A stretch of DNA of 64,000 nucleotides from a virus. Below, piece by piece: positions 1 to 64,000 of this stretch (position 1 is the stretch's first letter; the number at the start of each line of letters is the position of its first letter). The notes beneath the pieces were generated by a model. That model was given only the letters and a program-made list of their open reading frames with translations. It searched no databases and was not told the origin of the DNA. The DNA is taken from the IMG/VR virus record IMGVR_UViG_3300042731_004843, positions 1 to 64,000 of that record; one strand, 5' to 3'. Position numbers and translations under genes: made by a program.

Positions 1-2664
1 TACGGCGATACGACCTTTCGAGGCGCGAATGATTTCACCTCGATTGCTGAGCTCCGCCTGAAGATACTGCAGCAGATATCTGCGGCGGAAAAGGACAGCA
101 GCACACGCCGACTATTCGCCCGCAAGACGTTCAACATGTGGATGAACCGGCAGATGGGCAGCCTGGGCAAGCTGGTGACTTTCCGCGGGCTCACCAGGAT
201 CCTGCAGAAGTTCATCTTCCACGAGATCTACCCCAACCCAGCGGCCTTCTACCAGCCTAAGAAGACGGGCCTGAAGAAGAAAAAGGTCTACTCCCTGCGG
301 GTGGACAAGGACCCACGCACCAGAACGTTCATCAATACGATCAAGAAGTTAGAACCAGTGATCAACTCTTTGGTGGACAACCTCAATAAGTGGGGCCAGC
401 TGGGGTTCAGCATTTCCGGCGCACTAACTGCGCTCAGTGTGGGCGGCGCACCGCAACTGCTTCGCACCATAGCCGCCGACTTTGCTGATGCCGACAAGAT
501 CATGCGCTCTCTTATCGGGGGTGGCACACCAAAGGGAGTGCCCGGTCTATTGCGGGAGACCAGTAGGATAAACTCGGCGCTTCTGAAGGCACACCGGCTA
601 GTGGCCCCGAAGAGACCGTTGCGAACGTCCACCACCATACTGTCTCCAGAACTCCTTGGGTCCGAGGCGCGCAGGAAGGGTGCCGTTGACGCTCTTGGGG
701 AAGCGCAGTCTGCCATCACCGTCTTGCTCGGCATGCGCGTGAGGCGCTCGAAGGAAGTGACCTACGACAAGTTGGACAGGGTGCACAATCAAATACTGCG
801 GCCAGATCTCTGGTTTGCGTCCCCGCCCCGATGCAACGTCCTGTTTCCGGAGCTGTACGGGAACCTGACCTGGCAGCGGAACTTCATGCGCGAGGTATCG
901 CGCATGGAGCTGCAGACCACCAATGAGATCTTGGGTGACGACGCCCTGTTCAACGGCCGTTACTATGCCCCAAACGTAATCGATATGCGTAAGGGTGTGC
1001 GGTTGAGTTCCAGGAAGTTCGGACGCCTGATAATGGCGCATGAGCTGCTGACCGGCATCATCCCGATGTTCGAGAAGATGACCGAGGCCAACCTCTTCGC
1101 CATGAAGGCTCGCCGGGTCAAGTACAAGGGGGCCAAGGTCGGGTACGCGCAAAGGGCGGTAAACTTCCAGTACTTCAAGCACCGCTTCGCTTCCAGGGCC
1201 ATGTCCGCGGCAGGCAGGTTCAACCCTTGGTTCGTGTGCGGGTTCCCGGCGCCGCTTGTCGACAGGCCCATGACGTCAGCAGACCTGCTGACCAGCGGCA
1301 AGCCTATAGCAGACCAACTGGCGGACCTGGACATCGTGCCGGAAAAAGGCCAAACGATAACCAGGGCCACCCTACTGCAACTGCTCGTACCCACCCAATA
1401 CTTTGGGTCCTGCGTACAACTGGTGCACAACGTCAATCAGCAGGGCGGCCAAACCAGTTACCAATTCGCGCAGGCCAGGCTGCATCGTGAAGACACTGAA
1501 TTCTTGGGGGTGGACAAGAAGGTCGTCAACAAGAAGATCGGCACCACCAGGCGTATCAGTGTAGTGGCGGCCCTACCATCTGAAGCACCGAAGACCAACA
1601 ATCGAGGTCCTCGAGGAGGGCGCATAACGTCCGTCCGGGATGTGACTGGCCAGTACCGCAACTCATTCTTGCCGCTGTATGGCGCGTCTAGGGGCACAGC
1701 CAAGGTTAAGGTGGGCACCACCGATACCGTTGCCGCCGCCTTGGGTGTCGGGGAGCAGCAAACCAGCACAGAAAGTTTCAAGGCGTACCGGGTTACAGAA
1801 ACGTTCACACGTCGGGCTCGGGTAAAGATAGACATGCCTATCGAGGAGGCTGTGCGGCCGACATGGATGTGGGACGGGTGGTCCAACCTGAAGATAGGCG
1901 AAACCTACATGCAGATGTTAGGCACCAACTCGATCACGGATGTAGAGGGCATCACGTCCAGGGACCTGCTGTTCGATCTGCTGGACGCGGACTCTTCGGA
2001 GGCCGTACTAGAGGCACGAGAAGGGAAGACGCAGGGGCTCTTGAAGGAGGATGAGGCCGGCGCAGAGTTCCAGGACCGCACATCCGGCACTGGGCAGAAG
2101 AAGGCGCTGGGAGACGACAGGAAGAACCAGAAGCCCAAGGAGGCGCTGGTAGTGTCCGGCACGTCTGTGCAGAGAGCTTCCCACGAGAAGGTGTCCGCCG
2201 ATGCCATCCTGACCATCGAGAAGGAGAGGACCATCGAGAACGCCGTAGACTACTTGGTGAGGGTCTACAGCTACTTGATGCATCGGGGGCTCGATGTGGG
2301 GAACTTCGTACGGACCTACACCTGGCGCCCGGTCGCCACCATGCCGGAGATCTTGGGGTCCGCGAACTTCACCATCCAGGAGAAGACGGCGCTACGGTTC
2401 GTGGGCAACTCCATAGACGAGCTCCAGCTTACGGAGACCCCGGATGGCTACGTAACTTCTGGAACTGAGGGCTTCCACAGCCGTGCATTCGGTGACGTGG
2501 AGGACCTGTTCGCGCTGGTAGACCCCAAAGTACGGAAGATACTAGGGCTGAGCAAAGAAAAGAAGCAGGCTACGGCTAGGAAGCTGGACGTACGGAAACG
2601 CCGGCGGCAAGCCGTCAGGGAGTACGTAGACGAGCTGACGGCTTCCAGAGGCTTGCTGGGATAG
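1..2664 (+). CDS. Virion structural protein, possibly baseplate hub (5' partial)
   Basis: The frame is open from the first base and closes at 2664, giving 887 visible residues; the true start lies before the window. No catalytic motif is visible. Around residue 408 it reads NPWFVCGFPAPLVDRP, and near residue 474 HNVNQQGGQTSYQF. This combination resembles hub or spike-attachment proteins of large tailed phages, but the assignment is from memory of such proteins, not a search. Residues about 670-715 are rich in Lys, Glu and Asp and look like a linker, and the last 30 residues are strongly basic. It heads a dense run of + strand structural genes; the next start is within about 25 bases. Confidence 0.75.
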   Translation, partial: YGDTTFRGANDFTSIAELRLKILQQISAAEKDSSTRRLFARKTFNMWMNRQMGSLGKLVTFRGLTRILQKFIFHEIYPNPAAFYQPKKTGLKKKKVYSLRVDKDPRTRTFINTIKKLEPVINSLVDNLNKWGQLGFSISGALTALSVGGAPQLLRTIAADFADADKIMRSLIGGGTPKGVPGLLRETSRINSALLKAHRLVAPKRPLRTSTTILSPELLGSEARRKGAVDALGEAQSAITVLLGMRVRRSKEVTYDKLDRVHNQILRPDLWFASPPRCNVLFPELYGNLTWQRNFMREVSRMELQTTNEILGDDALFNGRYYAPNVIDMRKGVRLSSRKFGRLIMAHELLTGIIPMFEKMTEANLFAMKARRVKYKGAKVGYAQRAVNFQYFKHRFASRAMSAAGRFNPWFVCGFPAPLVDRPMTSADLLTSGKPIADQLADLDIVPEKGQTITRATLLQLLVPTQYFGSCVQLVHNVNQQGGQTSYQFAQARLHREDTEFLGVDKKVVNKKIGTTRRISVVAALPSEAPKTNNRGPRGGRITSVRDVTGQYRNSFLPLYGASRGTAKVKVGTTDTVAAALGVGEQQTSTESFKAYRVTETFTRRARVKIDMPIEEAVRPTWMWDGWSNLKIGETYMQMLGTNSITDVEGITSRDLLFDLLDADSSEAVLEAREGKTQGLLKEDEAGAEFQDRTSGTGQKKALGDDRKNQKPKEALVVSGTSVQRASHEKVSADAILTIEKERTIENAVDYLVRVYSYLMHRGLDVGNFVRTYTWRPVATMPEILGSANFTIQEKTALRFVGNSIDELQLTETPDGYVTSGTEGFHSRAFGDVEDLFALVDPKVRKILGLSKEKKQATARKLDVRKRRRQAVREYVDELTASRGLLG

Positions 2665-2689
2665 CGTGCTGCGGGGTATAACAGTGGCT

Positions 2690-2923
2690 ATGGATCAACG
2701 CCTAATTGGGCTCTTCAGCGAGCTGGAAAAGATCGGGGTTAACAAGGGCCTATCCCATTTCACGCAGAGTCGTGGTGGGCGCCGACCTATCAGAGTCGAC
2801 AAGCTGCTGGAGAAGGAGAAGGCGTTTCTCCCCAAAGCACAAGACGACGATGCCTCCGAGGATGGGAAGGACCATGAGATGGAGGGAGGTCTCGGCATGG
2901 GTGAAGGCGCCACGGAGGGCTGA
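2690..2923 (+). CDS. Small tagged protein with N-terminal FSELEKIG motif
   Basis: A 77-residue protein of unknown function. The ATG at 2690 is preferred, but in-frame GTG codons at 2684 and 2666 are possible. It begins MDQRLIGLFSELEKIG, the first of several proteins here with a short amphipathic motif ending in ELEKI(A/G) near an end. The rest is basic up to about residue 45 and then acidic and Gly-rich, with no recognisable fold. It sits between the partial hub-like gene and a membrane protein that carries the same type of motif (FFDELVKLA). The shared motif suggests a common destination such as the virion interior; that is inference. Confidence 0.7.
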   Translation: MDQRLIGLFSELEKIGVNKGLSHFTQSRGGRRPIRVDKLLEKEKAFLPKAQDDDASEDGKDHEMEGGLGMGEGATEG

Positions 2924-2924
2924 C

Positions 2925-3449
2925 ATGTACGGCTCATTTTTCGATGAACTGGTCAAGTTGGCCAAGGACGAGACTGGCGAGAAGATCATGCGTGGTGCGG
3001 TGGCTGCCAGACCGTGGGCCCAGAGGTTTGTTACAGCCGGGATACCTGCAGCTGTGGCGGCCAACTTTTTTCTGCCTATGAAGGACAGTCCTTTGAAGCG
3101 TAAGCTGATAGCCGGCTCCGGACTTCTAGGCGGTGGGGCCGGTGTGGGGGAGTTGGCCGTACGTAGATGGGCGGAGAAGAACCCTCGTAAGGGTTTGGCT
3201 AAAGAGATCAAGAAGATGGGCGCGGCACAGGCGTTCCTGAAGGTGGCCGCCATGGCCGCAGATCTACGCAAAGCCGGTATCGGTGGGGTAGAGAGGCCGC
3301 CGCTGATTACGGAGGACAGCAAGGAGCACGCGTACAACAGGCTGCGGCAGTCGGCTAAGCCTGGCGAGTTCCTGTCCGCCACAAAGCCCCGCCATCTCAA
3401 GGCCCCAGGGCCGTCGATCAAACAGATCTCCGCCCTCCCAACGGGGTAG
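2925..3449 (+). CDS. Tagged hydrophobic protein (FFDELVKLA)
   Basis: A 174-residue protein of unknown function. The frame is open further upstream, but the start is placed at ATG 2925, two bases after the previous stop and behind the ribosome site CGGAGGG. It opens MYGSFFDELVKLAKDE, a variant of the recurrent tag. Two small-residue-rich hydrophobic stretches follow, about residues 33-50 and 60-80, the second very Gly/Ala-rich; they could be membrane helices. The C-terminal half is basic and polar. Tag, hydrophobic middle and basic tail would fit an internal virion protein ejected with the genome, but no family is recognised. Confidence 0.75.
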   Translation: MYGSFFDELVKLAKDETGEKIMRGAVAARPWAQRFVTAGIPAAVAANFFLPMKDSPLKRKLIAGSGLLGGGAGVGELAVRRWAEKNPRKGLAKEIKKMGAAQAFLKVAAMAADLRKAGIGGVERPPLITEDSKEHAYNRLRQSAKPGEFLSATKPRHLKAPGPSIKQISALPTG

Positions 3450-3452
3450 ATA

Positions 3453-4223
3453 GTGGACGCCGTCAGTGACTTCCTGGAAGCGCTTGGCCAGGTCAAGGAG
3501 GCCGCGGTCAAAGACTTGCGTAAGCGGCAGGCGCAAGAGATGCAGATGTGGGAGCGGTGGAAGCAGGGTGGGGAGAAGCCACAAGACTTGCGTCCGCTCA
3601 TACACTCGTTCAAGCCTCTAGTAAGTCACCAGGCCAACATCTGGGCTGGTAAGGTGCGTGACGTACCTCCAGCGGCTATCCGGGCGGAATTCACCAACCA
3701 GTTCGTTTCCGCTCTTCAGACTTATGATCCACAGCGCGGAGCAGGACTCGGTACGCACATACGGCACCAGCTGAAGAAAGCGCAACGGTTCGTCACAACG
3801 TATCAGAATCCTGGCAGGATCCCAGAGAATCGGGTCTACCGCATACGGGAGCTGCAAGACGCAGAGATGCAGCTGGATGAGCGCTTTGGTAGAGAGCCTA
3901 CACAGCTCGAGATAGCTGACCACCTGAAGTGGTCCCCGAAACAGGTGGACGTGCTCCAGAGGGAGGTCCGCAAAGCACGACCAACGGGTCAGTTCGAGAC
4001 GGACCCATCTACGTTCACCCCGTCCAGGCAGAAAGAGGTTCTGCGCCTGCTGCCCTACGAGCTAACATCTGACGAGAAGCAGGTGTTCGAGTACATCTAC
4101 GGCGTGGGCGGGAAACCAAAACTCGGGCCCGGTCAGATAGCCCGGAAGCTGAAGATGAGCGCCCCTAAGATCTCCAGACTTAAGCGCTCCATAGCTGAAA
4201 AGTACGCGAGGCATTCAAGCTGA
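3453..4223 (+). CDS. Sigma-70-family RNA polymerase sigma factor
   Basis: A 256-residue protein starting at GTG 3453. It carries the sigma-70 layout in order. A region 2-like segment (about 45-110) includes YDPQRGAGLGTHIRHQLKKA, matching the F-D-P-x-R-G-x-x-F-x-T-Y core. A region 3-like segment (about 118-175) reads RIPENRVYRIREL and later FGREPTQLEIADHLKWS. A region 4-like helix-turn-helix (about 195-254) reads GPGQIARKLKMSAPKISRLK. Region 1 is absent. The first residues, DFLEALGQVKEAA, resemble the short motif shared by other proteins here. Because the same window encodes its own beta/beta-prime polymerase (60842 on), this is most likely the promoter-recognition subunit of a phage RNA polymerase, or one that redirects the host enzyme. 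Which of these is inference. Confidence 0.85.
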   Translation: MDAVSDFLEALGQVKEAAVKDLRKRQAQEMQMWERWKQGGEKPQDLRPLIHSFKPLVSHQANIWAGKVRDVPPAAIRAEFTNQFVSALQTYDPQRGAGLGTHIRHQLKKAQRFVTTYQNPGRIPENRVYRIRELQDAEMQLDERFGREPTQLEIADHLKWSPKQVDVLQREVRKARPTGQFETDPSTFTPSRQKEVLRLLPYELTSDEKQVFEYIYGVGGKPKLGPGQIARKLKMSAPKISRLKRSIAEKYARHSS

Positions 4224-4462
4224 TGGCCGATCCAAAACTACCTGTAGATCAGCGACAACAGGACAGGGACGCCCGCCTGGATGAGCTGAAAACGGCCACT
4301 ACCGATTGGGCCGATAAGGAAGAGAAGCGCCTCACAGACGAGGCCACTTTCTTGAGGTCGGTACTTAAGGGCCGGACAGGTGCGGGGAGACTAGCAGACC
4401 AAAACGTGGCTGACTCTTCCAAACTGGTGGTCGATGAGATCTCCAGGTTCTTGGAAGGATAG
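4223..4462 (+). CDS. Small charged helical protein, unknown function
   Basis: A 79-residue protein whose ATG overlaps the sigma factor stop by one base (TGATG), implying translational coupling. It is highly charged, rich in Lys, Asp and Glu, and predicted helical by eye (DEATFLRSVLKG, KLVVDEISRFLEG). No cysteine pairs, signal peptide or membrane segment are visible. Tight coupling to the sigma factor raises the possibility that it modulates or chaperones it, but nothing in the sequence proves that. Confidence 0.75.
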   Translation: MADPKLPVDQRQQDRDARLDELKTATTDWADKEEKRLTDEATFLRSVLKGRTGAGRLADQNVADSSKLVVDEISRFLEG

Positions 4463-4471
4463 GAGGACAAA

Positions 4472-5104
4472 ATGGAGAACGAAGAGAGAGTAATCGAGTT
4501 GACGCCAGATCACCGCAGCGAGCTTGTGCAGGCCAAAATCATCAAGCCGGATCAGGCCAGCATGCCCCAGAAGGAGTATGCTGCAGCCCTCGAGGCGCTA
4601 CGTCAGATGAAGTTGGCTGACGCGAAAGATAGCGTGGAGAGGCTCAGTACTGGCCTGCAGAACGCGCAGGGGGTGATAGACGGTATCCGCGCTAAACAAC
4701 GCAAGGTACACCGGCCCCCCAACACCCCGGATATGCCCATCGGAGATCCGGATGAGATGGCCGCGGAAGAGTGGAAGAAGTACGAGCAGCCGCTCACGGA
4801 GGCAAGTAAGCGCATTCAGCAGGCAAAGGCGGCGGCTGGAAAGGTAGAACAGGCGTCCAGGTTAGTACAACTCGACCCGACTATGGTGCTCAGGATCGAG
4901 CTCACCGCGGCTAAGAAGCGAGCAGCTGTGGCAGAAGAGAGCCTCGCTATCCTAGCGCTGCAAGAGGCTAGGAAAGCAAAAGACGCGGCGGAAAGAGAAG
5001 AGGCGCTACTGATGCGGGCAGTGTCTGCCCAGCTGGGCGTTACTCCGGGCAAGAACGTTCGCCTGGTGGACAAGGAAAAGGGCATTTGCCAGATCGAGGG
5101 CTAG
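4472..5104 (+). CDS. Coiled-coil protein, unknown function
   Basis: A 210-residue protein with a very good ribosome site (AGGAGG, 5 bases before ATG 4472). The sequence is almost entirely Ala/Lys/Glu/Arg-rich helix, with long coiled-coil stretches at about 35-75 and 105-190 and a Pro-rich break near residue 80. It has no catalytic motif. It ends directly at the next gene, whose start codon follows its stop without a gap. It sits between the sigma gene pair and a series of beta-rich surface-type proteins. A scaffold or core-type role is possible but unsupported. Confidence 0.8.
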   Translation: MENEERVIELTPDHRSELVQAKIIKPDQASMPQKEYAAALEALRQMKLADAKDSVERLSTGLQNAQGVIDGIRAKQRKVHRPPNTPDMPIGDPDEMAAEEWKKYEQPLTEASKRIQQAKAAAGKVEQASRLVQLDPTMVLRIELTAAKKRAAVAEESLAILALQEARKAKDAAEREEALLMRAVSAQLGVTPGKNVRLVDKEKGICQIEG

Positions 5105-5509
5105 ATGGCTGTCGTCGTCCGAAAACGAGCTGGCGCAGCAGTACTAGGCTGGGGCGCCGGCCTGTTGGGGACGTCCGATACCGTACGGTACCTATATCCT
5201 GGGTACAGTGATCAGCTAGCTGAAGTTCGGGAGACAAGCCTGCAGGCACCCAGATCCGGCGTTCTCAGGAATCTACAAGTGCGTCATAATGTCCCTGACG
5301 GTAATGGCGCGTCGATTGTCTACACTGCGCGTGTGAATGGCGTAGATACGGCATTGGCCGCGGCCGTGCCTTCCACGGCCGGGTCTGGGAACGATTTGAC
5401 GAACTCCGTAGCTGTCGATATTGGGGATCTGGTGAGTATCAGGGTGAGTAAGGTAGCCGGGGTCGGGAAGTCGCCAAAGAATGTCGTCGTGACTGCAGAG
5501 CTCATATAG
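5105..5509 (+). CDS. Beta-rich surface-type protein, single-module version
   Basis: A 134-residue protein made of one beta-rich domain: YLYPGYSD near residue 29, GVLRNLQVRHN near 53, then NGASIVYTARVNG and GDLVSIRVSKVAG. The whole domain is clearly paralogous to the C-terminal ~120 residues of the next gene (YLFPCYSD, GILRNMYVRHN, GNAIVYTLRKNG, GDLIDVEVTKAAG). Such domains suit capsid- or tail-decorating proteins, but I cannot name the family. The start directly abuts the previous stop. Confidence 0.8.
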   Translation: MAVVVRKRAGAAVLGWGAGLLGTSDTVRYLYPGYSDQLAEVRETSLQAPRSGVLRNLQVRHNVPDGNGASIVYTARVNGVDTALAAAVPSTAGSGNDLTNSVAVDIGDLVSIRVSKVAGVGKSPKNVVVTAELI

Positions 5510-5518
5510 GAGAAGTAA

Positions 5519-6574
5519 ATGGCCCTCGCGAACTACAGATTCAGGAAAACTGACGCGTCAGCTGCACTGGACGACATCAATGATAGGTTAGCCGGGAGTG
5601 CTGTCCTCGTCGATCAGGCAGGTGGACAAGTCGTCACGGTTCAGTACGATGATTCTGCTACGAACGAGGCGGACCTCATCGATGTGATGGCGCAGAAGGG
5701 GTACGCCCTCATCGAGGGGTCCGGTGGTGCTGGAGTTACTGGAACTGCTTACGATGATCACGAGCAGCGCCAGGACCAAATGAAGGCGCCGGTTCGGGTG
5801 GTCGAGTCATCGGACCTGGTTACTGCCGGATGGGTCTCGAGCGGTGGAGGCAAGAACAAGACCCTGACCAGTCCGAGCGATTCAGTTTCGTTCAATGATT
5901 TCGACAGTATCACGTTCACGGCGGGCGTTGGCCAGCGTGTGTTGCTGACCGGGCTCACGCCCGCCTCGCATAACGGTATCTACTTCCTCGAGACTGCGGC
6001 AGATGGCGCAGGCCAAAACGCTGTTTTGAAGCGTGCCTACGATGCTGATGAGGACGAAGAGGTCCTTTCCGGCATGAGTGCGTTGGTCGTAGAGGGCAGT
6101 CAAGAGAAGAAGATCTACGCCCTAAAAACGACCGGCACCATCACGGTCGACACTACCTCCCTGACGTTCGAGGCCATCCGCGCAGATGTTGATGCTGCGG
6201 AGAACCTGCTATTCGGGGCTGGGAAGCTCGTCACTTCTACTACTACCAACTACCTGTTCCCTTGTTACTCGGACAGCCTGGCCCAGACCACCGCAATACA
6301 GTTCCGCGCATCCCGTGCCGGTATTCTTCGCAACATGTACGTGCGCCACAACATCACTGGCGGCAACGGTAACGCGATCGTCTACACACTGCGTAAGAAC
6401 GGCATTGCAACAGCACTGACAGTGTCCCTGGCGTCAACAGCAAATGACGGGTCCGACTTGGTTAACTCAGTTAGCGTGGCCAAGGGCGATCTGATCGATG
6501 TTGAGGTCACCAAAGCAGCGGGCATCGGAGGAACTCCAAGAGACATCACCGTCTCGATGGAATTCGCTGCCTAG
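5519..6574 (+). CDS. Two-module structural protein sharing domains with both neighbours
   Basis: A 351-residue protein behind a strong ribosome site (AGGAGAAGTAA). Residues 1-70 (MALANYRFRKTDASAAL, DLIDVMAQKGYALIEG) are paralogous to the N-terminus of the following gene. Residues 230-351 are paralogous to the whole of the preceding gene. The middle (about 85-215) is a separate beta-rich domain containing VLLTGLTPASHNGIYFLE, a pattern common in phage fibre and structural proteins. The three consecutive genes therefore look like a duplicated and shuffled set. Likely virion-exposed; no enzymatic motif is seen. Confidence 0.8.
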   Translation: MALANYRFRKTDASAALDDINDRLAGSAVLVDQAGGQVVTVQYDDSATNEADLIDVMAQKGYALIEGSGGAGVTGTAYDDHEQRQDQMKAPVRVVESSDLVTAGWVSSGGGKNKTLTSPSDSVSFNDFDSITFTAGVGQRVLLTGLTPASHNGIYFLETAADGAGQNAVLKRAYDADEDEEVLSGMSALVVEGSQEKKIYALKTTGTITVDTTSLTFEAIRADVDAAENLLFGAGKLVTSTTTNYLFPCYSDSLAQTTAIQFRASRAGILRNMYVRHNITGGNGNAIVYTLRKNGIATALTVSLASTANDGSDLVNSVSVAKGDLIDVEVTKAAGIGGTPRDITVSMEFAA

Positions 6575-6576
6575 CA

Positions 6577-7200
6577 ATGGCGTTGGTCATCTACAGGTTT
6601 CGGCTCAGGACTCCTGGTGCGTCCATTGAGCAGCTCAACACCGAAGTCGGCACTACTGTAGTTGTCTCCGACAGTGCCGGCGGTGTGCTCATAGACCTGG
6701 AGTGCGATGATGCATTCGGCCAAAATCTGATAGATAGCCTTGAAGGTAGAGGCTACGAGTTCGTAGAGGGCGCTCCGACCATATCTGCGGAAGAGCAATT
6801 TCGATTAGACAACAATCTCGCCTCAGCAGTCGGCCTGGCCAACGTTATGCAGCTGCTGATTTCCGTTGATAACTTTCCGCTGCTTGGTGACTACTTTACA
6901 CTAAGGTCTATGATCTGGGGAGGAACGGACAGCTGGGGTGAGATCAACGAAATTCTAGCCCTGACGTATCAGACCGGAACTGGCGGAAAGACACATGATG
7001 TACGTGTGTATGACGTAACCAACGCGAACACCATCGCAGAGGCCACCGGGTTCAACCACTTGCTTCCGACGATAGTGGACCTGGGCGCGGTGTCTAACCT
7101 CTCCGCGGGTCCAGCCATTTGGGCCGTACAAGTGCGCAGCGGAAGTCCTGCGTCACATAGATTGTACTTCGACTCGATCAGTTTTAAGGGTGGAGCATGA
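6577..7200 (+). CDS. Structural protein with N-terminal YRF module
   Basis: A 207-residue protein. Residues 1-70 (MALVIYRFRLRTPGASIEQL, NLIDSLEGRGYEFVEG) repeat the N-terminal module of the previous gene. The rest (about 95-207) is a beta-rich domain (YFTLRSMIWGGTDSWGEINE, HRLYFDSISFKGGA) unlike the neighbours and possibly jelly-roll-like. The stop overlaps the next start by 4 bases (ATGA). The shared N-terminal module is probably an attachment domain holding different outer domains on one virion site; this is inference from domain exchange. Confidence 0.8.
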   Translation: MALVIYRFRLRTPGASIEQLNTEVGTTVVVSDSAGGVLIDLECDDAFGQNLIDSLEGRGYEFVEGAPTISAEEQFRLDNNLASAVGLANVMQLLISVDNFPLLGDYFTLRSMIWGGTDSWGEINEILALTYQTGTGGKTHDVRVYDVTNANTIAEATGFNHLLPTIVDLGAVSNLSAGPAIWAVQVRSGSPASHRLYFDSISFKGGA

Positions 7201-8144
7201 AAGTTTACGAGTACTGGCTCTGGTGTAACGACGAGAGCGCCTGGGTAACTGTATGGTCCCCGGACCCGGACAATGCGCCAACACTATGTCCAAATGACAC
7301 CGGCCATACGATAGACCAATCGAAGACCTTCATCCAAAGATCTGTTGGGGAAACTGTCAGTGTCCAGGAGTTGATTGACGCCCCAAAGACTGACGAAGAT
7401 ATCCCCATCACAGCCCAGGACGGGCCACGAGAGTGCGACAGGAAACCGGTCATGGTCATGTCCCCGGCAACAGAGGGGACATTCACGTTTTTGTCTAGTT
7501 GTGGGGACGACCTCTCTCCTACACCCCCTAACTCCGGAAGGGGTGAGGGTGCCCAGCTTTATCTAAACTTTGCTGACGCCGGTGAGGACGAAGTAGAGAT
7601 TCAGTTCTGTGAGCCTGTAGAGCTGCACGATGCCCACTGTTCTTGGAGTGGGAACTGGGGATTTCTAGACAGGTGGTCTACCTCTGTAAGGATACCAGCT
7701 ACACCTGATCCCGTAGTTAATCCTGGGGGTACTGGGAACTGCTACGTGATCCCTACTGGCTTTGGATTCAATTCTATCGTTCCGGCTGACGGTGCGGGCA
7801 CTCACGACGTCGACCTCAATCTTGCGGTTCCTGTACCTGACGGTTATTCCAAGAAATCAGGAGAGGGCCAGGGGTTTTGGAATGTGGATGAGCGCTGGAG
7901 TGAGGTCATCACCCCCTGCGAGGATTTTGGATACGGCCCCTATAACTTGTACGACGTCAATCTCCAGATGTTCTTCTGCAAAAACATGGATTGCGGAGAT
8001 CCTCGGGGCATTTGGGATCTAGACGCCTACAAGGCTGAGTGGATATCTAAGAAGTGGAAGATAGCCTTTAGAGTACTTAAGGTCTCTCCCGATCCGGGAG
8101 AGATCGGCGGCTATCTGATGATCTTCAGACCTGGAGCTACGTAA
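7197..8144 (+). CDS. Cys- and Trp-rich virion protein, unknown
   Basis: A 315-residue protein starting at ATG 7197 in an ATGA overlap. The N-terminus (YEYWLWCNDESAWVTVWSPD, then TLCPNDTGHTIDQ) resembles a small attachment domain with paired cysteines. The remainder is a large beta-rich domain with several more Cys, many Trp, and motifs such as GFGFNSIVPADGAGTHDVDL and FFCKNMDCGD. There is no signal peptide. It is flanked by surface-type proteins on one side and the patatin-like gene on the other. A tail-fibre or decoration role is the best guess. Confidence 0.75.
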   Translation: MKVYEYWLWCNDESAWVTVWSPDPDNAPTLCPNDTGHTIDQSKTFIQRSVGETVSVQELIDAPKTDEDIPITAQDGPRECDRKPVMVMSPATEGTFTFLSSCGDDLSPTPPNSGRGEGAQLYLNFADAGEDEVEIQFCEPVELHDAHCSWSGNWGFLDRWSTSVRIPATPDPVVNPGGTGNCYVIPTGFGFNSIVPADGAGTHDVDLNLAVPVPDGYSKKSGEGQGFWNVDERWSEVITPCEDFGYGPYNLYDVNLQMFFCKNMDCGDPRGIWDLDAYKAEWISKKWKIAFRVLKVSPDPGEIGGYLMIFRPGAT

Positions 8145-8145
8145 G

Positions 8146-8973
8146 ATGAAGACCGCTTTAGTTGTTTCTGGAGGCGGTTCCCGCGGTGCGTTTGCTGTTG
8201 GGGTGCTAGAAGTTCTACGGGAGAGGGGTTGGGAGTTCGACATCATCAGCGGGACCAGTACTGGTGCTTTGATCGCGTCTCTGGCTTCCATTGGAGACAT
8301 AGACGAGCTGGTGCGGATTTACACCTCGGTTCGAACAAAAGACATTCTGCGCCTCAACTGGCGGCGTTTGTTCAAGGACGCCATTTACGACACGAAGCCG
8401 CTAGAGAAGCTGATTCGAAAGACCATGAAGGGGGACCGTTACGAGAGGTTGATGGCGGCCCAAACCACCACGCTTTTCTGCCGCATAGCCTTGCGGTCGG
8501 GGAACATACTGTATGGGTCCCAGAGGGCTATCTCAGGGCATGAAGACGTCGTTCCTTGGGGAGACTTCAATGGGTACGTCAAGGCGCTGCTCTCCTCGAC
8601 TAATGAGCCCTTGTTCATGCCACCTATCGAAATTGACGGGCAGACTTGTTTGGATGGCGGGGTCAGGGAAGTGGTTCCCTTCAGGATCGTGAAGTCTCTT
8701 GGTGCCCACAAAGTGGTAGTCATAGCGAATGGCCCCGTGGACCCGGCGCCTACAGACAAATCGTATTCTTGCGTACTGGACACGGGGTTCAGGGCGATTG
8801 ATCTGATGACTACGGAAATAACCAACGACGATCTGGTTGGTGTTGGCAACAACGTGACTGTGATCCGCCCCACAGCCCCTCTTCCTGGTAGCTCGTTGGA
8901 GTTCATCCCGGAGGAGATGCAGGAGCTGCGAACCATTGGCCAGAATCGAGCAAGGGAAGTCCTATCCTTGTAG
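8146..8973 (+). CDS. Patatin-like phospholipase
   Basis: A 275-residue patatin-family serine lipase. The oxyanion-hole motif GGGSRG is at residues 9-14, the nucleophile elbow GTSTG at 36-40 with catalytic Ser38, and the Asp of the Ser-Asp dyad is in DGG at 170-172. All key residues are present, and length and order fit bacterial patatins, which release fatty acids from phospholipids. There is no signal peptide or membrane helix, so it would act inside the cell or ride in the virion. It lies in a structural operon, one base after the preceding stop. It could aid lysis, membrane remodelling or entry; the sequence does not say which. Confidence 0.92.
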   Translation: MKTALVVSGGGSRGAFAVGVLEVLRERGWEFDIISGTSTGALIASLASIGDIDELVRIYTSVRTKDILRLNWRRLFKDAIYDTKPLEKLIRKTMKGDRYERLMAAQTTTLFCRIALRSGNILYGSQRAISGHEDVVPWGDFNGYVKALLSSTNEPLFMPPIEIDGQTCLDGGVREVVPFRIVKSLGAHKVVVIANGPVDPAPTDKSYSCVLDTGFRAIDLMTTEITNDDLVGVGNNVTVIRPTAPLPGSSLEFIPEEMQELRTIGQNRAREVLSL

Positions 8974-8982
8974 GGGGCGGCC

Positions 8983-9291
8983 ATGGACACTGAGAGCGCA
9001 CTCAGAAAACTCTTCGCCAAACTAGATGTTCTGGACGACGTTGTCGCCCGTTTGGAGAGCCTGGAAAGGCGTCTGGCAGAATTGGACACCAATGGGAAGC
9101 TAGGGGAGATAGAGCGGCAGATGAAGACCGTAGCCGCGAATAGCCAGGTGGTGATAAGTACGGTAGAGTCGCACGGTACCGTACTAGAAAAGCTCTCTAA
9201 CCGTTTGAGAAGACTGGATCTCCGTTGCCCGCTCCTCAAACCCCCGACTGAGGAACTAAAGAAGGTTAGCAGCGGAGCGGGCGGCGTCTGA
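8983..9291 (+). CDS. Small coiled-coil protein, unknown
   Basis: A 102-residue protein with ATG at 8983, ten bases after the lipase stop. Residues 1-75 form a continuous heptad-like coiled coil (LDVLDDVVARLESLERRLAE). The C-terminus is short and polar (PPTEELKKVSSGAGG). It precedes a small membrane protein, so the pair could form a membrane-associated complex such as a lysis accessory. No family is recognised. Confidence 0.75.
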   Translation: MDTESALRKLFAKLDVLDDVVARLESLERRLAELDTNGKLGEIERQMKTVAANSQVVISTVESHGTVLEKLSNRLRRLDLRCPLLKPPTEELKKVSSGAGGV

Positions 9292-9333
9292 TAGAATGGT
9301 GGTTGGTACCCCCTATGCTTTCATTGAGGCACC

Positions 9334-9576
9334 ATGGAAACGGCTCTGGCGAAATTGGTGGCAGGTCTGGTCTCCTACGGGCCGGGCTTTGCAGTAGCTG
9401 CCATCTTTATCGTCTTCTACCTACTGGAACGTAAGAAAAGCGAAGAAGCCGCGAAGGCGCTCATGGAGCTTGCCGTGGAAAGCATCAAGGCAGACATGGA
9501 GCACACCAAGGCTTATGCGACACTGGAGAAGGCGTTCAATGCTGCTATTGAAGCCCTGACAGCGAGGAGGGACTAG
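9334..9576 (+). CDS. Small single-pass membrane protein (holin-like candidate)
   Basis: An 80-residue protein with one clear transmembrane helix (about 14-34: GPGFAVAAIFIVFYLLERKK), a short N-terminus and a charged helical C-terminal domain of about 45 residues. The topology suits a small phage holin or a membrane anchor. It follows the patatin and coiled-coil genes, so it may belong to a lysis or membrane group, but stronger membrane candidates lie near 32460-33427. The 42-base gap before it contains TAGAAT at 9292-9297 with no good -35 box. Confidence 0.7.
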   Translation: METALAKLVAGLVSYGPGFAVAAIFIVFYLLERKKSEEAAKALMELAVESIKADMEHTKAYATLEKAFNAAIEALTARRD

Positions 9577-9578
9577 CC

Positions 9579-9971
9579 ATGTCCAAGGGGCCCCAGATGG
9601 ACCCCACCAGCCTGGGGAGCATTCTGCTCGATTGGGGGGTCATTACTGAGGCAGATCTACGCCGCGCGCTGAAGGAACAGGAAACTCTGCGTGGGGACGA
9701 CCTGCTCGGTAGACTGCTGGTGGCCAGCGGAGCATGTACAGAGGATGCGATAAAAACGGCATTATCTGCCCAAACTAGCATGCGTGCGGCCGGAAAACAT
9801 AAGCACGCGATGGCCGTGGCGAATTTGGCCATCAGTAGGCGCCGGCGCAAAAGCGTCATGGTGCGTAGGGAGGCCATTGTCGAGCAGGGTAATCGCGTTT
9901 CTAGAGCCATAACTGGAGACGCGCACCCAGCGGTAACTTCCGCAATGCTGGCAAAGTCCGGAGAGTCCTAG
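9579..9971 (+). CDS. MshEN (GspE N-terminal)-domain protein
   Basis: A 130-residue protein. Residues about 11-65 contain two tandem 24-residue repeats of the MshEN type: SLGSILLDWGVITEADLRRA...Q and LLGRLLVASGACTEDAIKTA...Q, separated by 7 residues. In MshE, type II secretion and some signalling proteins this fold can bind cyclic di-GMP. The Arg that opens each canonical repeat is replaced here by Ser and Leu, so binding is doubtful. The C-terminal half is basic (SRRRRKSVMVRR). No ATPase domain follows. It lies in a structural operon, three bases after the preceding membrane protein. Confidence 0.75.
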   Translation: MSKGPQMDPTSLGSILLDWGVITEADLRRALKEQETLRGDDLLGRLLVASGACTEDAIKTALSAQTSMRAAGKHKHAMAVANLAISRRRRKSVMVRREAIVEQGNRVSRAITGDAHPAVTSAMLAKSGES

Positions 9972-9986
9972 TAAGATCGCTGGGAC

Positions 9987-10526
9987 ATGGCACTCCCAGC
10001 TACAGTAGGTGTCCCGGTCCCTATCGCCATGGTGTTGGAGGACGGGAACGAAGTGCAGCACCCGCAGGTCGAGCTCTATGCTCCCGGGGCTACTTCTCCC
10101 ACTGCCGTCATAGATCTGCCGCACAAGGTGAGGGGCAGGTACGAGGCGTCTTGGACACCGCCCAGCGCGGATGTATGGTCTGCCCAGTTCTTCGTGTACG
10201 CGGACGCCGCCCACACGGTAGAAAACATCACGTACACCAGGTCCATCGAGCAGATCGTGGCTACGAACAGCTCTATCGACGATCTGTCGTCCAGAATAAT
10301 CCGTATCTTGGGGTTGGTACACGAGAACGCCTTCATCGACAACACGGTACACAATGCCGAAGGGTCTCTGGTAGCTGCTAGAGTTCGCATATTCGACTCC
10401 AGGGCCGCTGTGGAGGCGGCCACCGATGGTGGTAGCGAAACTGCCGGTCTCATCGCTACGTACGAGATCGAGACAACGTACGAGGCTGACTGTAGAATGG
10501 GTAGCTACAGGATGAAGCTGGTATGA
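9987..10526 (+). CDS. Beta-rich virion structural protein, unknown
   Basis: A 179-residue protein. The first ~90 residues look like an immunoglobulin-like beta sandwich (VPIAMVLEDGNEVQHPQVEL, then VRGRYEASWTPP). A short helical segment (SSIDDLSSRIIRILGLVHEN) leads to a second beta domain with a conserved-looking HNAEGSLVAARVRIFDS stretch. No enzyme motif is visible. It overlaps the next gene by 4 bases and lies in a run of tail/baseplate-type genes. Confidence 0.75.
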   Translation: MALPATVGVPVPIAMVLEDGNEVQHPQVELYAPGATSPTAVIDLPHKVRGRYEASWTPPSADVWSAQFFVYADAAHTVENITYTRSIEQIVATNSSIDDLSSRIIRILGLVHENAFIDNTVHNAEGSLVAARVRIFDSRAAVEAATDGGSETAGLIATYEIETTYEADCRMGSYRMKLV

Positions 10527-10816
10527 GCGGGGTGGCCATAGCTACGCGCGGGATGGTCCGTTCCTGCTGCCGTCAGGGCGGGTTCATCTGCGGGGACAGC
10601 CCAGAAGTACAGGCTGTACTCGAAGTGCGCCCCAAGATCCGCTATGCGGCCGCACCCCCATCTGGAGATGTTACTAGCCCCATCATGATCGGGGCGCAAG
10701 AGCTTAGGCCGTCTGCGGGGGCTACGGGCCCGGGACCTGCAGACCCAGACCCGAAGCCGACCCAAACCTCGGCACAAGAGCTGCGCCCCGTCATCAAACG
10801 GGCCGAAGAGGATTAA
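10523..10816 (+). CDS. Small Pro-rich protein with internal AQELRP repeat
   Basis: A 97-residue protein starting in an ATGA overlap. The N-terminal part holds a few cysteines (SCCRQGGFICGD) that may bind metal. The C-terminal half is low-complexity, Pro/Ala/Gly-rich, and contains GAQELRPS and SAQELRPV, a short internal duplication. It looks like a linker or peptide-type structural component. Function unknown. Confidence 0.65.
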   Translation: MSGVAIATRGMVRSCCRQGGFICGDSPEVQAVLEVRPKIRYAAAPPSGDVTSPIMIGAQELRPSAGATGPGPADPDPKPTQTSAQELRPVIKRAEED

Positions 10817-11764
10817 ATGGCGGTCATCAAAGTCAAGATCTTCGTGCCGGAAATAGACAACGTCATATCCCTGTTCGACGTGATTCAGGTCCAACGTTCG
10901 GAAGCGGGATCCCCGTATACGGACGCTAAGGACATTACCGCCGACACGGCCCAAAAACCAGTGCTGGTGGGCGCAGAGGAAGGGCCATTCGCGTCTCTGC
11001 AGGGGAAGACACTGAGGCTGAAAGTGGATGGGGGACTCGAGCAGGAAGTCACGTTCACGGCAGCAGATCCCATCAGCCTCAGCAATGTCATCGCTGAGTT
11101 CAACACGGAGATCTCCGGGGCGACCGCGGACGATGACGGCACGGGTAAGCTGCAGATAGAGGGCAACGCCCCAGGTACAGTAGGCACCCTGGAGATGACG
11201 GGCGGCACCGCACTGGCCATACTGGGCTTCGTCACGGGAGACAAGGATAACGGGGAAGACAGTCACCCCACTCTGCTCCCAGGGGTGGATTCTTACGAGT
11301 ACGATGATCAAAGCGGGCAGGCGTCGTACTGGTACAGGACCAGGTACTACAACACTGGCGACGGTACGGTAAGCTCGTACTCGGACTGGGTACAGGGCTC
11401 GACTGGTGCGGTCATCGATCCTGCCGAGCTTATCGTGGGTAAGATCAAATTGGCCGGGGTGGACGGCACGGCAATGGTGGGGGCCAAGATCTCCATCGTG
11501 AACACCTACAGTCCGTTGGTTGCTGATGAGCACTTCATAGCCGGACGTAACCTGCAGATAGAGACGGATGGGTCCGGTTATGCAGAGACGACACTAATCA
11601 GAAATTCCATTGTGGACGTGGTCATCGAGGGCACGTCCTTCATCCGCCGAATCCAGGTCCCCGCCACCGGTACGGAGTTCGATCTGATGGACGAGAGCCT
11701 GGTACTGGATGATCCGTTCCAGATCCAGGTACCGGACTTGCCGGCGGCAGTGAGGAGAAGCTGA
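10817..11764 (+). CDS. Multidomain baseplate/tail-type protein with hook-like module
   Basis: A 315-residue protein with three beta-rich parts. Residues about 62-140 form a hook-like module (TLRLKVDGGLEQEVTF, VIAEFNTEISG, LEMTGGTALAILGF) that recurs in the products starting at 14280, 17831 and 22576. Residues about 155-190 hold a Tyr/Trp-rich strand pair (ASYWYRTRYYNTGDG) resembling fibronectin-type domains. Residues about 205-290 (VGKIKLAGVDGTAMVGAKIS) resemble a carboxypeptidase-regulatory-like fold found again in the product at 13023. Domain sharing points to baseplate or tail surface. Confidence 0.78.
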   Translation: MAVIKVKIFVPEIDNVISLFDVIQVQRSEAGSPYTDAKDITADTAQKPVLVGAEEGPFASLQGKTLRLKVDGGLEQEVTFTAADPISLSNVIAEFNTEISGATADDDGTGKLQIEGNAPGTVGTLEMTGGTALAILGFVTGDKDNGEDSHPTLLPGVDSYEYDDQSGQASYWYRTRYYNTGDGTVSSYSDWVQGSTGAVIDPAELIVGKIKLAGVDGTAMVGAKISIVNTYSPLVADEHFIAGRNLQIETDGSGYAETTLIRNSIVDVVIEGTSFIRRIQVPATGTEFDLMDESLVLDDPFQIQVPDLPAAVRRS

Positions 11765-12291
11765 TGCCAGGACGTAAGAGCTATGGGCCGGGTGGAAAGT
11801 GGATCCATGATCGCGCCCACGGGTTGATGGATGAGCGCAAGAAGGGGAGCCTGACCGAGCGGTATGGGGACAAGAAGGGCAAGTCGATCGCCTACGCTAT
11901 CGCTACTCAACAGGCCCACAAGGTCGGTAAGAGCCCGAAAGGCTTCCGCACTACAGAGGGCGTCCGCGAGGCTAAGCAGAAGTTCGATAAGCCGAAGAAG
12001 GAGTACCAGAAGACGGCGGCTCGCACAGGACGCTTACTTAGGATGACGGATTCCATCGTCAGAAAAGGTGGAGATAAAGCTCCAGGCAAGCTGATAGATG
12101 CCGCCAAGAGACTCGGTAAAGCGGTTGAGCAGTCTAACGTCCGGCGTGGACTGGATACTGCGGAACAAGCAACCAAACACATGACCGATAAGCAGAGAAA
12201 CAATATCTTCATGAAGGCTATAGAGAATATGGGCAAGACCGGCAGCATTTCTTTGTCCTCCTTCTTTGATGAGCTGCAGCAGATCCAATGA
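11764..12291 (+). CDS. Basic protein with GKSIAYAIATQQAHKVGK motif and C-terminal tag
   Basis: A 175-residue strongly basic protein. Residues about 35-60 (YGDKKGKSIAYAIATQQAHK) match a motif I recall from small basic proteins of many phages, usually of unknown function. The last residues are SLSSFFDELQQIQ, the same motif that other proteins here carry near their N-terminus, now at the very C-terminus. The next gene starts in an ATGA overlap with this stop and carries FFGELEKIG at its own N-terminus. The charge suggests nucleic-acid binding, possibly packaged with DNA; this is inference. Confidence 0.8.
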   Translation: MPGRKSYGPGGKWIHDRAHGLMDERKKGSLTERYGDKKGKSIAYAIATQQAHKVGKSPKGFRTTEGVREAKQKFDKPKKEYQKTAARTGRLLRMTDSIVRKGGDKAPGKLIDAAKRLGKAVEQSNVRRGLDTAEQATKHMTDKQRNNIFMKAIENMGKTGSISLSSFFDELQQIQ

Positions 12292-12785
12292 GGCGAACCT
12301 TGACCACGACCATCAAAAGCTCGCTACCGGCATTCTTCGGTGAGCTCGAGAAGATTGGGCAAGCTCCGGGGTCATTAGCTCATCGGGCACAATTGGGCGC
12401 TCCGGGGGCCTGGGGCAGTCTGGGGTCGTCTGGTGGGGCCTCCTCTGGTGGGGCCTCCTCCGGTGGTGTTTCCCCGCCAACTGGGCCAGGAAGTAGCGGC
12501 GGAGCAGGGGCGAGCATGCCTAAGCCGCCGACGGCCGGAGAGATGGGGGGCGGGATGAGTGCTGCAGATCTGGGTCTTTCCGGCTCTAACCCCCCGCCTA
12601 TCCAGGCGCCCACCCAACCGCAGCAGCCCATGTCAGCTACCGGTACGCCGCCCCCAGGTGCACCGGCTACTGCGCCCGGGTCTTTGGCCAGTCCACAAAG
12701 GAAGAAGGGCTTCGGTACTGGTACACTATCGTCTGCTGAGAGCGCTGAGGTAGCCCCACCATCAGCATCTGAGTTTGGAGGCTAG
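12288..12785 (+). CDS. Tagged low-complexity Gly/Ser/Pro protein
   Basis: A 165-residue protein. Residues 1-25 contain SLPAFFGELEKIGQAPG, one of the clearest copies of the recurrent tag. Everything after about residue 30 is low complexity: Gly-Gly-Ala-Ser-Ser repeats (three near-identical GGASSGG units around nucleotides 12430-12475), then Pro- and Gly-rich sequence without predicted structure. A structured tag on a disordered chain is what one would expect of a virion-targeted internal or linker protein. No function is recognised. Confidence 0.7.
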   Translation: MRRTLTTTIKSSLPAFFGELEKIGQAPGSLAHRAQLGAPGAWGSLGSSGGASSGGASSGGVSPPTGPGSSGGAGASMPKPPTAGEMGGGMSAADLGLSGSNPPPIQAPTQPQQPMSATGTPPPGAPATAPGSLASPQRKKGFGTGTLSSAESAEVAPPSASEFGG

Positions 12786-12787
12786 TT

Positions 12788-13006
12788 ATGCTGCCCATGG
12801 TCAGCTTCTTCGAGGAGATGGAGAAGATAGCCCTCGTGGGCCCGCTTATCGGGCAGGCCGTCAAGTACCCAGGCATGGTAGGCTGGCGACTGCATCAGAT
12901 CGAAGAAGGTAAAGGCGCACACAGGCGCATGATGCAGAACATAGAGCGGGGCGTTCCCGCCGGTTGGGCGGCCCTGGGGATGCGTCCGAGAGATACCAGG
13001 CGATAG
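12788..13006 (+). CDS. Small tagged protein (SFFEEMEKIA)
   Basis: A 72-residue protein beginning MLPMVSFFEEMEKIALVGPL, the third tagged protein in a row. The remainder is a short amphipathic, basic sequence (GWRLHQIEEGKGAHRRMMQN). Because the tag takes up nearly a quarter of the chain, the tag itself must be a large part of what the protein does. It is followed after 16 bases by a strong ribosome site (GGAGGAATAG) for the next gene. Confidence 0.7.
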   Translation: MLPMVSFFEEMEKIALVGPLIGQAVKYPGMVGWRLHQIEEGKGAHRRMMQNIERGVPAGWAALGMRPRDTRR

Positions 13007-13022
13007 TGCCACGGAGGAATAG

Positions 13023-13985
13023 ATGGCGGCCGAAACTGTCAAGTTCTATGTCGTTGACCAAGACACGAACCCCGTAATCGGTGTTTTGGTTCGTGTGTTC
13101 AACGAAGCTGGGGACTCGTTCATCACCCAAGACTACTCTGTAGCTGTTGGCGGCGATGCAGTAGCGGAGGTAACGCTAGATGGGGATGATCCTCCCATTA
13201 AGTACACCATCCGGATGTCCAAGTCTGGCGTAGCCTTCGATGGGGCTCTTGGGGACAACAATAAAAGCCCTCAGCTTATCGAGGTCTACAGCCCGGCATC
13301 TGCAGCACCCAACTCGAAGAACGACTTCGACCTCCTGGCGGAGACCTTCACACGCCCGGTATCTACAGACCCTCGGCTGTGCCGCTGTAGCGGGTTCTTC
13401 AAGGACATCACGGGAGCGCCTTTGCCGAACCTGGAGATGTTCTTCATCAATCAATTCCAGCCCACGGTGGTGGACGGCAATGCGGTGCTGGGGTCCAAGG
13501 TACAGCTGCGCACCGACAAGGACGGCTACGCGGAGCTAGACCTGTACCGCAATGCCGAGTACCACGTCATGGTGCAGAGCATCCAGGCGGCCGAGGCAGA
13601 TGAGACCGGGGCCATCGTATTCCCTCGGATGATCGTGGTCCCAGATACGTCGTCCTACAATCTGGTAGATCTGCTGTTCCCCGTAGTTGAATCGGTGTCG
13701 TTCGCTCCTGATCCAGTGTCTATGGCCGTGGATTCCTACGTAGAGGTCTTGACCACTGTAGCGGCCTCTGATGGGAGGGTACTGCAGGGGACCGGTTGCG
13801 AGGACGTGCTCTACGAGAGCTCGGACCCATCGGTGGTCTCTCTATCTGTAGATCAGGACAAGTTGGTTCTTTACGGTACGGGCTCCGGCACTGCGGAGAT
13901 TACGGCAGTCAGGAAAGACCAGTCGCTTGTGATCATACCGAGCACAGGAATCACCGGGCAGCCGCTCCTAGTCACGGTGACGTAA
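13023..13985 (+). CDS. Ig-like (Big2-type) multidomain surface protein
   Basis: A 320-residue protein with three beta domains. Residues 1-105 form a carboxypeptidase-regulatory/Ig-like domain (VKFYVVDQDTNPVIGVLVRV). Residues about 115-215 are a second copy-like domain (GFFKDITGAPLPNLEMFFIN, TDKDGYAELDLYRNAEYHV) related to the C-terminal domain of the product at 10817. Residues about 235-320 are a bacterial Ig-like group 2 type domain (SSDPSVVSLSVDQDKLVLYG, then SGTAEITAV). Such domains help phage tails and heads bind carbohydrate or cell surfaces. The stop overlaps the next start by one base. Confidence 0.82.
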   Translation: MAAETVKFYVVDQDTNPVIGVLVRVFNEAGDSFITQDYSVAVGGDAVAEVTLDGDDPPIKYTIRMSKSGVAFDGALGDNNKSPQLIEVYSPASAAPNSKNDFDLLAETFTRPVSTDPRLCRCSGFFKDITGAPLPNLEMFFINQFQPTVVDGNAVLGSKVQLRTDKDGYAELDLYRNAEYHVMVQSIQAAEADETGAIVFPRMIVVPDTSSYNLVDLLFPVVESVSFAPDPVSMAVDSYVEVLTTVAASDGRVLQGTGCEDVLYESSDPSVVSLSVDQDKLVLYGTGSGTAEITAVRKDQSLVIIPSTGITGQPLLVTVT

Positions 13986-14293
13986 TGGGCTTGTTGCTCG
14001 TGCAGCCCGTTCATACGGATGTCCATGCGATCAAGTTGCTGCTGGCCGCGATAATTCGCCGCAGTGCCTTTGATATCGCTCTGTACAAGGACGCCAAGAA
14101 ACTGGCCAACAGACGGATAGGGGAGTCGGCCTACAGGTGGATGTTCAGTGATAGGGACGACTACTACACCTCCTTCCTCAGCCTTTGCGCTATCTTGGAC
14201 CAGGATCCGGGCGTCATACGCAGGAAGACACTAAAGCTGCGCAGAGAGGATATCCGGAAGTTCGATATGGTGGACACGCATGGCCGGATATAG
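13985..14293 (+). CDS. Small helical protein, unknown
   Basis: A 102-residue protein. The frame is open upstream to 13796, but the start is placed at ATG 13985, which overlaps the previous stop (TAATG). It is helical and mixed-charge, with a Tyr-rich centre (SAYRWMFSDRDDYYTSFLS) and a C-terminus reading RRKTLKLRREDIRKFDM that could be a DNA-binding helix. It overlaps the following structural gene by 14 bases. No family is recognised; a chaperone or small baseplate component is possible. Confidence 0.7.
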   Translation: MGLLLVQPVHTDVHAIKLLLAAIIRRSAFDIALYKDAKKLANRRIGESAYRWMFSDRDDYYTSFLSLCAILDQDPGVIRRKTLKLRREDIRKFDMVDTHGRI

Positions 14294-16847
14294 CGACAGC
14301 GAAATTGAGGCCGCAGTAGGCAACTTCGTCAAGAGCGAGGTGTCTGTACAGCGAGATCCGCTGGGACCGGTGGATCTCGCTGCCAAGTTCAATGAAGTAA
14401 TCCAGCTGACTTCGTCCACCTTGATCTTTGACCCCAACGCCATCTTCTATCTGATCTTCCTGGCCACCAACAAACTCAACACATCCGTGCTGACCGCCAT
14501 AGAGTACGTAGAGGATATCCAGCAGGCCATCCAGGAAGTGAGTAAACGGACAAAGGACGTCACCAGGACTACCCTTCTGGGGGATGCGGCCGCTGCCCTG
14601 CTGACTGTGGACTCCATCCTGACCAGCAGTGATGCTATCAGCCAGACCGCCTTCGACAGATACAAGAGGGCAGTAGCAGATTTCACCGACGTGTCGTTGG
14701 CTCCGAACGTCAAAGACGCCGGCGAGATAGTTCGAGCGCCCCAGCTTGCTCGTAAGGAGGTGGTCACCACCCTCCAGAACCTGTCGGCCTTGTGGCCGGA
14801 GATACTGGATGGGCTGACTCAGATAGAGGAAGAGCTGTCTGACTTCCTGAGCCTCAACCTGCCGGTTAACTTCGTGCAGAGGTCGATACGGCGCGTGCGG
14901 GACGACCTGATATCCTGGCAGAATACATTCGAGAGCGCCAGTACGACCCGTGACGATAAGATCGCTGAGTGCAGGGACGCCTATCTGAGCCTAACCTCCG
15001 GGAAGTCGGTGCTGGACAACTACACCACAGTCACCGACCCAACGGACCCCAGAGTAGAGTCCAGCGACGACACGGTTGGTAGGGCTGCCCTACCTGTAGG
15101 AGACGAAGGCGCCCTAAACGTGCCGGAAGACACATGCACCAAGTCCGGTCCTTGGTCCGTGGTCACAGGGGTGAACGACGAGTTCAAGGTGGCGGCAGAC
15201 GGCGCCCTCGAGGTGACTTACACTCTTGTGCCGCCTTCTCAACCCAGCTTGACTGGGTTCGTAGCACACGAAGACGCTACTGAATTCTACGAGATTACAG
15301 CTGGCGTGAACGATAGGCTGGAGATAGACGGCCTAGCGCCCACCATTGCCCTGACTGCAGGCGTGGGGCGCACAACCACGCAGATAGTCTCCGACATCTC
15401 TACCTGGATCACAGCCAACTACCCAGGGCTGTACAGTGCGTCTGTGGTGACCGCGGGCGGCCGCTCCTTTGTGAAGATCACAAAGACGCAGAACGGCGTC
15501 CAACGGCTGCGTATCACAGCAGACGACGTTGCTGACGCGAGCAAGATAGAGCGCGGCTGGCAGGCCCTCGGATTTTGGATCGGGCAGGAGGACAGTAACG
15601 AGGGCATATCGGCTTCAGAGTTCGTTGAGCAGCTCAATGATGCTGGGGACTTCCTGGCGGAGACCGAGACTACCTTGTACGAGGAGGGCACCAATGGCGA
15701 GGTGACCAGTGCCACGGTCTTCGAGGTGCCCATCGATACCATCGCCTCGCTAGACCACGCCGACGACATGCTGTTGGTTCGGAACGCGGAGAATGCCGGG
15801 TACCACCGCATCGTGTCCATCGTCAGGGTGGCTGGCGTAGATCGCATAACAGTGGATGCCGGCACGCCATTCCTAGCCGTGACTACCGACCAGAACTGGC
15901 AGATCGTACGGGACGTGCTGACTATCAGGTCCAAGGCCACGGACCTGACAACGGAGCTGGTCATCGGTGCAGGCAGCGCCAACAGCACGCTGGGGTTCAC
16001 GGCAGGCACGCTGAAGGGCGCGACTACGGGCTTTCGTGTGTCAGTGAGTGGCGTAGACGAGGACTTCTCCAGACGTGACGTCGTGGAGGGGGACCTGGTG
16101 CGTGTCTCTAAGGGACCAGGATACGCAGAGACAGAGCATACTGTGCTCGAGCTCTCCGACAGCAATAGGCAGCTCGAGCTAGATCCCCCAGTGGATGTGG
16201 ACCTCAACACGACCACCTACCCGGACCTGCAGTTCGAGGTCTTGAGTGCGGCCGCGGTAGCCTACGAAGCGTTCATCGAAGAAGTGGCGGCCTGGAGAGA
16301 ACTACTAGAGGCCTCAGACTACTCCGAGGATATCCTGGAGCTCGGACGGGTGATGAACCCCCTTATCGCCAATAAGAACCCCTCCATAGCGCAGATAAAC
16401 GACGCTGAGGCGGCAGCGGACGAGCTATATGAGCTGCTTACCAACGCGTCACCTCCGGGGCTCACCGAGGTCCTGACCGGCTTTGAGGTGGAGGTGGTGC
16501 CCAGGGTAGACGCAGCACTCAACATGCTCAAGGAACGTAGCCTAGACCGCGCCTACGATGAGCTCATGGACGGAGATATCGCCTCCTTTTTCGGGATGGA
16601 CAAGGACGACGCCTCTTCTAGCGGGTACATGCTCAAGACGGCTAGGTCCGTGGTCCAAGAGGACCTACGCACATCAAAGCTGGACGACGACGTGGATGAG
16701 GTCGCACACTGGGATGAGGTCGAAGATACGGACGCCGACTTCGACTACACAGATGCCGACGAAGACGAAAACATTGAGATCCTTGGGGAGATCCCGGACT
16801 ACGATGACGAGGGGGACGTAACCACCACCGAACGGGTGAGGTACTAG
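14280..16847 (+). CDS. Large tail/baseplate structural protein
   Basis: An 855-residue protein. Residues 1-260 are helical with coiled-coil character (VLTAIEYVEDIQQAIQEVSK). Residues about 300-480 are beta-rich and contain the hook-like module (DRLEIDGLAPTIALTAGVGR, RLRITADD). Residues about 540-640 hold another beta domain (ELVIGAGSANSTLGFTAG). The C-terminus from residue 790 is extremely acidic, with runs of Asp and Glu. It sits immediately before small and gp25-like baseplate genes, so a wedge or tail-tube-adjacent role is likely. No enzymatic motif is seen. Confidence 0.8.
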   Translation: MAGYSDSEIEAAVGNFVKSEVSVQRDPLGPVDLAAKFNEVIQLTSSTLIFDPNAIFYLIFLATNKLNTSVLTAIEYVEDIQQAIQEVSKRTKDVTRTTLLGDAAAALLTVDSILTSSDAISQTAFDRYKRAVADFTDVSLAPNVKDAGEIVRAPQLARKEVVTTLQNLSALWPEILDGLTQIEEELSDFLSLNLPVNFVQRSIRRVRDDLISWQNTFESASTTRDDKIAECRDAYLSLTSGKSVLDNYTTVTDPTDPRVESSDDTVGRAALPVGDEGALNVPEDTCTKSGPWSVVTGVNDEFKVAADGALEVTYTLVPPSQPSLTGFVAHEDATEFYEITAGVNDRLEIDGLAPTIALTAGVGRTTTQIVSDISTWITANYPGLYSASVVTAGGRSFVKITKTQNGVQRLRITADDVADASKIERGWQALGFWIGQEDSNEGISASEFVEQLNDAGDFLAETETTLYEEGTNGEVTSATVFEVPIDTIASLDHADDMLLVRNAENAGYHRIVSIVRVAGVDRITVDAGTPFLAVTTDQNWQIVRDVLTIRSKATDLTTELVIGAGSANSTLGFTAGTLKGATTGFRVSVSGVDEDFSRRDVVEGDLVRVSKGPGYAETEHTVLELSDSNRQLELDPPVDVDLNTTTYPDLQFEVLSAAAVAYEAFIEEVAAWRELLEASDYSEDILELGRVMNPLIANKNPSIAQINDAEAAADELYELLTNASPPGLTEVLTGFEVEVVPRVDAALNMLKERSLDRAYDELMDGDIASFFGMDKDDASSSGYMLKTARSVVQEDLRTSKLDDDVDEVAHWDEVEDTDADFDYTDADEDENIEILGEIPDYDDEGDVTTTERVRY

Positions 16848-17176
16848 TGGCTACCAGCACTCCCAGCAAGCAGACTAAGCTGAATCTACAGCTACGTGAG
16901 TCACTAGCTGGTGCTTACGCCTTCGTGCGCGGCAGGCAGTTCACTGAGCAGCTGGCCAACGTCACATATGAGGAGCTGCTTGACGCCGCCATCGACCGCA
17001 TAGAGGGTACCAAAGGCCGGACAGAGGTACGTCCCACACTGCTGGAACGCATAAAGATGATCAAAGAAGAGGTGGTGCAAGCCGTAGATACGGTCAAAAA
17101 GAAACCACCCTCTTACTGGACCATAGAGAATGACGGTAGAATCAGCGCTGAGGACGCGACGAACACCAAGGAGTAG
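16847..17176 (+). CDS. Small helical protein in baseplate operon
   Basis: A 109-residue protein starting at GTG 16847, which overlaps the last base of the preceding stop. It is helical and charged (FTEQLANVTYEELLDAAIDR, LLERIKMIKEEVVQAVDTVK), with no cysteines or membrane segment. It lies between a large structural protein and the gp25-like gene, so it is probably a small baseplate component or assembly factor. No family is recognised. Confidence 0.75.
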   Translation: MATSTPSKQTKLNLQLRESLAGAYAFVRGRQFTEQLANVTYEELLDAAIDRIEGTKGRTEVRPTLLERIKMIKEEVVQAVDTVKKKPPSYWTIENDGRISAEDATNTKE

Positions 17177-17178
17177 TA

Positions 17179-17829
17179 ATGGACCTACAGTTCGTACAGT
17201 TCCAAGACGCGCTGAAGCTGACGGGTGCGCGTGAGGTCCCAGACCTCGATCCGCGTACGCTGCAGATAACTGGGCCCGACTTCCGCTCGGCAGTCGAGGT
17301 GATCATCAACGAGGTACCGTCTCCCTCGTTTGTGGTGGCGTCCAAACAGCACATACTGGCGCAAGTCCCGCCTACTCAGGTGAAGAACACCATCAGGGTC
17401 GTTACGGTCCTTAGCGCAAACTTCACGGCCTCATTTCAGAGCAAGATACGTTTCCGGCTGGGCCCGAATTCCACTACGGCCACTGGACTGAAGGCCATGA
17501 TGCAGACCTTCCTGAAGGTGCTGCTGACTACGGTGGGCTCGGACGCGTTCGCCAAGAACCAGGGGGGCAGCGCCCTGAAGAATGTCGGGAAGAACTTCGA
17601 TCTTGGGCAGAGCTCATCCCTGGTGTCAGATTTCGCTATTGCTGTGCGGCGCACGGAGCAGCAGATACGCTCTTTCCAGAGCTACCAGCCGCGGCTTGCG
17701 GATGATGAGCGGCTCTTGTCCGCGAACCTTCTGAACGCGAAGTTCGACGTGAACACGTTGACCCTGATAGCCAGAGTGGAGTTGATCTCCCAATCCGGCA
17801 TCAGAGCAATCGCGAACTTGGAGCTGTAG
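17179..17829 (+). CDS. gp25-like baseplate wedge protein
   Basis: A 216-residue protein. The C-terminal ~120 residues fit the gp25/W baseplate fold: GLKAMMQTFLKVLLTTVGSD, a central SDFAIAVRRTEQQIRSFQSY helix, and paired strands ending NTLTLIARVELIS. It lacks the usual short N-terminal layout and instead has an extra ~85-residue beta domain first (FRSAVEVIINEVPSPSFVVA). The strongest support is context: it lies directly before the baseplate-J-like gene, the standard order of gp25 and J/gp6 genes in contractile-tailed phages. Confidence 0.7.
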   Translation: MDLQFVQFQDALKLTGAREVPDLDPRTLQITGPDFRSAVEVIINEVPSPSFVVASKQHILAQVPPTQVKNTIRVVTVLSANFTASFQSKIRFRLGPNSTTATGLKAMMQTFLKVLLTTVGSDAFAKNQGGSALKNVGKNFDLGQSSSLVSDFAIAVRRTEQQIRSFQSYQPRLADDERLLSANLLNAKFDVNTLTLIARVELISQSGIRAIANLEL

Positions 17830-17830
17830 C

Positions 17831-20800
17831 ATGCCAGGCACCGAAGACCTCAAGGAATTCGTAGAGAACAGGCTGCTTGCCTACGATCCGGACATAGACC
17901 TTACCGAGGGGTCTCCTGCTCAAGAGCAGGTGGTCGATCCCATCGTCAATAGGTACGCCGTTGACCCCCTCGAGATGGACATCGAAAAGTTCATCGATGC
18001 ACGCCTATCTCAAGAATACCCGAACATGAACTTCCGGGAAGGGAGCGGCGTACGCGACACCTTGGTGAAACCGGACCAAGTTCTGATGGACCCGGTAGTC
18101 CGGGAAACCAACCTGATCAAGCAGGGTCAGTCCTTGGCCAATCCGGAGCTCCTCTCAGATACTGAGGCGGACTCCCTCGTGGCCAATATCTTCGTCACTC
18201 GTACTACTGGCGGCCTATCGACCGGCACCGTGCGCCTCTATTTCAACGCCCCAGTGGCGGTAAATATCAGTGTAGGCAACGTAGCTTACACCGCCGCAGG
18301 TCTGCGTTTTCTGCCCACCACTCTGCAGAGCATCTCTGCGGAAGCGATGATCTTCAACCAGTCCGGTAGCCTCTACTACTTCGATATCCAAGTAACGGCG
18401 GAGAAGGCTGGGGACGAGTACAACATCGGCCGGGAAGAAATCATTGGCATCACCAACCTCAACATAGCAGTACGGGTCACCAACCCCGAGAGGTTCGAGA
18501 ACGGTATCAACGAGGAGACCACCGAAGAGCTGATAGACAGAGCTGAGATCAGCATCACCGAGCGGTCGCTCGTTACCGGCCGTGGTGTGGCAGCGCGCCT
18601 CTACGACCAGTTCGAGGACCTGAAACATCTCCAGGTTGTGGGGCACTACGATGAGGAGATGCAGAGGGACATCATCAAGGGCGGAGATCTGGGCCCTGTA
18701 CTTCTATCCGGGTCGGACGGGTACACGGAAGATGACGGTGATGGGGACTCTGCCACCCGCTACTTCAAGTCCAGGTACGCGGACTTTGCTGCATTCTTTG
18801 GGGCTTTGGGGGCTGAGGAGAACCACTACCTAACCGTCAGTCAGGCCGTTTACGGTACCGACGGCTCGGTACCTGCCAGTGCCTTGAACCACTTGATCAT
18901 ACCAGGCGCCGAGTTCACTGCCGAAGATGTGGGCATCATGATCGTAGCGGTAGATGCCGCAAATCCAGGAAACATCGGCCCGGTAGAAGTCGAGGCCATC
19001 TCTAGCGACGTCGAGGTGCGCGTCAACCGTACTGGTGTTGCTGAGAGCGGCACCATCACCTACATACTCCTCCGGCCGCCCAAGGACTACGAAATACTAG
19101 AGGTTGTGGGCACGTCAGAACTACGGGTCAGTGAAGATCTGCCCGTAGATAGGCAGGCCCTGATATGGTCCGTGCGTCAGAAAGTGCTCACCCTCTCGGA
19201 CATCCCAGGTGGCATCCTCTTTTCCATAAACGGGGAGGTGGAGATCCAATCGGATGAGATCCACATCGGAGGTGCCAGCGACTTCTACATCAGAGGTACC
19301 GGAGTGGAGGAGCGCGAGCTCACCATTGCCGCGATCTCGGATGAGATCCCAGTACTAAGAGCCCTAACCGGCGAGACGGACACATCTGTCGGATACGAGG
19401 AATTCTTCCGCGACCAGAACCAGAACTTCGTGGCCCTGGGTGTGCAACCTGGTATGTCCCTGGTCATTGAGTCAGGGGTGGACGCTGGCACCAAAACTAT
19501 CCTGCGCGTAGGCGTGAAGCCCGCGGGCGCGGCGGTAGGAACGGAAACCCAATGGCTGCAGGTGGAGCCGAGCATAACCTCCACCGCCACGGACCTGCGG
19601 TACAAGATCGTAGACGACATCGACATCAACTTGAACGAGCCGAAGACCAGGCGCGGTGAGGGTACCGACCTCCAGACCATCCAGCTCAGCGACACAGTAA
19701 CCACGCTTTCTGCTGTGGACTTCTTGGCGCTGGGTACGGAGGTGGACGATACACTGAAGATCGTGGATGGAGACGACGAGGGGGAGTACACAGTCACCGG
19801 CACGTCCGGAACGGGCAACAAGAACCTGATCCTCAGCGCCTTGATGGTCTCTACAGCGAACAACATCTCCTGGGAGCTGTACAAAGCGCAGGAGGGCATA
19901 GAGTTCCCACTGGTACGTATCCGTTCAGTGGACATCCTGGACAGCTCCGAGCAGCCCACGGGGGACATCATCCCCTACGCTGTACCCATCGATGCCCGTT
20001 CTACCTGCTTCTCTAACGCCGGCCGGGGTATCAAGGTCAGCACGGGGGACGCCATCACGGGCATCGTGGCCACCACCTCTCTGGATGACCTCGTGTACCC
20101 GTTGGCGGCCGCGCAGCTGGACTTCTCAGTGAATGGTGGGGCCACCCAGTCTGTAGTAGTGACTGGAGCCACGGGCAAGACCGACCTCGTCAATAAGATT
20201 AACGCAGTGATCCCAAATATTGCTGGTTTCATTACCATTACTGGCAAGGACTACCTGACCATTAGATCTGGAGACCGTTGGATACAGGTGTTGGCCAGGG
20301 CGGACAACGCCGTAGTAGGCCTGGATACTACCGGCGAGGACAACAGGCAGATCAAGAGCTCGGGGAATATTTCTGACTGGACCTCGGCTACCTATGATTT
20401 GAAAGCCGTCAAGGACGCCGTATCAATCACTACCGGCGATAACATAGGGTACCTGTACCTGGTGGCGGTAGAGACTGACCGCATACTGGCCGTGGGATTC
20501 GACGAGGGAGAGCGTCGTCTGCGGTTTTTGGCTCCGGGTACGCGCGTGTCCATGAGTGTGGGGTCGCGATCTTATGGCAAGGCCAGGGTATACTTCCTCG
20601 ACCCCACCTCTTTCCAGGTAAGGGGGGCCTGGCACCCACCCCTGAAGAACACCACAGACATACCGGCCAACATGGCTCTGACTGCTGGCGGCTCTAGTAT
20701 AGCCGTAGATGAGGAAGACGTTGCCTACTTCACGGCCACAATAAACGGAACCAATCTACGCTTCTTCCCGGACCCGGACCTGAAGCATCAGGTGCTGCCT

Positions 20801-22159
20801 CCGTCTGGAGACGGTCCCCCGAATAATTTACTCACGTCTATCGCAACTCCAAATTTCTGCGAGACTGATTCTACGCCTAGTCTCCCATTGGGGCAGAACT
20901 CTAGAGACCCGGATATCGACTTCCTGCAGCGCGAAGTTCGGGTGGGTGATTTGCTAGAAGTAACCTACCAGCCTATACAGGGTAACGTAGATCTGACCAC
21001 CGCAGGCGGATTTAGCTACGGCGACCTGCCGGCCGACGATATCCCCAGTAATCCGCCCAGGACGCTGACCCTCTCTTTGGATGGTGCGCCATCCAAGACT
21101 CTGACCTTCTCTGATCAAGTCACAAATGAGGACGACTTGGTCGGTGAAATTAACGACTTCTGGGGAGAAGAGTTCGCGTTTTTGGAGGACATCGGTGGGG
21201 CCAAATATTTGAGGTTGGAGGCGGACTACGAGATCGTGCTCTACGGTGGCATAGCAAACCAGGCCAATGTGATCCTGGGGCTCCCTCCCACAACTGCAAC
21301 GAATGCGGCCTTCGCGGGACCAGGGCTCTACGCGATAACCTATGTGGGGGATTCTGGAGACCCAGCGGCGCATAATGCATTGGAGGTCAGTCCAGCATTC
21401 AGCCATCCTTTGGGCGTGGGAGCGCCTGCGCAGCATTTCATCGTCTACCGTCCCGGCTTGCAGAGACTCCACTCCACGGCCATGGCCGAGAATGTGGAGG
21501 TCGGGCTCTACTACATGGATGTAGAGCTGGTGTCCGAGGGGTCGGGAGATGACTGGAACATCCCAGATGGAGAGCTCTTGGACATAGAGGGCTACGAATC
21601 CGACGGCTACCGTTTGGTGGTCGCGGATTCCAATCTGTCCTACTCCACGGAGGAGCAGGTCGCCATGATCCTGAGTCGGCGTATTCTGACGGTGGGCTCT
21701 AGCGACAGGCCCGATCAGGCGCTGACACTCTCAGGACAGAATATCCAGGTGAACTATGACAGGTCCCCCCTCGTGTCTTCAGTACAGGCATTCGCCTCGG
21801 CAGATCTGGAGCGCGTACTGACGGCCAGTCTGTTGGTGCGCCATCTCCAGCCGCACTACCTGAACTTCGAGATACTCTACAGAGGAGGGTCTTCTGCAGA
21901 TGTGGTGACGGACGACGTGGACGCCTATCTAGACGGTCTTGGGCCAGAGGACAGGGTAGAGTCGTCGGACCTCCAAGGCGTGGCCATCAGACGAGGCGCC
22001 ACGTACGTTCAGAACCCCATCACGCTGGTAGCGGTGGCGCATGATGCGGAACGGAGGATATCTGTGGACAGGTCCGAGGACTACGTCACTACCGGTAGAC
22101 TGTCCACCTTCTTCTCCGGGGACATAACGATCACTAGGGAAATACCCGAGAGCCTTTAG
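17831..22159 (+). CDS. Giant baseplate-J-like (gp6/gp47 family) protein
   Basis: A 1442-residue protein. The first ~260 residues follow the baseplate J pattern: an N-terminus with EGSPAQEQVVDPI and EGSGVRDTLVKP, then a beta domain and NGINEETTEELIDRAEISIT with TGRGVAARL. J proteins are typically 300-500 residues, so this one has large insertions. Those include at least two hook-like modules (near nucleotides 20116-20340 and 21058-21300: LTLSLDGAPSKTLTFSDQ, then ANVILGLPPTT). The final ~90 residues return to J-like sequence (RVESSDLQGVAIRRGATYVQ). It forms the wedge ring around the hub. It ends 4 bases into the convergent gene at 22156. Confidence 0.88.
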   Translation: MPGTEDLKEFVENRLLAYDPDIDLTEGSPAQEQVVDPIVNRYAVDPLEMDIEKFIDARLSQEYPNMNFREGSGVRDTLVKPDQVLMDPVVRETNLIKQGQSLANPELLSDTEADSLVANIFVTRTTGGLSTGTVRLYFNAPVAVNISVGNVAYTAAGLRFLPTTLQSISAEAMIFNQSGSLYYFDIQVTAEKAGDEYNIGREEIIGITNLNIAVRVTNPERFENGINEETTEELIDRAEISITERSLVTGRGVAARLYDQFEDLKHLQVVGHYDEEMQRDIIKGGDLGPVLLSGSDGYTEDDGDGDSATRYFKSRYADFAAFFGALGAEENHYLTVSQAVYGTDGSVPASALNHLIIPGAEFTAEDVGIMIVAVDAANPGNIGPVEVEAISSDVEVRVNRTGVAESGTITYILLRPPKDYEILEVVGTSELRVSEDLPVDRQALIWSVRQKVLTLSDIPGGILFSINGEVEIQSDEIHIGGASDFYIRGTGVEERELTIAAISDEIPVLRALTGETDTSVGYEEFFRDQNQNFVALGVQPGMSLVIESGVDAGTKTILRVGVKPAGAAVGTETQWLQVEPSITSTATDLRYKIVDDIDINLNEPKTRRGEGTDLQTIQLSDTVTTLSAVDFLALGTEVDDTLKIVDGDDEGEYTVTGTSGTGNKNLILSALMVSTANNISWELYKAQEGIEFPLVRIRSVDILDSSEQPTGDIIPYAVPIDARSTCFSNAGRGIKVSTGDAITGIVATTSLDDLVYPLAAAQLDFSVNGGATQSVVVTGATGKTDLVNKINAVIPNIAGFITITGKDYLTIRSGDRWIQVLARADNAVVGLDTTGEDNRQIKSSGNISDWTSATYDLKAVKDAVSITTGDNIGYLYLVAVETDRILAVGFDEGERRLRFLAPGTRVSMSVGSRSYGKARVYFLDPTSFQVRGAWHPPLKNTTDIPANMALTAGGSSIAVDEEDVAYFTATINGTNLRFFPDPDLKHQVLPPSGDGPPNNLLTSIATPNFCETDSTPSLPLGQNSRDPDIDFLQREVRVGDLLEVTYQPIQGNVDLTTAGGFSYGDLPADDIPSNPPRTLTLSLDGAPSKTLTFSDQVTNEDDLVGEINDFWGEEFAFLEDIGGAKYLRLEADYEIVLYGGIANQANVILGLPPTTATNAAFAGPGLYAITYVGDSGDPAAHNALEVSPAFSHPLGVGAPAQHFIVYRPGLQRLHSTAMAENVEVGLYYMDVELVSEGSGDDWNIPDGELLDIEGYESDGYRLVVADSNLSYSTEEQVAMILSRRILTVGSSDRPDQALTLSGQNIQVNYDRSPLVSSVQAFASADLERVLTASLLVRHLQPHYLNFEILYRGGSSADVVTDDVDAYLDGLGPEDRVESSDLQGVAIRRGATYVQNPITLVAVAHDAERRISVDRSEDYVTTGRLSTFFSGDITITREIPESL

Positions 22160-22494
22160 TCCTCCGGGCCGTCAAGTATGGGGAAGGCCGGTTTCAGTGC
22201 CTTGGCCAAGTTGCCGAGCGTTACGATGATCCCTGAATGAGGGTCATGCACGCAGCCACATGCTTCGCACTCGAGCAGGTACCGCGGCATGGGGTCGCCG
22301 TTGCGGAACATCATGCGCGCGTCTCCGGTCTTCTTCAGGCCGGTGGTGCCGCAATGTGGACAGACCTGGCTGTAGTAGAAGGCCTCTCGCTCGTCTGCTA
22401 GAGGGCTGACGACGTCCCGGTGCCCTTCTAGTAGTTTCTTGGTGATTTCGGGATCGAGTGTCTTGAGTTGCATCACTGCACAGGGTAGCCTCAC
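22156..22494 (-). CDS. Inverted zinc-ribbon protein
   Basis: A protein of up to 112 residues on the opposite strand to all its neighbours. It has a CPHCG...CEACG pair spaced about 33 residues apart, a typical zinc ribbon. The frame opens at GTG 22494; GTG 22476 or ATG 22473 are alternative starts that fit the GTGAGG sequence upstream better. The 3' end overlaps the baseplate-J stop by 4 bases. Function unknown; zinc ribbons of this size often bind nucleic acid or RNA polymerase. Its own promoter would have to lie in the 81-base gap shared with the next + strand gene. Confidence 0.7.
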   Translation of the reverse strand: MRLPCAVMQLKTLDPEITKKLLEGHRDVVSPLADEREAFYYSQVCPHCGTTGLKKTGDARMMFRNGDPMPRYLLECEACGCVHDPHSGIIVTLGNLAKALKPAFPILDGPED

Positions 22495-22514
22495 ATGACC
22501 AGAAGTTCAATGGT

Positions 22515-22544
22515 TTGACCCTCTGCGATGTGGGAGAGTAGAAT
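22515..22544 (+). promoter_or_regulatory. Sigma-70-like promoter before the giant tail gene
   Basis: The gap between the inverted zinc-ribbon gene and the giant tail gene holds TTGACC (22515-22520), an 18-base spacer and TAGAAT (22539-22544), about 30 bases before the ATG. It resembles candidates at 28152 and 54222, which supports a shared promoter class. Which polymerase uses it is not known. Confidence 0.5.
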
Positions 22545-22575
22545 GCAGAATGCAGAAACCTGCCAGGGCTGACTG

Positions 22576-25500
22576 ATGCCTAAGACCCTTATTGCCGTAG
22601 TTCCCAACGCGGATATCTACAAGCGCACGGGAGGATCTTGGTCCGCGCTTTCTCCGGCTGTGGATTGGGGCGGTGGTGCTGGCGGTCGGATGATCCTCGG
22701 GCTACCCCACGGAGAGATCGTAGTCCAACGTGACACCTCACCAGAGTTCTGCCATCGCAATGCCCTGACTGCGGAATGGAGTTACAAGCCAAGGGCTTCG
22801 GCGGGATCCGACCTTTTTCACAGCGGTTGCGTTGTTGACGCGACACACGCTTACGCCTTCAGTGAGGACGGGTACGTAGAGAGGTTCAATGGGCTAGAAT
22901 GGTATGATTTGACTCCCGGGGGTGGTCCTCTGGCTGGCGGCGCAAGCCATGGATGGGCGGCCGGGGTTGAGGATCTCTGGTGCTGTAACCGCGCTGGATA
23001 TCTGTGGCACAAGGTCAGTGGCGGAATTTGGACAGATAGATTTTCAGAGCTGACGGCTGCCCTGCCCGCATTGGGTATAACCAGGATTAACGATGTATGG
23101 TCGTATGGCAGCAACGTCTACTTTCTTGCCGTAAACTGGGCGACCGATACGACCTATCTGGTCAAGTACGATGGGGTGTCATGGACGGCGGTGGGGGGAG
23201 CACCCATAACTGGTGCTACGACAAGCGACCTGCACACAGTATGGGGTACTGACGACAGCCACATTTGGGTTAACGGGCGCACGCTCAGTCCGAACGCCTA
23301 CGTGGTCTATTTCTGGAATGGCGGTTCCTGGGCTGCGCAGTACGCAAGCGGGACGCCTACTGGAGTACAGACTGATGGCCGGAGCCTGTTTGGTGAGAAT
23401 GCCTCTGTTGTGGCCTCTTGCTTCCAAAGTGGGGCTGCTGATGAGATGCTTGAGACAACTGACGGAGCTTCTTGGTCGGCGCTGACAATACCGCCCAACA
23501 ACACCTATGGTTTGGGCGTGCAATATGACAGCTCCCCGCTAACTGGTGAGGTACTTTTGGCGGTCGGTGGCGGACCGTTGGTGCTCGGTAGCACAAAGGC
23601 TTTGTATAGATATGATGATGGGGTTTCTGCGTGGAATCTCTTTCCTGTACAGCCGCCTTGGCCTGTAGCCAGTACAGGTTCCTATTTTGCGGCAGGGCTG
23701 CCAAACGGGGAGATCATCGTCAATGACGGGCCAAATGCGGGGTACTTCCCAGACAAGTACCTGCACTTCGATCCGACGACTGCCGCCTGGTCCCAGGTCC
23801 AGAAGCCCCTCCCGGTAATCCACCCCAAGGTATCCTTTGTCCGGGACGACAACCTGGTGGTATTGGGTGCCACCACCCGAGAAATAGACATCTGGGATGG
23901 CGTATCTTACTCCCGTGCCCCCTCTGGGATGACCGCTGGAGCACTTAGAGGCATCGCGGCCGCGTCCAGTACCGACATCTGGTGTACTACCGACACCACC
24001 GCTCTGTGGCATCTGGAGTCGGGGTCCTGGGTCAACAGGTGGGACGAAGCTCGAATCGCTCTTGGCGGGACGAACCTGTTTTTCAAGGGAGTGTGGTACG
24101 TTGATGGGGCTTACTACTTCATCAGCAATGACTTCACGGGGTATAACGGCAAGATTTCCAAATGGACCCCTGGCGGCGGGTTCTCTCTAGTTGCGCTTAT
24201 CGGGGCCCCCTCTCCTGGGAACTCAACCATAACCTGTGATATCTGGGCCAGAGCTGCCGATGACATCTGGGTGTTCGGATACTGGTCGAACGACGAGGTT
24301 TGGCATTGGAATGGTAGCACCGTCACTCGCAAGTTTGAGGCTCCGAGCCGAAAACTTAACATGTTCTATAGTGGGGATCATCTAATACACGGGACCGATA
24401 GCAATCCCTATATGTTCGGCACGACACCCGACAACGGCGGGGCTTGGTACGAAAGCACTGACACGGGGGCTAGCTGGCTTCCGATCACATGGATTGACGG
24501 GAATCGGCTATTTGGGTTGGGGAAGAGCGGGGACCCCTCTTCCGCCATCCTCCCCATGCCCACCAGCGCTGATTGGGAGTGCATGGACATCTCAGAAACC
24601 GAGATGCCCGATGTACTAATAACAGAAGGCGTACAGGCATCTCGAGGAGCTCCGTGGTTTTCCATCGACGGCAATGACGACCTCGTCATCTACAGCGACG
24701 ACGGCACGGAAAGCATCCTGACCATAGAGCTTCCCATCTCCTCCACATTCTCCTTTGAGACCACGTTCAAGATGAGCGACCTGCCGCTTGATCTGAGCCA
24801 ACTCGACAAAGAGCGGTTCTTCGTGGGTGTCTACGACAAGCAGGACAACGCTGGTGGCGTGCTGCTGTCCCGCAATGGCCTGGCCATGGTTGCGGCTTTT
24901 GGTACACAGGCCCTGACGCTGCCCGGCAGCCAGAACATCTTCGATGAGGGGGAAGACTATTGGACCATGAGGTTCGTGGTCCGGGGGGACATCGACAGAT
25001 TCGACCTCTACCTCACAAAGACGGACGAGCTCCCGGCCACTGGACACGTGCTAAGGTACACGTCTGCGGCACCTGTGACCCCGCCCGGTTCTTTGGACGA
25101 GGTGCGTATCGAGATCTTGGGGCAGAGCCCTACCAACCAAACGGTGGGCAAGTTCTCGACCCTGCGATGCGCCTGCTTCGACGCTCTTATCCCCAACCAG
25201 CGCCCCATAGCTGACGCCGGCGCTGACCAGGCGGCTAACATAGGGTCCGCTGTCACTCACGACGGTCGCAACAGCTACGATCCAGAAGGCGCGGCGCTTA
25301 CCTACGACTGGGCACTGATCAGTGCCCCGGAGGGGTCTAGGTTCAAGATCTCTGGGTCAGGCTCAACTATCGATGACGGAGATGCCGACGGCTTCACGGA
25401 CGTCTTTAACGGCGGCACAGAAGCCTTCAGCGAGGAGAACGCTCCCCTACTACAGCCGGGGGACCACCTACTTGTGGGGGGTGTGCTTCATCGGGTGTCT

Positions 25501-28143
25501 TCCGACCGTTGGGTGCTAGATCCCGTCACGAACAAGTACGTGCGGGACGATCCCGGAACTTGGAACGATGACGAGCTCGTCATCACAACAGACACTCTAC
25601 CGGACAACCTCTCCGGCGCAGCATACGATGTGCTGCACACGATCACGTACTTCAGTGACTCCACGCAGCCCTTTCCGTCCGCCATCCCGGACATAGCTGG
25701 CCTGTACGATGTACAGCTTGTAGTGAATGACGGGGAGCTCGACAGCTTGCCGGCCACTGCGCTGCTCAATATCACGCAGACATCGGTGCCCCTCGGGTGC
25801 ATACCCGAGGTAGGGTGGATCTGGAACTATCTGGCCGATTTCTGGAACCTTCTAGAGGACAGGGAGGTTATAGAGACGGTGTGGTCTGGCTTCGCCCAGG
25901 CGGCCGCAGCGCAGTTGTTGGTGGCCTGGCAGGTTGACTACAACAAGAGCCTCAAGGACATACAGAGGGTATTCCAGAGGCGTTGGCTGGACTACGACAC
26001 GGTTCTTGATGTAGAGCCCGATGACGCTGAAATCCGTATCATCCGTGGGCCGCTGTTGACACAGGCCGTCACGGCGGGCGTGCTGTTCGACAGCAGCAAC
26101 AATGAGCTGCAGGTGGTCTTCGATGGTGGGGGCATTGAGACGGTAACGTTCTCAGCTGGCCTGCTCACCCCGACACAGATAGCGTCGGAGATCAACACCC
26201 AGCTGGGGTTCACGTCGGACTTGTCTGTGCTGGCTACGGTGGTGAACGACGGTCTCGATGACTACGTACAGCTGGACTACGCATCCCTGCTCAGAATACG
26301 CCCCAACGGTACAGCCAATACTGTGCTTGGGTTCTCCGCCACTGAGTACACCAACAATGATCTGCGGGGAAATCTAGGTGCGGCCATTTCGGTGGACGCA
26401 CTGCGCGCATTTGAGGCCACGCACCCTCCGGTCTTGAATTTTGACGATGCCGGGATAGGGCCCAACGACCTGCTGGTCAAGGCCAGCGTAGGCTACCGTG
26501 TTCAGAAGACCGCTCTGGACGCTGCCACAGGCACACTGACGACCGGTCTGTCCCTCTTGGACGACCTCCCAGATACCAGCTCGGAGGCCTGGGAGGTCCC
26601 ATCGGTAGTCGTGGTGTCCAACGTCTCTGGCGATCCTGATTTCGACTACGAGCTCGTGATACCCAAAGACCTAGTGATCTTCGAGGTCAAAGACCTGACC
26701 AGTCCGTCGGGCCAGGCTACGTCGGAGGTGCTCTGCGAGATCGTGGGAGTGCGGGCCAATCGAATCGGCTTTGATCCGCAGCCTCTACTGGAGATGCTGA
26801 ACGGGGAGCCTGGCAACTACGAGGTCATCTGTGTGGGCGTGAAGCACACGCAAGCGCTACCTGTGGATGACTTGGTGCTCGAGGTGCCGCGGCTGCAAGA
26901 GATCATCAAGAATCCGCAGATCACGTTCGACATGAACACGGACTATCTGATAGACGACTCCCTGGGCCGCAATGCCATTCAGTTCCGTGACGGTACGTTC
27001 AGTTTGACGGACCCACCACCGGACACCTTCTGGGCCGAGGTCACGTATTTGGATAACCGTCCAACAATCGAGGCCAATTTCGGTAGGCTGGTGAATTTCA
27101 CGGTGGAAGACATGGAATCCAGGACGGATGACCTGGACTACCTGTCCGCTGTGCGCGGGTTGTGGTGGGCCTACTTTGGCGGCCCCTCCCTGGACAAGGT
27201 ACGTACCGGGGTGCAGATACTCCTTGGCCTTCCTTTCGCGGAAGAGGAGGGCACGGTCACCTCCATAGAGCCGAACTTCAGCACCACTGAGGGTAGGATC
27301 GTCATGGAGGATGCGATCGACAACAACGTCGTCCGCACGTACTTTTACCCCCTGGACGCCGGGCTGGCCATCAACCAGGCGACGGGGGAAGAGATCAAAG
27401 AGGGGGACCTACTCCCCAGGTTCGCTCCGCTGTCCGGGGGCATAGAGGTCAGGGACTGGGTACAGACTCCGTACTGGTTGGCCAAGTACGTCAGCATGGG
27501 TAAGTACGGGGAGCTGGACAAGTACTTCAAGTTCTTGGTGCGTGGAGACGTGGACACGTTCAATGTCGCCAACATGGTACTGGCCATAGATTTTGTCAGG
27601 AAGATCAAACCGCACTACACGTGGCCGCTGTTCGTGCTGCTCAAGCGCTTGAAGCCCACTGAGGTAGACGTAGACGACGAGTTCTACATTGCGGCCAAGT
27701 TAAAGTTGGTGGACAGTACTTGCCCAGATGAGCCGGGAGCGTTCCGCTACGACGACACCAACGAGGGCCTGCCTGGCCCGCCAGGCAGCCACCAAACAGT
27801 ACAGCCCGGCGTACAGGGCCTGCCCACAAACTGGATCCACCAATACGACGCCGGCCCTGGAACGGATGGCACGGCGTTCCTGTACGATCTCCAGTCGCTA
27901 TGTCCCGCTGAGTCATTGTGGGTACACATCTCGTACATCCATCCGGGATCGGCGGGCTGGTTTTACGACACGATATGGGCCTATGATGACGGGGACACGG
28001 ACGGGGACACGATATCGGACGACCGCCTGCCTCTAAGTGGGCCAGACTCTTCACCTCCAGCCCCGTATGGGCCGCTAGTGGGCGTGATCGACTATGATGC
28101 TACCGTGGCAGCAGGCACATACCACCGAGAGCGTAACCTGTAA
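22576..28143 (+). CDS. Giant tail/baseplate protein: beta-propeller, PKD-like domain and baseplate part
   Basis: An 1855-residue protein with clear regional change. Residues about 1-650 carry repeated Trp/Gly-rich blades (GSWSALSPAV, DDSHIWVNGRTLSPNAYVVY, SSTDIWCTTDTTALWHLESG), looking like Kelch-type propellers. About 700-860 is a concanavalin-like beta domain. About 870-1070 is PKD/REJ-like (PIADAGADQAANIGSAVTHD, NSYDPEGAALTYDWALI). About 1080-1700 is baseplate-like (GWIWNYLADFWNLLEDREVI, one hook-like module near nucleotides 26065-26350, RKIKPHYTWPLFVLLKRLKP). The propeller and PKD parts suggest glycan or receptor contact, anchored by the C-terminal part. The stop is at 28143 after a Gly/Pro-rich tail. 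Confidence 0.82.
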   Translation: MPKTLIAVVPNADIYKRTGGSWSALSPAVDWGGGAGGRMILGLPHGEIVVQRDTSPEFCHRNALTAEWSYKPRASAGSDLFHSGCVVDATHAYAFSEDGYVERFNGLEWYDLTPGGGPLAGGASHGWAAGVEDLWCCNRAGYLWHKVSGGIWTDRFSELTAALPALGITRINDVWSYGSNVYFLAVNWATDTTYLVKYDGVSWTAVGGAPITGATTSDLHTVWGTDDSHIWVNGRTLSPNAYVVYFWNGGSWAAQYASGTPTGVQTDGRSLFGENASVVASCFQSGAADEMLETTDGASWSALTIPPNNTYGLGVQYDSSPLTGEVLLAVGGGPLVLGSTKALYRYDDGVSAWNLFPVQPPWPVASTGSYFAAGLPNGEIIVNDGPNAGYFPDKYLHFDPTTAAWSQVQKPLPVIHPKVSFVRDDNLVVLGATTREIDIWDGVSYSRAPSGMTAGALRGIAAASSTDIWCTTDTTALWHLESGSWVNRWDEARIALGGTNLFFKGVWYVDGAYYFISNDFTGYNGKISKWTPGGGFSLVALIGAPSPGNSTITCDIWARAADDIWVFGYWSNDEVWHWNGSTVTRKFEAPSRKLNMFYSGDHLIHGTDSNPYMFGTTPDNGGAWYESTDTGASWLPITWIDGNRLFGLGKSGDPSSAILPMPTSADWECMDISETEMPDVLITEGVQASRGAPWFSIDGNDDLVIYSDDGTESILTIELPISSTFSFETTFKMSDLPLDLSQLDKERFFVGVYDKQDNAGGVLLSRNGLAMVAAFGTQALTLPGSQNIFDEGEDYWTMRFVVRGDIDRFDLYLTKTDELPATGHVLRYTSAAPVTPPGSLDEVRIEILGQSPTNQTVGKFSTLRCACFDALIPNQRPIADAGADQAANIGSAVTHDGRNSYDPEGAALTYDWALISAPEGSRFKISGSGSTIDDGDADGFTDVFNGGTEAFSEENAPLLQPGDHLLVGGVLHRVSSDRWVLDPVTNKYVRDDPGTWNDDELVITTDTLPDNLSGAAYDVLHTITYFSDSTQPFPSAIPDIAGLYDVQLVVNDGELDSLPATALLNITQTSVPLGCIPEVGWIWNYLADFWNLLEDREVIETVWSGFAQAAAAQLLVAWQVDYNKSLKDIQRVFQRRWLDYDTVLDVEPDDAEIRIIRGPLLTQAVTAGVLFDSSNNELQVVFDGGGIETVTFSAGLLTPTQIASEINTQLGFTSDLSVLATVVNDGLDDYVQLDYASLLRIRPNGTANTVLGFSATEYTNNDLRGNLGAAISVDALRAFEATHPPVLNFDDAGIGPNDLLVKASVGYRVQKTALDAATGTLTTGLSLLDDLPDTSSEAWEVPSVVVVSNVSGDPDFDYELVIPKDLVIFEVKDLTSPSGQATSEVLCEIVGVRANRIGFDPQPLLEMLNGEPGNYEVICVGVKHTQALPVDDLVLEVPRLQEIIKNPQITFDMNTDYLIDDSLGRNAIQFRDGTFSLTDPPPDTFWAEVTYLDNRPTIEANFGRLVNFTVEDMESRTDDLDYLSAVRGLWWAYFGGPSLDKVRTGVQILLGLPFAEEEGTVTSIEPNFSTTEGRIVMEDAIDNNVVRTYFYPLDAGLAINQATGEEIKEGDLLPRFAPLSGGIEVRDWVQTPYWLAKYVSMGKYGELDKYFKFLVRGDVDTFNVANMVLAIDFVRKIKPHYTWPLFVLLKRLKPTEVDVDDEFYIAAKLKLVDSTCPDEPGAFRYDDTNEGLPGPPGSHQTVQPGVQGLPTNWIHQYDAGPGTDGTAFLYDLQSLCPAESLWVHISYIHPGSAGWFYDTIWAYDDGDTDGDTISDDRLPLSGPDSSPPAPYGPLVGVIDYDATVAAGTYHRERNL

Positions 28144-28151
28144 TGGCGGGC

Positions 28152-28180
28152 TTGGAAGAAGCCGGATTCGCGCCTAGAAT
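28152..28180 (+). promoter_or_regulatory. Candidate promoter before the 28202 gene
   Basis: In the 58-base gap, TTGGAA (28152-28157) is followed by a 17-base spacer and TAGAAT (28175-28180), then AAGGAG and ATG 28202. The -10 box is identical to that at 22539. Weak on its own; supported by recurrence. Confidence 0.4.
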
Positions 28181-28201
28181 AGATCCGTCAAGGAGCAGCG
28201 C

Positions 28202-28888
28202 ATGAAGCCGTTCGTCGAAAAGATCGACGCTAAAGCTAACGTAAGGATCATTGCCAGGGAACGCGGGAAGAAAGTACCCAATCTGTGTCGTGAAGAGCAC
28301 AACATCTGGGTCAACATCGGTCGCGAGTACTTGGCTAAGGTCATCTCCCCTACAGCCGGGTTCACTGGGCACGTCAACGATAGCGTAGTTCAGTACATGG
28401 GGCTGGGGATAGGTGGGGACCAGCAGTTGGTAGACCTAACTGGACCTTCCTGGACCACGTTGGCCGCACACTACCCCGGCCAAAACATCTTTGATGATAC
28501 GGACTTAACCATTCCCTATCTCGAGCGACCAGTGAAGGTCACTGGGACAGCTGGTACCGGGACCGCCCCAGGAGACTGGCTGAGTCAGGTGGCTGCGCCA
28601 CCCACCTTCCTCGGCACGCCGATCACTAGTGTGGATTTCGAGACCCTCTTCGACTACACCGATATCAACCTGGCGGGGGCGTACCCCACGGTACCCTTGT
28701 CTGAAGCGGCGCTTGTGTTGTCTAGTGAGGTGAGCAGCAGGCTATCAAACGAGGTCTACGATTACGGCTCACCCCCGGACTACATCAACGTCTCGACCAG
28801 GCAAAGGCTGGTGGCCTACAATACGTTTGCCACTTTGGCCAAGACTGTAGCTGTTTCTCTGGAAGTGCACTGGGAAATCCAGTTTTAG
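28202..28888 (+). CDS. Tail structural protein preceding the tailspike
   Basis: A 228-residue protein behind AAGGAGCAGCGC. It is beta-rich, with conserved-looking stretches NIWVNIGREYLAKVI, VVQYMGLGIGGDQQ and KTVAVSLEVHWEIQF. Proteins of this size and style often sit at the tip of tails, connecting baseplate and fibres. It follows the giant baseplate protein and precedes the tailspike, which fits such a connector. No catalytic motif is visible; the role is inferred from position. Confidence 0.75.
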   Translation: MKPFVEKIDAKANVRIIARERGKKVPNLCREEHNIWVNIGREYLAKVISPTAGFTGHVNDSVVQYMGLGIGGDQQLVDLTGPSWTTLAAHYPGQNIFDDTDLTIPYLERPVKVTGTAGTGTAPGDWLSQVAAPPTFLGTPITSVDFETLFDYTDINLAGAYPTVPLSEAALVLSSEVSSRLSNEVYDYGSPPDYINVSTRQRLVAYNTFATLAKTVAVSLEVHWEIQF

Positions 28889-28900
28889 TGGAGGAATCTG

Positions 28901-31900
28901 ATGGCTCTACCTAACCCACACGGCGCCGCAGCTGGCGAGATCGCCAACAACTCGATCTACGACACCGGCGTAACGCCAGGCTCAACCGGTGGTAAGTTTA
29001 TCGGCTTCGGTGAAGAGGGCACGTCCTTCATCGCCAACAGGGCGCACTGGGCTCTGTCCGAGAACATCGATTACCTCTACCAGATCGTGGCCGGAGATCG
29101 GGCTATTCCTGCTGGAGCGTCCTTCACTTCTGCTGGGCAGAGCACCTACCAGATTACGGACGACGTGTGGTGCGGGGACGCTGGCTACCCAGGCGCCGTG
29201 GGTGTGTTCGACGCTGCCCATAAAGAGGGCATGCTGATCCTCTTTGCCGTGCTGGACGAGAACTACAACGAGCTGACGGACGCTAGCGGCAACGAGGTAC
29301 GTGTCCACATCGTCAGGGACTCGACCAACACCACCGAAGAGTACAAAAACGGATTCATCACCAATCCGGTGATCACGTTCAAGACGATCGACTCCAGCGG
29401 GGCAGATGTTCCTGGAGGCAATCCGTACACCATCCCGGCCGCGCAGGACGTGCGCGTGCTCTACGGCTCCAAGAGCAGTGTGGAGGCCCTACCTGTCGAT
29501 GCGCTAGTGAAGTTCAAGCTGCAGTCGGCAAGTGAGGTGGAGGCCGGTGCCTTCTTGCAGGACGGCACCAAGAAGATGACGGGGGACGCCGACTACGACG
29601 GCAACAAGATCCTCAATCTGGATGAGGCTCGAGGGGCTGCAGGGGCGGACCTACTCATCCGCGCTATTCAGGACTTGAACCTCCAGGGTGACCAGGAACT
29701 CACCCTAAAAGACCAGCATCTGGCAGCTGCGGTAGCTCTATCTCAAGCAGGAGAGCTAGCTGTAAACGGGTACTACCCCAGTATTATCGGCTCGTTGAAC
29801 AGCAAGACCGACATGCTGACGTCGTTGGTTGGCAACCGTAGCTTGGATACGGCCGGCGTACTCACCTTCACAGCTGGCACAGGTCAGGTAGCGTGGCCCA
29901 ATCTGAACGTGACGATAGATGGCGAGCGCCGCGTTATTCCGGCGGGCAACATCATCGTGTCCAATACCGGAACCACGGTCTACTACCTAGCCGTAACTGC
30001 CCTGGGCGCGGTGGTAGAGAGGACTGACCTGCAGGAGACGGACATTCCCTTGACGGCGCACGCCTGGAATGGCGCGGCCTTCAATGTGGCCATAGACCTG
30101 CGCTGGGCATACAACAAAACCACACGTGCGTTCGAGGTCACTTGCGGAGACGGGGGCGGGACGGATTTCGGGGATCTGGATGACGCCGTAGAAGTCGCGG
30201 CAGCCCTCAGTAAGTCCTCCAGGGCGCCTACTGTTGTAAGGGTCAAGGGCGTTGCCCCGATTAGCAGCAGCGTGAATACGATAGTGGTGCGGGAGCCTAT
30301 TGCTATCGTGGGTGAGGGTCCGGGGCTATCCACCATTAAATCGAACAACGCCACCGGTGATGCGAACGACTTCATCGACTGCCAGTCTAACCAGGTGAGG
30401 ATCGAGAACCTCACGGTCATGCATGCTGGAAACAAGCAGCTGGCCGGTCTTGCCGGCATCAAAAATGCCGGGGACTTTAGCATCTTCCGCAATTTGACAT
30501 TCGAGCCCGACACTACCGCCTTCAACTGGAACTTCGCCAACGCCTTCCTGTGGGATGCTGCGGCGGAGGGTGTGCTGATAGAGAAGGTGCGGGGTGGCGT
30601 GCAGTGCTCCGACCAGGCTGGCGGTGGATCATTCATTCTCGGCTCTAACGCAGCCTACACTACGGCCTACCTGACTGAGAGCCGCATCAGAGACGTGAAG
30701 CTGGAGTGGGGCGTTGGCGGCACGCCGGAACACGCCATCGTAGCTAATGGTGAGGGCAACATCATAGAGAATGTAGAGTGCCGTTCAGGTGTGAGCGACT
30801 TCATCTTCATCATCGGCAGCGATTGCATGGTCGACAAGTGTAAGGCGAGCTTGTTCACGGCTGGGGGCGCTGCTCCGGCACACGTGATCTACAAGCCTCT
30901 AGCCGGAGCGACCTACACGGACATGGCCACCATCAAGGACAGCTTCTTCGAGCAGGCTGACTTCGGTGTGCGGCTTTCTGACCTGACGGGCTTGAATGGC
31001 AAACTGACGATCAAGAACTGCCGGTTCAGCGAGATCAATCTGCCGTTCGACTCCTCGGGTGCCGGCACACCGAACCCGGGCTCCAACATCGTCATTGACG
31101 GGAACGAGACACAGTACTCTGCTTGGGGCGTGTTTAACCTTGACGGGGACATCGACTACAAAGTCACGAACAACAACATGTTCTCGGTCAACGGCGATGG
31201 GATCTTCGTTGGGTTTGCCGCCAGTGCGCAGATCAACAACAACTTCATCGAGGGATTTGGGCCATTGGGGACCTACGCCAACGCCATAGAGGTGTCTGTT
31301 GGTCCGGGTGTTGTGGTGGTCAGCAATAACATCATTGGTAGTGCCGGTGCCGGCACCGGCACTAGCCAGGTGCGTTCGGGCCGCAGGTTCACGTTCACAA
31401 ACAATGTTCTTATCGGCGGTGACCTGTCTGGACAAAAGGGGCTTCAGCTCACTGGCGTGTTTCCCCTTTATGCGGACAACTGCACCATCGCGAACAATCT
31501 GATGGGCAACCACGGAGATGGCGGTATCTGGGTACGCCAGGATTGTAACGGCTGCCGTATTGAAAACAACGCCTTCTTCAACGAGGACAAGTGGGGTGTT
31601 TGGGTAGACAATGCAGTGGATACCATAATTTCCGGGAACGCGTTCCTGTCTGATATTCTCGGCATCTTCTCCGGTATAGGCGTGCTGGTTACGGGCACCG
31701 CCGCGGGTTTCGGCTCCAACACCCAGATCATCGGCAACCACTTCCGCGGTGTGGAAGGTATCGGCAACGGCACGTGGTACGGATGCATCTATGTGGTCGG
31801 AGCAGTGGAGGGTGCGGTCTCCGATTGCCAGATCATGGACAACGAGATCTTCGGCTGTGGTTCCACTGATGCCGTACTGCTCAACCAGCTGTGGGCAGGC

Positions 31901-32449
31901 ATCTACTCCAATGGCGTACGCACACAGGTGCAGGGCAACAACGTGCGCGTCCTCAAGGGGTACGTCGGGAACAGCACCACGGTGGGTATTCGTGTGGACT
32001 ATGAGCCGGGTAGCGAGGTTTCGTGCTCCCAGATCATCGGCAACACCGTGCGACACAACATGTCCGATACGCAGAACTCTACGCTCATGTTCGGCATCCA
32101 GGTGGTGGGCAACTTTACCCACATACACACCACCGTGTCCCACAACGTCATTGACTTCAGGGACACCGGGGCCCCTCCCGGTGGCGGGGGCGGCAAGACT
32201 ACAATCGCCATCTATTTCCAGACGGCTAATAGCGTGATCGCGGTGGGCAATATGATCCCCTTCTGGAACCACGCTGCGGCCACCAACTGGGCCATCGACC
32301 TTACGTTGGGCACGAACTCGTTCGTGCTGGCCAACATAACTGGAAACCCTGGGTCGCTACTAAGCAACAACCTCAATCCGGTGGTGTTGCCTCCGGCCAT
32401 AACGTCCGGAAACCTACGAGCCGATTTCAACGTGGGCGCGCTATTTTAA
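28901..32449 (+). CDS. Right-handed beta-helix tailspike/tail fibre
   Basis: An 1182-residue protein with a GTGGAGG-type ribosome site. The N-terminal ~230 residues are an attachment-type domain. From about residue 430 to 1130 it shows dense Asn/Gly/Ile-rich rungs (VRIENLTVMHAGNKQLAGLA, GCRIENNAFFNEDKWGVWVD, SQIIGNTVRHNMSDTQNS), the signature of a parallel beta-helix as in pectate lyases and phage tailspikes. Such spikes bind and often cut surface polysaccharide, but I cannot point to catalytic residues. The chain ends soon after the helix, without a recognisable chaperone domain. It is probably the receptor-binding protein. Confidence 0.88.
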   Translation: MALPNPHGAAAGEIANNSIYDTGVTPGSTGGKFIGFGEEGTSFIANRAHWALSENIDYLYQIVAGDRAIPAGASFTSAGQSTYQITDDVWCGDAGYPGAVGVFDAAHKEGMLILFAVLDENYNELTDASGNEVRVHIVRDSTNTTEEYKNGFITNPVITFKTIDSSGADVPGGNPYTIPAAQDVRVLYGSKSSVEALPVDALVKFKLQSASEVEAGAFLQDGTKKMTGDADYDGNKILNLDEARGAAGADLLIRAIQDLNLQGDQELTLKDQHLAAAVALSQAGELAVNGYYPSIIGSLNSKTDMLTSLVGNRSLDTAGVLTFTAGTGQVAWPNLNVTIDGERRVIPAGNIIVSNTGTTVYYLAVTALGAVVERTDLQETDIPLTAHAWNGAAFNVAIDLRWAYNKTTRAFEVTCGDGGGTDFGDLDDAVEVAAALSKSSRAPTVVRVKGVAPISSSVNTIVVREPIAIVGEGPGLSTIKSNNATGDANDFIDCQSNQVRIENLTVMHAGNKQLAGLAGIKNAGDFSIFRNLTFEPDTTAFNWNFANAFLWDAAAEGVLIEKVRGGVQCSDQAGGGSFILGSNAAYTTAYLTESRIRDVKLEWGVGGTPEHAIVANGEGNIIENVECRSGVSDFIFIIGSDCMVDKCKASLFTAGGAAPAHVIYKPLAGATYTDMATIKDSFFEQADFGVRLSDLTGLNGKLTIKNCRFSEINLPFDSSGAGTPNPGSNIVIDGNETQYSAWGVFNLDGDIDYKVTNNNMFSVNGDGIFVGFAASAQINNNFIEGFGPLGTYANAIEVSVGPGVVVVSNNIIGSAGAGTGTSQVRSGRRFTFTNNVLIGGDLSGQKGLQLTGVFPLYADNCTIANNLMGNHGDGGIWVRQDCNGCRIENNAFFNEDKWGVWVDNAVDTIISGNAFLSDILGIFSGIGVLVTGTAAGFGSNTQIIGNHFRGVEGIGNGTWYGCIYVVGAVEGAVSDCQIMDNEIFGCGSTDAVLLNQLWAGIYSNGVRTQVQGNNVRVLKGYVGNSTTVGIRVDYEPGSEVSCSQIIGNTVRHNMSDTQNSTLMFGIQVVGNFTHIHTTVSHNVIDFRDTGAPPGGGGGKTTIAIYFQTANSVIAVGNMIPFWNHAAATNWAIDLTLGTNSFVLANITGNPGSLLSNNLNPVVLPPAITSGNLRADFNVGALF

Positions 32450-32459
32450 GGAGGTCACT

Positions 32460-32819
32460 GTGGATAAGATCACTGGAGTCATGGCCAGCTGGGAAGCCTT
32501 CCTCCTCGCGTTCGCTGCGTTCGCTATCTTGGGCGTCGTGCGGCAGATGGGCACCAAGAAGGATACCAAGGGCAAGGTAGTGGGTGGTTGGGCGCAAAGT
32601 CGCCCGTTCCGGATGCTGCTTCCTGTGTACCCCTACGTACTGTGCCTGGGCATGATTTTCATCCCCGGCGTTCCTCTACCGGAAAAGCTCGGGGCTGCTC
32701 TGGGCGCCAAGCTACTGTTCGCCCTTTGGGCCGGGTGGCTCTCAGACAAGTCCTTCGAGATCGTCAAGCGCATCCTGGAGAAGGGCTTCAACGTGAAGTT
32801 CGATAAGGCAGGGAGCTAG
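32460..32819 (+). CDS. Membrane protein, holin candidate
   Basis: A 119-residue protein starting at GTG 32460 behind a near-perfect AAGGAGG. It has an N-terminal hydrophobic helix (about 10-27, AFLLAFAAFAILGVV), a second pair around 50-66 and 78-93, and a basic C-terminus. Two to three helices and short length fit phage holins, and the gene follows the tailspike, where lysis genes often lie. No endolysin is recognised beside it, so the call is tentative. Confidence 0.6.
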   Translation: MDKITGVMASWEAFLLAFAAFAILGVVRQMGTKKDTKGKVVGGWAQSRPFRMLLPVYPYVLCLGMIFIPGVPLPEKLGAALGAKLLFALWAGWLSDKSFEIVKRILEKGFNVKFDKAGS

Positions 32820-32821
32820 CC

Positions 32822-33094
32822 ATGCATGAGGCTAGTATGCAGGCGCTTCAAAGTGAGCTGGAGAAAATAGCCAAGACGAAGGGGAGCAGGCGCCTTGCGG
32901 AAGCTATGTTTGGTAGGCTTCGTGCAGCGAGGGGAGGCGGCGTTAAGGGCAGCGAAGTGGGCGCGTTCAGGAAGTTGCGTAGGGCGAACTACGGACCATC
33001 GGAAGCGGCGGGAGCTATCGATAAGGCTAGATGGCGCGGCGATCAGTACGTGAAGGTGCCTGAAGGTTACGGCCATCGCTACATAGATTTTTAG
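32822..33094 (+). CDS. Small basic tagged protein (LQSELEKIA)
   Basis: A 90-residue, strongly basic protein starting MHEASMQALQSELEKIAKTK, another clear copy of the recurrent tag. The rest is Arg/Lys/Gly-rich (RLRAARGGGVKGSEVGAFRK) and ends in an aromatic stretch (VPEGYGHRYIDF). The charge suggests nucleic-acid binding. It sits between two membrane proteins and just before the polyvalent protein that carries related motifs internally. Confidence 0.72.
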   Translation: MHEASMQALQSELEKIAKTKGSRRLAEAMFGRLRAARGGGVKGSEVGAFRKLRRANYGPSEAAGAIDKARWRGDQYVKVPEGYGHRYIDF

Positions 33095-33103
33095 GAGAGC
33101 ACT

Positions 33104-33427
33104 GTGTCCAAGGTCTGGGCTTGGTTGAAGAAAAACTGGAAGTGGTTGATCCTCCCGCTCTGGTTGGTGTCGCTACTCTTAGTCTGGTTCCTCAGCGGCG
33201 GTAAGAGCACCCTGTTCCCTCCGTCCGGTACCACGGATGAGGCTGCCGATGAGGCCATCGCGGCCAAAGACAAGGCCATCGCGGACTTCAGGGCTCGATT
33301 GGATGATCTGCACAAGAAGGCGGAGGAGAGACTGAAGAATGCCTCCGAAGAGCAGATCAAAGAGTATGAGGAGCTCAAAGACAAGCCCGTGGAGGACGTG
33401 GCCAAGTGGATCGACAGCCTCTCGTAG
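33104..33427 (+). CDS. Membrane-anchored coiled-coil protein (inner-spanin-like)
   Basis: A 107-residue protein from GTG 33104 (AGGAGAGCACT upstream). One N-terminal transmembrane helix (about 12-32, WLILPLWLVSLLLVWFLSGG) is followed by a Lys/Glu/Ala-rich coiled coil (about 45-95). This topology is that of phage inner spanins (Rz-like), which need an outer partner. A signal-peptide protein at 37096 is a weak candidate partner. It could also be a simple membrane anchor. Family membership cannot be shown from sequence. Confidence 0.6.
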   Translation: MSKVWAWLKKNWKWLILPLWLVSLLLVWFLSGGKSTLFPPSGTTDEAADEAIAAKDKAIADFRARLDDLHKKAEERLKNASEEQIKEYEELKDKPVEDVAKWIDSLS

Positions 33428-33436
33428 GACTTCCTG

Positions 33437-36400
33437 ATGCGACTCAAGACCGCATTCGAGTGGGCGGCGACAGGACCCAACAGGGGTGAGCGCGTACACG
33501 ATGCTCCCGTACTGTGGCGGCCCGGCAAACTGAAGCGGTCGGATTTCCAACCTGCCGCAGGGATCAATCCCGATGTAGCCAGGGGTGTTGCTCGAGAGCC
33601 GCAAGAGAAGGTCTCCATATTCGATGGGGACGGTACCAAGCTGATGCCCCACCTACGCGCCATCCACAAGCTGGGCGGCATCTCTGCCAGTGAAGTGGGG
33701 ATTGAAGACCTGGACGGCTTCAAGACCACCGGCAGGCACTACGCCAGACAGGCGCAAAGGGCCTTTAGCGACAAGCCCGTAGATGCTGGTCCTGGCTACG
33801 GGGCAGACCACGAGAGCAATAGCACGGCCGGAGAAGGCAACGAGCCCGATACTTCAGGGGAAATTCCTATCGAGGATCCGCAGGACAGCACACCTCTGCG
33901 CGGACATCTACGTAATATCAGGGGGTTAAAGAAGCAGGGGGCTGGTGTGCTGTCTGGGGAGCTGCTGGCTGGGCTGCCCAGGATAGATGTCATCGCTGCC
34001 GAGCAACAGCGCCAGCTGCTATCCAGGGCCGTCCACGAGGCCCGTAGCCGCGGCGGGGAGCTCAGAGGGGCCCAGGAGCCCTCAGCTCTACCTCTGGCCG
34101 GTGAGGGGGCTCTAGAGGGCGCTCAGTATGTCAGGCTGTCAGAGGCCGATGTAGACGCCATCAATGCCCGCCTAGCCCGCCAGGCTATGGAGAAGAGTTC
34201 GAGTTGGGATCCGCGGCTCAAATCCGTCTCTGTGACTGGCTGCGTCAAACTGGCAGAGCCGGCGCCCCGTTTGCGCACAAAGCTATTGCCCCACCAAGAG
34301 CGGGTAGTTGAGAAGCTAAAGGGGCGGCCGGGACTGGTAGTGGCTCATGGGTTGGGATCGGGCAAGACGCTGAGTTCCATAGCCGCTGCTGTACAGCTGG
34401 AGCCGGACAGGACCAAGGTACTGGTTCCGGCGTCTCTCAGGGCCAACTACCAGAAGGAGCTGGACAAGCACGTAGAAGGTACCCTGCCCATAGAGGTGGG
34501 CTCTCTACAGGGTGCGGCCGCACGCGGGGAGGTGCCGCGTGCAGACCTACTGGTGGTAGATGAGGCGCACAGAGGCAGGAACCCGCAGTCCAAAACGTAC
34601 CAGATGATCCAAGGCGCCGAGGCCAAGAAGCGCCTGATGTTGACTGCGTCACCTACCTACAACCGGCCGTCTGACGTAGCCACTCTGGTAAACATGGCTG
34701 CTGGCGATAGGGTCATGCCCATGGGTAAGGCCTTTGATGAGCGGTACATCGCGCAGCCCAAGAAGGGTATCTGGGGCCTGCTCCCGTTCTCTAGAAAGCA
34801 GGAGGGCTTGAAGCGCAAGGGAGAGCTCGGCAAGGCTTTGTCGGAGTGGGTGGACTACCACAAGTCTGGGGGCAAGGGGTTTCCAGATGTGATGGAGGAG
34901 CGCCACGCGGTCAAGATGACCAAGCGCCAGACGCAGCTTCACGATGCTGCGTGGGGACAGCTCTCTTTGTTGTCCAAGATGCGTCTGCGCCGCGGGCTGC
35001 CTCCCGACAAGCAGGACCTCTCCAAGATCAACAACTTCCAGTCTCAGACCCGGCAGATCTCCAGTACTGAGTCGCCGTACACTAAGAAGGGGCGGGGCGA
35101 GGTATCTCCTAAGATCGTGAAGGCTGTAGGGCTCCTGGACACAGAAGCCAGGGCGAACCCTGATCACAAGGCGCTGGTCTACTCTAACTACTTGGGCACC
35201 TTGAGAGACTACTCTAAGGAGCTGGAGAAGCGGAAGGTGCCCCACGCCATATTCTCCGGCCAGCAAAAGATGCGGGACCGCAAGCAGATGGTGGAGGACT
35301 ACAACGCCGGCAAACTGAAAGCCCTGCTGGTATCGTCTGCTGGAGGGGAGGGGCTGGACCTGAAGGGCACCAGGCAGGTCCAGGTACTCGAGCCGCACTG
35401 GAACGTAGAGAAGCTGAAGCAGGTGGAGGGCCGGGCCATCCGCCGCGGTTCCCACACGCACCTGCCGAAAGACCAGCAGAAGGTACTGCTGCAGAGGTTC
35501 GAGTCCTATCCACGTGGAGGCATCTTCAGAAAGCGCCGCGGTGTAGAGCAGGTGCTGGGCGACATGGCTGCCAATAAGGAGAGGCTGAACCAGGAGATGC
35601 TGGGGCTGATGGAAAAGAGCGCAGAGCCACCACCCCCAGAAGGCGTCTCCGCCAAAGAGTGGGACGAGATACTGGACAACAAGGCCAGTAAGCCGCGTCC
35701 CCTGCCCGAGGTCATAACCAAGGACCGGCTTCGTGATCCTGTTGTCCAGCCACGCGACCTTATCCGGCGGCAGGAAACCCGGATGGAAAAGAGCGCGAAG
35801 CGCAAGTCCTGTTTTGATGAGTCCGTGAGAATAGCCGTAAAGAACCCACAGCTTACGCTAATGAAGGGGGATCCTTTCAAGGGCTCTGGAGACAGGGCCC
35901 ACTTCTGGTTGGAAGACAAGGACGGAAAGATCACCGACCCTACTGCGGGACAGTACCCGAAAAGTACGAGAGTCTATACGGGTGGACGACCAGTCAGCTT
36001 GAGTAGGAATCGTGATGCAGTAGAAAGAGCTCTGCAGAAAAGAGCATTCAAGCTGCAGGGACAGACCGAAGTGCAAGGCATTCCTGTAGCCATCGAGAAC
36101 CGCAAGGGGTCTGTACGGAAGGGCAAAGATCCGGACGGCAACGAGTGGCGTACCAAGATGCAGAACCCGTACGGGTACATCAAGGGCACCAAGGGAGCAG
36201 ATGGGGAAGAGGTAGATGCCTACGTGGGCCCGGACAAGGAAGCCCCCAAAGCGTTCGTCGTACACCAGCGAGACAAAGAGACCGGTGAGTATGACGAGGA
36301 CAAGGTCATGCTGGCCTTCAAGTCCAAGGCCGACGCCAAGAGAGCCTTTCTTGCACACTACGACAGCCCCAAGTTCCTCGGACCCATCAGTGCGGTACCC

Positions 36401-37093
36401 ATGGAGCGTCTGCGGGAGCTAGTAGAGAGCAAGAAGAGGCTGGTCAAGATCTCTTTCGCCGTGCCGGTTGTAGAGGACAAAGGTTACCAGAAGAAGGTAC
36501 GCCGGAGATTCGATAAACTGACCAAAGCGCTGGCACGTCACGGGGACCCAGTGGGCACAGGGCACAAGAGGATCGTCATCCCCAAGCGTGTTATGAAAGA
36601 GGATGACCTTGTTGGGCAGCTGGGGTTCGTTCCAGTCAAGGTGGCCATCCCGGAGGCCGGGCAGTCCCGCTTTGCCAGTTTTAGGCACCCGGACAATCTA
36701 TTCCACCTGCACGAGCACGGTGATGCGTGGGTCATGCACAAAGATGAGCACCCTGCGTCCACCATGCTGGTGAAGAAGTGGCGTATGGCCAGAGAGGCCG
36801 CTAAGAGCGCCACGGGCAAGAGTCAAGCTGAAGTGAAGGCGGCTCTCAAGGCTACGGGCGGGAAGCTCAAGCCGGTCGGGGATTTCATCAGAGGCCTGCC
36901 GCACGTGGTCACGGAGGGTGTTCCTGGAGCGTACTACTACGCCAAGGGGCAGATCTTAAAGACCAAGGGTATGCGGGAGAGGGTAGAAGAAGCTGTACCC
37001 AACGCGTACAAGCGCCAGGTGACGAAGTGGATAGAGCTAAAAAAGGCCGCAAGTGCCGGCTACGCCGATCTCGGTAGCCTAGTTCAGGAGTGA
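33437..37093 (+). CDS. Polyvalent protein: SNF2-type helicase, Cys-His-Asp hydrolase and pyrophosphatase-like domain
   Basis: A 1218-residue multidomain protein. Residues 1-245 have no known fold. About 275-700 is an SF2/SNF2-like helicase: Walker A GSGKT near 308-312, DEAH near 374-377, a helicase C part (LLVSSAGGEGLDLKGTRQVQ, VEGRAIRRGS). About 785-870 holds a putative papain-like triad, Cys792 (KSCFDES), His822 (RAHFWLED) and Asp834 (ITDPTAG). About 875-1000 resembles the InPase domain of phage polyvalent proteins (NPYGYIKGTKGADGEEVDAY). Motifs AMEKSSS (251), CVKLAEP (269), LMEKSAE (725) and RMEKSAK (783) fall at the module borders. Polyvalent proteins are thought to enter with phage DNA and blunt host defences. 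Catalysis and cleavage are inferred. Confidence 0.85.
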   Translation: MRLKTAFEWAATGPNRGERVHDAPVLWRPGKLKRSDFQPAAGINPDVARGVAREPQEKVSIFDGDGTKLMPHLRAIHKLGGISASEVGIEDLDGFKTTGRHYARQAQRAFSDKPVDAGPGYGADHESNSTAGEGNEPDTSGEIPIEDPQDSTPLRGHLRNIRGLKKQGAGVLSGELLAGLPRIDVIAAEQQRQLLSRAVHEARSRGGELRGAQEPSALPLAGEGALEGAQYVRLSEADVDAINARLARQAMEKSSSWDPRLKSVSVTGCVKLAEPAPRLRTKLLPHQERVVEKLKGRPGLVVAHGLGSGKTLSSIAAAVQLEPDRTKVLVPASLRANYQKELDKHVEGTLPIEVGSLQGAAARGEVPRADLLVVDEAHRGRNPQSKTYQMIQGAEAKKRLMLTASPTYNRPSDVATLVNMAAGDRVMPMGKAFDERYIAQPKKGIWGLLPFSRKQEGLKRKGELGKALSEWVDYHKSGGKGFPDVMEERHAVKMTKRQTQLHDAAWGQLSLLSKMRLRRGLPPDKQDLSKINNFQSQTRQISSTESPYTKKGRGEVSPKIVKAVGLLDTEARANPDHKALVYSNYLGTLRDYSKELEKRKVPHAIFSGQQKMRDRKQMVEDYNAGKLKALLVSSAGGEGLDLKGTRQVQVLEPHWNVEKLKQVEGRAIRRGSHTHLPKDQQKVLLQRFESYPRGGIFRKRRGVEQVLGDMAANKERLNQEMLGLMEKSAEPPPPEGVSAKEWDEILDNKASKPRPLPEVITKDRLRDPVVQPRDLIRRQETRMEKSAKRKSCFDESVRIAVKNPQLTLMKGDPFKGSGDRAHFWLEDKDGKITDPTAGQYPKSTRVYTGGRPVSLSRNRDAVERALQKRAFKLQGQTEVQGIPVAIENRKGSVRKGKDPDGNEWRTKMQNPYGYIKGTKGADGEEVDAYVGPDKEAPKAFVVHQRDKETGEYDEDKVMLAFKSKADAKRAFLAHYDSPKFLGPISAVPMERLRELVESKKRLVKISFAVPVVEDKGYQKKVRRRFDKLTKALARHGDPVGTGHKRIVIPKRVMKEDDLVGQLGFVPVKVAIPEAGQSRFASFRHPDNLFHLHEHGDAWVMHKDEHPASTMLVKKWRMAREAAKSATGKSQAEVKAALKATGGKLKPVGDFIRGLPHVVTEGVPGAYYYAKGQILKTKGMRERVEEAVPNAYKRQVTKWIELKKAASAGYADLGSLVQE

Positions 37094-37095
37094 TC

Positions 37096-37611
37096 ATGCG
37101 CGCTATCATCGTAGCACTCATTCTTCTGTGGCCTTGTATAGCTATTGCCGCAGATCAGTGCACCAAGCAGATCTACAGCGACCCCAATGTAGAGCCTGAC
37201 TACAGCTGCCCAGGTCCAGGCGAAGATGCCATGGTCCCCAAGATCCAGCTGAGGGCATCTGTAGAGCTCAAGGCTAAGCAGGCATCTCCCTGGTCGGGCA
37301 TCTTGATGGACAAGAACCGGGTGCTGGTTCTCGGTCTGCGTATCAAGGGCTTGCGCCGCATCAGGTGGCAGGAGAACAATACTTGCCGGGAGTCGTTGGC
37401 GGCAGAGAAGAAGTTCATGGAGGACTCGTTCAACGCCACGATCAAACTGCGTACTTCTCAGAGGGACAGCTACAAGGCACAGAATGTAGATCTGCGGAAA
37501 GAGATCGTACGCCTGAATAGATGGTACCGATCTCCCACCTTCTGGTTCGTCACTGGGGTCTTGGTGACGGCCGCTGGGGCCACGGCCCTGGCATACGGGT
37601 TGAGGAAGTAA
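37096..37611 (+). CDS. Exported membrane-associated protein, possible lysis role
   Basis: A 171-residue protein. ATG 37096 follows CAGGAG at a good distance; GTG 37090 is a poorer alternative. It has an N-terminal signal-like hydrophobic segment (RAIIVALILLWPCIAIAA) followed by Cys-containing sequence, a helical Lys/Glu-rich middle (about 98-140), and a C-terminal transmembrane helix (WFVTGVLVTAAGATALAYGL). The two hydrophobic ends with a periplasmic middle could span the envelope. It is the last gene of the + strand run, followed by a hairpin. Confidence 0.68.
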   Translation: MRAIIVALILLWPCIAIAADQCTKQIYSDPNVEPDYSCPGPGEDAMVPKIQLRASVELKAKQASPWSGILMDKNRVLVLGLRIKGLRRIRWQENNTCRESLAAEKKFMEDSFNATIKLRTSQRDSYKAQNVDLRKEIVRLNRWYRSPTFWFVTGVLVTAAGATALAYGLRK

Positions 37612-37614
37612 AGA

Positions 37615-37638
37615 AGAGAGGGCTTCTACGCCCTCTCT
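37615..37638. terminator. Hairpin between converging transcription units
   Basis: A perfect 9-bp stem, AGAGAGGGC paired with GCCCTCTCT, around a six-base loop lies just after the stop of the last + strand gene and 33 bases from the end of the last - strand gene. The - strand read-out continues into a T-rich stretch (TCTTTACTTCC). It probably ends transcription from both sides; the + strand side lacks a clear U-run. Confidence 0.7.
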
Positions 37639-37670
37639 CCGATCAGCTTATCCCTTCAACTGGCGGGTTC

Positions 37671-37892
37671 TTACAGGGACGAGGCCAGTATGGCCCGCAG
37701 AAGGGTCATGCGGTCTAGGTCTGGGTCCTCCAGCGGTATGTCGTTTACCGTCTGGGAGGCCAGCTCTCTTAGTTCGTCCATGTTCATTTTGGCGAGTTGT
37801 TCCTCAGTGACCTGTAGCAGGTCCTCGGGGCCTGGGAGCAGTGGATCGCGGAGATCTAGTCCCCGCTGTCGTCGTTTCCCTGGGCGTCCCAC
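37671..37892 (-). CDS. Small SAP/HeH-like protein (last gene of the replication module)
   Basis: Up to 73 residues on the - strand, last gene of the module. The conserved-looking part is the C-terminal 38 residues (MNMDELRELASQTVNDIPLE, then LDRMTLLRAILASSL), a short helix-extended-helix like a SAP domain. The start is uncertain: GTG 37892 lies inside the upstream gene, while ATG 37787 or 37781 would give about 37 residues. A GAGG lies 14 bases before ATG 37787. SAP/HeH motifs bind DNA or RNA-polymerase-associated proteins; two neighbours carry similar segments. Confidence 0.5.
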   Translation of the reverse strand: MGRPGKRRQRGLDLRDPLLPGPEDLLQVTEEQLAKMNMDELRELASQTVNDIPLEDPDLDRMTLLRAILASSL

Positions 37893-38401
37893 TCCTCTTG
37901 GAGCTCCTCCACACGAGCTTCCAGCGCATCGGGCTCATCGACAGCCTTGTAGACATCGGTGAGCAGCCCGAAGATCATGTAGAGCTGCCGGCGCGCCTCG
38001 GTCAGATCTGCCTCGAGGGTCTCGATGGTCGACTTGAGTTCCTCGGTCGACTCGTCCACGGTCTTACCGACCGCGTCGATGCGCCGCAGGACCTCGTCCA
38101 CCGATGGGTCCCCACCGCCCGCGCTTTCCTGGGGCGGCTCCTCTTTGGCGGCCCTGCCACGTCCAGCAGCCGGGGCACGGCCGGCTGCTGCTCGGCCCCT
38201 TCCCCGACCTTCCTGCTTACCGTTGTCCTTGGACTTGCCCTTTCCGCCTTCCTGGGCCTGCAGGATGCGGGTGATGAGTTCTCCAGACGTGGTGTTGGAG
38301 CACTCCTTGTTGTCGATGCCCAGCACGGCGATGGCAGTCCTGCGCAGGTCGACTCTTGCCATCCCCTTGAGGTCCTCTTGGGTGTATTTCTTGTCAGACA
38401 T
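37856..38401 (-). CDS. SAP-like protein with basic linker and coiled coil
   Basis: A 181-residue protein with a good ribosome site (GGAGAAGAC before ATG 38401). Residues 1-50 (GMARVDLRRTAIAVLGIDNK, then SGELITRILQAQ) look like a SAP/HeH helix-extended-helix. Residues 50-95 are a disordered Lys/Arg/Gly/Ala linker (GRGRGRAAAGRAPAAGRGRA), and about 105-170 a coiled coil. The layout suggests a DNA-binding architectural or accessory protein. It overlaps the preceding gene by 8 bases. Confidence 0.72.
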   Translation of the reverse strand: MSDKKYTQEDLKGMARVDLRRTAIAVLGIDNKECSNTTSGELITRILQAQEGGKGKSKDNGKQEGRGRGRAAAGRAPAAGRGRAAKEEPPQESAGGGDPSVDEVLRRIDAVGKTVDESTEELKSTIETLEADLTEARRQLYMIFGLLTDVYKAVDEPDALEARVEELQEEWDAQGNDDSGD

Positions 38402-38636
38402 GTCTTCTCCGTCTCCTAGGTTGTATTTTGGCGCGTCCTGAGCTCAGGTTTTGTACCTCGTACCGTAGCGCCCCCGGTCCGAGACCCTCAATGATGGTTC
38501 TTCGGGCGTCCATGTTGGCGATATTTACCGGACGCCAGTCCCCACAACACTCACCGTTCTCGAGCATATACTCGGTGACGGTCTTGCAGTCCCTGAGACG
38601 CCGACAGCACGTACATGCTTTCGGTATACCCGCCAT
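38394..38636 (-). CDS. Small Cys-rich (zinc-binding) protein
   Basis: An 80-residue protein. ATG 38636 has an ideal AGGAG six bases upstream and overlaps the previous stop (TGATG). It contains CTCC...C...CC (MAGIPKACTCCRRLRDCK, then NGECCGDW), probably a small zinc-binding site. The C-terminus is very basic (RAKIQPRRRRRHV). Likely nucleic-acid binding; function unknown. Confidence 0.7.
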   Translation of the reverse strand: MAGIPKACTCCRRLRDCKTVTEYMLENGECCGDWRPVNIANMDARRTIIEGLGPGALRYEVQNLSSGRAKIQPRRRRRHV

Positions 38637-38971
38637 CAGCACTCCTTTCGGACCTTCTCCATTATGTCGTCGTCGCACTCTTCAACAGCGCAGACATACG
38701 CTCTCGCTGCCGGGCAGATCCAACACGGGCAGTGCTCCTCAGTGCAGTCCAGCTGCTCTTTCACGGAGGGCCACTCTTCGATCATCCGCATCATGGCGTT
38801 ACGATCGGCGTCCGCGGGATCTTGCGGCAGGTCGTCAGGATGTACCCGTCCCTCCAGCGCGTCTATGAGCAGGTCTCTTCCCAGCCCCCGATGAGCCCCT
38901 AAGAAACCTCTCTGTGAGCATAGAGCGGCCAGTTCTGACAGGTTTAGTTGGCTGTAGTCCACGTCGTTCAT
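38636..38971 (-). CDS. SAP-like protein with Cys cluster
   Basis: A 111-residue protein behind a perfect AAGGAGG (ATG 38971). Residues 1-45 (YSQLNLSELAALCSQRGFLG, DLLIDALEGR) look SAP/HeH-like. The C-terminal part has a Cys-rich segment (CTEEHCPCWICPAARAYVCA) that may bind zinc or an iron-sulfur centre. Its first 137 bases overlap the tail of the RusA-like gene in another frame, which is unusually long for this compact genome. Confidence 0.72.
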   Translation of the reverse strand: MNDVDYSQLNLSELAALCSQRGFLGAHRGLGRDLLIDALEGRVHPDDLPQDPADADRNAMMRMIEEWPSVKEQLDCTEEHCPCWICPAARAYVCAVEECDDDIMEKVRKEC

Positions 38972-39410
38972 AGGCCTCCTTAGTTAGACCCACCTCCTCT
39001 TCTGGGACCTCACGCAGCTTGACGTAGATCCCTGGATTTTCTGGGTCGCAGTGTTTTTCCAGCAAGAGCCGGAAGTTGTGGCAGTCATCGACCCCCACCG
39101 CCTTGGCGACGGTGTCCTCTATGAGCTTGACCTGGTTGCTCAGATCTATCTTCTTGTAGCGACTACCCGTGCTGGACGACTTGACCTCCACCTGCTCGAA
39201 GAAGATGGCCAGCGTCAGTTCGTACGGCACGTTCTGCTTGAGTTGTAGTAGCGCCACTCTTCCTTGCTTTTGGACGGCGCGCATGGCCTTGATCTTGAAA
39301 GTACGTGCTTTGTCGGACAGAACACGCCCCTTGCCCTGCGGATGCCTCACGTAGATCTGATTGGAAGAGGGAGGCAGGTGCGGTACCCATACCCTCAGCT
39401 CCGGGTTCAT
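38835..39410 (-). CDS. RusA-family Holliday junction resolvase
   Basis: A 191-residue protein. RusA features are visible: an N-terminal PPSSNQIYVRHPQGKGRVLS strand pair, then KIDLSNQVKLIEDTVAKAVG followed by VDD. This matches the D-x-x-N-x-x-K...DD pattern whose aspartates bind metal at the dimer interface and cut four-way junctions. The usual family length is about 120-140 residues. The extra C-terminal ~45 residues (from about 146) overlap the next gene and look unconserved. It fits a set of recombination nucleases in this module. Confidence 0.78.
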   Translation of the reverse strand: MNPELRVWVPHLPPSSNQIYVRHPQGKGRVLSDKARTFKIKAMRAVQKQGRVALLQLKQNVPYELTLAIFFEQVEVKSSSTGSRYKKIDLSNQVKLIEDTVAKAVGVDDCHNFRLLLEKHCDPENPGIYVKLREVPEEEVGLTKEAYERRGLQPTKPVRTGRSMLTERFLRGSSGAGKRPAHRRAGGTGTS

Positions 39411-40009
39411 CTTTTGCGCCCTCTCCTGAAGGTGTTCAGTACCGAGGTCTGCTCTCGATTACGCCGGTCCCGTTGCCGCGACTTTCGGTCTAGGCCAACC
39501 CCCTTACCTTCTGCCCCTGTCCTAGATTCCAGAACAGAGGCCGCCCGAGAGATCGTCTCTATGTCCCGTTTCAGGCCTTCAACGATCCCCACCAACAGTC
39601 TGTACTGGGAATCCCGAAACTCGAACCGGGCATCAACCTCTATGTACCGCTTGTCCAGCCTGGTGGCATCGTCCTTGTCGGACACGGTACCAGACTTGGT
39701 TCTGCGTATCCTAGCCCAAGCCACCGTCCGTTGTTTCTCGGCAGCATTACGCATACCTTCGGCCAGCTTCTGTTGCCCGATGGCGTAGTCATACCACTCC
39801 GTGAACTTACCTATCAGCCTCTGCAGTTCCGGAAACGAGGCCGCACTCAGATCATAGGGAAGCGATGGGAACTCCTCGAACTCTCCCCTGGGATCTACCG
39901 GTCGGGTAGCCACAGACAGGCCAGCGCGGATGATCGCGTCCTCAGCTTCCTCGGGTGCTGCCCCGTAGGCGCCCAGGCCCTCTTCAAGCGTCACTTCATA
40001 GTTGGGCAT
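39407..40009 (-). CDS. Helical protein of the recombination module, unknown
   Basis: A 200-residue protein. It is helical with coiled-coil stretches at about 60-165 (LQRLIGKFTEWYDYAIGQQK, FEFRDSQYRLLVGIVEGLKR) and has a very basic C-terminus (RKSRQRDRRNREQ, RRGRKR). No catalytic motif is seen. It overlaps the RusA-like gene by 4 bases and the Cas4-like gene by 1, so all three are translated together. Proteins of this type often lie beside RecA and Cas4-like nuclease genes in phages; they may be recombination accessory factors. Confidence 0.72.
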   Translation of the reverse strand: MPNYEVTLEEGLGAYGAAPEEAEDAIIRAGLSVATRPVDPRGEFEEFPSLPYDLSAASFPELQRLIGKFTEWYDYAIGQQKLAEGMRNAAEKQRTVAWARIRRTKSGTVSDKDDATRLDKRYIEVDARFEFRDSQYRLLVGIVEGLKRDIETISRAASVLESRTGAEGKGVGLDRKSRQRDRRNREQTSVLNTFRRGRKR

Positions 40010-40896
40010 CAGGCCTCCTTCCTCTTGCGGAATGCGGACGATACGCGTGTGTTGGGTCCCCTAGTCCGCCTGGGAGGCTTGCACACCTTCCGGTACTTGC
40101 AGTTGGTGCAGTGCCACCCATTCTCCCTCTCCGGAGGTTCATCTCGCATGGCGTGCTCTCTGACCCAGTCCAGCTTGCACACGACAGCGTCCCAGCAGTT
40201 CTGGTCGAACACATGCGCGTACTCCACCATGCTCGAATCGTTCTTGTTGTAGTAGACAAACACCATCACCGGCAGATCCAACGCCTTCTGGTAGATGGTG
40301 CCTTGTGTCAGGTGCTCTGGGTGCGGGCTGGAGGTCTTCTCGTAACCCGCAGCGTTGATGGTCTTGAGCTCTATCCCGAACCGCAGGCGCATGTCCGGAG
40401 TGATGACCATATACTTGCCGTCAGTGTGCCCGGACAGGTCCATGGAATCCGCCACCTCATTGGTGTCGGGATCTACCACCGCCTCTGGCTCGAAGCTCTC
40501 CACGCCATCACTACGCCTAGTGATCTCTTCTAGGTACGCTTGTAGCTGGGCGTGGACAGCGGACCCGGTGTCTAGCAGAGCACGCATCCTAGGTTCCCAG
40601 GCGCCCTCAGCCTCCGCTCCCACAAAGTCGTAGTACAGCAGCCGGGCGCACCCCATCTTGTACTTGCCGCACAGGGACGTACCGGATGCACTACCTACCG
40701 AAGATGCATGGAAGACGAGCGTCTTCCGGTTCTGCCCCAGATCAAACTCCACGGGCAGCTTCCGTATGGGATCAACGTTGAGGTCTTCCAGGAATGAGTG
40801 TATGCGTGCGACCACAGTACACTGCGGCAGCAGCCGCTTCAGCCTGGTTTTGTCCAGCCGCGCTAAGTCGGCGATTGTCCAAAGAAGATCAGTCAC
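40009..40896 (-). CDS. Cas4/RecB-like PD-(D/E)XK exonuclease
   Basis: A 295-residue nuclease of the Cas4/RecB type. Visible are Cys in CGKYKMGCARLLYYDF, the motif II Asp in LSGHTDGKYMV, GIELKTI (the E-x-K of the active site), the following HPEHLTQGTIYQKAL helix with QxxxY, and a C-terminal CTNCKYRKVC. The N- and C-terminal cysteines could hold an iron-sulfur cluster as in Cas4 and AddB. It probably degrades DNA ends to prepare recombination or replication intermediates. The spacing of all motifs fits the family. Confidence 0.82.
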   Translation of the reverse strand: MTDLLWTIADLARLDKTRLKRLLPQCTVVARIHSFLEDLNVDPIRKLPVEFDLGQNRKTLVFHASSVGSASGTSLCGKYKMGCARLLYYDFVGAEAEGAWEPRMRALLDTGSAVHAQLQAYLEEITRRSDGVESFEPEAVVDPDTNEVADSMDLSGHTDGKYMVITPDMRLRFGIELKTINAAGYEKTSSPHPEHLTQGTIYQKALDLPVMVFVYYNKNDSSMVEYAHVFDQNCWDAVVCKLDWVREHAMRDEPPERENGWHCTNCKYRKVCKPPRRTRGPNTRVSSAFRKRKEA

Positions 40897-41410
40897 GTAG
40901 CTTCTCCACTATTGCTATAAACAGTTCGTACGGGATCGTGACGAACTGCCGCTTGAGTCGGCGGAAATTGATGACCAGAGCAGGCCACTCCCCGGCCAGG
41001 TTCGCGTAGTGTACCAGAGTACTCAGTGTAGATATCTCTAGGCGCCAGCCCTTCAGGCTATCGGTGTACTTGTGCTCTATGCGCCATTCGTCGATCTTCC
41101 TGATGTCACCCTTGACGTCCCGGTTACCTGAGCCAGGGGTAGTCCTGCCCCCGACGTCTCTTGCCACCCCCTTCTCCAACTTCCTGGAGACCTTGATACG
41201 TGACTTGCGCTCCTTCTTCGTGGTCACGGAGGGGCGATTGACCTGGAACTTGATGACGTACCCGTTGTCCTGGCAAGCGTCGCAAAGCAGGAACTCCTGT
41301 ACCTGCTTGTCGTCCTGCCGTATCTCGTAACGGGTAGTCTCCCTTACCCTGCCGCAACCGGAGCACCTCTTCCCGAATCCGACGTATCTGATCGCTAGTT
41401 CCAGATTCAT
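40889..41410 (-). CDS. PD-(D/E)XK Holliday-junction-resolvase-like nuclease with zinc ribbon
   Basis: A 173-residue protein. An N-terminal zinc ribbon (CSGCG...CDAC) precedes a nuclease core: SRKLEKGVARDVGGRTTPGS, then KGDI (metal-binding Asp) and RIEHKYT (E-x-K), followed by WPALVINFRRLKRQFVTIPY. The GG-R-x-x-PGSG...KGD...E-x-K pattern is that of phage Hjc/RecU-like resolvases. A second resolvase (RusA-like) lies 1.5 kb downstream, so the two may act on different branched substrates. It overlaps the recombinase by 4 bases. Confidence 0.75.
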   Translation of the reverse strand: MNLELAIRYVGFGKRCSGCGRVRETTRYEIRQDDKQVQEFLLCDACQDNGYVIKFQVNRPSVTTKKERKSRIKVSRKLEKGVARDVGGRTTPGSGNRDVKGDIRKIDEWRIEHKYTDSLKGWRLEISTLSTLVHYANLAGEWPALVINFRRLKRQFVTIPYELFIAIVEKLRD

Positions 41411-42690
41411 CGGTATCTGACGTGCTGCAGGTTGGCGTGCTCGAGCATAGCCTGCCAGAGCTGCTTCTTGAATTCCGGATCATCCGCCAGGGCGTCTAGC
41501 ACTTCTGCTTTGCCCTTGAACTTGGTATCACCAAATGTGTACGACGATCCAGCACGATGGATGATGTTGTTGGCGGTGCAGTAGGTGTAGAAGTCAAAAT
41601 CCACGTCGATCGAGGGCGGCTCGAAGAAGTACTTGAAGGTGCCCTTCGGACCCTCATGAGTGCCGGCTTTGCCCTTGACCAACTCCCAGCCTATCTCCTT
41701 CCCGATCTTCACTTCCCCGGCCTTGATGATGTCAGTCTGCCTGACCTGAATGTCGACCAGTTTGCCGTGCTTCAGCGCCCAAGATCCTCCGATCTTCCAC
41801 TCCCTGCCGTACTGTGTTTTCTTCATGTTGGCACGCACCTGGCGGACGCCGATCACGGTAGTCTCGATCTCGTCCAGCTTCGGCAGCTTGCCCTTCCAAT
41901 TGCAGTCACCGCCTCGGCAGTACCAGTTGTAGCTGCCGGAGTTGGTCTTCTTGTGCTCCATGGTCAAGGAGCCGCACTGCGGGCAGTAGTGGCGCGGGGT
42001 TAGTGCCCCGTGCACCTTCCGCATCCAACGAGTCTGCACGCTGCTGGCTGAAGCCATGCGGGCATCTTCAGAGAGGTCAGTCTCATCTTCCCAGGCGGTC
42101 AGCATCGCGTCCCACGAATCGATTGCGCCTAGTTGATAGGCGTTGGACTCGATCATGGCCACCACGGCATCCAGGTTGGCCTCGGCACAACCACGCATGA
42201 CATGGAACCTGCCGCAGCCAGTTTCGTCCTGGAGCTCTTTGATCTCTTCCTTGGTGAGGGGCTCCCTCCCGGCCTCCTTACGTCTGCGCATCTCCACCCC
42301 GATCTCATAGTCTGAGAACGGCACCCGGAACCCGATCTTCCGCGCAAACATCTTGTCGAAAGGGAATTCCATGCAGAGCATGAAGAGGTTGGTGTCATCG
42401 CCGTAGATCTTCTGCGCTTGGGCGAAGTAGTGGTAGATCAGCAGGTTCTTCCCCGCGCCCTCCGGGCCATCCACTTGGGACAGGCCGCCGGCGGGTAGAC
42501 CGCCACCGGTGTGGATGTCCAAGGAAGGGATACCGCAGGGTCGGCGTAGATCGAAACGCCCCTCCAGATCTCTGCCGCGCTGAAGCACGACTCCACGCCC
42601 ACCCAGCTCCGCTTGAAGCCCCTCGAACAGTAGATCAGGGTCTATAGTTTGTGGTCCGCTGGCTGTCGGACTAGCCGTCTTTCTTGCCAC
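41407..42690 (-). CDS. RecA/UvsX-like recombinase with zinc insertion
   Basis: A 427-residue RecA-fold ATPase starting at GTG 42690 (AAAGGAGACCAG upstream). Walker A is GPEGAGKN at 75-82, with Asn82 where Ser/Thr is normal. A Glu in LCMEFPFDKMF is in the catalytic position, and AIDSWDAMLTAWEDE matches the RecA segment after Walker B. A zinc ribbon (CPQCG...CRGGDC, about 230-270) is inserted before the core ends. It should catalyse strand exchange in recombination-dependent replication. The altered P-loop residue may affect Mg/ATP use; that is inference. Confidence 0.83.
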   Translation of the reverse strand: MARKTASPTASGPQTIDPDLLFEGLQAELGGRGVVLQRGRDLEGRFDLRRPCGIPSLDIHTGGGLPAGGLSQVDGPEGAGKNLLIYHYFAQAQKIYGDDTNLFMLCMEFPFDKMFARKIGFRVPFSDYEIGVEMRRRKEAGREPLTKEEIKELQDETGCGRFHVMRGCAEANLDAVVAMIESNAYQLGAIDSWDAMLTAWEDETDLSEDARMASASSVQTRWMRKVHGALTPRHYCPQCGSLTMEHKKTNSGSYNWYCRGGDCNWKGKLPKLDEIETTVIGVRQVRANMKKTQYGREWKIGGSWALKHGKLVDIQVRQTDIIKAGEVKIGKEIGWELVKGKAGTHEGPKGTFKYFFEPPSIDVDFDFYTYCTANNIIHRAGSSYTFGDTKFKGKAEVLDALADDPEFKKQLWQAMLEHANLQHVRYR

Positions 42691-42832
42691 CTGGTCTCCT
42701 TTCGTACGGTTCCGTCCCCTTCTTCGGATCGACGGGCACGTTGGTGTTCGGGTGAGGGTCTTTACTCCCTGCTCCTGCCCTCTTCTCTTTGGGCACCTTG
42801 TTTGGGTCGATCTCTACTGCGTACTTTTCCAC
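42671..42832 (-). CDS. Small Pro/Lys-rich protein
   Basis: A 53-residue protein from GTG 42832 behind AAGGAGAG. The sequence (VEKYAVEIDPNKVPKEKRAG, then TEPYERRPGGKKDG) is charged and likely disordered. It overlaps the HU-like gene by 71 bases and the recombinase by 20. The ribosome site is as strong as that of the recombinase, so it is probably translated. Function unknown. Confidence 0.55.
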   Translation of the reverse strand: MEKYAVEIDPNKVPKEKRAGAGSKDPHPNTNVPVDPKKGTEPYERRPGGKKDG

Positions 42833-43172
42833 GTGGTCTCTCCTTTCTTGGAAGCCCGAAACGCTTCGATAGGCTCTCCTCCTTGAATAGATCAAAAGAC
42901 CTCTTCACGCCATCCCTTAACGCGTCACAGGGCACAAAACGCACCCTACGCGACGGCGGGATCGGAACACGCTCACCAGTAGTGGCGTTACGTCCCGACC
43001 TCGCCGCCGCGTGTACGTTCTCGAAGCGTCCCAGACCTGGTATCTTCACGTCCAACCCATCTGAGAGGCCTTCCCGCACCACCTTGGCAAAGGCGCGCAA
43101 GATAGTCCTGACCTCCCTTCGGGTGTATCTGGTCTCCTCTGACAGGGCGACCACCAGATCTTGGAACTCCAT
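42762..43172 (-). CDS. HU/IHF-family DNA-binding protein with extended tail
   Basis: A 136-residue protein. Residues 1-92 match HU/IHF: helical start (FQDLVVALSEETRYTRREVR), the central IPGLGRF, and the arm region AARSGRNATTGERVPIPPSR. HU is normally about 90 residues. The extra ~40 are basic and polar (GKVRSRDRPKQGAQREEGRS) and overlap the next gene. HU-type proteins bend and compact DNA, and in this module it probably supports replication or recombination. It begins three bases after the polymerase stop. Confidence 0.86.
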   Translation of the reverse strand: MEFQDLVVALSEETRYTRREVRTILRAFAKVVREGLSDGLDVKIPGLGRFENVHAAARSGRNATTGERVPIPPSRRVRFVPCDALRDGVKRSFDLFKEESLSKRFGLPRKERPRGKVRSRDRPKQGAQREEGRSRE

Positions 43173-43175
43173 TGT

Positions 43176-45143
43176 TTACGCCTTTGCGCTAGACCACGAG
43201 TACCCCATACCTCCGTCGACATCGAGGGGGACCAGAAGGTCCTCATCAAAGGGGTGCTCCATGATGTTGCAGACGATCCCCATGGCCTCTTTGGCGTGGA
43301 CCTCGGGTACCTCGAACATGAGCTCGTCGTGCACCTGTAGGAGCATCTCTGCTCCAAGGGATCGTAGCTCTGGGCTGAACTCGCACTTGATCATGGCCAT
43401 CTTGGCCACATCAGCCGCAGAGCCCTGGATCACACTGTTGACTGACTGCCGCTCACACTGAGCCAGCAGGGACTTGGCAGAACCCGGCAGACCCCAACGA
43501 CCCGTCTTCTGCATCATGGGGCCGATGGACGCCATGTCGTGGAACCGCCGTGGCCTACCCAGGATGGTCTCCACCATAGCGTGCTCAGCGATGAAGCCGT
43601 GCACTCCGTTGATGAAGTCACGAACCAGTGGATACGGCTGGAAGTACTGCTCCTTCAGCTCCTTGGCCCGGTCCTTTGAGACACCCAGCGTGTTAGCCAG
43701 CTTCTCAATACCCTCTCCGTAGTTCAACCCGAAGCCGATGGTCTTCGACGCCTGGCGGGCGAAGCACATGTCCTTCTCGAGCTGGCTTAGCTGGACACTG
43801 GGGTCTATGGCTGCCGCTTTCTTTCTCTTCCCAGCAGCCTTGATGTCCTCGTACTCATGGCCGAACATCAGCGAGGCCGTACCAGTGTGGATGTCCCAGC
43901 CCTTACGGATAACGTCGATCATGTTGGGGTCTTGGGAGTAGTGGGCCATGAGCCGCATCTCCAGCTGCTCGTAGTCCACGACGATCAGGATGTGGTCCTG
44001 CTTGGGCATGAACGCGGACCTGATGCCGAATTCATCTCCACCAGGACGGGGTACGTTCTGTAGGTTGGGATCCACAGAACTGAGTCGGCCAGTGACGGCC
44101 ACATGCTGGGTGAGGGTTGGGTGTATGCGCAGGTCGTCATCGGCCCACTTACGCAAACCATCTACGTAGGTGCCCTTCATCTTGACCAGGCCACGTATAC
44201 CCAGCACCAACTGTGCTGCCTCCACGCCTTTGGCGGCCAGCTTGGTCAGCACTTCTACGTCAGTGGACGGCTGCCGATTGCCGCTCGTACCACCAGAGGT
44301 GTACTTGGTAGGGGCTAGGCCCAACTTCTTGAACAGCAGTTCCCGCAGCTGCTGCACGCTGTTCGGGTTCATCTCCCGGCCTGCAATTCTGTTCAACTTC
44401 TTGTGCAGGTCGTCGATGCGCTCTTGGATCTTGGGGGACAGCTCGTCCAGGTACCCGACATCCACCATCACTCCACGCCGGCAGCATTCGTACAGCACTC
44501 GGGTAAAGGGCGCCTCCACTTCATCGAAGTAGTCCCAGAGACACATACCGTCCAGGCTATGCTGAGACTCCAGCTCCTCTCGCAGGTACTTGTACACTCG
44601 GAAGGTAGCCCAGGCGTCCAGAGATGCGTAGGAGTGTGCTTTCATTGGTTGTTCGAGCAGAACGCGCATGAACCGCTGCGCTACATCCTCACCTTTCTTG
44701 CGTTCTGGGAAGACGGACTTGAACTCGTTCATGTTGAGACCGAGGTGGTCCCACGCAGTTTCCTTCAAGCCGTGGCGGCCCATCCGGTTCTCGTCATAGA
44801 GCCAATCCATGGCCAGGGTGCAGTACGCATCACCTTTAGGCACCATGACGCCGGAGTTATGCAGCATGCAGAAGTCGAACGTCTGGTTGGTGAAGTACCA
44901 CTTCAGGTCCGAGTCGTTAGCCAGTTCTTTGTCGTAGAGATCTAACATCTCCCTAGACAGGCAGTACCGGGAACCTTCATCAGGACATGCTGACCACAAG
45001 ATCACATGGTCACGTGCCCTGTTTATGCCGGTGGTCTCTGTATCTAGGGCGCACTCTCCTGTGTCCCGTACATGCCTGGCGAACTGCATGAAACCTTCGC
45101 CAGTGTCCACGTAGGTAACTGGGGGGACGTACTGAGTTGCCAT
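43176..45143 (-). CDS. Family A DNA polymerase
   Basis: A 655-residue polymerase from ATG 45143 with GGAGGG just upstream. Proofreading exonuclease motifs: Asp34/Glu36 (ALDTETTG), NQTFDF, and YASLDA. Polymerase motif A is DYEQLEMRLMAH, motif B RQASKTIGFGLNYG and motif C QVHDELMFEVP. GRLSSVDPNLQNVPRP is also conserved. There is no 5' nuclease domain, as in T7-type enzymes. It is the main replicative polymerase of the phage, beside primase, helicase and SSB-like genes. Its translation start sits inside paired hairpins (45147-45186), so regulated translation is possible. Confidence 0.93.
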   Translation of the reverse strand: MATQYVPPVTYVDTGEGFMQFARHVRDTGECALDTETTGINRARDHVILWSACPDEGSRYCLSREMLDLYDKELANDSDLKWYFTNQTFDFCMLHNSGVMVPKGDAYCTLAMDWLYDENRMGRHGLKETAWDHLGLNMNEFKSVFPERKKGEDVAQRFMRVLLEQPMKAHSYASLDAWATFRVYKYLREELESQHSLDGMCLWDYFDEVEAPFTRVLYECCRRGVMVDVGYLDELSPKIQERIDDLHKKLNRIAGREMNPNSVQQLRELLFKKLGLAPTKYTSGGTSGNRQPSTDVEVLTKLAAKGVEAAQLVLGIRGLVKMKGTYVDGLRKWADDDLRIHPTLTQHVAVTGRLSSVDPNLQNVPRPGGDEFGIRSAFMPKQDHILIVVDYEQLEMRLMAHYSQDPNMIDVIRKGWDIHTGTASLMFGHEYEDIKAAGKRKKAAAIDPSVQLSQLEKDMCFARQASKTIGFGLNYGEGIEKLANTLGVSKDRAKELKEQYFQPYPLVRDFINGVHGFIAEHAMVETILGRPRRFHDMASIGPMMQKTGRWGLPGSAKSLLAQCERQSVNSVIQGSAADVAKMAMIKCEFSPELRSLGAEMLLQVHDELMFEVPEVHAKEAMGIVCNIMEHPFDEDLLVPLDVDGGMGYSWSSAKA

Positions 45144-45146
45144 ATG

Positions 45147-45186
45147 CCCTCCGCATGGAGGGCCTCCCCTCGTAGCAGGGGAGGCC
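45147..45186 (-). promoter_or_regulatory. Tandem hairpins covering the polymerase ribosome site
   Basis: On the - strand, a perfect 10-bp stem (GGCCTCCCCT with AGGGGAGGCC, loop GCTACG, 45161-45186) is followed by a 6-bp hairpin CCCTCC-ATGC-GGAGGG (45147-45162). The GGAGGG is the ribosome site of the polymerase gene, 3-4 bases before its ATG. The two stems share two bases, so they can compete. This looks like an RNA operator for translational control. Confidence 0.6.
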
Positions 45187-45197
45187 TCCCACACTAG

Positions 45198-46274
45198 TTA
45201 GAGTTCCGGCTCTTCCGCGTAGTCGCGCGCTTTGTCTTGTCCCTCGGACCCGTAGGGGTTGCGGATCTTGAGTACCTTGGCCTGCCAGTCGAAGGGGTCC
45301 GGGGAGAACACCTTCTTGAAGGGCCAGGGCTTAGCCATCTCCTTCAGGTCGTCGGATAGTTCCGTGGGAGTCCACCTGGGGACCATGATGGTGGAATCGG
45401 TATTCTCTCCCTCCCGCTTGATCTCCAGGTCACAGTCGAAGATGCTGAGCGGGGTGGGATCTTGGCACCCGTCACACTCACTCTGCTTGATGGGGAAGTC
45501 TTTGGTGCCGCACTTCGGGCACTCCATGTGGCGCGCAGTGACTTTGAGGATGTCCTCGTCCTTCATGTCCGTGTTGGCGAGGTCGATCAGAGGTTCGGCA
45601 CAGTTGGAGCACTCCCAGAGCACCTCCTCGAGCCGACCACCGCAGTTGGCGCAGTCCTTCTCGATCTCGTTCGTGATGCCCGCCAGTTGGCCCAGGTGCC
45701 GGCTACCCAGACTCAGGTGCACTTTCTTACCGAAGACCTTCTCCAGACCATCCTTGCAGTACTTGCAGCGGCGGCCTTCACAGAGCACCTTCCGGTGTAC
45801 CTGCTCGCCTTGTCGGTCACCCTTCTTGTAGACGATGGGCTTGCCGTCATCATCGAACACGGGTTCTAGGTGGTAGTAGGCGAGGTGGATAGCGTTGAAG
45901 GCGTGTAGCAGCTGCCAGCCCACACCATCGTCGCCCTTCTCGATGGCTTCACAGCCCAGGCACTTGCCGCCGACCGCGGTGAGGTCACCGTCCGTGATCT
46001 TGTACTGCTTGCTGCAGATGAAGCTCTTGTTGCTGCGCTTCACGAAGTGGTTCACGTAGGGGTAGTACTCGCTGTCCAGCCCCTCGAGGTCGGTATAGGA
46101 TCCCGGTAGCAGGCGCAGCTTAGTGGTCACACCGACAGGCGGCTTGAAGCGAGCATTCCAGCGGATGCTCAGGGAGTAGCCCTTGCCACCGCCACCGCCG
46201 CTTTCTTGACGGCGAGTGGCGTAGCCCCTTACTCGTTGGCCGAACGACGATCTGTTGCGAGATGAATGTTGCAC
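45198..46274 (-). CDS. Zinc-rich single-strand-DNA-binding-like protein
   Basis: A 358-residue protein. The frame extends to 46583, but the start is placed at GTG 46274 (GGAGG eight bases upstream); the part beyond is antisense to the primase. It has at least five CxxC pairs (CLGC, CKYC, CANC, CSNC, CPKC, CDGC), an N-terminal beta-rich part (WNARFKPPVGVTTKLRLLPG), and an acidic tail ending AEEPEL. Acidic C-termini are typical of SSB proteins, and its place between primase and polymerase fits. It may be a gp32-like SSB, but the family is not certain. Confidence 0.65.
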   Translation of the reverse strand: MQHSSRNRSSFGQRVRGYATRRQESGGGGGKGYSLSIRWNARFKPPVGVTTKLRLLPGSYTDLEGLDSEYYPYVNHFVKRSNKSFICSKQYKITDGDLTAVGGKCLGCEAIEKGDDGVGWQLLHAFNAIHLAYYHLEPVFDDDGKPIVYKKGDRQGEQVHRKVLCEGRRCKYCKDGLEKVFGKKVHLSLGSRHLGQLAGITNEIEKDCANCGGRLEEVLWECSNCAEPLIDLANTDMKDEDILKVTARHMECPKCGTKDFPIKQSECDGCQDPTPLSIFDCDLEIKREGENTDSTIMVPRWTPTELSDDLKEMAKPWPFKKVFSPDPFDWQAKVLKIRNPYGSEGQDKARDYAEEPEL

Positions 46275-47266
46275 GGTCTCTGCCTCCAGTGATGCCAGTC
46301 CTCTGCGTCCTCCAGGACGGCCAGTAGTTCTGGCTGGGATAGGTTGTCTGGCTGTGCCTCGTCCCCGAACTCCTCGGGGTACGTGCACACCAGTACTTCT
46401 AGGCCGCGCTGCCGCAGCCTCCTTCCTGCGTCTAGTGCGCCCTCTCTTCCTGCTTTGTTGGCGTCTAGCAGTAGGACGATGGAAGTCCCCAAGCGGCTCA
46501 GGATGCGCTCTTGCATCCATGTCATCCGACTTCCCTGCAGCGCGACTACGTTCTCGATGTCTTGCTGCAGTACCCAGATACACGCCTTGTACCCCTCCAC
46601 GATGACTAGGGTATCCAATTCACCGTGGAACGCCTGGGGCCAGACGTTGTGCATGTTCCACAGGAACTCATGGTTCTTGATGTCATAACGCTTGTAGCGT
46701 TCTTTGGTGTCGTAGTCGTCCGGCGCGTACTTCAGCAGGTCCGGAGACTTGTAGACCTTGTATCGTGGGTAGTCCCCGACCACAGTGCGCCCGGAGATAC
46801 CGACCAGATTCCCGTACAGGTCCCGGATGGGGAACGTGATACGCTGCTCGTCATGATCGAAGCCGATGTCCAGGCTTTTGAGTAGCTTCTCATCAAATCC
46901 GGCATCGACTAGATCTAACGGGCAGTACTGAAACACGCCTAGCAGCGCCTCGTTTAGGAAGTGCTCGCCGCGACCGACCTCAATAGTAGATGGATCGCGG
47001 CGACGTTTCGGCTGGAGCTTCTCCAGCTCCAGAGCAACATCTATCTGTTCTGGAGAAGAGCCCATCTTGCGCAGGAACTGGACGAACGTTCCTCGGGCGT
47101 GGCAGGAGTGGCAGTAGTACACCCCTGTATCCAGGTGCATGTAGAACGATGGCTTCTTCTCCATCCCTCCTTTGTGGAATGGGCAGGGACCGCCAATGTT
47201 ATTGGGCCCGGACATTTTGACGAAGCGCAGGTGGCGCTCTGCCATCTTTCGTACTGTGTCTCTCAT
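46229..47266 (-). CDS. DnaG-like primase (TOPRIM)
   Basis: A 345-residue primase. The zinc finger is CPFH...CHSCH (about 28-56). The TOPRIM part has VIVEGYKAC (motif 1 Glu) and LLLDANKAGREGA. In most primases the latter is DxDxAG; here the second Asp is Asn, which may weaken metal binding unless nearby residues compensate. It is shorter than host DnaG and lacks a helicase-binding tail, as is common in phages with a separate DnaB. It overlaps the helicase by 4 bases and the SSB-like gene by 46. Confidence 0.85.
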   Translation of the reverse strand: MRDTVRKMAERHLRFVKMSGPNNIGGPCPFHKGGMEKKPSFYMHLDTGVYYCHSCHARGTFVQFLRKMGSSPEQIDVALELEKLQPKRRRDPSTIEVGRGEHFLNEALLGVFQYCPLDLVDAGFDEKLLKSLDIGFDHDEQRITFPIRDLYGNLVGISGRTVVGDYPRYKVYKSPDLLKYAPDDYDTKERYKRYDIKNHEFLWNMHNVWPQAFHGELDTLVIVEGYKACIWVLQQDIENVVALQGSRMTWMQERILSRLGTSIVLLLDANKAGREGALDAGRRLRQRGLEVLVCTYPEEFGDEAQPDNLSQPELLAVLEDAEDWHHWRQRPCNIHLATDRRSANE

Positions 47267-48768
47267 CCGTGCCGTTTACCCTTATTCATGAGCCCCGCCG
47301 CCCAGTCCTTCATGTCTCTGGATGGTTCTGAGCGCATGCGCTCAGAGCCGTTTCTTTTTCTCTCGTTGTCTTGTTCCTTGAAGAAGTTCTTGATGTCCTC
47401 GATCTCGTAGAAGACTACGGGCTCGAGCATCGGGTTGCCGTCACCGTCCACCTGCACCACACCGGTTTCGCTGATCACCTTGCGCATCATTACGCCGAAG
47501 TCCGAAGCAGCATTGCCGTGGATAGCGAAGCCCGTCATGTTGATCTCGCGGGCACCGGTTATGGCCAGCGCCAACTCATTCACTTCTGGGTTTCTGGTAG
47601 ACTTCTTGTTGATCTCCACGGCCAGGTCGCAGTCCATGCCGTAGGAGTCAGCGAAGGCGATATTGGCCATACTCTTGCCCCTAGCCTCTTCAGATGGCCG
47701 GTTGGCCTGAGTGGTCCCAATCACTGGGATCTTGAAGTCCAGTGCTATCTCTTTGACGTCCTGGGTGATAGCAGACTGGTCATCCCACTTCACTGACCGC
47801 GTGTTCTTGCGGTCATTACGCATCAGGTACATGGCGTCCACGCAGACTAGGTCGGGCTTGTGGTCCTCGACCTTCTTACGCAGACCCAGAACACCACCAC
47901 CTCGTGGGTCGGTCCTATCGCTGGTGATGATCAGGGTCTTCCTGAATCCGGTCTCCAGCGCGCAGGTATCCTCATCTTGAGACATGGTTTCCGCAGTGGC
48001 GTAGAACCGCTCCTCCATGGTTCCGCCTTCTGGGACGGGGATCTCAGCTAGCGTGCCTTGCTTGTACGCTCGGTAGGGCGCGCCGATCAACAGGCAGATG
48101 CTACGGTCTATCATCTGCTCCGGAGTCATCTCCCTGGTGTAGACCAGAACGCGGCGGCTACTGAAGTCGTAGGCATGCGTGGCAATCTTCAGCAGCACCC
48201 ATGTCTTTAGTGACTTCGGCCTCCCGTAGAATAGGATGAACTCGCTTGTCTGCATCCCCTGGGTTTCTTTGTTCAACACGTCCCACGGGTACGGTATCCC
48301 TTGGTAGCCGTCTTGATCTCTGTGGCTCTCGTACCTGTCGATGGCCGAGGAGATGCTCTGTGACAAGATCAAATCCTGTGTCACGCGGCGTGTCCTCGCC
48401 AGGTCCCCTACAGTATTTTGGATGTCGACCAGCAGTTGGTCCGGCTTGTTGATGTTGTCCACGATGTGGTCAGACAGCACCTTCAACTCGGCACGTACGT
48501 GGTGGTCTTTGAATTCCGCAAGTACTGCATCCAGGTTGAGCCGATTTTCTCTCGGGAGATCTACAGTCGGGAAACGTTTCTCCACCATCTCTCGAGTGGG
48601 GACGTTGCCCGCGGTTCGTTTGTTTCTCCAGAACTTGAGCAGGTACTTCAGCACCATGCGGCCGTCTTCGGTCTTGAAGTCTTCCAGCCGCACGCCCTCA
48701 TCCAGCACCTTCTGTAGATCTCCGACGTCTATTACTTTGGCTATGAGTTCTAGTTCTTGGCTTGCCAT
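47263..48768 (-). CDS. DnaB-like replicative helicase
   Basis: A 501-residue helicase with a GAGGCAGC ribosome site. The N-terminal part (about 1-130) is helical, and the RecA-like motor starts with GIPYPWDVLNKETQGMQTSE. Walker A is GRPKSLKT and Walker B is DLVCVDAMYLM. IPVIGTTQANRP is the motif 3 region and GAREINMTGF resembles the arginine-finger region. It should unwind DNA 5' to 3' with the primase. The C-terminus (SERMRSEPSRDMKDWAAGLM) is encoded by an 18-bp palindrome. Confidence 0.88.
   Translation of the reverse strand: MASQELELIAKVIDVGDLQKVLDEGVRLEDFKTEDGRMVLKYLLKFWRNKRTAGNVPTREMVEKRFPTVDLPRENRLNLDAVLAEFKDHHVRAELKVLSDHIVDNINKPDQLLVDIQNTVGDLARTRRVTQDLILSQSISSAIDRYESHRDQDGYQGIPYPWDVLNKETQGMQTSEFILFYGRPKSLKTWVLLKIATHAYDFSSRRVLVYTREMTPEQMIDRSICLLIGAPYRAYKQGTLAEIPVPEGGTMEERFYATAETMSQDEDTCALETGFRKTLIITSDRTDPRGGGVLGLRKKVEDHKPDLVCVDAMYLMRNDRKNTRSVKWDDQSAITQDVKEIALDFKIPVIGTTQANRPSEEARGKSMANIAFADSYGMDCDLAVEINKKSTRNPEVNELALAITGAREINMTGFAIHGNAASDFGVMMRKVISETGVVQVDGDGNPMLEPVVFYEIEDIKNFFKEQDNERKRNGSERMRSEPSRDMKDWAAGLMNKGKRHG
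47324..47357 (+). terminator. Antisense hairpin with T-run inside the helicase gene
   Basis: A 18-bp palindrome (CTGAGCGCATGCGCTCAG, 47328-47345) extends to a 13-bp stem with one G-U pair, followed on the + strand by TTTCTTTTT. It has terminator form only on the strand opposite the gene. It may block antisense transcription, or be a by-product of the coded SERMRSEP stretch. Confidence 0.3.
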
Positions 48769-48902
48769 GCTGCCTCCTGATAGAAAGCATCAAGAGTCAG
48801 CCCCGGAAACCTAGCAGTCAAGCCGCTAGGTATGGGGCCGCCGTCAGTAGAACACCACAAGATGTAGTGCCTATCTGGACAGTCTGCGCAGCACGTTTCC
48901 AG
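48750..48902 (-). CDS. Small zinc-ribbon-like ORF, start uncertain
   Basis: Between the helicase and DUF932 genes, the - strand frame ending at TAG 48750 reads CCADCPDRHYILWCSTDGGP and then PSGLTARFPGLTLDAFYQEA. It looks like protein and contains a CxxC and WC. There is no ATG: CTG 48902 would give about 50 residues, TTG 48860 about 36. The frame closes upstream at a TGA within the DUF932 gene. It overlaps both neighbours, which fills an otherwise empty 100-base gap. It may be a small gene with an odd start or a frameshift product. Confidence 0.4.
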   Translation of the reverse strand: METCCADCPDRHYILWCSTDGGPIPSGLTARFPGLTLDAFYQEAAWQAKN

Positions 48903-49986
48903 CCATGGCTTCGAACTCGAAACGCCTGTTCATGTCGTCGTAGTCTTGTGCGGCGCGGGTGATGGCCTGGAGAATCCCATAGTTGGTCTTGATGGGTTCC
49001 TTGTCGAACGCCTTGATGGCGGCCTCTCGGAAGTGCTTGGGAGCATCCAGCCGCTTCAGCTCGGACTCGATGAGTGCTTGAGGGTGGTCTACAGAGCTAT
49101 CCTGCATGTTGGTGAGTTGGTTGCGCGTCCGCTCCCAGCGTACTGGAGCTTGGCTGAAGACGCTCTTGAGCTGCTGGTCCAGTGCAGCGTCTTCGATGGG
49201 CCGGTGCTGCCGGTACAGCAGGCGGGAGTCACCGACAGTGATCATCATGCCGTTGAGGCAGACCAGCCGGAAGCTGAACTCATCGATGGTGATGGCAGTG
49301 AATCCTACTTCCGAATTGCGCATGTGGAAGCCCGGGTAGACCAGGTCGTCTTTGGGCAGCGCGCCCTCGGCTTCGGCGATGTCGTAAATGTTCCGCACGG
49401 CGGGGTCAGGGTGGTTGCGGTCGATGGCCCCCATGTTGATGGGGTCTCCGACCAGGGTGAAGTGGTTGCACCGATCGTCACCCCACCTGGTCTTCTTGCT
49501 CAGGTGGTTGCCCATGAACCGGAGCTCGCTGACTTCGGATCCGAACTGCCTCTCCATCCGGTCGAACAGCCGCTCATTGTCGATGGGGTGGTAGCCCGGT
49601 GACAGCACGGCACGCATGTACCCGTCGCATCCTGGTACGCCGGGAGTGCCGGGGCGGAATTTTGTGGTCCGCACCTTCCTCTTGTCTCCCGTCTTGGAGA
49701 AGCGCCGTTGCAGCTCTTCTTGTACCTGCTCATGCGTGACGAGTTTGGGGTCGAACCACTTGGCCCACTGCACCCCGAGCACAGAGCCCAACTGCTTCTG
49801 GGCCCAGTCGGTCATACGGAATGTGCCGACTTGGGGCAGCTCCAGATCTAGCTGCGGTGTGACACGGATCTTGTCCATCTCCACCACAGTGTCAGGGTTC
49901 TGGAGGGCATGCTCCTTCGCCACAACTTCTCGTACGTGGTCAAATTTGGTCAGGTTTTTCGTTTGTTCCAAGTCCAGTCCGCGCAT
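48871..49986 (-). CDS. DUF932-family protein
   Basis: A 371-residue protein from ATG 49986, preceded by GGAGGAAGAAG. The frame extends to 50013, but this start is better placed. The core has DUF932-like features: RAVLSPGYHPIDNERLFDRM near residue 125 and FRLVCLNGMMITVGDS near 245. DUF932 proteins are common in phages and plasmids, near replication genes, and their role is unknown. It is encoded just upstream of the DnaB-like helicase, so a link with replication or host takeover is plausible. Confidence 0.75.
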   Translation of the reverse strand: MRGLDLEQTKNLTKFDHVREVVAKEHALQNPDTVVEMDKIRVTPQLDLELPQVGTFRMTDWAQKQLGSVLGVQWAKWFDPKLVTHEQVQEELQRRFSKTGDKRKVRTTKFRPGTPGVPGCDGYMRAVLSPGYHPIDNERLFDRMERQFGSEVSELRFMGNHLSKKTRWGDDRCNHFTLVGDPINMGAIDRNHPDPAVRNIYDIAEAEGALPKDDLVYPGFHMRNSEVGFTAITIDEFSFRLVCLNGMMITVGDSRLLYRQHRPIEDAALDQQLKSVFSQAPVRWERTRNQLTNMQDSSVDHPQALIESELKRLDAPKHFREAAIKAFDKEPIKTNYGILQAITRAAQDYDDMNRRFEFEAMAGNVLRRLSR

Positions 49987-50308
49987 CTTCTTCCTCCGCT
50001 GAGGCTCCCTCACTGAAGTGGTAAGGGAGCAGGTCTTGTTCCATGGAATCGAGCAGCTCGTTCAGCAGGTTTAGGGTGCGCTCCGACCAAGTCTCTACTT
50101 GGGCCGAGCACTTACCGTGGGTGTGTAGGAGAGTTTTCTGCGTCCCTTTTACTGCGTCCTCCGCCGTCCCCTCCACGGTTGCGTAGGTCGCGGTCATTTG
50201 TGGGGACGTCGGAACCCCGGCGCGCACCTGTATGGAACGCATATTATCCACGTCTACGCTGACTACGTGCACGCCGTTGATCTTGCACGCTCCGCTAGAC
50301 ACCCTCAT
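49940..50308 (-). CDS. Small early protein, unknown
   Basis: A 122-residue protein overlapping the previous gene by 4 bases and the DUF932 gene by 47. It has a beta-rich first half (INGVHVVSVDVDNMRSIQVR) and a helical part (TWSERTLNLLNELLDSMEQD), then an acidic C-terminus (SEGASAEEEDA). No family is recognised. It is early in the replication unit with two other small genes, so a regulatory or host-modifying role is possible. Confidence 0.65.
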   Translation of the reverse strand: MRVSSGACKINGVHVVSVDVDNMRSIQVRAGVPTSPQMTATYATVEGTAEDAVKGTQKTLLHTHGKCSAQVETWSERTLNLLNELLDSMEQDLLPYHFSEGASAEEEDARTGLGTNEKPDQI

Positions 50309-50655
50309 CGGTGAGACTCCGAGGCGAAGCTGTCCAGGTGCAGATCCATCTCCTCCGCGCCCTGGATGGCCGTGGTCTCTGCGATCCTACCGGCCTCTTC
50401 GAGGGCCGCTTCGATCTCCTTTCTGCTTTGCCCGCAGGTGATGGTGACGTGGGATTCCGCCTTCACGGTCATGCCGGCTTCCCTGGTCGAGTACCAGTGG
50501 CTGAACCCTCTGGTCTGCCCGGCACGTGCGTTCCCGTCTCCCAGCGGTAGGTCGGTCTTCTGTCTTTTGTTCACGCGTTTCATCCTCTCTATGCGGTCAG
50601 CCGTCTTGTTGAACAAGAAGAATGTGCCGCTTATGGTCGCGACCGCATTAGTCAT
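50305..50655 (-). CDS. Small early protein, unknown
   Basis: A 116-residue protein starting at ATG 50655, inside the 8-base overlap with the upstream gene. The N-terminus (ATISGTFFLFNKTADRIERM) is followed by a basic region. The C-terminal half (VKAESHVTITCGQSRKEIEA, ALEEAGRIAETTAIQGAEE) is a beta-then-helix segment. An internal ATG (MKRVNKRQ) is preceded by GAGAGG but too closely. Function unknown. Confidence 0.65.
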   Translation of the reverse strand: MTNAVATISGTFFLFNKTADRIERMKRVNKRQKTDLPLGDGNARAGQTRGFSHWYSTREAGMTVKAESHVTITCGQSRKEIEAALEEAGRIAETTAIQGAEEMDLHLDSFASESHR

Positions 50656-51127
50656 CGATCGGCACGGATGGTATGACGTATGGTTTGGGCGTCCCCGGCA
50701 TGTTGGCGGGGGCCTGCTCGTCCTCGTGGTACGCCTTGGCTACCAGCTCGTTGTCCACCTCACCTTGCCGCACCAACTGGTGCAATAGGTCGGCGTCCAG
50801 TTTGTAGGTGACCGTCTCTGTCAGAACCAGGTCGGCCTGTTCAGCCGGCAGGGTGTTGGCCAGGAAATCTACGTCGTAGTAGCGCTTGTACTTCTTCTGC
50901 GCCCCAACAACTCCTACGACCAGCTTGTCCTGGTCTAAGGTCCGCAGCTGGGTCTTGACAGCCCGGCTCGCAGCATCCAGTTGGCGGTTGTACTCACCAA
51001 CCAGCTGCTCGTACTCGAGCAGTATGTCCTTGATTTCAGGGTCGGCCATGAACGTGAACAGCTCTTCCTTGGCCTCATCGAATCTGGCTACCGCCCGCTC
51101 AGCTACGCTAAGTTCTTTTTCTGGCAC
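50648..51127 (-). CDS. Helical early protein, unknown
   Basis: A 159-residue protein from GTG 51127 (GAGAGGTGACCC upstream). The first ~75 residues are helical and charged (VARFDEAKEELFTFMADPEI, EYEQLVGEYNRQLDAASRAV). A mixed segment follows (KYKRYYDVDFLANTLPAEQA) and the C-terminus is Pro-rich. Phage proteins of this style, often near nuclease or glycosylase genes, have no assigned function. It overlaps the uracil-DNA glycosylase gene by 20 bases. Confidence 0.7.
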   Translation of the reverse strand: MPEKELSVAERAVARFDEAKEELFTFMADPEIKDILLEYEQLVGEYNRQLDAASRAVKTQLRTLDQDKLVVGVVGAQKKYKRYYDVDFLANTLPAEQADLVLTETVTYKLDADLLHQLVRQGEVDNELVAKAYHEDEQAPANMPGTPKPYVIPSVPIDD

Positions 51128-51806
51128 GGGTCACCTCTCTCCTGCTTTCTGGTGGCTCGATCCCGTAATATGTTTCCCGCAGGTGATCGATCACCTGGGC
51201 TGCCCTGACGAAATCCTCGGTAGTCTTGTACCAGGGCCCGCTCTTGGTTCGGTTGTGGGACCTGGCCAGGAACGCAGTGTGGTAAACGGGCATAAGCGCG
51301 TAGCGGATCGGCACATGTCGTCCTTGCATGGTGAACGTACGCATTCTGCCGCGCACCGCCTCCATCTTTGGGGCCTTGCCGGTCAATATTTGTAGCGGCA
51401 CTTTGCCGACTGCGATGATCAGCAGAGGGTCCACGAGGTAGATCTGCTCTAGCAGCCTCTCTTTACACGCTTCCCTTTCAACTTTAGACGGCGGCCGATT
51501 ATCTATGCGTACTCCGCCTGATCGGTCGTCTTCTACTTCCACAGTAGGCCGGCAACAGACGACGTTGGTGATGTAGAGGTCCTCCTGCCGGTCCAAGTCC
51601 ACCGACTCCAGAAACTGGTCCAGTACCTCTCCTGCACGTCCGAAGAAGGGTCGGCCAGAACGGTCCTCGTGCTCCCCCGGCCCTTCCCCAACGATCATGA
51701 TGTCCGCGTTGGGATTGCCCTCACCGAATACGAGACGCGTCCTGGTCTCTGCGAGGCCGCAGCGCTGGCAGTCTCCCCAGCTATCTTGGAGCTGAGCAAG
51801 GCTCAC
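51108..51806 (-). CDS. Uracil-DNA glycosylase, family 4-like
   Basis: A 232-residue protein from GTG 51806, which shares GTGA with the previous stop. It has family 4 UDG features: CQRCGLAETRTRLVFGEG (part of the four-Cys Fe-S ligand set), MIVGEGPGEHEDRSGRPFFG (the uracil-pocket motif), ITNVVCCRP, and PVYHTAFLARSHN in the C-terminal motif position. It removes uracil from DNA. Such enzymes, fused or free, are frequent in phage replication modules. The Cys pattern suggests an iron-sulfur cluster. Confidence 0.82.
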   Translation of the reverse strand: MSLAQLQDSWGDCQRCGLAETRTRLVFGEGNPNADIMIVGEGPGEHEDRSGRPFFGRAGEVLDQFLESVDLDRQEDLYITNVVCCRPTVEVEDDRSGGVRIDNRPPSKVEREACKERLLEQIYLVDPLLIIAVGKVPLQILTGKAPKMEAVRGRMRTFTMQGRHVPIRYALMPVYHTAFLARSHNRTKSGPWYKTTEDFVRAAQVIDHLRETYYGIEPPESRREVTRARKRT

Positions 51807-52204
51807 GACTGGTGCCCGCTCGGTAGCGGGCCTCCCGCGGGTTCTATGCCTGCGTCTTTGGCGCGGGACACCATCTCTGCCCGAGAGCACTTCTCGAGCT
51901 GCTCCAGTAGGGGGCGCAGAGTACCAGGGCTTTCCTCGGGCCAGAAGTAGGACACGGGCTTGACCCTGACAGGCACCGCAGATCTGCAGATACCAGCTGG
52001 GAGCACCTGGTTGGATTGGACTAGAGCGCCATCCTCTCTAGGGAGTAGTAGCGTACGCAGAGTGCGCGCCTCATCCAGCAGGATGAAATCCCCCTTCCTC
52101 GCCGCCTCACAGATCTCGTCGTCTGTGAGTGTGGTCTTGCCGACCCAGAATGACTGGGGCGTGCCGTCACCGACTATGACCCAGTGCGCTTCTTGCTCAC
52201 TCAT
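51803..52204 (-). CDS. Small protein before the uracil-DNA glycosylase, unknown
   Basis: A 133-residue protein overlapping the helicase by 4 bases and the glycosylase by 4. Residues 1-80 are beta-rich (HWVIVGDGTPQSFWVGKTTL), and the C-terminus has a helical stretch (LRPLLEQLEKCSRAEMVSRA) of the type seen in helix-hairpin or SAP-like ends. No family is recognised. Translational coupling to both enzymes suggests a repair or replication accessory. Confidence 0.65.
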   Translation of the reverse strand: MSEQEAHWVIVGDGTPQSFWVGKTTLTDDEICEAARKGDFILLDEARTLRTLLLPREDGALVQSNQVLPAGICRSAVPVRVKPVSYFWPEESPGTLRPLLEQLEKCSRAEMVSRAKDAGIEPAGGPLPSGHQS

Positions 52205-53655
52205 TTGGTTTCCTCCTTACCGTAAGGTCTCAGTATCTTGTAATCTAGGGGCCCGCCCTGCTCCTTGGGCCACCTACGTATCAGCCGTTTCAGTGTCGAG
52301 CACATCTTGTGCATCTTGGGCACAAAGACGTGGTCGAGGATGATGATCACAGGCGTCTTCTTGTTTTCTCGGAACCGTTGTGCCCGGCCCATGCCCTGCT
52401 GGAGGGTGTTGAGTCCGCCGTCTTCCACGGATGAGCTGCCGAAGGGAGTCAGGAAGTAGAGCAGGTCTAGCGTGTCTTCATCCAGAGCCTCCTTCACCAG
52501 CTGCAGAGTCCCGAAGCTGATCTGCTTTGTGCGAAGGGTGCGTAGCCTGGCCTCCGGCTTCTCATTCCCAGTACACAACCCGGAGTCAGCAAACATGTCG
52601 TTGAGCAGGCGCAGCTGCTCAACGCTGTGGCTCAGGACCAAGATCTTCCGCCCCTTCTCCAACGGGGCACGTAGCTTGCGGGCGATGAACTCGTTGCACT
52701 CAGGTAGCCTGCCGAGATATGTCCGCAGCTTCGGTATGTTGATCTTGCCCTGTTTGTCGTAGATGCCCGTCTCTGGATTCTTCGCCTCTTTGGATTTCAC
52801 GTCCACTGTTGCGGGGCATTCCTGGAAGTAGATGCGAGGGATCATGTCCGGCATGAGGTCGGAGTGGTACACGTCCCCGATGTGGTACTGATAGATAGGC
52901 TCGAGCCCGTCCTCACGATTCACTGTGGCGGTCAGACCGTGCCGTTCTCCATAGAACATGGGCGCTGTGCGGACAAATAGTGGGGCCGACAGGTGGTGTA
53001 CCTCGTCATAGATGACCAGCCCGAAGTACCTGTCCATGCCGGCCGGGATGTTGTTAGCGTGCAGAGACAGGGAGTGTATCATCGCCACACAGATGCCCCG
53101 TCCATCCCAGTCCCAGGTGTCCGGGGAGCCCTGCAGTACACCAATCCCCCCGGGCACGCGCCTCATGTGCTCGCGGATCCTGTCCTGCCACTGATCGATC
53201 AGAGTGGTATTGTTCACCACCACCAGCGCGGGCACTTTACGCTCAGCTACGAGCTTCAGTGCCATGATCGTTTTTCCCTTACCGCAAGCTAGGTTGAGCA
53301 GCCCACTCTTCGCCGCCTTCATAGGCACCCATGCATCACGCTGGGTGGTGAGGTCTGGGCGTTTGGCGTCTAGCTCTATCCTGTCCATAAAGGCGACGCG
53401 CGGGAACTCCGTAGGTTGTACGGATAGGATCGGGAATGACAGGGCGGCGTACTCTCCACGGGGAAAGAACTCCCTGGGGACAATGAGGTGGTCCTTTTCC
53501 TCATGCCATAGCTGCAGGTACGTGATCCCCTCATTGTCCATCACCGGGAACTCGAGCCCGCTCTTCACGGAGCGCACATTGATGTGCTTCTTGGGCAGCC
53601 AAAGCTGCCTCCCGAAATACCCCTTGTCGGGGTCCCGACGCACGAAACTCAGCAT
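52201..53655 (-). CDS. UvsW-like SF2 helicase
   Basis: A 484-residue SF2 helicase from ATG 53655, with GGAGG five bases upstream; the frame extends to 53748 but that part lies in the promoter. Motifs: Walker A ACGKGKT near residue 160, Walker B/DExH as IYDEVHHL, GLTATVNRED (motif III), LVLSHSVEQL (motif IV region) and GMGRAQRFRENKK (motif VI). This matches phage T4 UvsW and related RecG/XPB-like helicases that process branched DNA. It is the first large gene of the - strand unit. Confidence 0.88.
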   Translation of the reverse strand: MLSFVRRDPDKGYFGRQLWLPKKHINVRSVKSGLEFPVMDNEGITYLQLWHEEKDHLIVPREFFPRGEYAALSFPILSVQPTEFPRVAFMDRIELDAKRPDLTTQRDAWVPMKAAKSGLLNLACGKGKTIMALKLVAERKVPALVVVNNTTLIDQWQDRIREHMRRVPGGIGVLQGSPDTWDWDGRGICVAMIHSLSLHANNIPAGMDRYFGLVIYDEVHHLSAPLFVRTAPMFYGERHGLTATVNREDGLEPIYQYHIGDVYHSDLMPDMIPRIYFQECPATVDVKSKEAKNPETGIYDKQGKINIPKLRTYLGRLPECNEFIARKLRAPLEKGRKILVLSHSVEQLRLLNDMFADSGLCTGNEKPEARLRTLRTKQISFGTLQLVKEALDEDTLDLLYFLTPFGSSSVEDGGLNTLQQGMGRAQRFRENKKTPVIIILDHVFVPKMHKMCSTLKRLIRRWPKEQGGPLDYKILRPYGKEETK

Positions 53656-53720
53656 GCATCCTCCAGAACGGCTAACTGCTTGTAATCCTTGTGGTGACGT
53701 TGCGGGGGCGGCCATGAACA

Positions 53721-53746
53721 GTACCTTACCAGATCTGGTAAGGTAC
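53721..53746. promoter_or_regulatory. Perfect 26-bp palindrome (operator) at the replication-unit promoter
   Basis: The two halves are GTACCTTACCAGA and its exact complement, with no spacer and no mismatch. It begins two bases beyond the -10 box of the - strand promoter and covers the expected transcription start. A perfect palindrome this long suggests a dimeric repressor or activator site; it is also a possible transcript hairpin. No regulator gene is recognised beside it. Confidence 0.7.
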
Positions 53747-53747
53747 A

Positions 53748-53775
53748 TTTATACATACATCGTCCGCCCTGTCAA
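53748..53775 (-). promoter_or_regulatory. Consensus sigma-70 promoter of the replication unit
   Basis: On the - strand, TTGACA (53770-53775) is a perfect -35 box, followed by 16 bases and TATAAA (53748-53753). The transcript would start near 53741, inside the palindrome. It faces the helicase gene and is the strongest host-type promoter in the window. Confidence 0.75.
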
Positions 53776-54143
53776 AACCTATAATTGCGGAAGAACTGCC
53801 AGGCTTCGTAGAAGAGTCCGCGGAGGGCACCGCTGGCGCAATCTTTGGCGAAGCGCTCTATGGCGCGTTCTCCTTCGCCAACGATACCGCTTTCGCAGTT
53901 AGATCTCAGTCCGTCATCAGCGTCCTCTCCGTACCGCCGAGAGCGTCTGCCGGCGGTATTGGTGCGGCCGATTACTGTGGGGCGGGGAGAGAATGGACGC
54001 CGACTGTCTACTACCTCCATGCGGCAACTATGTTGGTACCTGCAGCCTTGACATTCGTGGTCATCGAGGCTGAAAGTGTGGGGGTTGCCCCAGCAGCTGG
54101 GGCGGTTGTCGTCGTTAGAGCTGATGTGGTCGTCATACGACAC
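53772..54143 (-). CDS. Small Cys-rich early protein
   Basis: A 123-residue protein from GTG 54143 (AGGAG at a good distance). The N-terminus has CWGNPHTFSLDDHECQGCRY followed by HSC, a Cys pattern seen in small phage proteins and probably metal-binding. An Arg-rich linker follows, and the C-terminus is helical (LRGLFYEAWQFFRNYRF). It is the first gene read from the 54.2 kb promoter region. The consensus promoter for the following helicase overlaps its stop. Confidence 0.7.
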   Translation of the reverse strand: MSYDDHISSNDDNRPSCWGNPHTFSLDDHECQGCRYQHSCRMEVVDSRRPFSPRPTVIGRTNTAGRRSRRYGEDADDGLRSNCESGIVGEGERAIERFAKDCASGALRGLFYEAWQFFRNYRF

Positions 54144-54181
54144 GTTATCTCCTGGGGTTAGTTGGGGTCCAAGACGAAGAT

Positions 54182-54212
54182 CTTATAACAGCGTGTAGGC
54201 GTTTTTTGTCCT
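54182..54212 (-). promoter_or_regulatory. Weak candidate promoter for the small Cys-rich gene
   Basis: On the - strand, AGGACA (54207-54212) and TATAAG (54182-54187) are 19 bases apart. The -10 box is good but the -35 is weak and the spacing long. It is reported because a - strand start in this gap is needed for the gene at 53772-54143. Confidence 0.25.
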
Positions 54213-54221
54213 GCCCACTTG

Positions 54222-54250
54222 TTGACCCCACCGGAGCCGAGACGTAGTAT
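54222..54250 (+). promoter_or_regulatory. Sigma-70-like promoter for the head operon
   Basis: TTGACC (54222-54227), a 17-base spacer and TAGTAT (54245-54250) lie just before ATG 54277 in the gap between oppositely directed units. The -35 box is the same as at 22515. Confidence 0.6.
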
Positions 54251-54276
54251 CATCGGGAGATCACGGAGAGACTGAC

Positions 54277-55641
54277 ATGCATACTGGATCTATCGTCGAC
54301 TTCTACGATGACCCTCAGGGACTAGTTCTGAAGAATCGTCTGCCGCAAGAAGGCGTACCGGACTTCATCAAGCAGGCAGAGTTTCTAGATGAGCATACCC
54401 GCGGCACCTTACCGGACGATGTATTTGCCCTGGTCATGGTCGACCGTGGCGAGAAGCTGCGCAAGTTCGCCTGTGTAGACAAGGGTAATGTGGCCCTCAA
54501 CGTGATCTACTTCATGGAGAACCGGGACCGCCTACCAGAAGAGGCCCAGAAGACTGCTGCGGCTAACCTGGCTAGGGCCTGTTCTTGGTTCGACCTGGCA
54601 GTACCTATGGGACTGGACAAGGAGGCGGGATTTTCTAGCCTGTTGAAGGCCCCTAGCAAGCTGGTGGGCGGGGGTATGGCTGCCGCAGATATAGGCGGCA
54701 GGGTCTCTGCAGGCAAAGAACGCCACCGACAGATGACGCGCACGGCCGACATGATCGGCTCCAACGTCATGCCCACCTCCGGTAGCAAGGAAAAGGCAGC
54801 AGCTCCTTCTACCCGTTCGGCTCTACGGGAACTGGACAAACAGAGAGCCGCAGATCCGGATCTACAGCGTAAGCTGAAGCGTACTAGAGCAGACATGAGG
54901 GCCAACCCGAGTAAGTACACCCTAAAGTCGGCCGCACTCCAGCCATATGTGGACGTCACGGGGCAGAGGCCGCCGGAGAGGATCAAGCAGGCTAGCGCGG
55001 AACGGCACTGCTTGATTAAAGAAGGTCAGGCACACTTTCCGATCGACAGCTATGGCCAGATCAAGCAAGCGTCGGTTTGGTTTGACGAGTACGGGCACAC
55101 ACTGCACCCAGCAGAGCGCCGGGAGTACTGCACCAAGCTAGCATCCAGGGCGGACGAAGTCGGCATCGAGGTCAGTGATCTCATTCGAAAATACGGGTCA
55201 CCGGGCTATGCCACGGATGGAGAAGTGAACGTCGCGGTCTGTACCAGGATGCAGCATTGGGCAGACGATGCGCCTGAGCGTGACATGCTGAAGGGGTTGA
55301 TGGAGAAAGCTGCTTCAGTCTCCCCGGATGTTTTCTGTGAAGCTCTCCGGCAGTTCGATGAAGCCACGGGCATGGACCATCTGTGGGACGATGAGATCTA
55401 CGACCCCTGGTTTTCCACGTACGGCTTCAAGAAAGAGGCCGCGTGGTCCTGGCAGAGCGGAAACGACAGAGTAACGGAAGCGCAACTAAAGCTGTCGGCT
55501 AAGAAAGACTTCTTGGCTATCCGTGAAGCGTTCGGGTTGGAGGTGGCGGAGGAGTACAGGAAGAACCCCCAGCAGGTATTTGACTCCATGCCATTGGATT
55601 CTAAGCGCATTCTTACGCGCATGGCCAACGACCCCCTGTAG
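54277..55641 (+). CDS. Virion-associated protein with repeated K-x-A motifs
   Basis: A 454-residue protein behind CACGGAGAG. Residues about 40-110 form a domain (LPDDVFALVMVDRGEKLRKF, then YFMENRDRLPEEAQKTAAAN) that I recall from large phage virion proteins, without a known role. It also has six short segments of one type: LDKEAG, LKSAAL, IKQASA, IKQASV, LMEKAA and KKEAAW, often between predicted domains. These resemble the tag and the MEKSA sites of the polyvalent protein. It starts the head-gene run. Multiple cleavage sites would suit a prohead core or internal protein; this is inference. Confidence 0.75.
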   Translation: MHTGSIVDFYDDPQGLVLKNRLPQEGVPDFIKQAEFLDEHTRGTLPDDVFALVMVDRGEKLRKFACVDKGNVALNVIYFMENRDRLPEEAQKTAAANLARACSWFDLAVPMGLDKEAGFSSLLKAPSKLVGGGMAAADIGGRVSAGKERHRQMTRTADMIGSNVMPTSGSKEKAAAPSTRSALRELDKQRAADPDLQRKLKRTRADMRANPSKYTLKSAALQPYVDVTGQRPPERIKQASAERHCLIKEGQAHFPIDSYGQIKQASVWFDEYGHTLHPAERREYCTKLASRADEVGIEVSDLIRKYGSPGYATDGEVNVAVCTRMQHWADDAPERDMLKGLMEKAASVSPDVFCEALRQFDEATGMDHLWDDEIYDPWFSTYGFKKEAAWSWQSGNDRVTEAQLKLSAKKDFLAIREAFGLEVAEEYRKNPQQVFDSMPLDSKRILTRMANDPL

Positions 55642-55644
55642 GAT

Positions 55645-56535
55645 ATGGCTACCCACGAAGAGCAGCTGCTGGGCCTCCTGGAGAAGATAGGCCAGCCGGA
55701 AGAGACCACTGCCGAGGTCCCGTCTGTACTGGACGGGACCTCCAATGACGATCACGTCGAGACGTACGGCTCTTCCGAGGACCCCAACACGGAGGCTGAG
55801 CACGAAGAGCTGGCGGCAGCCAATACTGACCGGCAAGGGATGCCGGAAGGTGCGCTGTCCCCAGTCACGAAGCGGAACATGTGGGTGCATCACGACACCC
55901 ACCCGGTAACATATGATGTGGCCCTCCTGGGCACGTACGGCACAGACTGGTTTGAGTGGGAGCCCGGTACCCTCTGGCGTGAGATCAGAGAGGACTTCCG
56001 GGTACCCTCTATCAATGACCACGCCAAGGCCAAGATACAGGCGGCGAAGACGCTGCACATCAATGAATGGTACTGGACGAAGTGGGAAGTGTTCTGCTGG
56101 ATCACGCAGGCCTTGAACAACAATATCCCGGACTTCCATGTACTCCAGAAGCCTTCCATAGCGCAGCTGATGCAGTCTGTAGACGCCGCTACGATGGTAC
56201 GCAATGACGTGGAGTTCACCCCAGAGCTCCAGATGTTCGTGGCGGCTGCGATGGTAGAGTCCGGTGTATTCTATGCCCCGAAGCCCATAGACTTTTGCCA
56301 GGACGAGATCGAGACGCTGCTTGACGAGCTTCAGATAGATAAGAGCTTGATCGGGCAAGTACAGAGCAGGTGGCGAGAGGTGAAGCAGATCTCTCCAGAG
56401 GCGTGGGCGCGTTCTCCAGAACCCGTACTGCGGGAAGACGTGGTAGACATCCAGGTAGCCAAATTGAAAGTAGCGTGCGATTATCTGGATCTACGTCGTC
56501 GCCAACTGCAGGAGCAACTGAGGCTGCTCAAATGA
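55645..56535 (+). CDS. Tagged head-proximal protein (LLGLLEKIG)
   Basis: A 296-residue protein beginning MATHEEQLLGLLEKIGQPEE, the recurrent motif. An acidic linker follows (about 20-70: SSEDPNTEAEHEELAAANTD), then a folded region (WVHHDTHPVTYDVALLGTYG, NEWYWTKWEVFCWITQALNN) and a C-terminal helical part. It overlaps the next gene by 4 bases. Its position before the portal suggests a head or neck component; the fold is not recognised. Confidence 0.75.
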   Translation: MATHEEQLLGLLEKIGQPEETTAEVPSVLDGTSNDDHVETYGSSEDPNTEAEHEELAAANTDRQGMPEGALSPVTKRNMWVHHDTHPVTYDVALLGTYGTDWFEWEPGTLWREIREDFRVPSINDHAKAKIQAAKTLHINEWYWTKWEVFCWITQALNNNIPDFHVLQKPSIAQLMQSVDAATMVRNDVEFTPELQMFVAAAMVESGVFYAPKPIDFCQDEIETLLDELQIDKSLIGQVQSRWREVKQISPEAWARSPEPVLREDVVDIQVAKLKVACDYLDLRRRQLQEQLRLLK

Positions 56536-57506
56536 AGCACATCACGGCTCCCCACATGCATGGTTTCGTAAATGGGTTGACGAAGGAAGCCATCAACATG
56601 CGCAGCTTTATGGATCTCTACCGCAGAGCCGCCGGAAAGACTATTCCGGGGCACATTGGGAGGGCCACCAGCGCTATCAAGGACACGGCCAAGAAGCATC
56701 TGTCTGGTAGATACGGACGGCAGGTTGCCCTGGGCGCAGGCCTCGGTGCTGCAGGCGGTGCCGCTACTGGTGACGACGAGAACTGGAAAACTAGGGCGCT
56801 ACAGGGCGCGCTGATCGGTGGTACTGCTGCTGGCGGCCGTATTTTGGGCACAAAGGTTGGTAGGCAGGCTGCATCGGAAGCCACCAAGAGGTTCGGTGAG
56901 CGCCAGCTATACACCTTGACCGGCAAGGGATTCAAAGGCCGGGAGGTTGGCCTTGAGGACGCCAAAAGATTGGGGATCCTCAAGGTTCCGGAGTGGGAGA
57001 AGCTAAAGGATACTCCGGGCGCTGTTAGCCGGGCCGTCTCCAAGGTCACCGGGAAGCCGGCAAAGACGCAGCTGGGCCGGGAAGCTGGGCGCTATGCTGC
57101 CGATGTAGAGGCTTTCCAGAAGGGCTTTCAGAACATCCCTGGTGTGGTGCACGGCGCTCTGACCCGACCTGGGGAACTCCTACGTAGTGGTTGGCAGAGG
57201 GCAGGTACAGCTGGGAAAGTCTTCGCTGGAGCCGGCGCTCTCGAGGCAGCACGCGCAGCGACCAAGAAACCGGAGGCCGGGGATCCGGGTAGGGCTCAAG
57301 CTGCTCTTGGCAGCTTGGGGCGCACGGCCGGTTACTTGGTGGCCCCCGGGGCTATGCTGGGGCAGGTAGCGGTGGGTGGCCTGGCTGGTAAGGGCGGAGA
57401 GGCCGTGGGGAAGATAGGTGATGTGGCGTCTAAGGCCAGGAAGGCCGCGATCCAAGTCCCGTACCAGCAGTATGCTGACCTAGCCCCGTACTACGGTGGG
57501 AGGTAG
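56532..57506 (+). CDS. Glycine-zipper-rich internal/ejection-type protein
   Basis: A 324-residue protein. The start is placed at ATG 56532 in an ATGA overlap; the longer frame before it is in the upstream gene. The N-terminus (GFVNGLTKEAINMRSFMDLY) has a variant of the recurrent motif. Much of the chain is Ala/Gly-rich (VALGAGLGAAGGAATGDDEN, LQGALIGGTAAGGRILGTKV, VAPGAMLGQVAVGGLAGKGG), with glycine-zipper-like repeats that can insert into membranes. It precedes the portal gene. Internal proteins that form an ejection channel look like this; the role is inferred. Confidence 0.72.
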   Translation: MKHITAPHMHGFVNGLTKEAINMRSFMDLYRRAAGKTIPGHIGRATSAIKDTAKKHLSGRYGRQVALGAGLGAAGGAATGDDENWKTRALQGALIGGTAAGGRILGTKVGRQAASEATKRFGERQLYTLTGKGFKGREVGLEDAKRLGILKVPEWEKLKDTPGAVSRAVSKVTGKPAKTQLGREAGRYAADVEAFQKGFQNIPGVVHGALTRPGELLRSGWQRAGTAGKVFAGAGALEAARAATKKPEAGDPGRAQAALGSLGRTAGYLVAPGAMLGQVAVGGLAGKGGEAVGKIGDVASKARKAAIQVPYQQYADLAPYYGGR

Positions 57507-57508
57507 TC

Positions 57509-59530
57509 TTGTCCGGCGCTAGTACGCAATCTGCGTCCAGGTTCTCCAGTCGTGGTCGTTCTGGTGGAGCGCAGGACTACGGACTCCAGTACCCCAGCCC
57601 CTTCTTCGACATCGGGCAGACCTATCTCCCGGCCACCGTCAAGCAGATGTTCAGGTGGTGTAGGTACTATTACTTGGTCAACCCGCTGATCAACGCGGTG
57701 GTGTCCAAGATGGCGGAGTACCCCATCACCGACGTGCTGTTTGACACAGAGCGGACAGAGCTGAAGGACAGGTGGACAGGCTTCCTGCTGGACCATCTGC
57801 GGTACCGGGCGTTCCAGGTAGAGGTGGGGCTGGACTACTACACCTACGGTAACGCGCTTGTCTCGATCTTCTATCCGTTCTTGAAGTTGTTGGAGTGCCG
57901 CTCATGCGGCAACAAGCAGTGGGCTAAGGACGCAGAGTACAGGTTCCAGAACTATCAGTTCTACATGGTGTGCCCCAAGTGTGGGAACCATGGTCCGGCT
58001 CGAGCTTACGACCGGTACATCAAGGCGTCTAAGGGCATCAGGCTGCTTAGATGGAACCCGGAAGACGTAGACATACGCTACAACGACATCACGGGGGAGT
58101 ACGAGTACTACTACTCTATCCCGACCCAGCTCCGCAACGACATCATCATCGGCAAGAAGTCCACGGTAGAGACCGTTCCCCAGCTCTTCATAGACGCTCT
58201 GCGCCTGAAGAAGTCTGTGGTCTTCTCCCGCGACAACATCTACCACTTCAAGCGTCCAACTTTGGCGGGCAAGGACAGGGGGTGGGGTACCCCCATGATC
58301 CTCCCGGTTCTGAAGGACACGTACTACCTTCAGATCATGCGGAAGGCCCAGGAAGCCATCGCCCTCGAGCACATAGTGCCTCTGAGGGTGATCTTCCCAC
58401 AAGCCGGTTCAGCTACATCTGATCCTTTCACGTCCGTGAATCTGCAGGACTGGAGAGATCAGGTAGCCGGTGAGATCAGACGCTGGAGAGCGGACAACAA
58501 CTACATCCCAATTATGCCCCTGCCTCTAGGTCACCAGACCATCGGCGGCGACGGGCGTGCGCTCCTGCTGTCGCAAGAGATACGGGTCTGGTCCGAGCAG
58601 ATCGTGGCCGGTATGGGCATCCCTGTCGAGCTAGTGTTCGGAGGGTTGAGCTACTCTGGTAGCAACGTCTCCCTGCGCATGCTCGAGAACACCTTCCTGG
58701 GCTATCTCCAGGATCACCATTCGATGCTTAAGTGGATCATCAAGAGCACATCTGCGTATCTTGGTTGGTCCCCCGTCCGGTCCAGGTTCAAGCCGTTCAA
58801 GATGGCCGACGACCTGCAAAGAAAGGCGTATCTCTTCCAGCTCAATCAGGCCGGCAAGCTGTCGGACGAGTCCCTTTTGGCGGACGCTGACTACGATTCC
58901 GCCAAGGAGGACTTGATCATGGAGCGCGAGAGCACCCGTAGGGCGAGTGCTCATAAGAAGCGTGTCCTACAGGACGCGGACATGCAGGGCGAGGCACAGA
59001 TGGTCCAGATGAAGTGGCAGTCCAAGATGCAGGCGCAGCAGATGAAGACGGAAGCTGCTATGCAGAATGAGATAGCCAAGGACCAGGCAGCCTTCCAGGG
59101 TGAGCAGCAGAAAGACCTGATGGGCGCGCAGATGGCCATGCAGCAGGGAGGGCAGCCAGCGGAAACGGCACCAGAGATGCGGCCATCGCCAAGACGCCCA
59201 GAACTGATAGAGCCGCCGGAGCAGATCAAGTCGCCACTAACTGCTAGGTCTATGCAACCGATTCCTGCTGGGGCGACAGGAGAGTCCTTGCAGGGCAAGT
59301 CCAACATAGACCTCCTGCTTTTGGGTCGTAGGCTGGCGGACCAGCTGAACACACTGCAGCCAGTACAGAAGCAGCAAGCACTGTCCGAGCTCAGAGTCAT
59401 GCAACCAGAGCTGCATGATGTCGTTTTGGGGCTAATGGTATCAGGGGGAGCTAGAGCCTCTGCCGCAGCGGCCCGACCTCTGCCTGAACAGAAGCCGGCC
59501 CGCCGCGGACCAGAAGCGCAACTAGTCTAG
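57509..59530 (+). CDS. Portal protein with zinc-ribbon insertion
   Basis: A 673-residue protein from TTG 57509, behind a GGGAGG ribosome site. Residues about 30-125 (TVKQMFRWCRYYYLVNPLIN, VEVGLDYYTYGNALVSIFYP) are portal-like. The wing and stem follow (GWGTPMILPVLKDTYYLQIM, GMGIPVELVFGGLSYSGSNV, NVSLRMLENTFLGYLQDHHS). Cys130, 133, 155 and 158 form CxxC-x21-CxxC, a zinc ribbon not usual in portals. The C-terminus from about 480 is Gln/Met-rich coiled coil and then disordered. It forms the dodecameric DNA gate at the capsid vertex. Confidence 0.85.
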   Translation: MSGASTQSASRFSSRGRSGGAQDYGLQYPSPFFDIGQTYLPATVKQMFRWCRYYYLVNPLINAVVSKMAEYPITDVLFDTERTELKDRWTGFLLDHLRYRAFQVEVGLDYYTYGNALVSIFYPFLKLLECRSCGNKQWAKDAEYRFQNYQFYMVCPKCGNHGPARAYDRYIKASKGIRLLRWNPEDVDIRYNDITGEYEYYYSIPTQLRNDIIIGKKSTVETVPQLFIDALRLKKSVVFSRDNIYHFKRPTLAGKDRGWGTPMILPVLKDTYYLQIMRKAQEAIALEHIVPLRVIFPQAGSATSDPFTSVNLQDWRDQVAGEIRRWRADNNYIPIMPLPLGHQTIGGDGRALLLSQEIRVWSEQIVAGMGIPVELVFGGLSYSGSNVSLRMLENTFLGYLQDHHSMLKWIIKSTSAYLGWSPVRSRFKPFKMADDLQRKAYLFQLNQAGKLSDESLLADADYDSAKEDLIMERESTRRASAHKKRVLQDADMQGEAQMVQMKWQSKMQAQQMKTEAAMQNEIAKDQAAFQGEQQKDLMGAQMAMQQGGQPAETAPEMRPSPRRPELIEPPEQIKSPLTARSMQPIPAGATGESLQGKSNIDLLLLGRRLADQLNTLQPVQKQQALSELRVMQPELHDVVLGLMVSGGARASAAAARPLPEQKPARRGPEAQLV

Positions 59531-59961
59531 CGCGCCAACCGTAGACGCATTTGGTTGCGGTGTTGTGCCTCTCCTTCCTCCCGCTCTCTTGCCAGAGCTT
59601 TGATTTGTGCGTCTTTGAAACGTCGGTACTGGGTGTTGTGCTGGATGTGCTTCCAGTATTCTGCCTCGGGAGTCCCCGCCTCATGCCCGCCCGCCAAAAG
59701 ACGTAGCCTCAGCTCTTCTACCGCCCTTCGCGGGTACCAGACCTCATGGTCACCCGTTTTTGCTCGGGCTCTGCTTCTGGGACCATCGGGGTTGATGTCC
59801 AGACGCTCGTGGACTGAACCACGCTGAGTTGACTTGAGGAACAGGTACTCATTGATCACGTCGTTGGGTTCATGGTAGCAGAGCCGGTCTAGGTCTTCCC
59901 GGCTAGAGATGCCCAGCTCCCGCATCCTCCGCGTCGGGTACCAACCTGACCCGCTTCTCAT
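59527..59961 (-). CDS. Small basic helical protein, unknown
   Basis: A 144-residue protein from ATG 59961 (AGGAGGATGGT upstream). It contains an N-terminal YPTRRMRELGISSREDLDRL and a second related WYPRRAVEELRLRLLAG. Both read like short helix-turn-helix units opening with an aromatic-Pro-x-Arg step (W-Y-P-x-R). The C-terminus is charged helix. The repeated unit suggests DNA binding. It overlaps the portal stop by 4 bases tail to tail. Confidence 0.7.
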   Translation of the reverse strand: MRSGSGWYPTRRMRELGISSREDLDRLCYHEPNDVINEYLFLKSTQRGSVHERLDINPDGPRSRARAKTGDHEVWYPRRAVEELRLRLLAGGHEAGTPEAEYWKHIQHNTQYRRFKDAQIKALAREREEGEAQHRNQMRLRLAR

Positions 59962-59970
59962 ACCATCCTC

Positions 59971-60450
59971 CTATCTGGCGATACCTAGCATTTCCCTGCC
60001 CGCGTCGTAGTTGCCGTCACCGAAATGGAACGACACGCAGTCGGCGCAGAGCAGACCCAGGTTCGCCTGATCGTCATATGGATCGAAGATCCACGTCTCG
60101 AAGTCCACCTTCCCTATTTGGAACTGGAAGGCGTAGGGGTGGACATGGAAGTCTTCCGGACATAGTCCGCACTCCCACCGACCCCCATTGGGTTTCCACA
60201 CATCACGTCTGTTCCCCACCTGCGTTAGAAAACAATGCAGGTGGAAGAACTCTATGACAGCTTCTTCACGAGTGATGTGGTTGTCGTTTTTCCAGTCTGG
60301 TAGGAAGTAGCTGTGCCCCGGGTCCTTCTTCATCGGGTACAGCCGGCCGGAGATAGCCGCTACCAGCTCATAGTCGCATCCAAATTCCTCCAGGCAGAAC
60401 CCGCACTTCTGTGCGGGGTTCACCTGGAATTGCGAAGGGATAACGTCCAT
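59971..60450 (-). CDS. Cys/His-rich protein, possible HNH-like or zinc domain
   Basis: A 159-residue protein. Cysteine pairs are in CGFCLEEFGC, CGLCPEDF and CADC, with several His (HLHCF, HVHPYAFQFQ). The Cys/His layout suggests two zinc sites, and the C-terminal YDDQANLGLLCADCVSFHFG resembles the zinc half of HNH-type nucleases, but no full HNH is visible. Function unknown. It starts two bases after the stop of the small membrane gene. Confidence 0.65.
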   Translation of the reverse strand: MDVIPSQFQVNPAQKCGFCLEEFGCDYELVAAISGRLYPMKKDPGHSYFLPDWKNDNHITREEAVIEFFHLHCFLTQVGNRRDVWKPNGGRWECGLCPEDFHVHPYAFQFQIGKVDFETWIFDPYDDQANLGLLCADCVSFHFGDGNYDAGREMLGIAR

Positions 60451-60451
60451 G

Positions 60452-60568
60452 TTATGTGGCCTGCTTACGATCCTCGTCCCCTAGCGCACGACTTAGGGCA
60501 CGCGCAATATCAGCCAGCTCGGAGAGTAGCGCGGCTCCGAAACTCAGGACGAAAACCGCCCACAGCAT
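60452..60568 (-). CDS. Very small membrane protein
   Basis: A 38-residue ORF. ATG 60568 overlaps the previous stop (TAATG), with GAGG five bases before it. The sequence begins MLWAVFVLSFGAALLSELAD, a likely single transmembrane helix, and ends in a charged tail (RALGDEDRKQAT). Coupling and ribosome site support it as a real gene. Function unknown. Confidence 0.65.
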   Translation of the reverse strand: MLWAVFVLSFGAALLSELADIARALSRALGDEDRKQAT

Positions 60569-60702
60569 TAGTCCTCATCGGAAGTGTTGTCGTCCTCCGC
60601 TTCATCTATACCGCCGGCGATCTCTTCATCGATCGTCCTCTCGAACTCTTCCAGGCTACTGCCGCTGTCTTCATGGGCGTCGTCGGTATTGTTAGGTCCC
60701 AT
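60568..60702 (-). CDS. Very small acidic protein
   Basis: A 44-residue ORF with a near-perfect ribosome site (AGGAGGAAGTCT before ATG 60702). It is extremely acidic (MGPNNTDDAHEDSGSSLEEF, ending TSDED). DNA-mimic or polymerase-binding peptides can look like this, but nothing specific is recognised. It is the first gene of a four-gene - strand unit facing away from the RNA polymerase gene. Confidence 0.65.
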   Translation of the reverse strand: MGPNNTDDAHEDSGSSLEEFERTIDEEIAGGIDEAEDDNTSDED

Positions 60703-60784
60703 AGACTTCCTCCTGTTTGGGGCTGGAACAGCCTCTGCTTTTACTCTTCACCCTCCTTATACCCATCTGCCGCAGTATATTTCG

Positions 60785-60814
60785 TTGCCAGTTCTCCAGT
60801 TGATCTGGTAGGTT
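60785..60814 (+). promoter_or_regulatory. Weak candidate promoter before the RNA polymerase gene
   Basis: TTGCCA (60785-60790), 18 bases and TAGGTT (60809-60814) lie before ATG 60842 in the 139-base gap between divergent units. Spacing and -10 type resemble the 22515 candidate, but matches are partial. Confidence 0.25.
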
Positions 60815-60841
60815 GTACGAACACATATACGGAGCGGCCTC

Positions 60842-63800
60842 ATGGCGCGTCTTTCCCCGGAAGAGAGCTTCGAAATTCTCAAGGACCGGGTCGCAGAGAC
60901 AGTCGGCGGGCTCTTCCCGATCGTAGGGAAGAAGCACACACTGGAACTGGGACAGGTCGACGTCAACGACAGGCTTCATATAGACGACATCCGTTCACAG
61001 AAGGAGGCCAAGCTGGGTAGCCGGACTTGGGCCGTCCCTGTGGAAGCTAAGGTCGTCTTACGAGACAACGACACAGGCAAGAGGGTGGATGAGCAAAAAC
61101 TCCGCCTCATGAGCTTGCCCAAGCACACCAGGCGCTACTCCCACATCGTCGATGGCCAGGAGTACCAGATCGACAACCAGTGGCGGCTGAAGTCCGGGGT
61201 CTACGCTCGAGTGAAGGACAATGGGGAGCTGAAGTCAGAGTTCAACCTGGCCAAGGGCAGGGGCTTCAGCTTGGGGTTCGACCCCAAGAACCGCCAGTTC
61301 CACATGTCGTACGGCACCTCCAACATACCGCTGGCCCCGCTGCTGCAAGAGATGGGTGTGCCACAAGCCAAGATACAGGAGCAATGGGGCTCTGCTATTG
61401 CCCAAGAGAACGATAAAGACGTAGAGCAGGCAGTACTGAAGTTCTACAAAGCCTCTACGGGTAAGAAGGCGGACGACTACGAGCAGGCGCGGCAGTACAT
61501 GAAGGACACGCTGACCGCGACAGAGCTGCGCCCAGACACTACGAAGGTCACGCTGGGCAAAGGGTACAAGTCGGTGACTGGGGACGCTTTGATGGATGCG
61601 TCTACCAAGCTGCTGCGCATATCCCAGGGTAAAGCAGAGCCAGATCCCAGAGACTCCTTGATGTTCAAGGACCTGCACAGCACGGAGGACTTTTTCGCTG
61701 AGCGGATCCAAAAGAGTGGTCGGGACATCACCCGGCGCATACAAAACACTCTAGATCGGAAGAAGCGTGTCAGCGACATCGTCGGCCCGGACGTCTTCAA
61801 TCGCCCCATCAGGACTATGTACCGCACTTCCCTGGCGAATGTCCCAGATCAAACCAACCCCTTGGAGATGATGTCTGGGCAGATGAAGACCACCATCACA
61901 GGCGAGGGAGGCATCAAGAGTTCGCACGCCATCACTGAGGACGCCAAGCTAGTCGACCCATCACACCTCGGGTATTTGGATCCGATACACACGCCGGAGG
62001 GGGCGTCCACAGGCGTGTCCCTGCGCATGCCTATCGGCGTGAAGAAGAAGGGCCACGATGTCGCCGTCAAGATGTTCAACGTCAAGACAGGCAGACTGGA
62101 GGACGTCAATCCAGAGAAGGCCATGAACTCCACTGTCGTCCTGCCTGACCAAGTTAGGTGGCAGGACGGCAAGCCTACGCCGGCCGGCAAAACGATCAAG
62201 ATGAGTGGGCCAGGTAATGAGATCGTCGAAGGGCCCATGAAGCAGGCGGACTACATCATGCGGGACCCCATACAGATGTTCTCCATGGCATCTAATCTGG
62301 TCCCTTTCGTGGCAGCAGACCACCCGAACCGCAGCACCATGGCGGGGAGGCACATGGAGCAGGCAATACCGCTACAACGGCGCAAGGCCCCCTTGGTGCA
62401 GAGTGTAGCGGGCACCAAGACTTTTGAGCGGGTGATGGGTGATTACGCCGGCCACACCACGCGCTTTGCTGGGGAGGTCGTGGGAATCAAGAAAGACGCC
62501 GTCGTCATCAAAGGAGACGATGGCAAGAATCATGAGGTTCAGCTATACGATCACTTCCCACTCAACGACGATAAAGGCTTCCTCCACTCGACTCCTACGG
62601 TGAAGGTTGGGGACAAGGTTAAAAAGGGCCAGCCGATAGCGGACACCAACTTCACAGATGGTGGGGCCCTAGCTCTAGGCACCAACCTCAAAGTCGGATA
62701 CATGCCCTACAAAGGGTACAACTTTGAGGACGGCATCGTGATCAGTGAAGGTGCCGCAAAGGAGTTGTCCAGCGAGCACCTTTACCGCAAGACCCTACAA
62801 CGAGACCGGCAGCACGTGCTGGACAAGAAGAAGTACCAGGCGTACGCGCCAGATGCCGTAACTCGAGAGCAATCAGACAAGCTCGATGATGAAGGGGTCA
62901 TCAAGCCAGGGCAGGTAGTGTCTCCGGGTGATACCCTGATCGCCGCACTACGCGAGAAGAAGGACACCAAGGAAGATCGCGAGCTCGCACGTATCCACAA
63001 GTCTCTAGTCCGGCCGTACACTGATGCCAGCGTGAAGTGGGAGGCTGACCACCCGGGGGTGGTGCAGGAGGTGGTAAAGAAGGGCAAGAAGTTGGCTGTC
63101 CACGTCAAGACTTTGGAGGCCGCTGAAATCGGGGACAAGATCGCCGGCCGTCACGGCAACAAAGGCATCATCACGAGCATTTTGCCGGATGACGAGATGC
63201 CACAGACCAAAGACGGCAAACCACTACAGATTCTGATGAACCCCACTGGCGTGCCCGGCCGTACTAACCTCGGCCAAGTGCTGGAGACGGCTGTCGGCAA
63301 GATAGCTGAGAAGACTGGTAAGCCGTACACGGTCAAGAACTTCCAGCCTAATGAAGATCTACACGCCAAAGTTACCGCAGATCTGAAGGCGCACGGGCTA
63401 CCTACTGACGGAAAAGAAGAAGTCGTGGACCCAAAGACCGGTAGGGTTTTGGGCAGGATCCTGACGGGGCCACAACATGTGGTCAAGTTGAAGCACCAAG
63501 TAGAGAAAAAGATGATCGCCAGGGCTGGTGGACCTGGCTATGCGTATGACAGGAACCTGGTACCCAAGGGAGGGGGCCCGCACGGGGCGCAGGCTTTGGG
63601 CACTCTCGGCCTCTACTCCATGCTGGCGCATGGCGCTAAGGCCAACTTGAGGGAGATGCAGACTCTCAAGAGTGACGCAGGCCAGAGTGATGAATTTTGG
63701 GCCGCCCTACAGGCTGGGGAAGCGCTGCCGGCGCCACGTCCCACGTTCGCGTACAAGAAATTCACCAGCTATCTCAACGCGCTAGGGGTCAACGTTAAGA

Positions 63801-64000
63801 AGGACGGCAACAATCTCTCACTCATCCCGTTCACCGATAAGCAGGTGGAGGAGATGAGTAATGGGCAGATCAAAGACGCAGCCAGGATGGTGCGGGCCAA
63901 GGACCTACGCCCAGAGACTGGAGGGCTGTTCGATCCCAAGACCACTGGCGGTGTTGACGGTACGAAGTGGAGCCACATTCGTCTGGCCGAGGCTATGCCC
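60842..64000 (+). CDS. RNA polymerase beta subunit continuing into beta-prime (fusion, 3' partial)
   Basis: 1053 residues are visible, open at the window end; ATG 60842 has GGAG upstream. Beta hallmarks are in order: RYSHIVDGQEYQIDNQWRLK near the fork region, HLGYLDPIHTPEG, YNFEDGIVISE (the Glu-Asp near the active centre, about 626-637), GRHGNKGIITSILPDDEMPQ with its two Lys (about 769), and HGAQALGTLGLYSMLAHGAK. After about residue 975 it reads FTDKQVEEMSNGQ, then GGLFDPKTTGG and HIRLAEAMP. These match the start of beta-prime, but the zinc-binding part between them is missing. The beta part is shorter than bacterial beta. It is a catalytic core for a phage multi-subunit polymerase; the beta-prime Asp triad lies beyond the window. 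Confidence 0.9.
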   Translation, partial: MARLSPEESFEILKDRVAETVGGLFPIVGKKHTLELGQVDVNDRLHIDDIRSQKEAKLGSRTWAVPVEAKVVLRDNDTGKRVDEQKLRLMSLPKHTRRYSHIVDGQEYQIDNQWRLKSGVYARVKDNGELKSEFNLAKGRGFSLGFDPKNRQFHMSYGTSNIPLAPLLQEMGVPQAKIQEQWGSAIAQENDKDVEQAVLKFYKASTGKKADDYEQARQYMKDTLTATELRPDTTKVTLGKGYKSVTGDALMDASTKLLRISQGKAEPDPRDSLMFKDLHSTEDFFAERIQKSGRDITRRIQNTLDRKKRVSDIVGPDVFNRPIRTMYRTSLANVPDQTNPLEMMSGQMKTTITGEGGIKSSHAITEDAKLVDPSHLGYLDPIHTPEGASTGVSLRMPIGVKKKGHDVAVKMFNVKTGRLEDVNPEKAMNSTVVLPDQVRWQDGKPTPAGKTIKMSGPGNEIVEGPMKQADYIMRDPIQMFSMASNLVPFVAADHPNRSTMAGRHMEQAIPLQRRKAPLVQSVAGTKTFERVMGDYAGHTTRFAGEVVGIKKDAVVIKGDDGKNHEVQLYDHFPLNDDKGFLHSTPTVKVGDKVKKGQPIADTNFTDGGALALGTNLKVGYMPYKGYNFEDGIVISEGAAKELSSEHLYRKTLQRDRQHVLDKKKYQAYAPDAVTREQSDKLDDEGVIKPGQVVSPGDTLIAALREKKDTKEDRELARIHKSLVRPYTDASVKWEADHPGVVQEVVKKGKKLAVHVKTLEAAEIGDKIAGRHGNKGIITSILPDDEMPQTKDGKPLQILMNPTGVPGRTNLGQVLETAVGKIAEKTGKPYTVKNFQPNEDLHAKVTADLKAHGLPTDGKEEVVDPKTGRVLGRILTGPQHVVKLKHQVEKKMIARAGGPGYAYDRNLVPKGGGPHGAQALGTLGLYSMLAHGAKANLREMQTLKSDAGQSDEFWAALQAGEALPAPRPTFAYKKFTSYLNALGVNVKKDGNNLSLIPFTDKQVEEMSNGQIKDAARMVRAKDLRPETGGLFDPKTTGGVDGTKWSHIRLAEAMP

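Follow-up and report, generated by a model that had tools for sequence, protein, structure and literature searches.

The window analysed here, a 64,000-base stretch of viral DNA, corresponds to bases 1-64000 of an IMG/VR record of 108,145 bases, and positions beyond 64000 refer to that record. Genes were called on the record with a simple codon-model caller. Several plus-strand genes of the window encode a ten-residue peptide, hereafter the tag. The tag scan placed GLFSELEKIG (2708-2737) in the 77-aa product of 2690..2923, which is read from the ATG at 2690 (a GTG at 2666 is also possible), and SFFDELVKLA (2934-2963) in the 174-aa product of 2925..3449. Orthologues of the first gene were found in six relatives, five of which keep the tag while one has AEFEKTA; orthologues of the second carry SFFDELQKIS, AFLDELEKIG, and AFWDEITKIA. 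The adjacent genes at 12288..12785 (165 aa) and 12788..13006 (72 aa) encode AFFGELEKIG (12330-12359) and SFFEEMEKIA (12803-12832), respectively, and the gene at 32822..33094 (85-90 aa) encodes ALQSELEKIA (32843-32872). The WIHDRA-domain protein at 11764..12291 differs in bearing the tag at its C terminus (12259-12288), where it ends in ...GKTG-SISLS-SFFDELQQIQ with K-T-G upstream of the tag. Degenerate tags are present in a 296-aa protein (55645..56535; QLLGLLEKIG, 55663-55692) and in a glycine-rich protein of 324 aa (56532..57506; GFVNGLTKEA, 56562-56591), several orthologues of which are canonical.

The neighboring plus-strand genes include a sigma-70-like factor at 3453..4223 (Pfam Sigma70_r3, 2.7e-8; PHROG 351, 7e-7), a late protein of 454 aa at 54277..55641 with six conserved K-x-[AGS] sites, and an inferred portal protein at 57509..59530, the N-terminal sequence of which is common with Arash gp204 and which gave weak PHROG portal matches. 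The open reading frame that starts at 60842 runs through the end of the window to record position 67000 and encodes RNA polymerase beta and beta' fused in a single chain of about 2052 aa (2059 aa in relative G017, 2060 in G018 and G020, and 2391 in G002); its Arash homologues are abundant virion proteins. The start of a patatin-like phospholipase (GGGSRGAFAVG ... GTSTG) was also observed at 8146-8973, inside the late gene region. Apart from the sigma factor and a weak match to a holin, PHROGs and Pfam searches of the tagged window proteins returned nothing, and Rfam and tRNA scans of the window gave no hits.

The phage belongs to a group of large uncultivated contractile-tailed phages, and its major capsid protein has relatives encoded on 307 IMG/VR stretches. 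The closest cultured phages, namely, Salmonella phage Arash, three Vibrio phages, and Bacillus phage G, are all distant, and no megablast match to 24 kb of the window was obtained from cultured phages. The host remains unassigned, as a genome-contig search matched three MAG contigs with taxa unlike one another.

The tag is described by the pattern [AGS]-[FL]-x-[DE]-E-L-x-K-[IL]-[AGS], and its column consensus is [AGS]-[FL]-[FVLY]-D-E-L-E-K-[IL]-[AG], with S also found at the last position. The F lies most often eight residues past the start and the tag no more than about 25 residues from it. In the record, the strict pattern was found nine times, each time within the first 40 residues of a protein and nowhere else, against 0.085 expected in the first 40 residues of shuffled proteins; three of the nine copies lie outside the window, at 79798, 88866, and 89950. 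A six-frame scan, which is independent of the gene calls, gave 112 distinct forward matches compared to 4 raw matches for the reversed pattern. Scanning all of IMG/VR for DNA encoding FDELEKI[AG] yielded 52 stretches, which were split by eye into real-looking tags and chance hits. A literature search for the motif string found only unrelated papers.

The preliminary description of this DNA had claimed a recurring tag near the start of many proteins that share nothing else, and had given for it the expression [FL]-x-x-[EL]-[LM]-[EV]-K-[IL]-[AG]. As written, this expression matched six times in the window and not at all in the remainder of the record, where relaxing it to allow FLMWYI and LMI gave three matches. 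It was considered that the fairest test of recurrence is its use on genomes unseen by its author. In eight such genomes of related phages it matched 23 times, with 20 matches in the first 30 residues against 0.03 expected; the possibility that the motif is no more frequent than chance, which that description had named as refuting it, is thus not borne out. The recurrence therefore held and is stronger than was claimed, with all of the listed peptides present. The absence of other similarity also held: with the tag removed, 97 distinct tagged proteins fell into 34 clusters without detectable similarity to one another. The tag was found to start one residue further upstream than had been noted, a small residue being present there in 60 of 63 cases. 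The position near the protein start held only in part, as the tag is not strictly N-terminal; the C-terminal copy of the 11764-12291 product and internal copies in relatives had been missed. Two products had been listed as carrying weaker forms. The one from 56532 is a true degenerate member, with orthologues AFVDELNKTA, AFVDELTKLG, and AFVDELEKLA. The one from 3453 is not: checked against orthologue leaders, the sigma factor proved to carry a different N-terminal leader, NPxxEFL...K[EQV]A, present here as SDFLEALGQVKEA (3468-3503), rather than the canonical tag. The 55645 peptide is the weakest listed copy, and its orthologues retain LLAVLEKIGQ but never FxDEL. As a separate observation, a second leader class, M(S)NP[VL][DE][DE]FL...K[EQ]A, is common to the sigma factor family (3453-4223) and an unrelated head-module family (record 76268-76990).

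Within one genome the tags share 63-73% nucleotide identity, 29-58% of identical residues use different codons, and the 30 bases after the tag show only random identity between tagged genes. Since the peptide was kept while its codons drifted and the following bases are unrelated, selection on the peptide rather than recent copying was deduced.

Copies outside the N terminus were of two kinds. The tag stands at the very C terminus of three late proteins, from 11764 in the genome of the window (G000), 135344 in G007, and 61902 in G008. In these the K-x-A end is lost or altered, as in SFFDELQQIQ and AFADEMRQIL, the FxDEL core is kept, and K-T-[GS] is present six residues upstream of the tag. In fused proteins, KTA immediately precedes the internal tag, e.g., ...EYQKTA-MLIGLFDELDKIA.... 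One protein of relative G019 consists of an 11764-like domain, an internal tag, and a 12288-like tail, and in the window it is split into two genes, 11764, which ends with the tag, and 12288, which begins with it. The domain concerned, PGRxSYGPxGKWIHDRA...ATQQAHKxGKxPK...EYQKTA, was also seen in relatives with varied tails, its end being KTA, often followed by the tag. Although no cleavage data exist, it is inferred that cleavage at K-[TI]-[AGS] would separate cargo from tag in the C-terminal and internal arrangements alike.

In nine genomes, 57 of the 59 N-terminally tagged genes lie on the late strand, i.e., the strand that carries capsid and terminase (read from the protease gene for G019), and the two exceptions have the lowest or near-lowest tag scores. 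The tagged proteins are mostly small and of unknown function, with one SNF2-type helicase and one InPase (pyrophosphatase)-domain protein among them; both domains are characteristic of polyvalent proteins, for which packaging and injection by phages have been proposed (PMC5512222). To our knowledge there are no virion proteomics data for any tagged phage. For Arash, 116 proteins were detected in virions, including head-module homologues, a sigma factor, and the RNA polymerase as the most abundant (PMC10585845), and its authors state that some of the detected proteins may be carry-over (PMC10585845). A scan of the Arash proteome found no N-terminal tags. The comparison with mass-spectrometry lists of virion proteins that the preliminary description had proposed can thus be made only for head-module homologues and not for the tag.

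The end of the tag matches a motif that recurs in head proteins. KTA was the most over-represented tripeptide in the nine proteomes (225 compared to 114 expected), KIA was seventh, and the proteins rich in KTA, KIA, or KQA were mainly encoded around the protease and capsid genes. Alignment of 12 head-module families gave 58 conserved K-x-[AGS] columns, some of them at the beginning of the major capsid protein and on either edge of the protease. Pooled, these columns read [LMIF]-x-K-[LTVEI]-[ASG], with a hydrophobic residue at K-2 and A (81%), S (10%), or G (8%) at K+2, and the end of the tag fits this exactly. The conserved columns number 10 in the 670-aa family, 8 each in the 305-aa and 449-aa families, 6 each in the 212-aa and 454-aa families, and 5 each in the 127-aa family and the protease, while control motifs (reversed, or with R or E) gave mostly 0-2 conserved columns in the same seven families. 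Tail sheath, fibre, baseplate, and terminase had 0-1. A 655-aa minus-strand protein at 43176 had five such columns but also four for R-x-[AGS], and the RNA polymerase was similarly unspecific. When tag cores were chosen blind to the K-x-A part, x-K-x-[AGS] came next in 76 of 98 N-terminal cores compared to 24 of 94 internal ones. Over the whole Arash proteome, KTA and KIA were not enriched, and the K-x-A enrichment there was weak and dependent on the tripeptide.

Of 59 sequences of the major capsid protein family, 58 have K-x-A at residues 24-26, directly before the segment alignable with the Arash capsid protein, which has a K-E-A nearby. The same protein (record 82377-83498) has K-[IV]-A at residues 301-303, invariant in 60 of 60 sequences and inside the fold. 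This second site is probably structural and unlikely to be cut, and therefore not every K-x-A is a cleavage site. The solved chain of the phage G capsid has its full N terminus and no K-x-A there, which is compatible with the model and proves nothing. Because the last half of the tag fits a motif conserved across head-module families, K-x-A is proposed to be, probably, the cleavage site of the head maturation protease; this is inferred from sequence alone, without cleavage data.

The protease itself was assigned to the gene at 76994-79039. Its product matched Arash gp222 (2e-34) and phage G gp19 (2e-13) by tblastn, and phage G gp19 (2.6e-19) and Arash gp222 (2e-6) in turn match the head maturation protease phrog_18299; its own PHROG match was weak and to phrog_2774 only. 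As the model of the whole protein was too poor (mean pLDDT 50), the fold search was restricted to the modelled catalytic domain (pLDDT 83), which found phage G gp19, a number of proteins annotated as prohead proteases, and, with a weaker match, T4 gp21 (5jbl; prob 0.92, E 0.065). Fold matches of this domain in the PDB were weak (E above 0.03), and a PDB sequence search with the protease gave no match. The alignment contains an invariant H-x-N-[KE] and S-M, and the catalytic His and Ser were assigned by pattern only. K-x-A sites just before and just after the catalytic domain are conserved from the window group to Arash and phage G, the pattern expected for protease self-cleavage. It was concluded, partly from model prediction, that the gene very probably encodes a T4-gp21-like head maturation protease, as supported by sequence homology through relatives and by fold. 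The protease gene was found in 13 of the 22 contigs with real-looking tags, including all 10 of those over 62 kb, and in 1 of the 13 chance-hit contigs. In some relatives the protease is 930-1340 aa, with a large insertion between the flanking K-x-A sites that is intein-like by appearance only (L029 435-3560, L022 2-2857, L065 3807-6632, L083 3662-6556, and G002 141237-145256).

Between the protease and capsid genes lies the gene for the 212-aa family (79125-79763), in which an internal segment is conserved, [SA]-[FYM]-V-[QDN]-E-L-x-x-I-x-K-x-A. Its E and I are present in 52 of 53 sequences, and the positions at which it is invariant correspond to those of the tag core. This family may be the scaffold, an assignment based solely on where its gene lies, its composition, and its conserved sites. 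N-terminal tags are absent from Arash and D69, where the protein with the best tag-like score is the one whose gene directly follows that of the protease; this score may be due to chance.

From these data the tag is proposed to be a capsid-targeting peptide combined with a maturation-cleavage site, like the T4 capsid-targeting sequence (CTS) in function and not homologous to it in sequence. This reading is considered likely on indirect evidence and without bench data; it is supported by the late-strand genes, the co-occurrence with the protease, the K-x-[AGS] end, the match of the core to the scaffold-like protein, and the injected-type cargo. The first part, [AGS]-F-x-D-E-L-x-x-I, is the core of the tag, an amphipathic helix through which the protein would dock into the prohead core as this grows; it would most likely do so by mimicking the conserved segment of the scaffold-like protein. 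The second part, [LMIF]-x-K-[ITLVE]-[AGS], would be the cut site at which the head maturation protease removes the tag from the packaged protein, as it would cut the scaffold, the capsid protein, and itself. Once processed, the cargo would remain in the head and pass into the host together with the DNA. What the sequences themselves show is the tag and how it is distributed, the conserved K-x-A sites, the homology of the protease, and the scaffold-like segment, while docking, cleavage at K-x-A, packaging, and injection are all inferred and have not been directly measured. The suggestion of a T4-like targeting peptide made in the preliminary description is therefore supported only indirectly, there being no experimental proof of packaging or removal, and the separable cleavage element had not been recognised in it.

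The peptide could instead be a cleavage site only, marking the end of a propeptide, with the proteins reaching the head by other means. In favor of this, orthologues in G020 retain only the K-x-A part of the tag (EFEKTA or EFEKAA), and many head proteins have K-x-A without FxDEL. It is nevertheless thought unlikely, since C-terminal copies that lack the K-x-A end still conserve FxDEL, from which a role of its own is deduced for the core. We likewise doubt that the tag docks cargo to a virion-packaged RNA polymerase or to the portal for an early-infection complex, with proteolysis being secondary. The fused beta-beta' polymerase is encoded close by, its homologue ranks first in abundance among Arash virion proteins, and the sigma factor carries the variant leader; however, within the head module it is the scaffold-like protein, not the polymerase or the portal, that carries the conserved internal match to the tag core.

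Two further explanations can hardly be maintained. Bacteriocin double-glycine leaders (E-L-x-x-I-x-G-G), which serve secretion and processing, have the same E-L-x-x-I spacing in an amphipathic helix, but copies of the tag are also C-terminal and internal, and the column composition after the tag lacks the G-G expected before the cleavage point, the residue after its [AG] being A, G, E, Q, L, V, or F. Recent copying of a single gene start at the DNA level, without selected function, would account for the many copies per genome, but it is refuted by the codon drift at identical residues and the random identity of the bases that follow.

The capsid-targeting reading matters because most head-packed, injected phage proteins go unrecognised, having no common family. 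If it is correct, the tag identifies injected proteins by sequence, with 97 distinct ones already listed, a new head-protease specificity is predicted, and a second, independent tag for loading chosen proteins into phage heads would be added beside the T4 and P1 systems. A bolder version, which we would neither back nor dismiss, is that the tag is a clade-wide modular zip code, consisting of a scaffold-mimicking core and a K-x-[AGS] cut site placed at either end of or between unrelated proteins, which would build and exchange the injected proteome so that packaged and injected proteins could be read from the genome sequence.

Several known systems resemble the tag in part. Encapsulin cargo-loading peptides are short, portable peptides that load unrelated proteins into an HK97-fold shell. 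They are like the tag in being short and portable but differ in being mainly C-terminal, in not being removed, and in loading a cellular compartment. Polyvalent proteins resemble the tagged cargo in containing domains of the SNF2 helicase and InPase types, for which packaging and injection are predicted (PMC5512222), but here such domains occur singly, each behind a tag; no description of an import tag was found in the relevant sections of that paper. DarB of phage P1 is a polyvalent protein that includes a helicase module (PMC5512222), and its first 30 or so residues are enough to direct a reporter into the head (PMC9024508), but that signal is described on DarB and not as a short motif recurring on dozens of proteins. 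The head proteases of SPN3US and phiKZ also use a short cleavage motif that recurs in propeptides and ejection proteins (A-x-E in SPN3US; PMC10052503), but the SPN3US propeptides are mostly 111-254 residues rather than a common ten-residue tag, and the motif here is [LMIF]-x-K-x-[AGS]. In T4, a short N-terminal CTS is likewise found on unrelated internal proteins (IPI, IPII, IPIII, and Alt) processed by gp21. The T4 site, L/I-x-E with E at P1, is not met by tags such as FFDELEKIA, which end in L-x-K-[IL]-[AGS] with A, G, or S predicted at P1, and the tagged phages differ further in having many more cargo types, C-terminal and internal copies, and no close cultured relative. The likenesses extend to the protease fold, which resembles gp21, to the core and scaffold proteins of T4, which are cut at the CTS's own motif, and to Alt, which also has a C-terminal propeptide reminiscent of the C-terminal tags here. 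Within the ten-residue T4 CTS, residues 4 and 7 direct packaging and residues 8 and 10 direct processing (PMC9026906), so that targeting residues come first and processing residues last, as is proposed for the tag.

Follow-up and report, generated by a model that had tools for sequence, protein, structure and literature searches.

Is the long polyvalent protein encoded at this locus a single working chain, or is it a polyprotein which a protease of the phage head cuts into separate enzymes? The question is raised by short lysine-containing strings which recur along the protein, resembling a tag (ELEKIA) found elsewhere in the same DNA. The window, that is, the whole stretch of 64,000 nucleotides presented above, is the first part (bases 1-64000) of a record of 108,145 bases from an uncultured virus (G000), and the remaining 44 kb of this record were also examined. 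The features of the window are collected in Table 1.

Table 1. Positions in the window of the polyvalent gene, its modules and motif sites, and of genes with an N-terminal tag
Feature	Position	Strand	Basis or remark
165-aa protein, N-terminal tag FFGELEKIG	12288..12785	+	Tag listing
72-aa ORF, N-terminal tag FFEEMEKIA	12788..13006	+	Tag listing
90-aa protein, N-terminal tag SELEKIA, same late cluster as polyvalent gene	32822..33094	+	ORF, tag listing
Polyvalent protein gene, 1218 aa	33437..37093	+	ORF; Pfam (SNF2-rel_dom, Helicase_C, InPase)
Site AMEKSSS, residues 250-256, end of N-terminal region	34184..34204	+	Aligns with ALEKRSM of closest relative
Site CVKLAEP, residues 269-275, start of helicase module	34241..34261	+	Motif listing
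SNF2-type helicase module, residues about 281-722	34277..35602	+	Pfam; alignment (closest relative without it)
Site LMEKSAE, residues 724-730, end of helicase module	35606..35626	+	Alignment with relatives
Site RMEKSAK, residues 782-788, start of Cys-His-Asp module	35780..35800	+	pLDDT under 50
Cys-His-Asp module, residues about 790-862	35804..36022	+	Limits by eye; closest relative without it
Site LQKRAFK (K868), directly before InPase	36032..36052	+	Counterparts in relatives
InPase domain (PF18823), residues 871-995	36047..36421	+	Pfam E 1.4e-43; AF2 pLDDT 88-97 in core
Site LVKISFA (K1004), directly after InPase	36440..36460	+	K-x-[AS] here in 13/13 group proteins
AAKSATG (K1123), motif-like, C-terminal region; weaker candidate	36797..36817	+	Motif listing
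Site LKKAASA (K1203), near C terminus	37037..37057	+	Motif listing; LKKAASAG from residue 1201
296-aa protein, N-terminal LLEKIG	55645..56535	+	Gene listing

Motif sites in the polyvalent protein

Pfam places SNF2 helicase matches at residues 285-671 of the protein and an InPase match at residues 871-995, and such disparate domains in one phage protein are what qualifies it as polyvalent. The N-terminal region, the Cys-His-Asp module and the C-terminal region have no Pfam match. For the Cys-His-Asp module, a sequence search of solved structures gave no meaningful match and a search for viral relatives found none; for the helicase module it gave only three.

A preliminary description of this DNA had named five MEKSA-like strings in the protein and had taken them to mark its module borders. 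All five are present, with residue numbers correct to within one residue, and they do stand at borders, flanking the SNF2 and InPase matches (the limits of the Cys-His-Asp module were set by eye). The list was incomplete, as LQKRA and LVKIS, around the InPase, had been overlooked. The pattern EK[ITLAS][AS] is found three times in the protein vs 0.40 expected (2 of 300 shuffles reach three), EKSA twice vs 0.04 (none of 300 shuffles reaches two), and, counting the linkers only, phi-x-K-x-[AS] six times vs 1.9 (20 of 2000 shuffles). We modelled residues 722-1218 alone with AF2, because the alignment for the full length misaligned the C-terminal halves of the helicase; in this model K727, K785, K868 and K1004 fall within or border segments of low confidence.

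Module junctions in relatives

The closest homologue (L066/L086, 562 aa) has neither the helicase nor the Cys-His-Asp module, and aligns to residues 3-255, 725-782 and 865-1008 of our protein. Its ALEKRS-MAKQAEPPPP corresponds to AMEKSSS...CVKLAEP, then the helicase, then LMEKSAEPPPP, while its QRLEKRAYELQG corresponds to RMEKSAK, then the Cys-His-Asp module, then LQKRAFKLQG. This means that the motif is present at both junctions of each inserted module. The junction sites recur in other relatives: LMEKSAE aligns with SMAKQAEPPPP in this homologue, with VKLAEPPPP in L071 and with IKKAEPGPPPG in L075; K-L-[AS] also precedes the helicase in L002, L003 and L004; LQKRAFK has LEKRA, LLKIA, FRKLA and VLKMA as counterparts. 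Other modules lie between sites elsewhere in the family, namely a C92 amidase with DUF5661 (L094) and a glycosyltransferase-like region (L067).

The insertions fall exactly on the sites, and the DNA of LMEKSAE and that of RMEKSAK are identical at 18 of 20 nucleotides. One could then see in the repeats mere scars of recombination, marking the insertion of modules at short repeated DNA and without any function in the protein. We hold this to be highly improbable: AMEKSSS, LQKRA, LVKIS and CVKLAEP have the protein motif without the 20-nucleotide repeat, the sites after the InPase are kept in relatives which have no inserted modules, and across many relatives the sites bordering the InPase are conserved in protein but not in DNA.

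The conservation of the between-module sites in homologues, which had been proposed as a check, was borne out at the InPase border. Immediately after this domain, K-x-[AS] is found in all 13 proteins of the group (our protein and 12 relatives) vs 2 of 18 InPases of other phages, these two being a near-identical pair; for the strict form phi-x-K-x-[AS] the counts are 11 of 13 vs 0 of 18. In phages without the protease described below, most InPase homologues lack the sites. Two stand-alone InPases (L087 and L091) keep a KIS site in their C-terminal tail.

In six polyvalent proteins taken together, domains account for 46% of the residues and 25 of 26 sites lie elsewhere (p 2.6e-6, with part of the domain limits drawn by eye). 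The linkers of these proteins contain the motif 23 times vs 7.0 expected, a count which none of 2000 linker shuffles reaches. Control motifs in the same linkers, with R, E or D or in reversed order, are at or below expectation. Linkers are charged and of low complexity, so that stretches rich in K, A, S and E might yield the motif accidentally, and the head genes of the Salmonella phage Arash do show a mild excess of the reversed pattern A.K.phi (12 vs 5.8 expected). Such an accident of composition is nonetheless barely credible in view of the linker shuffles, of these controls, of the avoidance of domains and of the InPase border comparison.

The motif across the head genes

The preliminary description had likened the sites to the ELEKIA tag. 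The likeness goes further than was claimed, as the same motif spans the entire block of head genes: in its 36 proteins [LIMVF]xK[ITLASVM]A is found 33 times vs 9.0 expected and EK[ITLASVM]A 16 times vs 2.5, a 3- to 6-fold enrichment. The former pattern is not enriched in the other late (tail) genes (5 vs 5.2 expected) and is near chance in the early genes (5 vs 3.7). With R or E in place of K, or with the motif in reversed order, there is no enrichment in the head block, where phi-x-E-x-A is near expectation, as it is in the comparison with Arash and the Vibrio phage D181.

As an N-terminal tag the motif appears in this record as FFGELEKIG, SELEKIA, YQEIEKIA, MADELEKIA and HGEIEKIA, and internal copies are common too. 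N-terminal copies are found on 8 of 63 late proteins vs 0.55 expected, these being short proteins. Not every copy in a head protein is in a linker: some belong to repeats or conserved folds, such as the UBA-like repeat of Arash gp223 and the RNAP motif GDKIAGRHGNKG. The K-x-A of a 2052-aa RNAP-like protein was dropped as a site, since it belongs to an enzyme motif.

The polyvalent gene lies among tail genes and yet has the head-type motif, which suggests that its product is in the head. This residence is suggested by the sites alone, without a virion proteome.

The protein might also process itself, either by its Cys-His-Asp module, acting in cis as a papain-like peptidase, or by an embedded metallopeptidase. 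The spacing of KSCFDES..AHFWLEDKDGKITDPTAG resembles a Cys-His-Asp triad, and the model published for polyvalent proteins relies on embedded peptidases (PMC5512222). However, four relatives (L066, L071, L067 and L093) have the same linker sites without any Cys-His-Asp module, the motif is found genome-wide among head proteins, and Pfam finds no metallopeptidase domain in the polyvalent protein, a feature common though not universal in proteins of this kind. We regard self-processing as very unlikely.

A candidate head maturation protease

A prohead protease gene had been predicted to lie beyond the window. The search for it gave a candidate at 76994-79039 of G000, whose product has sites at its own domain borders. 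Among its 14 orthologues, 11 match phrog_18299 (head maturation protease) at E values up to 1, the best being 2.7e-7; the first member taken alone reaches an E value of 0.48 only. A conserved active-site Ser and His can be recognised, as H120/H121 and S177 (in DVSMG) are invariant in the 14 orthologues; so are the residues HH and DVSMG..C as a whole. In three relatives an intein is inserted directly after DVSMG, beside the predicted catalytic serine; active sites are common positions for inteins. Pfam gave nothing convincing for the candidate, and a sequence search of solved structures gave no meaningful match.

For the structural comparison we modelled the L023 orthologue; the model (mean pLDDT 51) is of moderate quality at residues 72-270 and poor outside them. 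In VIA-align the structure of T4 gp21 (5jbl) ranks first (Z 6.2, rmsd 3.7, 124 aligned residues), with herpesvirus assemblin lower in the ranking; the Z score is below the level which the tool considers secure, and the Foldseek match to gp21 is not significant (E 0.27). This match, resting on a predicted model, is supportive of a gp21 fold but is not proof.

The protease is present in 10 of the 29 records examined, seven of them with an InPase of this group and three being helicase relatives; the 18 control records are all without it. A further record of the group, the fragment L091, did not show it either, but the near-identical partner of L091, L092, has it. In this phage, in Arash, in D181 and in phage G the protease domain has sites on both sides, as would be expected if the protease trims itself in the manner of gp21.

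Conservation in relatives and in cultured phages

A terminase scan gave 43 related contigs; the first survey of relatives covers only contigs with terminase or InPase sequence in common. When head proteins of 20-35 relatives are aligned, many K-x-[AS] sites prove conserved despite flanks conserved at 30-50% only. At position 320 of the protease protein, for instance, the site is present in 24 of 24 sequences, with a flank conservation of 0.31. The consensus drawn from 52 conserved sites is [LMIF]-x-K-[TLEVI]-A-[SAEG]. For the site of the major capsid protein the flanks are equally conserved (0.88), so that conservation does not discriminate there.

Arash and D181 have the capsid protein and the protease in common with this phage, at low identity. 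Their head genes contain phi.K.A 38 and 36 times respectively, vs 5.8 expected in each, and there is no excess in the other genes of either phage. In phage G the motif is weaker and not specific to the head (10 vs 3.5 expected in head genes, 8 vs 2.8 in the others).

Cut site or tag

The main rival of cutting is an uncut tag for docking or head targeting: the motif would be a short helix binding the scaffold or the shell, and the modules would be once-separate tagged proteins, now fused. Joining tagged genes would put a tag at every junction, short proteins do bear the motif at their N terminus, as counted above, and the stand-alone InPases retain their KIS together with an LLDEL tail. On the other hand, the several copies in each scaffold-like protein favour cutting over docking, as do the sites which flank the protease domain on either side in four phage lineages, and a site near the N terminus of the capsid protein suits cutting more. 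We therefore consider an uncut tag unlikely, while noting that the targeting sequence of T4 is itself clipped (PMC9026906), so that both readings may hold.

The reading which we prefer, with a probability of about 0.63, is that the polyvalent protein is a head-packaged polyprotein cut between its modules by a maturation protease with a lysine-based recognition; cleavage has not been shown. The protein would enter the phage head as a polyprotein, where the putative serine-type protease, with its possible gp21 fold, encoded at 76994-79039 would recognise [LMIF]-x-K-x-A/S and cut the linkers. Before DNA packaging or while it proceeds, this would set free the SNF2 helicase, the Cys-His-Asp module and the InPase, along with an N-terminal and a C-terminal piece, each as a protein of its own. 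Short terminal motifs (FFxELEKIA, for example) may guide cargo into the prohead and then be clipped, like the capsid targeting sequence of T4.

The preliminary description had proposed, as the simplest reading, that a phage protease cuts at the sites and frees the enzymes. This proposal is supported. What we observed is a motif confined to head proteins, conserved at module borders and accompanied by a candidate protease; cleavage itself, the scissile bond and the separation of the modules in virions have not been demonstrated. That the protease does the cutting is our inference, and so are the exact bond (either after K, by analogy with T4 L/I-x-E, or following the A/S two positions later) and the injection of free modules. 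In the sources searched, there were no cleavage data for this phage or its cultured relatives. Our strongest claims rest on statistics and comparison, and one must keep in mind the motif copies which lie in repeats or conserved folds.

Comparison with known systems

The cut motifs known are L/I-x-E for T4 gp21, S/A-x-E for phiKZ and A-x-E for SPN3US, glutamate being the cut residue (PMC9026906, PMC10052503). The system described here resembles those of T4 gp21, phiKZ and SPN3US gp245 in that the motif is short and has, two positions before a charged anchor, a residue which is hydrophobic or small; in that sites are numerous in the scaffold but few, or single, in shell and cargo; and in that the protease gene is near the capsid gene. 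The product of this gene may also share the gp21-like fold. Unlike them it has a lysine as anchor, with A or S two residues later; moreover, T4, phiKZ and SPN3US remove terminal propeptides or shred the scaffold, whereas here the sites lie between the enzyme modules of one chain. The comparison with T4 and phiKZ drawn in the preliminary description is to be amended on one point, the specificity, since those proteases cut after glutamate. A T4-type substrate would have a recurring motif concentrated in head proteins, which is satisfied here, and a glutamate at the cut residue, which is not.

The likeness to the T4 capsid targeting sequence, a short N-terminal segment which ends in a protease site and brings cargo to the prohead, is a proposal whose targeting part is untested; the tag differs from it in sequence, being of the FxxELEKIA type, and occurs at C termini and between domains as well. 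The literature searched contained no lysine-based phi-x-K-x-A motif of a prohead protease, and searches on the EKIA motif, on phage Arash and on lysine-type head proteases gave nothing relevant.

With the polyvalent proteins of Iyer et al. 2017, including P1 DdrB, our protein shares unrelated enzymatic domains in a late-gene product and an InPase domain. These authors attributed a proposed processing of such proteins to embedded metallopeptidases and pointed to an operational analogy with the polyproteins of RNA viruses (PMC5512222); in contrast to their model, the candidate cutter here is a separate head maturation protease.

Significance

The possible processing of polyvalent proteins is thus turned into a concrete prediction, which names the cutting enzyme, the residues and the resulting pieces. 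The motif also provides a sequence rule for listing the head-packaged, and probably injected, proteins of a large and mostly uncultured group of phages; as a cultured Salmonella phage follows it too, the rule is directly testable. We would give even odds to a broader statement, namely that in a widespread group of large tailed phages, extending from this uncultured group to Arash and D181, a lysine-type head protease both shreds the scaffold and splits a packaged polyprotein into injected enzymes, an in-capsid polyprotein strategy into which new modules would fit provided that the cut sites at their borders are kept. If the cutting is confirmed, a lysine-based specificity would join a protease family known from its glutamate-specific members, and phages would gain a counterpart of the polyproteins of RNA viruses.

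Other genes of the window and of related phages

The 2052-aa ORF is highly conserved among relatives (58-80%), and it contains EIGDKIAGRHGNKGI, a sequence characteristic of RNA polymerase beta subunits. In the 72-aa ORF, which gene callers easily overlook, a hydrophobic stretch follows the tag (the N-terminal form of the proposed protease site). The small protein and its counterparts have an N-terminus resembling a signal peptide and a conserved motif, YSDPxxEPxYxCPxPxEDxxVP; in several relatives too, its gene comes next after the polyvalent gene.

Coordinates of the features
Feature	Location	Remarks
Small protein gene after polyvalent gene	window 37090-37611	counterparts in L066, L068, L071, L075 (related contigs)
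72-aa ORF	window 12788-13006	N-terminus MLPMVSFFEEMEKIALVGPLIG
2052-aa ORF	window 60842-64000	runs on to 67000 of record
Arash gp223, scaffold-like	L083 (Salmonella phage Arash) 16485-17252	

A roughly 37-aa repeat in Arash gp223 (LEKAAAVNxLIxxGxxFxEAVELVKEAS) looks like a UBA-type mini-domain with the proposed protease site on both sides.

In three related contigs (L062, L035, L060), the predicted head maturation protease is split by inteins of about 386-391 aa each, immediately C-terminal to DVSMG. For the terminase gene, the match ends or begins at query residue 115 or 413 in many relatives (L043-L046, L050-L052, L055); these limits, taken alone, suggest inteins or other insertions.
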